Shown piece after piece: positions 1 through 20,166 of a stretch of 20,166 nt of DNA. A program made the position numbers and the translations under genes. Positions within the stretch are counted from its first letter, which is position 1, and each line of letters begins with the position of its first letter. This DNA is from a virus. The notes under the pieces were generated by a model. That model saw nothing but the letters and a program-made list of their open reading frames with translations, was not told the origin of the DNA and did not search any database. The stretch is from positions 1 to 20,166 of the IMG/VR virus record IMGVR_UViG_3300040801_000747; one strand, given 5' to 3'.

Positions 1-395
1 CCTGTAATATAAACATGCTTATCTAAAGACTTTAACCAACGTACAAAGTCTTGTACTTGCTCTTGCATTAGCATATAGGCTTGCATACCATTTTTAAACT
101 TAGGCTTTGCTTCCGTCAAAAACATTCTGCTAGCCTCTGATATGCTATCAACACAAAGCCAGTCAAATTTATTCATATTTTGGCTTATAAATAGTTTTGC
201 ATTTTCTAAGTCATTTACAGACTTAACATCAATATATGGAATCTTTTTTTCAGATATAGATAAAAGCCTATCTTCAAGATTTATAATTAATGGATTGTTG
301 GCCGTTAATATAGCGCGCGTTTTATGGTATCCAGTAGGCGCATATGCTAATATTTTTACATATTTGTTTTTCGTCTCGTTTGTAAATTCTATCAT
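1..395 (-). CDS. Sak4-like RecA-fold ATPase (phage recombination), 3' end beyond window
   Basis: The visible 131 residues are the N-terminal part of a P-loop ATPase like the phage Sak4 group (AAA_24-type), which assists single-strand annealing and recombination of phage DNA. A Walker A-like stretch, APTGYHKT, lies at residues 19-26, and a Walker B-like strand, FDWLCVDSISEA, at residues 77-88 carries the acid D83. The usual glycine before the Walker A lysine is histidine (H24), which is odd, but the lysine and threonine remain. The start is chosen at 395 because GGAAGGAC precedes the ATG at good distance. It begins one base after the stop of the Gp157-like gene, so the two are co-transcribed; Sak4 and Gp157 genes are often neighbours in phage genomes. 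The family call rests on the Walker layout plus context. The C-terminal part is not seen. Confidence 0.75.
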   Translation of the reverse strand, partial: MIEFTNETKNKYVKILAYAPTGYHKTRAILTANNPLIINLEDRLLSISEKKIPYIDVKSVNDLENAKLFISQNMNKFDWLCVDSISEASRMFLTEAKPKFKNGMQAYMLMQEQVQDFVRWLKSLDKHVYIT

Positions 396-396
396 A

Positions 397-789
397 TTAA
401 ATGTCCTTCCACTTAACAGCCATAGTATAACCGCCGTTATCTAGAGCAACGCCATCCATACGGATTCCGTTTGCCCAAGCGTCATTAATTGCCGTTTTTG
501 ACAAAACTTTTCTTTGTTCAAAATACTCATCTGGCACAAGGTTTTCATCAATGACAACTGGTTTAACTGGCTTAGCTTTAATGACTATATTAACATTATC
601 GTCATCAAGTGTTTTTTTATTGTTAGATATAAATATTGTAATTATCTGATCTTTTATGTCAGATATTATCTTATCAATATTTCTTTTTTCTTTTTCTAGC
701 TCTCGCTTTGCTGCTGAAAGTGCGTCAACAGATTGTTGCGCTTCTTTTAAAGCTTCTATCAAATTATATAATTCTTGTGGTGCTTTCAT
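397..789 (-). CDS. Gp157-like phage protein
   Basis: This 130-aa protein resembles the Siphovirus Gp157 family, which is found next to recombinases and is sometimes described as host-nuclease inhibitor-like; its biochemical role is poorly defined. The N-terminal two thirds is a charged coiled coil (roughly residues 5-55, rich in K, E and A). The C-terminal part has the family pattern, including VVIDENLVPDEYF followed by KTAINDAWANG. A longer reading begins with GTG at 855, but that codon lies in the -35 region of a good promoter. The ATG at 789 has an AAAGGAAACACAGCC leader much like a classical RBS, so it is preferred. The gene heads a promoter-driven unit with the downstream ATPase. Family assignment is by remembered motif, not by search. 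Confidence 0.8.
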   Translation of the reverse strand: MKAPQELYNLIEALKEAQQSVDALSAAKRELEKEKRNIDKIISDIKDQIITIFISNNKKTLDDDNVNIVIKAKPVKPVVIDENLVPDEYFEQRKVLSKTAINDAWANGIRMDGVALDNGGYTMAVKWKDI

Positions 790-807
790 GGCTGTGTTTC
801 CTTTTTT

Positions 808-852
808 TGTTTCCGACATGAACACATTACGAAATTTTATATTGCCTGTCAA
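808..852 (-). promoter_or_regulatory. Internal early promoter with GTCGGAAACA leader
   Basis: On the minus strand a perfect -35 TTGACA (852-847) is followed by a 17-base spacer and a -10 of TAATGT (829-824). Six bases later comes GTCGGAAACA (817-808), which therefore lies at the expected transcription start. The spacer ends in AAATTTCG, as does that of the promoter at 4158. It sits right after the stop of the 75-aa gene and would drive the Gp157-like and Sak4-like genes independently of the primase. Confidence 0.75.
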
Positions 853-854
853 CA

Positions 855-1082
855 CTAAAAAGGAATAAAATCTGCAATATCTTGTCCATTATTTATATTT
901 AATCTTTTTGAATCGTAATTCATGCACATAAGTTTTACGGCTGCAATCCATTCGGCCTTAGTCATATTTTTAATGTCAGACTTTTTAAGGTTATGCTTGA
1001 AATGCTCTATGCCCATATGTGCAGCATATTCCATTGCAGTTTGTTCATCTTTTGAAAAGCTATCTATTGTATCTTGCATCAT
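855..1082 (-). CDS. Small phage protein of unknown function
   Basis: This is a 75-aa, mostly helical, charged protein (MMQDTIDSFSKDEQTAMEY at the start). I do not recognise the family and see no membrane segment, metal site or catalytic motif. The start at 1082 is supported by AAGGAG eight bases upstream and by an ATGA overlap with the stop of the VRR-NUC gene (1081-1079); an in-frame upstream start at 1106 is less likely. It lies between nuclease and Gp157-like genes in the early operon, so a part in replication or recombination is possible but only inferred from position. Confidence 0.7.
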   Translation of the reverse strand: MMQDTIDSFSKDEQTAMEYAAHMGIEHFKHNLKKSDIKNMTKAEWIAAVKLMCMNYDSKRLNINNGQDIADFIPF

Positions 1083-1456
1083 TTTAAATTCTCCTTGTTG
1101 TAACATTCTAAAAATTGTTTTAACCCATCTTCTGGCGTTTTCGCCTTAACCACGTAAACGATCTTGCTCAAGCTTCTTAATTTGCTGTGCATTTCCTTTT
1201 GATTGTCTGATAACCTGCCTTTCATTGTTTTTAATTCAACATAAAAATCAGGCTCAATTATATGTATATCTGGCCACCCAGATTCCATACCTAACATCTT
1301 TGCTTTACTGGCGGTTCTTTTACTGGTGTACATACCCTCAAGGCCAGCGCGGAACAAAACATCGTTACGTCTTAACCATTGAACAATATAGGCTTGTATA
1401 TCATCTTCAAGCCAATTTGTTAATGTGCAGCTCTTATCTTTTTTAGTTAGCTTCAT
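1079..1456 (-). CDS. VRR-NUC domain nuclease
   Basis: This 125-aa stand-alone VRR-NUC protein is a PD-(D/E)XK-type nuclease found in many phages beside primase-helicases. It probably cuts branched DNA such as replication or recombination intermediates. The core is visible as GWPDI (residues 60-64, metal-binding D63), FYVELK (71-76, catalytic E74 and K76) and the conserved glutamine Q86 in SDNQKE. An acidic and glutamine patch near residues 17-21 fits the N-terminal helix of the fold. The length is typical of single-domain phage versions. The ATG overlaps the primase stop by 4 nt, indicating translational coupling. All expected active-site residues are present, so it should be active. Confidence 0.9.
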   Translation of the reverse strand: MKLTKKDKSCTLTNWLEDDIQAYIVQWLRRNDVLFRAGLEGMYTSKRTASKAKMLGMESGWPDIHIIEPDFYVELKTMKGRLSDNQKEMHSKLRSLSKIVYVVKAKTPEDGLKQFLECYNKENLK

Positions 1457-3726
1457 TTTAATGCCCTATATATAATTGGTGGTTGTCCTGCTTTGCCTGT
1501 TTTAATGTGTTCTTCTATTACAAGATCTCCACTTAACAGATCGTCTATTATCTCTTTGCGGTCTTTTGGCTTTATACTGCTAAACGGTTTTTTCTTATTC
1601 ATATCTGATTTTAAAACACCTATTTCACCTGCATCTCTAATTGCAGACAAGAACGCTAGCTTGTCTTTTTCAAAAGCAGACGTATAAAGCTTGCCTTTAA
1701 CTTTCTTAACAATAAAATCAAGGTTGGTTTTCATGTAATTTATACCAAATTCTGCATGTCTTCTTTCTACAATTTCAGCATCTGGATTCTCTGAAAGCGC
1801 AGCAATTAATGACAAGCGCATCGCCCATTCAGTCGCACGCATTGGCATTTCAGAAATATTTATTTTTATTAATTCATTAGCCCAGTCTATGCACTCGCGA
1901 CCATAAGCTTTGAAAGCATCTTTAGCATCATCATCAAATTGCAATGTTATTGGATCATCAGGGTTTATTCTGCTTTTAATCGCATTGTGCCAAGCCTTAA
2001 CCGTATCTGGCGTTTCTATCCATGGCCTATGATTGCGTTCTTCTATGGGTGATTCATCAACATATATAATAAATCTATTAAATAAGCCACTTTTAACAGC
2101 CTCATGATTAACAGAATCAAAGAAAGCATCTGGCGTCGTTAAGCAAAGTAATGATAGCGCAGGTCTTGAAACTTTCTTACTTACATCCTGTCTTTTTGAT
2201 TTTGCAACAGTAGCTTGGCTATATGCTTTTAATCTTATACTGCTGCCTAACTTGGTAATAGCCTGCATTAAATAGCTTATAGCTTGGCGCATATGACTAT
2301 TGCCAACGTCATTAACGGATTTCATATACATGCCGAACTCATCTATAATCGACAAAGCTTTTGGTGATTGCTCTAAGGTCGTGAATATAGCGCCCTCGCT
2401 AGTAAAGCCATCGCCACAAATAAGTTCTTCACAGTCAAGCTCTTCAAAAACGCGCTCTATGTATTTCTTGCAATGATCTTTACCAGCTCCAGAATGACCA
2501 ATATTTACAAAATATAAAGATGTGTAATTCTCATAACTTGTTTGGAAGTCTCGACCTAATACAACAGACAAAGCAGCTAAAACAGTCTGCATTGCAAAGC
2601 CTTTTTGGCGCTTGCCACTTGTAAACATATAATGATCCACCAAGTCGGACATTATGCCAACGGGGTCTATAACATTATATTCTTGCGATTCTTTACGGCT
2701 GTAATATTGAATAGATGTTTCTTGTTGAAGCGCCTTATTTACGGCATCTACTCCAAGTTCTATCATCATGTCATTAAAGTCATTGTAACCATCTGGAAAG
2801 GCTAGCTTTAAATTAAGCGCATCGGCTGCATCAGTTGCCTTGTTTCTGCCTATATTTATGTCATTATTAAAATCATCATCGCCACACACAATTATATTAG
2901 CATGATTCTTTTTAACGTGCGTGCAGACGCTATATAAATTGCCAGCATCAAAAGCAATGTAAACATTGCATCCAGTCGCCATATGTATGCTTGCGCCTGT
3001 GCTATAACCCTCACATATATATACAACGTCATCACTGCCTTTAATTATGCCGTAACAGCCTTTCTTTTTACCGCCTTTTAAAAACCTTTTTTTATAGCTT
3101 GTTTTTATTTCGCCAGTTTCTTTGTTGATTGTTTCATCAATAAAAATGCGCTGTAAATTAACTATTTCTTCATTTTCAAACAATGGAATGACAAGAGCGT
3201 CACCTTGTTGCTTAACATTATAAGCATTTATCTTTTTATCCGTAATATACTTGTGAGCCTTATAGTCTGATGATTTTGACCACATGTCTTGCGCTCTAAG
3301 CTTTGCATCTTCATTCTTTTTCCGTATTTCAAGTTCTCGTATTTTCTCGGCTTCTTTAATTGCGCTTTCATAAAACAACCTTTCTTGTTCTGTGTAAAAC
3401 TTTTGTTTTTTTGATGTCCACTTACTTTTAATATCTGCTTTCCAAGATCCGTAAATTCCTATGCCTATATATGAGCCTGTGCGATTCATATCCGCCATTT
3501 CATAATATATAGCCCAGCCGCTATTTTTACCCTTGGCATCCGTTGGATCATCCATCCGCATCATTTGCCCAACAGAAATTTGATTAACTGGCTTATAACC
3601 AGCTAACTTTAATTCGTTTAAAAAGCCCATTCTTGAGTCACCAGAATAATCATATTGATCTTCTGCCAAGCCCGGCAATTTGTTAAATTCGATAGTTTCA
3701 TTAATGTCTTTTAGATCATACCGCAT
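1453..3726 (-). CDS. TOPRIM primase fused to DUF3987-type helicase domain
   Basis: This 757-aa protein is the likely replication primase-helicase. The N-terminal ~110 residues resemble the lead domain of phage and plasmid primases. A charged linker (about 110-150) follows. The TOPRIM domain at about 230-320 shows VVYICEGYSTGA with E239 and IIVCGDDDF with D283-D285, followed by YNDFNDM. The C-terminal ATPase region (about 355-650) is DUF3987-like, with P-loop GHSGAGKD at 410-417 and Walker B ALSIIDEF at 458-464 (D462, E463). The P-loop ends in GKD rather than the usual GKT or GKS. No zinc-finger cysteine cluster is evident. It is the first gene of the leftward operon, beginning 14 bases after the GTCGGAAACA motif with a GGGAA RBS. 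Confidence 0.88.
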   Translation of the reverse strand: MRYDLKDINETIEFNKLPGLAEDQYDYSGDSRMGFLNELKLAGYKPVNQISVGQMMRMDDPTDAKGKNSGWAIYYEMADMNRTGSYIGIGIYGSWKADIKSKWTSKKQKFYTEQERLFYESAIKEAEKIRELEIRKKNEDAKLRAQDMWSKSSDYKAHKYITDKKINAYNVKQQGDALVIPLFENEEIVNLQRIFIDETINKETGEIKTSYKKRFLKGGKKKGCYGIIKGSDDVVYICEGYSTGASIHMATGCNVYIAFDAGNLYSVCTHVKKNHANIIVCGDDDFNNDINIGRNKATDAADALNLKLAFPDGYNDFNDMMIELGVDAVNKALQQETSIQYYSRKESQEYNVIDPVGIMSDLVDHYMFTSGKRQKGFAMQTVLAALSVVLGRDFQTSYENYTSLYFVNIGHSGAGKDHCKKYIERVFEELDCEELICGDGFTSEGAIFTTLEQSPKALSIIDEFGMYMKSVNDVGNSHMRQAISYLMQAITKLGSSIRLKAYSQATVAKSKRQDVSKKVSRPALSLLCLTTPDAFFDSVNHEAVKSGLFNRFIIYVDESPIEERNHRPWIETPDTVKAWHNAIKSRINPDDPITLQFDDDAKDAFKAYGRECIDWANELIKINISEMPMRATEWAMRLSLIAALSENPDAEIVERRHAEFGINYMKTNLDFIVKKVKGKLYTSAFEKDKLAFLSAIRDAGEIGVLKSDMNKKKPFSSIKPKDRKEIIDDLLSGDLVIEEHIKTGKAGQPPIIYRALK

Positions 3727-3740
3727 GATATTTCCCTTTA

Positions 3741-3750
3741 TGTTTCCGAC
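3741..3750 (-). promoter_or_regulatory. GTCGGAAACA leader motif before primase gene
   Basis: This is an exact copy of the ten-base motif that follows the two other early promoters; here it is 14 bases before the primase ATG. A -10 box in the same register is not convincing (GGTTAG); a weak alternative pair is TTGATT and AAAATA further upstream. The motif is therefore either bound independently of the promoter core or is a conserved leader element. Confidence 0.6.
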
Positions 3751-3780
3751 TAATTACTAACCTATTTTGCACTAAAAAAA

Positions 3781-3794
3781 TACTAAATCAAGTA
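3781..3794 (-). promoter_or_regulatory. Dyad TACT-N6-AGTA upstream of primase gene
   Basis: This short inverted repeat overlaps the only -35-like sequence (TTGATT) before the primase gene. Its AATACT edge resembles the core of the nearby repeat family. It could be an operator or another iteron-like site. Such a short dyad in AT-rich DNA may be chance. Confidence 0.3.
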
Positions 3795-3868
3795 CAATAA
3801 TATAATTAATATATTGTTTTAATTATATGTTAATGTAATTAAGTTTTAAATATATGTAATGTTTTTAA

Positions 3869-3906
3869 TAATACTTTTTAAAATTGAAAAGTATTCAAAA
3901 GTATTA
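3869..3906. repeat. Cluster of three AAAAGTATT iteron-like repeats
   Basis: TAATACTTTT (3869-3878) is inverted relative to AAAAGTATTC (3887-3896) and AAAAGTATTA (3897-3906). The latter two are head-to-tail at exactly 10 bp, about one helical turn. The first two form a 9-bp perfect inverted repeat around an 8-base loop. The arrangement suggests a protein binding to successive helical faces. Confidence 0.6.
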
Positions 3907-3973
3907 TATGAAAACTAAGCATTGAAAAAACCTAATAAAATCAATGATGGCTTATTTTACATAGCATTAAAAA

Positions 3974-3983
3974 TAATACTTTA
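3974..3983 (-). repeat. Iteron-like repeat copy (TAATACTTTA)
   Basis: This is a nine-of-ten match to the TAATACTTTT repeat, just left of the AT run. It is in the same orientation as the copy at 3869. Confidence 0.45.
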
Positions 3984-4026
3984 ATATAATATATATATAT
4001 ATATATATTTTCTTTTATTAGACTCT

Positions 4027-4070
4027 TAGAGGGGGACTGTGTGTGTGCCTAGGTATCTTAGACCCCCCTA
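4027..4070. repeat. GC-rich inverted repeat in AT-rich intergenic region
   Basis: TAGAGGGGGAC (4027-4037) faces GACCCCCCTA (4061-4070) across a loop holding a GT repeat and the palindrome CCTAGG. The arms pair over about eight bases with one bulged A. TCTTAGA also occurs directly repeated at 4024-4030 and 4056-4062. No T-run follows on either strand, so it is not a typical terminator. It may be a structural or protein-binding part of the origin. Confidence 0.5.
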
Positions 4071-4080
4071 AAAAGTATTA
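4071..4080 (+). repeat. Iteron-like repeat copy (AAAAGTATTA)
   Basis: This is an exact match to the copy at 3897-3906. It lies directly after the GC-rich inverted repeat and 17 bases before the DnaA box. Confidence 0.5.
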
Positions 4081-4097
4081 TTTATTATATGTTAAAC

Positions 4098-4106
4098 TGT
4101 GGATAA
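4098..4106 (-). promoter_or_regulatory. Perfect DnaA box
   Basis: TGTGGATAA is the exact complement of the consensus host DnaA box TTATCCACA. It lies in the intergenic region next to the repeats. It points to host DnaA being recruited to start phage replication, but a single nine-base match could also be chance. Confidence 0.55.
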
Positions 4107-4157
4107 CTTTTAATTTGATGTTTTTGTTTATGGTGGTTTATTTTTTATTTTTTTCTA

Positions 4158-4202
4158 TTGCATTTGTTTTTTAAATTTCGTATATTGGTTTTGTCGGAAA
4201 CA
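4158..4202 (+). promoter_or_regulatory. Rightward early promoter with GTCGGAAACA leader
   Basis: TTGCAT (4158-4163), a 17-base spacer ending in AAATTTCG, and TATATT (4181-4186) are followed after six bases by GTCGGAAACA (4193-4202). Spacing and leader match the minus-strand promoter at 852-808 base for base in layout. A second GGAAACA at 4211-4217 forms part of the RBS of the next gene, as in the other unit. Confidence 0.72.
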
Positions 4203-4221
4203 TTACAAAAGGAAACAGACA

Positions 4222-4491
4222 ATGCAAAACAACAATGAAAATTATTACGAAGCTTTTGAAGAGTTAAATTATTCTGGTCAAACTTTGGTTGATGGTTTTA
4301 GTGTCAATGAATTAAAAAAAGATTTAGAAAATTTATATTGTGATTTATCTATTGAAAACCAAAGTTACGGATATGGCGAAAAAGAAATTTATGTTTTTTG
4401 CAATGGTAACTACGTTGAAACTTTGTTGATATCTTGGGATGCAGAAGAACCAGAAGATATGATTAAAGAACATGGCACTTGGTCAGTGTAA
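4222..4491 (+). CDS. Unknown small acidic protein, first rightward early gene
   Basis: This is an 89-aa acidic protein with no recognised family. The N-terminal part (1-40) is helical and acidic. The second half is aromatic-rich with beta-like pattern (YGYGEKEIYVFCNGNYVE), and the end is acidic. There is no signal peptide or membrane segment. The start has an AAAGGAAACAGAC leader with normal spacing, and the gene lies immediately behind the promoter at 4158, so it should be expressed with the recombination genes and before the late genes. Regulator, host takeover and anti-defence roles are all open; none is shown. Confidence 0.7.
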   Translation: MQNNNENYYEAFEELNYSGQTLVDGFSVNELKKDLENLYCDLSIENQSYGYGEKEIYVFCNGNYVETLLISWDAEEPEDMIKEHGTWSV

Positions 4492-4536
4492 GTTTTTATA
4501 ATTTAAAAAAAGAATTAGTTTAAAGGAGTAACTAAA

Positions 4537-4986
4537 ATGGAATTAGAAGTAGGTAAAAGTTATAAAACTAGGTCAGGTGTTAAGGTTAAAATTGTTTATA
4601 TTCACGATGATGATCCTGATATTAAAGATTGCGCTGTAGGTGTTTTTAAGGAAGGTGATCCAAAACTATTTAATGACAAGAGCCGATTATTTACTTGGCA
4701 TAAAAACGGGAAATATCTTGAGGGCCAAAAAAGTTCTAGGTTAGACCTTGTTGAAGAATGGCTAGAAAAAGAAGTTGTTGAGGGTTGGGCTTTGTATGAT
4801 ACTACTTACAAAAGTTTGGGCGAGATAAAAACCTTAGGTGAAGCCCAAAAGAAAAAACTTTTTATAGAAGGTCTTGAAAGTGAAAGCGCTATTGAACTTG
4901 ATCGTTATCGTTTTGTTAAAGTTAAACACACATTAATTGACGGCGATTTAGTTAGTATTGAGGTGTTAGATGATAAAGAAAATTAA
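4537..4986 (+). CDS. Phage hypothetical protein with RLDLVEEW-type motif
   Basis: This 149-aa protein starts with a small beta-type domain (GKSYKTRSGVKVKIVYI) followed by WHKNGKYLEG and SSRLDLVEEW at about residues 54-75. That combination recurs in many phage hypothetical proteins that describe a modified 'GR/KY...DLVsEW' element. The C-terminal half is a mixed charged domain with no recognised motif. AAAGGAGTAACTAAA gives a strong RBS. The next gene overlaps it by 17 nt. Function unknown. Confidence 0.72.
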   Translation: MELEVGKSYKTRSGVKVKIVYIHDDDPDIKDCAVGVFKEGDPKLFNDKSRLFTWHKNGKYLEGQKSSRLDLVEEWLEKEVVEGWALYDTTYKSLGEIKTLGEAQKKKLFIEGLESESAIELDRYRFVKVKHTLIDGDLVSIEVLDDKEN

Positions 4987-5287
4987 AAAAATATTGTTTC
5001 CTTTTGTCTTTAGGTCAGAATATGATCGTGTTTGTGAACTTTTAGAGATTTACAAAAGCACCCTTGGTGTATATGAAAGTCAGTTAAATTTGTTTTTAAA
5101 GAAACAAAATGATGATGAAAAGCTATATGATTCTTACAAAGTAGTAGGTGATCTTGAAAATGGCCTTAGTCGTGATACTTACCGAGATCTTTATGCCTGG
5201 GATAAGTTTAATAGCCTTTACATTAACGGCAATCTAACATCAGTTGAGATTAAAAAAAAGAAACGGGATGTTGTAGATGACAAATAG
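4970..5287 (+). CDS. Unknown basic/helical phage protein
   Basis: This 105-aa protein has a basic, hydrophobic N-terminus (MIKKIKKILFPFVF) that could touch a membrane or nucleic acid, then charged helices and a lysine-rich tail. No family is recognised. It starts inside the preceding gene in another frame, with GAGG six bases before the ATG, and ends inside the next gene. Both overlaps argue for a real, coupled cistron. Confidence 0.6.
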   Translation: MIKKIKKILFPFVFRSEYDRVCELLEIYKSTLGVYESQLNLFLKKQNDDEKLYDSYKVVGDLENGLSRDTYRDLYAWDKFNSLYINGNLTSVEIKKKKRDVVDDK

Positions 5288-5462
5288 AAACATAATCAAA
5301 GACAGTAACCTTATTCAGATTAAGAATTATATTGGTGTTTACAAAGACGGATTGCCTGTTGATATCGCTGCTGAAAAGTTTAGGATATCTGATTTATTAA
5401 GCCTAAAACGCAAGCGTCAAATTGACCTAGACGAGGATAACAAGAAATGGGTTGTTTTGTGA
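5277..5462 (+). CDS. Unknown 61-aa protein
   Basis: This small charged protein overlaps the stop of the preceding gene by 11 nt. The stretch VDIAAEKFRISDLLSLKRKR looks like a helix-turn-helix-type segment and could bind DNA, but this is a guess from a short pattern. Its RBS is weak, so expression probably depends on translation of the gene before it. A promoter for the terminase genes lies across its end. Confidence 0.5.
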   Translation: MTNRNIIKDSNLIQIKNYIGVYKDGLPVDIAAEKFRISDLLSLKRKRQIDLDEDNKKWVVL

Positions 5463-5480
5463 TCTTTTAGTTGCTATGAT
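5452..5480 (+). promoter_or_regulatory. Candidate promoter for the terminase genes
   Basis: TTGTTT (5452-5457), a 17-base spacer and TATGAT (5475-5480) would start transcription near 5487, just before the small terminase RBS. The GTCGGAAACA leader is absent, so it would belong to a different (late) class. The match is decent but of a kind that arises by chance in AT-rich DNA. Confidence 0.4.
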
Positions 5481-5500
5481 TAGGGTTGAAAGGGTTCAAA

Positions 5501-5923
5501 ATGGGCAGGGGCGTAAAAGTTAATATTTCCGAATATTTAGAGGTTTTAAAGCCTTTATTAATGGTTGGATGCTCATTACACGAAGCTTGCATTCATTCTG
5601 AAATTCCATATTCTACAATTTGGGATTACATAAAGAAGGATGAAGGTGTTCGGAAAAAAATAGAGGCTTGGGAAAGCAACGACATTTTAATAGCCAGAAC
5701 GTCCGTAGTTAATGGGCTTACAGAGGACAGTAACCTTGCTTTGAAGTATTTAGAGCGCAAGAAAAAAGATGAATTTAGCCTAAGGACCGAAAGCAAAAAT
5801 GAAACTGCTGTTGATCTTAGTCTTGATAAATCTGTTAAACAATCTGTATTAAGTCAATTAAGCGATGAAGAGCTAGAAAGCATCATTCAAGAGGCTAAAA
5901 CAACCGATGGATCAGATTCCTGA
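5501..5923 (+). CDS. terS: Terminase small subunit
   Basis: This 140-aa protein has an N-terminal helix-turn-helix (about residues 25-48, GCSLHEACIHSEIPYSTIWD), a helical middle part suited to oligomerisation and an acidic C-terminus. It is the packaging initiator that recognises viral DNA and hands it to the large subunit. The start at 5501 follows AAAGGG with proper spacing; an in-frame TTG at 5486 sits at the predicted transcript start and is unlikely. It overlaps the large terminase gene by 17 nt. The call rests on the HTH and on its place before the large subunit. Confidence 0.8.
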   Translation: MGRGVKVNISEYLEVLKPLLMVGCSLHEACIHSEIPYSTIWDYIKKDEGVRKKIEAWESNDILIARTSVVNGLTEDSNLALKYLERKKKDEFSLRTESKNETAVDLSLDKSVKQSVLSQLSDEELESIIQEAKTTDGSDS

Positions 5924-7316
5924 TATCAATTTAAAAGATATTTTAGATGAGCAACAAAGGCGTAAATATAACAAGCTTGCGTATTTTTTCCCTGAAAAAG
6001 GCGCTCACCGCCGTGAATTATACCCAAAGCATTTAGAATTTATCAAGTCTACTGCCGATTTTAGGGAGTCTTGCTTTATGGCTGCTAACCGTGTTGGTAA
6101 GTCGGAAACAGGCGCTTTTGCAGTTGCGGTGTGGCTAACAGGTTTGTATCCTGAATGGTGGCAAGGCAAGAAATTCAAGGGTGCTATTAATTGTTTGGCT
6201 GCAGGCGAAACTGGGAAGCTTGTTAGGGATTCACTTCAAAGAAAGCTTTTAGGCGATCCGTCTGATATTGGTAGCGGTTTAATACCTAAGGACCATATAA
6301 TCGAGGTCAGGCCAAAAGCTGGAATTCCTGATGCAGTGGATACGGTTAGGATTAAGCACATACTAGGTGGCGAAAGCGTATTGCAATTTCAGTCCTATGA
6401 CCAAGGCAGAACGGCTTTTCAGGCAACTGAAAGAGATGTTGTTTGGGAAGATGAAGAACCACCTGCAGATGTTCACAATGAAGCTTTGATACGTACCATG
6501 ACGACTGGCGGTATTGTTATGCTTACTTTTACGCCTTTAAAGGGTATGTCAGAAACGGTTATGAGTATTCAGGCAAAATCTGCAAAGGGGTTGTCTAGTA
6601 TAGTTCAAGCCACATGGGATGACGCGCCACATCTTGGTGAGAAAGAAAAAACAGAGCTTTGGGAAGCTTTACCACCTTATCAGCGCGATGCAAGGTCTAA
6701 GGGTATTCCACAGCTAGGATCGGGCGCAATATATCAAGTTTCAGAAAGTGACATAGTTTGCGAGCCGTTCAAGTTACCTGAACACTTTAAGGTTGCTTAT
6801 GGCTTTGATGTTGGTTGGAATAATACGGCCGTTGTTTGGATAGCCCATGATCTAGACAGTGACATAGTTTATTTGACCCATGAATACAAGAAAGGGCAGG
6901 CAGAACCTAGCGTTCATGCTGCATCTATAAAAGCTAGGGGGGATTGTATAGGCGTTATAGATCCTGCATCTAGGGGGCGCGCTCAAGCTGATGGCAAACA
7001 GCTTATTGAGCTTTACAAACAACAGGGGTTGAGATTACAGCTTGCAGACAATACAGTTGAAGCAGGTATATTTGACGTTTACGAGCGATTAAGTACGGGG
7101 CGTTTAAAGATATTTAGCACGTGCCAAAAAACCTTAGAAGAGTACAGAATTTATCGTAGAGATGAAAAAGGCAGGATAGTTAAGCAGAACGATCACTTGA
7201 TGGACGCATTGCGCTACGCCATTAGGTCTGGCCTAAAATATGCGGACTATTCTAAGAAAAGAAAACCTGTATCAATGCGTATTGAAAATAGTGGCGGCTC
7301 TCATATGGGGTATTGA
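5907..7316 (+). CDS. terL: Terminase large subunit
   Basis: This 469-aa DNA-packaging motor has both expected domains. The ATPase carries Walker A AANRVGKSE (59-67) and Walker B DVVWEDEEPP (177-186, D182 and E183). The RNase H-like nuclease carries FDVGW (D301), VIDPAS (D352) and NDHLMDALRY (D429, D433). Length and motif order match phage terminases of the headful type. It cuts concatemeric DNA and pumps it through the portal into the prohead. It overlaps terS and is followed by a ~100-base gap with a possible promoter before the portal gene. Confidence 0.95.
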   Translation: MDQIPDINLKDILDEQQRRKYNKLAYFFPEKGAHRRELYPKHLEFIKSTADFRESCFMAANRVGKSETGAFAVAVWLTGLYPEWWQGKKFKGAINCLAAGETGKLVRDSLQRKLLGDPSDIGSGLIPKDHIIEVRPKAGIPDAVDTVRIKHILGGESVLQFQSYDQGRTAFQATERDVVWEDEEPPADVHNEALIRTMTTGGIVMLTFTPLKGMSETVMSIQAKSAKGLSSIVQATWDDAPHLGEKEKTELWEALPPYQRDARSKGIPQLGSGAIYQVSESDIVCEPFKLPEHFKVAYGFDVGWNNTAVVWIAHDLDSDIVYLTHEYKKGQAEPSVHAASIKARGDCIGVIDPASRGRAQADGKQLIELYKQQGLRLQLADNTVEAGIFDVYERLSTGRLKIFSTCQKTLEEYRIYRRDEKGRIVKQNDHLMDALRYAIRSGLKYADYSKKRKPVSMRIENSGGSHMGY

Positions 7317-7341
7317 CCTGTAAGCCTAATTAATACATAAT
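7313..7341 (+). promoter_or_regulatory. Candidate promoter upstream of portal gene
   Basis: TTGACC (7313-7318) and CATAAT (7336-7341) are 17 bases apart, each one base off consensus. The -35 overlaps the terL stop. A transcript would start near 7348, leaving a 70-base leader before the portal start. It would let head genes be expressed apart from the terminase. No experimental-like support beyond the match. Confidence 0.45.
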
Positions 7342-7417
7342 TAACTAATTGATATGCATCTTTGCCCATTTCGGGACGTTCAGCAATCGACAAAAGCACA
7401 TTAAGGGGTTTTATGCT

Positions 7418-9373
7418 TTGAACGATCATGACAAGCTGCTGCACGCGCAAAAAGTTTACAAAAGAGATAAAGAAGCGTTAAATGATATTTATCGCAAGGC
7501 TAGTGAAGACCTAGATTTTCTTTCTGATGAGCCATATGCTCAATGGGATAAAGGGGATTACGAAGCGCGAGTTTCAACAGGTAGGCCAGCTTTAACGATA
7601 GATCAACTTAGCCAGTTTATACATCAGGTTGCTAATGATATACGCATGAATACACCTAGCATTAATATCATCCCAAGCGATCAGGATGCTAGCCAAGAAT
7701 CCGCCGAAGTTATGCGCGGTTTAATCAAAGAAATAGAATATAGAAGCAATGCTGATGATGTATATGATACAGCAAGCCTAAATGCAATTCGCTGTTCAAT
7801 GGGATTTATACGCGTTGATCATGAGTACGCAAGAAACAAAAAAGTTCAGCAGGCTGTTATAAAGCGCGTTGTTAATCCTTTATCGGTTTTTTTAGACAGT
7901 AATAGCATTGAGTGCGATGGTCGAGATGCTATGCACGCAACAGTGATCGAGAAAATAACCGTTGAGCGTTTTAAAGAGCTTTATCCAAAAAATAACCCTG
8001 TATCTTTTGAAGATGCCGATTCTGATTTTACAAAACTTGATGATGAAGATTATATCAGCATTGCAGAATGCTTTAAGAAAGAAATTCAAAAAGAAATTGT
8101 TATTGACGAGTATGGCGAAGAGCAAGAAGAAGAAACCATTGTTATTTATCGCTATAAAATGAGTGGCGATGCAATCTTAGAAGAAACTGTATTCCCTGGA
8201 GATTATATCCCTATCGTTCCTGTTTACGGTGAGGAAACTTGGATCAAGGGTGAGCGCCATATATTTAGTTTGATTAGAAAATCCAAAGATGCGCAACGTA
8301 TGTTTAATGTTTGGAAGTCACTAGAAACTGAATTGCTACGCAAAGCGCCTAACGCGCCTATCATGGCAGCAGAAGGCACAGTAGAAGATTATAAAGCTGA
8401 TTGGCAAGACCCGCAAAAGTCTATGGTTCTTAGGTACAAGCAGACCGACACTGATGGAAATCCCGCACCACCGCCACAAAGACTCGAGCCGCCTACGATT
8501 CCGACTGGCGTGGTTAATGCATCAAGGGGCGCTGTTGAGGATATTAAAGCCACAATGGGAATCTATAATGCTGCCCTTGGTATGCGTTCTAATGAAAGCT
8601 CTGGCATTGCTATTAGGCAAAGACAGCAAGAATCAGATGTAGCAACTTATCACTTCAGCGATAACTTAGTACGTTCTATAACACAAGTGGGCCGCATATT
8701 GGTTGGTATGATTCCAGTTATATACGACACCCCACGCATTTTAAAGATTATTGGTTCAGATGATGAAGCTAAGACTATTGGCGTTAATGGCGAGCAGTCA
8801 GGTGATCAGCCTGAAACAATTGATTTATTAAGTGGCGACTATGACGTTCGCGTTACAACTGGCGCAAGTACATCCACATTAAGGCAAGAGGGTGCAGAAT
8901 TTCTTAGCAATGTAATAAGTCAAAGCCCTGATATGCTTAACATTGCTGGTGATTTATTGTTTGGTAATATGGACTTTAAGGGTGCTGATGCTTTAGCGGA
9001 GCGTATGAAGAAAGTTATTGACCCTAAGTTCCTGCAAGACGATGAGGGGCAAGACCCTATGGTTATGGCTTTGCAGGCTCAGCTGCAAGAAGCACAATCA
9101 GTCATTCAGCAAATGCAAGTGCAATTGCAAGAAAAACAAACAGAAACGCAAATAAAAATACAGGCTGAACAAAACGACGCTGAAGAAGCGCGCGCAAAGG
9201 TTCAGGTTCAAGTCGCTGAATTAGAACTAGAAAAGTCAAAGGTTCAATCAGAGGTTGAATTGCGCAGGTTAGAGTTAGAGTTAAAAGCTAAAGAATTATC
9301 CCTAAAGGAAATGGAATTGCAGGCGAAAGTCGTGCAGGAAAGTCAGGCAATAACGCCTGAACTATTATACTAA
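7418..9373 (+). CDS. P22-type portal protein
   Basis: This 651-aa portal forms the dodecameric ring at the head vertex through which DNA is packed and ejected. The N-terminal half (YEARVSTGRPALTIDQL, then IRMNTPSINIIP and SMGFIRVDHEY) is characteristic of P22-type portals. The C-terminal ~95 residues (547-640) are a long glutamine- and glutamate-rich coiled coil, like the helical barrel of P22 portal but shorter; P22 portal has 725 residues. I choose TTG at 7418 because AAGGGG lies eight bases before it; a TTG at 7349 would sit on the predicted transcript start, and the ATG at 7413 is followed at once by a stop. Nucleotide context fits the order terL-portal-scaffold-coat. Confidence 0.92.
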   Translation: MNDHDKLLHAQKVYKRDKEALNDIYRKASEDLDFLSDEPYAQWDKGDYEARVSTGRPALTIDQLSQFIHQVANDIRMNTPSINIIPSDQDASQESAEVMRGLIKEIEYRSNADDVYDTASLNAIRCSMGFIRVDHEYARNKKVQQAVIKRVVNPLSVFLDSNSIECDGRDAMHATVIEKITVERFKELYPKNNPVSFEDADSDFTKLDDEDYISIAECFKKEIQKEIVIDEYGEEQEEETIVIYRYKMSGDAILEETVFPGDYIPIVPVYGEETWIKGERHIFSLIRKSKDAQRMFNVWKSLETELLRKAPNAPIMAAEGTVEDYKADWQDPQKSMVLRYKQTDTDGNPAPPPQRLEPPTIPTGVVNASRGAVEDIKATMGIYNAALGMRSNESSGIAIRQRQQESDVATYHFSDNLVRSITQVGRILVGMIPVIYDTPRILKIIGSDDEAKTIGVNGEQSGDQPETIDLLSGDYDVRVTTGASTSTLRQEGAEFLSNVISQSPDMLNIAGDLLFGNMDFKGADALAERMKKVIDPKFLQDDEGQDPMVMALQAQLQEAQSVIQQMQVQLQEKQTETQIKIQAEQNDAEEARAKVQVQVAELELEKSKVQSEVELRRLELELKAKELSLKEMELQAKVVQESQAITPELLY

Positions 9374-9386
9374 GGAAGCAAGAAAA

Positions 9387-10217
9387 ATGGAAAACACAGA
9401 ACAAGAAATCGTAGATAGCGTTATTAACAACGAAGAGACAACTTTAGATGTTGTTGATGAGATTGAAGATGATGCGGTGCTGGTTGAAGAAGATAAAGAG
9501 CTAGACACAGCGGAAGATTCACAAGACCAGACAAATAAAGATGAAGATGATGGTGATTACGAGCCTTTCCCAAAGAAAGCCAAAAACGCCATATCTCGCA
9601 GAGACAAACAAATTGCAAAATTACGCTATGAATTAGCGGAAATTAAAGCAAAATCAGATCAAGCTCAAGACACTGCGCAAAAAGTAGACGATACGCCCAA
9701 CGAGGACGATTTCGACACTTATGGCGAGTATCTTGAAGCTAAGACCCTGCATAAATTGCGGCAGGAAATGGCGTTACAAAATGACAGCCAGAAAGAACAG
9801 CAATTATCAGCAGAGCAACAACATTACGTTCAAGTAAAATCGCAAGAGATAGCAACGAAGGCGCAGGAATATTCTAAAACTGTATCAGACTTTCAAGAAG
9901 TCATGGATCAGAATGCAGAAATTCTTGATTTTTTACCGCCTCATGTTGAACAAGCGTTTTATGAGGCAGATGATGCGGCTTTAGCATTTTATAATCTGGC
10001 TAAAAGCGGAAGATTAGACGAGTTATTGCAAGCTAACACATACAAGGCTGCAATGATGATCGGTCAAGCGCAAGGAAATCCTGCGGTAATCGCAAAGCCT
10101 AAAGCAACACAAGCCCCAAGACCAATACGCGGTGTATCTGGTACAGGGCAAACTAGCCCTACATTAGATCAGTTGTCAAATGACCCTGATAAACTAATGA
10201 AGTGGCTAAATAGTTAA
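9387..10217 (+). CDS. Scaffolding protein
   Basis: This 276-aa highly acidic, helical protein lies between portal and coat, the place of the scaffold gene in P22. The first 55 residues are very acidic; a basic patch FPKKAKNAISRRDKQIAKLR and a coiled coil follow. The glutamine-rich middle is likely elongated, and the C-terminal helix ends LDQLSNDPDKLMKWLNS. Scaffold proteins guide coat assembly and leave before or during packaging; their C-terminus binds coat. A good RBS (AAGGAAGC) precedes it. Sequence is low in information, so the call leans on position and composition. Confidence 0.85.
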   Translation: MENTEQEIVDSVINNEETTLDVVDEIEDDAVLVEEDKELDTAEDSQDQTNKDEDDGDYEPFPKKAKNAISRRDKQIAKLRYELAEIKAKSDQAQDTAQKVDDTPNEDDFDTYGEYLEAKTLHKLRQEMALQNDSQKEQQLSAEQQHYVQVKSQEIATKAQEYSKTVSDFQEVMDQNAEILDFLPPHVEQAFYEADDAALAFYNLAKSGRLDELLQANTYKAAMMIGQAQGNPAVIAKPKATQAPRPIRGVSGTGQTSPTLDQLSNDPDKLMKWLNS

Positions 10218-10238
10218 TATTTTTAGGAGTAAGTAAAA

Positions 10239-11477
10239 ATGGTTAATAAACCAAACACACTAAAGGACGCACCAGGCGTAGTTGCGGCACTAGCTGCAAA
10301 GATGCTCGCGGACAAGACGCAGTTTTGCAAATCAATTGACAAAGCTGATAAATCTGATTTTGATGGCAAAAACGGCTACAATGCTGGCGATACCATCACA
10401 GTCAGCAAGAATGCTAGATTTATTTCTGGTGAAACAGCAGACATAACAAGTGCTATTCAGGATGTAAAAGAAGAGAAAGTTCCTATTACTTTATCTGAAC
10501 GTCGCGTTACTGGTATTGCTCTAACCTCAAGCGAAATTGCAACAGATTTAGCTTTGAAGTCTTGGGCTAAACGCATTCTTGAGCCTGCAGTTTCTGAAAT
10601 GGCGCAAAAAATTGAAGCGTCTTTCTTGGAAAAAGCTGTTGATTCAACTTACAATGCAGTAGGAACACCAGGTTCAACAACTTATGACACTGCTTTAGTT
10701 CTTTCTGCTAACCAAAAGATCAATGAATTTGCATGTCCTGATTACGACAACCGCAATATTTTACTTGATCCAGCGGCGGCATCATCTGCTGTTAATGCTC
10801 GCAAGGGTTTGTTTCAGTCAAGTGAAGAAATCTCTAAGCAGTACAAAAAAGGCATGATGGGTATTGCTGATGGCTTTACTTTCTTGCAGAACAACTTGTT
10901 ACCAGTTCACACAAACGGTAATGACGTTACTTTTGAAGTTCGTACTACAGTCACAGCAGAGGGTGCTACTACACTTGTTGTCGAGGGCTTAACGACAACA
11001 ACAGGCACAGTTACAAAAGGTACTGTATTCACAATAGCTGGCGTTAATGCAGTACACCCTATTACTAAACAAGACCTAGGGTTCTTGCAACAGTTTTCAG
11101 TGCAAGAAGATGCAACAGCTGATGGTTCTGGTTATGCCAGCCTAACAGTAGAGCCTGCAATGTACACAAGCGCTTCTAAGGGCTTGCAGAACATTACAGC
11201 GTTTCCTGCTGATGGTGCGACTATTACACCAATTGGTGCAGCGTCAACAGGTTACAAGCAAAACTTGGCTTTTCACAAGTCAGCGTTCCGCATGGTATCT
11301 GTTCCGCTAGTTACACCAGGCGGCGTCGATATGGCTGCACAGCGTACAGTGGACGGCATGACAATTCGTGTTATCCGTGACTATGACATTCTAACCGATA
11401 AGCTTATTATGCGCCTTGATTTCTTGGGCGGTATGGCTGCGATTAGACGTGAATGGGCTACACGTATCTATAGTTAA
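10239..11477 (+). CDS. P22-type major coat protein
   Basis: This 412-aa protein matches the P22 gp5 coat family in length (P22: 430) and layout. N-terminal arm residues (about 1-50) are followed by the HK97-fold core with SERRVTGIALTSSEIATDL. A beta-rich inserted region near 220-345 (TFEVRTTVTAEGATTLVVEG) corresponds in place to the P22 I-domain, and the C-terminal strand ends DKLIMRLDFLGGMAAIR. It forms the icosahedral shell. The RBS TTAGGAGTAAGTAAAA is strong, as expected for the most abundant virion protein. A hairpin follows directly after the gene. Confidence 0.93.
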   Translation: MVNKPNTLKDAPGVVAALAAKMLADKTQFCKSIDKADKSDFDGKNGYNAGDTITVSKNARFISGETADITSAIQDVKEEKVPITLSERRVTGIALTSSEIATDLALKSWAKRILEPAVSEMAQKIEASFLEKAVDSTYNAVGTPGSTTYDTALVLSANQKINEFACPDYDNRNILLDPAAASSAVNARKGLFQSSEEISKQYKKGMMGIADGFTFLQNNLLPVHTNGNDVTFEVRTTVTAEGATTLVVEGLTTTTGTVTKGTVFTIAGVNAVHPITKQDLGFLQQFSVQEDATADGSGYASLTVEPAMYTSASKGLQNITAFPADGATITPIGAASTGYKQNLAFHKSAFRMVSVPLVTPGGVDMAAQRTVDGMTIRVIRDYDILTDKLIMRLDFLGGMAAIRREWATRIYS

Positions 11478-11480
11478 AAT

Positions 11481-11514
11481 AAAAGGGGGTGGCTTTAGGG
11501 CTGCCCCTACTTTT
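11481..11514 (+). terminator. Hairpin after coat gene, partial terminator/attenuator
   Basis: AAAAGGGGGTGGC (11481-11493) pairs with GCTGCCCCTACTTTT (11500-11514) across a six-base loop, with a two-base bulge and two wobble pairs. It ends in a short TTTT run. The next RBS (AGGAG) follows immediately, so it likely lowers rather than stops downstream transcription, giving more coat than tail proteins. It may also protect the 3' end of the coat message. Confidence 0.6.
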
Positions 11515-11526
11515 AGGAGTGAACTA

Positions 11527-11688
11527 ATGATAAAATTGATTAAAGAAGATAAAACAAAGATACTAGATACAGACAGTCAATTAATAGATGTTTTAAAAGC
11601 AGATGGATGGTCTGAAGAAACAAAGAAAGTTGAGCCAAAAAAACCTAAAAAAGAAAAGGTTATAAAGAATGCCAACAACCGCAAATGA
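11527..11688 (+). CDS. Small lysine-rich protein between coat and gp4-like gene
   Basis: This 53-aa protein starts at an ATG with TTAGGAGTGAACTA before it; a longer reading from 11416 would overlap the coat gene and lacks support. The first 30 residues (ending QLIDVLKADGW) recall small proteins encoded after capsid genes in other phages. The tail is strongly basic (KKVEPKKPKKEKVIK) and could touch DNA. It overlaps the next gene by 20 nt. Function unknown; head completion or decoration is a guess from position. Confidence 0.7.
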   Translation: MIKLIKEDKTKILDTDSQLIDVLKADGWSEETKKVEPKKPKKEKVIKNANNRK

Positions 11689-12358
11689 TCTAATAAATTC
11701 TGCCATGCGAAAAGCTGGCATCATAACAGCAGATGAATCACCAACAGCTAGCGAGGCTAATGATGCCCTAGATGTTCTTAATGATTTATTTGACTCTCTA
11801 TCAAACGACAGTTTAAATGTTTATTCTAGAGTGACTGAAAGTTTTACTTTATCGGGTGGCGTTGCAGCCTACACAATAGGAACGGGCGCAGATTTTGATA
11901 CTGCAAGACCTATTAAGATAGTCAGCGCTTATGTTAGATTAGGAAGCGTAGATTATGATGTTTCTTTAGTTACGGACGAAGCTTATTCTAATTTGTCAGT
12001 AAAGAGCATATCGGGCGTTCCAGATGCGATTAACTATGACAACGCATTTCCACAAGGTACTATAAAGTTTTACCCCGTACCGTCATCATCTTACACTTTC
12101 TTTTTAGTTTCTGAAAAGCCATTAAGTAATGTTACTTTGTTTGAAAACCTATCTTTGCCGCCTGGTTGGCTTAGATATCTTAAAAATGCTTTAGCTGTAG
12201 AATTAGCGGCAGAATATGGCGTTCAAACACCTCAAGAAACTGCAATTATTGCAGAAAGAGCTTTAGGGGCAATAAGGCGTGGCGTTGCTAGATCGAAGAC
12301 AATGGATGTGATGAATGTTAGCAAAGACGGTGATATTTATACAGGGTGGACAAAGTGA
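11669..12358 (+). CDS. P22 gp4-like tail accessory factor
   Basis: This 229-aa protein resembles P22 gp4, which binds under the portal and stabilises packaged heads. Typical features are the N-terminal ANDLINSAMRKAGII followed by SEANDALDVLNDLFDSLSND, a beta-rich centre with FPQGTIKFYPVPS, and the helical PPGWLRYLKNALAVELAAEY. It is longer than P22 gp4 (166). Its start lies inside the 53-aa gene. The next gene starts at its stop codon. Confidence 0.9.
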   Translation: MPTTANDLINSAMRKAGIITADESPTASEANDALDVLNDLFDSLSNDSLNVYSRVTESFTLSGGVAAYTIGTGADFDTARPIKIVSAYVRLGSVDYDVSLVTDEAYSNLSVKSISGVPDAINYDNAFPQGTIKFYPVPSSSYTFFLVSEKPLSNVTLFENLSLPPGWLRYLKNALAVELAAEYGVQTPQETAIIAERALGAIRRGVARSKTMDVMNVSKDGDIYTGWTK

Positions 12359-13755
12359 AGATAGGTTTAGTTGGTGGAAGTTATGAGCAAATATCGTTAC
12401 CCTTTGACGCACAAAGGTCTGTCAACTTGTTTCCTGTAATAGACGAACAGGGCAAAGAAATAGCATCAATGTATGGCACGCCTGGACTAAAAGAGTTTAC
12501 TACAATTGGCACAGGTCCAATAAGGGGCGGTTTTAAGTCTTCTAATGGTAGGGTTTTCTTTATAAGCGGTTCTGAAATTTACGAATTAGACAGTGCTGGC
12601 ATTAGCACTCTAAGGGGATCACTGCTAACATCTAGCGGCAATCTAACATTGGCAGAAAGTAATTCTTATTTTGCAATTTGCGATGGCGATAAGCTTTACT
12701 ATTTGCAGTACTCAACAAACGACTTTGGAATTACAGCAAGCTCTATACCATCAAGCGTTGGTACGGTGACTAATATAGACGGTTACTTTATTATCAATGA
12801 AAACAATAGTGGCAGGTTTTATATATCGCAAATTAACAATCCAACTGTTTTTGACGCTTTAGATTTTGCAACGGCAGAATCTAGCCCCGACTTGCTTTTA
12901 TCAGTTATAAATGCCGTTGGTCAGCTTTGGTTGCTTGGATCACAAAGCGGCGAGATATGGACCAATACAGGTAGTTCAAGTTTTCCATTTTCTAGGATAT
13001 CGGGCGCAGTTATGGAAGTGGGTATTCAATCCCCTTACAGCGCTTTAGAAATTGACAACACTATTATGTGGGTTGGCCAAGATAGCTTTGGCGGCAGTAT
13101 AGTTTATAGAGCAAACGGTTTCACGCCGTTAAGGATATCCACAACGCCTATAGAAATAAGGTTAAAAAAAGCAACGCAACCTGAAAATATATATTCTTGG
13201 GCATATCAAGAAGACGGCCATTTGTTTTATATATTATCTGGCGGTGGCTTAGAAACAAGCTTGGTTTATGACTTGACGACTCAAACTTGGCACGAAAGAG
13301 CTTTTTTAAACGATGATGGCGACTACGAACAGCATTTAGGTTCTTGTCATGTTTTTGCATTTAGCAAGAATCTAGTCGGGGATAGAAGAAATGGCAAGAT
13401 ATACGAAATGTCATTAGATATTTATAGTGATGACGGCCAAGAAATATCAAGGGAAAGAACGTACACACACTTAATTGACGAAGCGCGCAGAATACGTTAT
13501 AATTCATTAGAGATCGGCTTTGAAACTGGTGTAGGTTTACAATCTGGACAAGGTTCTAATCCTCTGGTCTCCTTGCAGCTAAGTAAAGATGGCGCTCGCA
13601 CTTGGTCTAGTCCAAAAATTGCCACTATCGGCAAAGTAGGTCAGTACCGAACTAAGGTTAAATTCCGTAGGTTAGGTATTGCAGAACAAATGACATTTAG
13701 ACTTACAATCACAGAAAAAGTTAAGATTGCAATAACAGGGAGTTACTTGTTTTGA
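12355..13755 (+). CDS. P22 gp10-like packaged-DNA stabilization protein
   Basis: This 466-aa protein matches the phage stabilise family of P22 gp10, part of the tail hub between gp4 and the needle. The N-terminal block LPFDAQRSVNLFPV and MYGTPGLKEF is diagnostic. The rest has repeated short beta strands, as expected for a propeller-like fold, including LWLLGSQSGEIWTNTG. It is about the same size as P22 gp10 (472). I prefer GTG at 12355 (GTGA overlap with the gp4-like stop, CAGGGTGG before it); GTG at 12346 is possible and adds three residues. Confidence 0.92.
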   Translation: MKIGLVGGSYEQISLPFDAQRSVNLFPVIDEQGKEIASMYGTPGLKEFTTIGTGPIRGGFKSSNGRVFFISGSEIYELDSAGISTLRGSLLTSSGNLTLAESNSYFAICDGDKLYYLQYSTNDFGITASSIPSSVGTVTNIDGYFIINENNSGRFYISQINNPTVFDALDFATAESSPDLLLSVINAVGQLWLLGSQSGEIWTNTGSSSFPFSRISGAVMEVGIQSPYSALEIDNTIMWVGQDSFGGSIVYRANGFTPLRISTTPIEIRLKKATQPENIYSWAYQEDGHLFYILSGGGLETSLVYDLTTQTWHERAFLNDDGDYEQHLGSCHVFAFSKNLVGDRRNGKIYEMSLDIYSDDGQEISRERTYTHLIDEARRIRYNSLEIGFETGVGLQSGQGSNPLVSLQLSKDGARTWSSPKIATIGKVGQYRTKVKFRRLGIAEQMTFRLTITEKVKIAITGSYLF

Positions 13756-14183
13756 CCCTGCAAAAACCACCTATATATGAATTTCTTGTTGAATCTGATG
13801 GCAAAGCCAAACTTCCATGGGTTTTGTTCTTTAACAGTATAGCATCAGGTGATTCTGGTAATAGCTGGAATCCTAACTTTGAAAATCTAACAACAGTTGG
13901 AGTGCCTACAATAACTGGCAAGTATTATGCGCTTTCTAGTTTTTTGACGTTTTTCTCTTTAACTATAATCCCAGAGACTTCGACAAGCTCGACAGCTGGC
14001 ACAACTTATATTGATAATTTCCCCCTTGACTTTAACAATGATGGTGTTTGTTTTGCGGTTACTGGTAATTTAGGCAGTGTAGCAGGTCAAGTCAATTCTT
14101 CTAATAACAGAATATATGTTCCATCATGGACAGCAGTTAGCGTCCCATTGACTATAGTAGGTATAGCGGAGGCAAGAACATGA
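13752..14183 (+). CDS. Structural protein at the needle (gp26) position
   Basis: This 143-aa protein starts at TTG in a TTGA overlap with the gp10-like gene, with GGGAG nine bases upstream. Residues 6-30 (PPIYEFLVESDGKAKLPWVL) and GDSGNSWNPNFENL recur in podovirus virion genes I have seen. The C-terminal two thirds is beta-rich and Ser/Thr/Asn-rich, like a knob or jelly-roll. It lacks the long trimeric coiled coil expected of a P22 tail needle. It probably caps or plugs the tail hub, but this is inferred from place. Confidence 0.6.
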   Translation: MTLQKPPIYEFLVESDGKAKLPWVLFFNSIASGDSGNSWNPNFENLTTVGVPTITGKYYALSSFLTFFSLTIIPETSTSSTAGTTYIDNFPLDFNNDGVCFAVTGNLGSVAGQVNSSNNRIYVPSWTAVSVPLTIVGIAEART

Positions 14184-14617
14184 TAGAATACTGTTTCTTA
14201 CCTTATCATTATGCTGAAAGTGAAATTAAAAAATTCGTTAATGACAATCATGCGGAAAACTTAATTGACAAACAAGAATTTAGCGCAGATTGGGATTATT
14301 TTAAGCAGTTAAGTAATGCAGGCGCTTTAGCAGTCGTTATTGCAAGCCATAACAATAAAATAATCGGCCTTTCTGGGTATAGCATAACATCATCCCCAAA
14401 TAACAAAGAAAAACTAATAGCCGACAATGTGATTATATCTGTTTTAAAAAGCTACAGATCAAAGGTTTCTAAGTCTTTATTAAACAAAAGTAAAGATTAT
14501 TTAAAAAAACTTAACGTAAAAGAGATTAACTTTTTAATTGAGAATGAAAAAATAGGCAGATTTTTAAAAACAAATGGTTTTGTTGATAAGCGCAAAGAGT
14601 GGGTATGTGAAATATGA
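14180..14617 (+). CDS. GNAT-like protein in the virion cluster
   Basis: This 145-aa protein has the strand-helix pattern of GNAT acetyltransferases: AVVIASHNNKIIGLSGYSI, then NVIISVLKSYRSKVSKSLL, then EINFLIENEKIGRFLKTNGFV. The acetyl-CoA loop, normally R/Q-x-x-G-x-G/A, reads RSKVSK at 93-98 and lacks both glycines, so it may not bind the cofactor well. It sits where P22 has gp14, a head/DNA-injection accessory gene. ATGA overlaps bind it to both neighbours. Enzyme or structural role cannot be told. Confidence 0.65.
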   Translation: MIEYCFLPYHYAESEIKKFVNDNHAENLIDKQEFSADWDYFKQLSNAGALAVVIASHNNKIIGLSGYSITSSPNNKEKLIADNVIISVLKSYRSKVSKSLLNKSKDYLKKLNVKEINFLIENEKIGRFLKTNGFVDKRKEWVCEI

Positions 14618-15642
14618 GTAAGGTTAAAAGATTAGCAGCAGTGGCAGCACCTATAGTTGGAGCTGCTTTAGGTGGACCACTAGGCGCTGCAATTGGTGGC
14701 GCTATCGGTGGCGCAGCAAATGGTGGGGGATTAAAAGGAGCGTTAATAGGCGGTGCGACAGGTGGTCTAGCTGGTCCATTAGCAGGCGCTGCAGGCTTGG
14801 GTGTTGGAGCAACAACCGCTTTAAGTGGTGCTATCGGTGGAGCAGGACAGGGGTTAGCCGCAGGCGGTGGTCTTAAGAGTGCATTAACTGGCGCTGCTCT
14901 CGGCGGTGCTGGTGGTTTCATATCATCAGGTGCAAAAGTGCCAGGCTTTGGAAATTCAGCAGGTGCAAGTTTAGATCAGGTGAGTGGCATAGCAGGTTTA
15001 CAAGGCCCGACACAAGGAAGCGGCATTTTAGGTAATTTAACAAGTTCAGGAAATTTAAGCGTAGCGACAGGTGGCGGCGCTAGTTCATTAACAGGTGGTC
15101 AAGGAGGATCTAGTTTGTTTAAATTAGGAAGTTCAATATTTAGTGGTTTATCAGAAGCTGATGCGAATAGAGATATTCAAAAGCAGTTATTAGCAGCGCA
15201 ATCACAAGCACAAGAGCAATTGCAGCCTTATCAGCAAGCGGGGTTAGGTGCTACTAATCAGCTATCGCAATCTTTAACACAAGGCTTTAATCCAGAAGAC
15301 TTGCAAAATGACCCTGGCTATCAATTCAGATTGGGCCAAGGACAGCAAGCTATAGATAGAAGTTTAGCGGCACAAGGATTAGGACAGTCTGGAGCAGCTA
15401 TTAAGGCATCACAAGATTATGCGCAAGGCTTGGCAGATCAGACGTACGGTGATGCTTATAATCGATATTTACAGCAAAACCAACAATTGCAAAATCTAAG
15501 CGGTCAAGGATTGGGAGCCGCAAGCGGATTATCAGGATTAATGCAAGGAACAGGCGAGATACAGGCGTTAACCAGAGCAGCACAGCAAGAAAACCTGAAC
15601 AGAACACTTTCACAGCTTTTAACAGGTAGGGGTGCTTTATGA
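14614..15642 (+). CDS. DNA ejection protein, glycine-zipper rich
   Basis: This 342-aa protein starts with about 105 residues of Gly-Ala repeats with small-residue spacing (AALGGPLGAAIGGAIGGAA), able to insert into membranes. A linker follows, then a glutamine-rich helical C-terminal half with NDPGYQFRLGQGQQAIDRSL and ALADQTYG-like elements found in phage DNA transfer proteins. It takes the place of P22 gp7, which leaves the virion with the DNA and helps build the channel through the cell envelope. Starts and ends overlap neighbours by 4 nt. Confidence 0.8.
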   Translation: MSKVKRLAAVAAPIVGAALGGPLGAAIGGAIGGAANGGGLKGALIGGATGGLAGPLAGAAGLGVGATTALSGAIGGAGQGLAAGGGLKSALTGAALGGAGGFISSGAKVPGFGNSAGASLDQVSGIAGLQGPTQGSGILGNLTSSGNLSVATGGGASSLTGGQGGSSLFKLGSSIFSGLSEADANRDIQKQLLAAQSQAQEQLQPYQQAGLGATNQLSQSLTQGFNPEDLQNDPGYQFRLGQGQQAIDRSLAAQGLGQSGAAIKASQDYAQGLADQTYGDAYNRYLQQNQQLQNLSGQGLGAASGLSGLMQGTGEIQALTRAAQQENLNRTLSQLLTGRGAL

Positions 15643-16835
15643 TAGATACAGCTAAACAAGCTTTATTAGGCAGGCGCACAACAACGGATTTTGACAGAGA
15701 AGCGCAAGAATTTGACGCACGCAAAAAACAACGTGAATTGCAACAGCAGATATTAACGCGAAAACTCAATCAAGCTGATGATCTTGATCTTGCGAAAGTC
15801 GCAGAAAAGTCGATTTTTGACATGTACCAAGGCAAGCCACTTGATGACAGGGGTAGAGCTGCAATTCAAACGCTAGCTAGAATGCAAAGCAATAAAACTG
15901 TATATAAGCCAGACGAGTTTGGCAATGTTAGGGCCGTAACACAGCCTAATCCCTACGAGTCATTTTTAAGCGGTGTAGATGATGGCCGACTAAAGCCAGG
16001 TAATATATCTAAAAGTCAATTACCTACTTACAATCAGATTCAGCCACAGATGGACATGCCACAAAACGCAATCCCACAAATGCCAGCAATTGACCCAACA
16101 GACCCCATGATGATGCAGCACGCACAATCTGTAATGGAAGCACAACAAGGCGTTCCTGGGCCTAATCAGCGGCCCGATTTAGCGATGCAAATTGACCCTA
16201 GGGCGATGACTGCTCCAAAGGTTCAGATGGATGTAGCTAAGGACATAATGTCTTTGCCAGTTGAACAGCAGAGATTGCAAATTCAAAATCAGGCAGAACT
16301 CGAACAACAAAAAGCGCTTGCACAGCAAGAATCAGAATTAGCTAGGCCCGCCGAGCAAAAAAGATTAGAGAATATACTAAGGGGTTCTTTTGTTGACGCA
16401 AGAAACATAAATTCAGTTATTGATAAAAGCATTGAAGAGTCAGGCGTTTTAACTGCTGGAATGGGCGGTGCAGTTATGAGAAACTGGCCAGGCTCTGGTG
16501 CGGTTGATTTAGCAGAAAATTTAAAAACAATTGAAGCTGATGCGGCGTTTACTCGATTGCAAGAAATGCGCGATAATTCAAAAACAGGCGGCGCACTAGG
16601 TCAGGTTTCAGAACGCGAATTAGGATTGCTATCAGCAGCTAGAGCGGCTTTAAGTGTAGAACAATCGCCTGCACAGTTAAGAGAAAACCTTTTAAGGTAT
16701 AAGTCTGTTAGGCAGACAGCCTTAGATAATGTGAAACGCGCCTTTATAGAGGATTATGGTTATACTCCAGATGGATTAGAGTCTAATTTTGAAAAAGGCG
16801 GAATCGAAACACTTATAGAGCAGTACACTAGATGA
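15639..16835 (+). CDS. DNA ejection/internal virion protein (gp20 position)
   Basis: This 398-aa protein is rich in Gln, Met and Pro in the middle (about residues 130-230), suggesting an extended, disordered part. A conserved-looking C-terminal helical domain spans about 245-398 (SGVLTAGMGGAVMRNWPGSG, LKTIEADAAFTRLQEMR, GALGQVSERELGLLSAA). That domain recurs in phage internal proteins in my memory. In P22 order it equals gp20. The start is an ATGA overlap with the preceding gene. Confidence 0.75.
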   Translation: MIDTAKQALLGRRTTTDFDREAQEFDARKKQRELQQQILTRKLNQADDLDLAKVAEKSIFDMYQGKPLDDRGRAAIQTLARMQSNKTVYKPDEFGNVRAVTQPNPYESFLSGVDDGRLKPGNISKSQLPTYNQIQPQMDMPQNAIPQMPAIDPTDPMMMQHAQSVMEAQQGVPGPNQRPDLAMQIDPRAMTAPKVQMDVAKDIMSLPVEQQRLQIQNQAELEQQKALAQQESELARPAEQKRLENILRGSFVDARNINSVIDKSIEESGVLTAGMGGAVMRNWPGSGAVDLAENLKTIEADAAFTRLQEMRDNSKTGGALGQVSERELGLLSAARAALSVEQSPAQLRENLLRYKSVRQTALDNVKRAFIEDYGYTPDGLESNFEKGGIETLIEQYTR

Positions 16836-18478
16836 TGGAAATAGAAAAAGCAGAACAAGCGCTTATTAACGCTCATAGAGCAGGTGACACGGTATCCGCA
16901 AAGAAGATTGCTAGTTTTATAAAAGAGCAACGTCCTAAAGCACCGCTTGGTCGTACGATTTTCGATCAAACCTTGCAAGGTATGACGGCAAACTTTGGCG
17001 AAAATATAACAGATCCATTAGGCGCGGTTATGGCAACGGCATTAACAGAGCCTAAAGCTTTATTTACAGGCGAAGTTAAAGACCCTGCTATGGTTGAACA
17101 GCTAGCAACAGCCGAAGAGCAGACACAAGAACGCTTAAAACAACAAAGAGAAACTAGACCAGGCGCATCATTAACCGCAAATATAGCAGGCTCTCTTATA
17201 CCTGCTGCCGCTGTTTCAGGTACAAAAGCTGGTAAAATGGCGGCCGATATTTACAAAAAAAGCGGAACAGTTTCAAAAGTAGCGCAAGGTGCTGCAGTTG
17301 GTTCTGGGTTAGGTGCTTTATATAGCGCAGGTGAGGGCGGTGATATTGGTAAAGATGCTGCGATAAGCGCCGTAACAGGTGGCGCTATACCTATGGTTGG
17401 CGCAGGATTTAGAGCTATAGCGCCAAAAGCAGATGAATCATTAAAAGCACTAGCACAAAAGGCAAGGCAATATGACATCCCTTTGTCTGTTGATCAAATA
17501 TCATCAAATAGAGCAATAAAAACAGCACAAAAGATAAGCCAAGACTTACCTTTCTCTGGTCAAGAAGATTTCCTTGATAAGCAAATGCAAAGTTGGAATA
17601 AAGCCTTGTTTAAAACGGTTGGCGAAGAATCTGATAAGTTTACCCCATTAGCAATGGATAAAGCCTTTACAAATGTTGGTAGGGAATTTGATAAATTTGG
17701 CAAGGGCAAGGTTTTTGATGGTAATGACTTAATGTCATCTATTAAAGAAGTTTTAGACGAAGATTTGTACGCGACAGAACAAGCTAGAGAAATATTTAGG
17801 CGCAATGTGAATAATATCGGACAAAATATTGATAATGGGCAAATAAAGGGTGAGACTTTAAATAAACTAAGATCAAGCGTTAATGCTTCCGCAAGAAGGG
17901 CCAATGATAGCGATGCTAAGGAGCTTTTAAGAGATTTAGAAGATGCAATCATAGAAACGCTATCGCAAGGCGATGATGAAGCCATAATGCAAGCTAAACA
18001 GCAATATAAAAACCTATTAGTTATAGAGCCATTAGCAGCGAAGAGTCAGGGTGGCAATATATCCCCATCTCAACTTGCAAGCAGGGTAAACAGAATATAT
18101 GGAAGGTCTTACGTTAGGGGCAAAGCGGGCGAAATAGGTGATTTAGCTAGAATAGGCAGTGAATTGCTTCCACAATTAGGCGGTTCAGATACGCAAGCTA
18201 GGCAAATGATGGAAAGAATAGCTGGAAACTTAACAGGTGGACTTGCGACTGTTGGATCTGCTACTGCGGTTGGCGTTCCAGGAACAGCTGCATTGTTAGC
18301 AGGAAACAGGGCAGGACAAAGTTTTTTAAATAGAAATCAAGCTATAATAAAATTAATGACAGAGCCGCAGCGTAAAGCATTGTTTAAAATGCCTATTGAT
18401 AAAGCGCAAAAATATCTTGATGGATTAAGGCAAGGAATAACCCTAACACCGCAACAAATGCAAGAGGAACAAGAATAA
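16832..18478 (+). CDS. DNA ejection protein (gp16 position), membrane-active
   Basis: This 548-aa protein has a charged N-terminus, then glycine/alanine-rich segments at about 110-200 (VAQGAAVGSGLGALYSAGEG) and near the C-terminus (LATVGSATAVGVPGTAALLA) that look like paired membrane hairpins. Between them is a long helical charged domain (about 205-440). This layout suits the large ejection protein, P22 gp16, that completes the trans-envelope channel. No lytic transglycosylase motif is seen. ATG at 16832 overlaps the preceding stop; a second ATG follows directly and could also serve. Confidence 0.75.
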   Translation: MMEIEKAEQALINAHRAGDTVSAKKIASFIKEQRPKAPLGRTIFDQTLQGMTANFGENITDPLGAVMATALTEPKALFTGEVKDPAMVEQLATAEEQTQERLKQQRETRPGASLTANIAGSLIPAAAVSGTKAGKMAADIYKKSGTVSKVAQGAAVGSGLGALYSAGEGGDIGKDAAISAVTGGAIPMVGAGFRAIAPKADESLKALAQKARQYDIPLSVDQISSNRAIKTAQKISQDLPFSGQEDFLDKQMQSWNKALFKTVGEESDKFTPLAMDKAFTNVGREFDKFGKGKVFDGNDLMSSIKEVLDEDLYATEQAREIFRRNVNNIGQNIDNGQIKGETLNKLRSSVNASARRANDSDAKELLRDLEDAIIETLSQGDDEAIMQAKQQYKNLLVIEPLAAKSQGGNISPSQLASRVNRIYGRSYVRGKAGEIGDLARIGSELLPQLGGSDTQARQMMERIAGNLTGGLATVGSATAVGVPGTAALLAGNRAGQSFLNRNQAIIKLMTEPQRKALFKMPIDKAQKYLDGLRQGITLTPQQMQEEQE

Positions 18479-20166
18479 TGGCAGTACTATATACACCGCA
18501 CTTCGTGCAGTTCTTTGACGACAATGGCGCACCATTAAGCGGTGGCAAGCTATACACTTACGCCGCAGGCACAACAACACCAAAAGCCACATATACCACA
18601 GAGGCAGGCAATATAGAGCAAACTAACCCAGTTGTATTAGATAGCGCAGGACGCGCCGTTATATTTATAGATGGTTCTTACAGGTTTGATTTATATGATC
18701 AAAACGATGTGGCCATAAGGTCCACTGATGATGTGACTAGCTTTACAGCGATTGGAAGTTCTGAAGATGCATTTTTTGAATCATTTTCTGGCGACAACTC
18801 GCAGGTGTCTTTTACACTTTCAAGTGACCTTGGAACGGATGAAAAAACTATATTTGTTTATGTGGATAATGGATTAGGGCAATACACAACAAACGGCGAT
18901 TTTGCGTCTGATACTGGATGGACAAAAGGCTCGGGTTGGACAATTGCAGCAGGGGTTGCAGATGCGACAACAACAAGCGCGGCGCTATCACAAGATGCTG
19001 CTATCACATTGCAACAAGGTCAATCTTATAACTTAACCTACACTATAACTAGATCTGCAGGAACTCTTACAATTTCCCTTGGTGGCGCAGATGGCGAAAC
19101 AAGAAATTCTAGCGGCACTTATTCAGAAACAATCATTGCAGGTTCTACGCAAGAACTAGCATTTACGGGTTCTGGATTCACAGGCACTTTAGACAATGTT
19201 AGCGTAACAAGGGTTCAAAGTTCTGGGCGTGGTATATTAAACCCAAACCAATATACTCTTAACGGTACAAACTTAACATTAACCGAAGCCCCTGGGGCGG
19301 GTTCAGGAAACGTACTTGTTTTCGCACCATTAAAACTTGCTAATGCGGCAGCGGCTAGTGCGGCTAGCGCGGCAGCGGATGCAGCGAGCGCAGCAGAAAG
19401 CGCGGCAAAGCTAACAGGAGCATCCACAACATCAATTGAAATAGCAACAGGATCAAAGTTATTTACAACGCAAGAAAACAAGTTCTTTGACGCAGGTGCT
19501 TGGGTTTTAATAACATCAGACGCCGACCCTGAAAACTATATGACAGGCCAAGTCCTTACTTACTCTGGAACATCATTAACCGTTAATATAACAAAAACAG
19601 GCGGTTCAGGTACTTTTGCAGACTGGACAATAAAAATCAGTGGCGCGCAAGGTGAGCAAGGCGCAACTGGCAGCATATCGGCAGTAACTGATTTGACTGC
19701 AGCAAGTAGCGCAGGTATTAATTTAAAAAACCTTGGTGGACAAACCGTTTTAAATTTAGGTGCAGGCGGTGGTTTAAACGGCACGTTTAGCGGCAATCTA
19801 TCAATGCAAAATCTTTATAAGGTTATCAATCACATAGACCCAACATCTGCGCAAGATGTGGCAACAAAAAACTATGTTGATACCAACAAGGGCTTTACAT
19901 TACTTGGTGAGGTTGCAACAACAAGCGGAACAGCTATTGACTTAACTGGGTTACCTAGCACAGCTACTGTTGTCATACTTAACCTTGAGGGCGTTCAAGC
20001 CGTTGGTAGCACAGTCACTTTACAGCTTATTGATAGCGGTGGGGCAGAAACATCGGGTTACATCTCAACTGGAGCAGGTGTAACCAATGCTAGCGTTATA
20101 TCAGTTACATCCTATACAAACGGCTTTGCTATTAGGCGTGGCGCAACGGATTCCTTTCACGGTTCA
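18478..20166 (+). CDS. Modular tail fibre/spike protein, 3' end beyond window
   Basis: The frame is open for 563 codons to the window edge. It starts at ATG in a TAATG overlap, with AGAGGAAC as RBS. Residues 1-90 form a virion-binding domain of the kind common in podovirus fibres (FFDDNGAPLSGGKLYTYAAG, PVVLDSAGRAVIFIDGSYRF). Residues 100-282 are a beta-repeat (FVYVDN ... NQYTLNGTNLTLTEAPG) split by a ~115-residue inserted beta domain at 136-252. An Ala-rich stalk (287-312) follows, then a beta domain (325-388), a short Gly-X-Y stretch (GAQGEQGATG), the fibre motif DPTSAQDVATKNYVD (454-468) and a start of a C-terminal domain. It probably binds the cell-surface receptor. Confidence 0.88.
   Translation, partial: MAVLYTPHFVQFFDDNGAPLSGGKLYTYAAGTTTPKATYTTEAGNIEQTNPVVLDSAGRAVIFIDGSYRFDLYDQNDVAIRSTDDVTSFTAIGSSEDAFFESFSGDNSQVSFTLSSDLGTDEKTIFVYVDNGLGQYTTNGDFASDTGWTKGSGWTIAAGVADATTTSAALSQDAAITLQQGQSYNLTYTITRSAGTLTISLGGADGETRNSSGTYSETIIAGSTQELAFTGSGFTGTLDNVSVTRVQSSGRGILNPNQYTLNGTNLTLTEAPGAGSGNVLVFAPLKLANAAAASAASAAADAASAAESAAKLTGASTTSIEIATGSKLFTTQENKFFDAGAWVLITSDADPENYMTGQVLTYSGTSLTVNITKTGGSGTFADWTIKISGAQGEQGATGSISAVTDLTAASSAGINLKNLGGQTVLNLGAGGGLNGTFSGNLSMQNLYKVINHIDPTSAQDVATKNYVDTNKGFTLLGEVATTSGTAIDLTGLPSTATVVILNLEGVQAVGSTVTLQLIDSGGAETSGYISTGAGVTNASVISVTSYTNGFAIRRGATDSFHGS

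Follow-up and report, generated by a model that had tools for sequence, protein, structure and literature searches.

To our knowledge, oriented short repeats at phage gene starts have appeared in several reports, mostly without a known function outside the L5-type stoperators. In phage lambda the OL/OR operators are palindromic and overlap the -35/-10 regions, and the nut sites carry a hairpin. The locus described here resembles lambda in having one regulatory sequence common to leftward and rightward units, but neither palindrome nor hairpin is seen. The nearest published layout is that of the cluster EC Microbacterium phages (Quhwah, KaiHaiDragon), whose 18-bp asymmetric repeat occurs in 12 copies per genome, in one orientation to transcription, within short non-coding gaps 21–30 bp upstream of the start codon (PMC7302621, PMC9224216). 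Sites of the mycobacteriophage L5 type serve as operators where they lie in promoters, and in short gaps between genes they are stops whose effect depends on orientation (PMC9283540).

We analyzed a window of 20,166 bp, which is a whole IMG/VR record and a fragment of an incomplete genome of an uncultured phage, and which carries the ten-letter element GTCGGAAACA in the leaders of three transcription units. As in cluster EC, the element is asymmetric, sense-oriented and upstream of the ribosome-binding site, with its 5′ end 24–29 nt before the ATG. The EC repeat differs in having another sequence, 12 copies and actinobacterial siphoviruses as its bearers; it also includes a -10-like hexamer. 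Here the -10 is TAATGT in one unit, TATATT in another and missing from the register in the third, and the constant part is the downstream 10-mer alone. The cluster A sites (L5, TipsytheTRex; PMC9283540) are likewise short, asymmetric, oriented with transcription and present in promoters and leaders, but they measure 13 bp, occur in more than twenty copies and have a known repressor, with HTH and stoperator domains, compared with three leader copies here. The Start Associated Sequences of cluster K (PMC3203893) are also an asymmetric repeat in one orientation in the leaders of several genes; unlike our motif, which lies upstream of a separate ribosome-binding site, they are themselves that site and stand 3–7 bp before the start. 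Judged from sequence, then, the arrangement is of a known kind; the sequence of the element is new and its function putative.

Results

Gene layout of the fragment

By its predicted genes, the fragment comes from a P22-like podovirus. A family search of the window matched the portal gene to the P22_portal profile at 4.7e-145, and the portal is encoded rightward from 7.3 kb on together with a P22-type coat, scaffold, head closure and DNA-ejection protein. Among isolates, EBPR podovirus 1 and Chlorobiaceae phage CV-1-33 come closest, at about 50% in TerL. A leftward block holds a Toprim/DUF3987 primase, a VRR-nuclease-like gene, an uncharacterised gene, Gp157 and a Sak4-like gene. Rightward from 4222 run four small genes without assigned function, followed by terS and terL. 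We refer to the Gp157 and Sak4-like recombinase unit (minus strand) as U1, to the primase unit (minus strand) as U2 and to the rightward unit (plus strand) as U3; the predicted structures of the first two U3 proteins have a mean pLDDT of only 50 and 37. The first-pass annotation had called the genes of these units early, a label that is not established because U3 continues into terS and terL. The features on which the analysis draws are as follows.

397–789, minus strand: Gp157 gene, first in U1 (Sipho_Gp157, 1.9e-13)
795–801, minus strand: second GGAAACA, at the U1 ribosome-binding site (sequence reading)
808–817, minus strand: GTCGGAAACA copy in the U1 leader (exact match)
824–852, minus strand: predicted U1 promoter, TTGACA (852–847), N17 ending in AAATTTCG (837–830), TAATGT (829–824); the best promoter in the scan
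1453–3726, minus strand: Toprim/DUF3987 primase gene, first in U2 (family searches)
3741–3750, minus strand: GTCGGAAACA copy in the leader of U2, the primase unit, with no -10 in register (exact match)
3764–3791, minus strand: weak and uncertain candidate U2 promoter, TTGATT-N16-CAAAAT (8 of 12 consensus positions)
4158–4186, plus strand: predicted U3 promoter, TTGCAT (4158–4163), N17 ending in AAATTTCG (4173–4180), TATATT (4181–4186) (scan)
4193–4202, plus strand: GTCGGAAACA copy in the U3 leader (exact match)
4211–4217, plus strand: second GGAAACA, at the U3 ribosome-binding site (sequence reading)
4222–4491, plus strand: gene for an 89-aa protein, first in U3 (ORF; no confident family)
6101–6110, plus strand: fourth exact GTCGGAAACA copy, within the terL codons for Walker A; possibly coincidental
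7313–7341, plus strand: predicted portal-operon promoter, TTGACC-N17-CATAAT, overlapping the terL stop and without GTCGGAAACA (sequence reading, scan)

Position of the element in three leaders

Exact copies of GTCGGAAACA occur four times in the 20-kb fragment, once in each of the three leaders and once within terL, and all four are oriented with transcription. The first-pass annotation had located the three leader copies correctly (817–808 and 3750–3741 on the minus strand, 4193–4202 on the plus strand); the terL copy, which emerged from the scan of the whole window, it had missed. Both U1 and U3 have a predicted promoter of the sigma-70 type, and the motif begins exactly 6 nt past the -10 in each, giving the layouts TTGACA-N17-TAATGT-N6-GTCGGAAACA-N18-ATG for U1 and TTGCAT-N17-TATATT-N6-GTCGGAAACA-N19-ATG for U3. 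As had been claimed, each 17-nt spacer ends in AAATTTCG, and these two equivalent positions are the sole occurrences of AAATTTCG in the window. The layout of U2 is GTCGGAAACA-N14-ATG, and its candidate promoter TTGATT-N16-CAAAAT ends 13 nt before the motif. The observation that the third copy lacks a -10 in register applies to U2, where the shared element is best taken as read separately from the promoter.

Measured to the ATG, the 5′ end of the element lies at 28 (U1), 24 (U2) and 29 nt (U3), upstream of the ribosome-binding site in every case. The second GGAAACA that had been noted at the ribosome-binding sites of two units is present in U1 and U3, and its counterpart in U2 is GGAAATA. An mRNA leader element is the main rival and one to be taken seriously: the motif keeps its distance from the start codon about as constantly as its distance from the -10, and in U2 it stands without an in-register promoter. 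Here GUCGGAAACA would be the single-stranded 5′ end of the message and, with the second GGAAA, would either bind an RNA-binding protein of the phage or host or aid 30S loading, thereby setting translation of the first genes, as proposed for the cluster K Start Associated Sequences. Each leader copy does stand 14–19 nt before a start codon, with a GGAAA ribosome-binding site just after it, and the variable distance between the paired GGAAA repeats (13, 15 and 12 nt in U1, U2 and U3) suits RNA better than DNA. The leaders are also open: none folds beyond chance when compared with its own shuffles (z-scores of -0.28 to +1.40), which goes against a structured form of the leader RNA suggested earlier, such as a nut/put element or riboswitch, and none matches an Rfam family. 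Against an mRNA element stand the exact -10 register at U1 and U3 and the conservation of AAATTTCG, which precedes the transcript, as does the terL copy, which, if real, lies away from any start. We regard it as possible, though doubtful.

Two narrower candidates were set aside. Host CsrA was considered for the paired GGA sites, but against its consensus the UCGGA core is poor, and there is no hairpin. A shared MSET peptide was rejected because the motif, which in U1 reads in frame as ATG-TCG-GAA-ACA, is not readable in this way in U2 and U3. The first-pass annotation had also pointed to the phage repressor or Cro; for a lambda-type palindromic CI/Cro operator, we found no inverted half-site with 0–1 mismatch within 40 nt of any copy, and the element itself is not palindromic.

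The portal-operon promoter lacks GTCGGAAACA, indicating that the element marks a subset of units, apart from the structural one. A comparable TTGAC promoter at the terL-portal junction was found in related loci by scan (L228, L232/L217) and by eye (L227, L215).

Comparison of U1 and U3

An ungapped alignment from the -35 to the motif gives 29 matches between U1 and U3 over 45 positions. Identity is complete in AAATTTCG (8/8) and in the motif (10/10) and falls to 11/27 across everything else, with 2/9 in the rest of the spacer and 3/6 in each of the -35, the -10 and the discriminator. If mismatches were random, two runs of at least 10 matches would have P = 4e-4. U2 shares little with either unit besides the 10-mer and the GGAAA ribosome-binding site. 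Short sites under selection account for this block pattern better than recent copying of a cassette would, and the pattern likewise disfavours a local duplication. The element could be the relic of a copied promoter-leader cassette that does nothing more than its promoter and ribosome-binding site do, and the order of -35, -10, motif and ribosome-binding site is indeed the same in U1 and U3. But the blocks have stayed identical, whereas divergence at the non-functional positions has reached chance level, and U2 shares nothing else; we consider such a relic improbable. Since the AAATTTCG block lies upstream of the predicted transcript, at least that part would be read as DNA.

Conservation of both the spacer and the start-site blocks would also suit a promoter class read by polymerase, either the host enzyme or one acting with a phage sigma or polymerase-binding factor, with AAATTTCG and the start-site sequence tuning initiation and escape and no separate repressor involved. 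We compared this with cluster EC by examining 11 copies located within the first 50 kb of Quhwah, where the motif begins with a -10-like TAGACT, and an ATTAGAC block lies 18–19 nt upstream of it in 9 of the 11. In our own reading the EC motif is therefore promoter-shaped, with conservation running across the start site, and it speaks for interpreting motifs of this type as transcriptional, although unlike ours it takes in the -10. The EC phages encode a sigma factor, and their motif counts in favour of a promoter class. Another contig with repeated leaders, L175 (see below), shows one as well. The U2 motif, with no promoter in register, argues against this explanation, and we hold it to be distinctly unlikely for the fragment. 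Phage RNA polymerase families (T7-type) had no match in 14 records, where the control likewise matched nowhere, and the window is a fragment.

Repetition and chance

Under an order-2 Markov model, 0.013 copies of GTCGGAAACA are expected per window. Only 1 of 300 Markov simulations placed any 10-mer in at least 3 of 23 upstream windows of 60 nt, and none of 300 placed one with at least five G/C in three leaders. When mismatches were allowed the excess was smaller, with 20 sites at ≤2 mismatches compared with 12.5 by chance, a count that 2 of 100 shuffles reach; because this excess is only modest, the signal lies in the exact copies.

We also surveyed 140 other viral contigs of at least 8 kb using one crude gene caller, with Quhwah included because its repeat was known. 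Three of the 140 hold a 10-mer in at least three leaders, so that such leader repeats are uncommon and, in these cases, located at promoters. Leaving out Quhwah, 2 of 139 contigs do so (L042 and L175); the repeat of L042 looks operator-like and that of L175 like a promoter class. Chance repetition has two points in its favour: the presence of a three-leader 10-mer in contigs that had not been picked for a published repeat, and the modest enrichment at ≤2 mismatches. Set against them are the simulations at this G+C and for any 10-mer, the low expected number of copies and the functional look of the repeats in the two other contigs, and we judge chance to be highly improbable. The shared regulatory element proposed earlier is the best reading, and that proposal is partly supported: operator, promoter class and leader RNA were the right options to name, but the label early, a lambda-type palindromic operator and a structured leader RNA lack support.

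The terL copy

The copy in terL encodes K-S-E-T of the Walker A loop and lies in sense orientation. Synonymous codon shuffling produces any coding copy in 2.6% of cases and one in terL in 2.1%. TCG is a rare serine codon in the window (4%), and the five GKSET instances in related loci all use other codons. Thus, the terL copy is not trivially due to the protein sequence, and it may possibly be a lone coincidence.

Searches in relatives and other collections

Related loci were collected through TerL, the DNA-stabilisation protein and the coat, yielding 110 loci that with the EBPR phage record make 111 (1.17 Mb, some overlapping). The one occurrence of GTCGGAAACA in these 111 is in L084, where no -10 stands in register, and none of the 110 related loci has the promoter-plus-motif layout. 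Homologues of the block from the primase to gene 5277 are nearly lacking in the 111 loci, the matches being Gp157 at 25% (L227), a weak VRR-nuclease (L060) and a weak terS in two; absence of the motif there is therefore weak evidence. Twelve related whole records hold no exact GTCGGAAACA, and their one-mismatch counts are about those of the reversed-pattern control (16 forward/reverse pairs). Related loci sought via the primase, Gp157 and the 4537 gene were not found.

Wider searches gave a similar result. A scan of 2.9 million viral contigs with GTCGGAAACAN{4,14}GGAAACA returned 57 matches, none with the promoter layout, and promoter-plus-motif scans returned 71 viral-contig and 3 genome-contig matches but no convincing homologous leader. 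BLAST of two leader regions against phage records yielded nothing useful. One locus that looked similar, L151, is actually a junction at which one gene ends and another begins with MSET.... As no relative in the records searched has the arrangement, nor the same leftward block, the relatives lend no comparative support.

Family searches of the window proteins identified no recognisable regulator gene in the fragment, and no HTH_3 protein is encoded in the window. An HTH_3-type DNA-binding protein is encoded in 7 of 13 related records.

Discussion

The explanation we favour, tentatively and at somewhat less than even confidence, is that GTCGGAAACA is an asymmetric, strand-oriented site over the predicted start, bound as DNA by a putative phage regulator in the manner of the mycobacteriophage operators and stoperators. 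Such a site would tag the starts of three units: the primase; Gp157 with the Sak4-like recombinase; and the small genes leading to the terminase. A putative phage DNA-binding protein, encoded outside the fragment, would recognise double-stranded GTCGGAAACA in fixed orientation. In U1 and U3, where the motif would cover about +1 to +10, binding may block RNA polymerase entry or escape. In U2, where the motif stands in the leader with no promoter in register, the protein would instead act on elongating polymerase. The +1 positions, protein binding and the direction of the effect are what we infer from this layout.

DNA recognition is favoured because two units have the motif in register with the promoter, because a block preceding the transcript is conserved, and because of the L5-type precedent. 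The recurrence beyond chance, the sense orientation of all four copies, the unstructured leaders, the HTH_3 proteins of related records and the portal promoter without the element are also in its favour. Counting against a DNA-bound regulator are the lack of a relative with this arrangement, the absence of the regulator from the fragment, the want of a firm U2 promoter and the small number of leader copies, three. The near-constant distance to the start codon also counts against it and is better explained by an mRNA element. The regulator is hypothetical, as none is recognisable in the fragment and no relative has the arrangement.

As a case the fragment is small and clean, with sigma-70 promoters that can be recognised, and would make the question of transcription versus translation easy to test. 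In its widest form, the DNA-regulator explanation would make GTCGGAAACA a single asymmetric 10-bp tag in the bases transcribed first in several units, possibly in terL too, through which a putative regulator acts on initiation as well as on elongation. This would be a system like the stoperators but outside actinobacteriophages; put so broadly, we think it unlikely. If true, such control would extend to P22-like podoviruses of a Shine-Dalgarno-using host.

A repeat cluster in the divergent gap

The gap separating the leftward primase unit from the rightward unit U3 carries five copies of AAAGTATT within positions 3865-4090 of the window, and a near-perfect inverted pair lies among them at 3870-3895.

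Copies of AAAGTATT in the divergent gap:
3888, 3898 and 4072, plus strand
3877 and 3982, minus strand

Five copies of AAAGTATT were reached in none of 2000 simulations, and five copies of any 8-mer in none of 1000. The cluster is likely an operator or a set of replication iterons; as a candidate palindromic operator it is better than GTCGGAAACA, the asymmetric ten-base leader element.

The terL/portal junction

Ahead of the portal gene we found a promoter whose -35 overlaps the terL stop codon.

7313-7341, sigma-70-type promoter, TTGACC-N17-CATAAT

Similar TTGAC promoters occupy this junction in the closest relatives (L228 and L217/L232, and, as read by eye, L227 and L215); a small CGGTAAnnnCCG hairpin follows some of these relatives' junction promoters. 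The portal reading frame (window 7317-7420) has no ATG near the expected start, and the start codon may be TTG 7349 or another.

Two other observations concern terL in related contigs. A tRNA-like sequence lies immediately 3' of the terL stop codon in L137. Additionally, many TerL relatives among L093-L136 give a match covering more DNA than the query residues need, which suggests inserted sequence inside terL.

Leader repeats in other viral contigs

Repeated elements were located in three other contigs.

L042: 8024 (plus), 10067 (minus), 10777 (minus), TAAACCGTCAAC
L175: 2484-, 8569-, 12708-, 13540- (minus-strand coordinates as printed), AATAACAGTTGC
L251 (Microbacterium phage Quhwah, MH271321): 2777, 3651, 5317, example copies of the cluster EC motif

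An inverted GTTGACGGTTTA-like copy stands upstream of TAAACCGTCAAC in two of three cases, an arrangement that appears operator-like. In L175, AATAACAGTTGC is followed at a fixed distance by TTCGTATNTTTAGGTAT, and the pair resembles a Bacteroidota-type promoter class. The published 18-bp cluster EC motif opens with the -10-like TAGACT, and ATTAGAC lies 18-19 nt upstream of it in 9 of the 11 Quhwah copies examined. This motif looks like a promoter, possibly one for Quhwah's own sigma factor.
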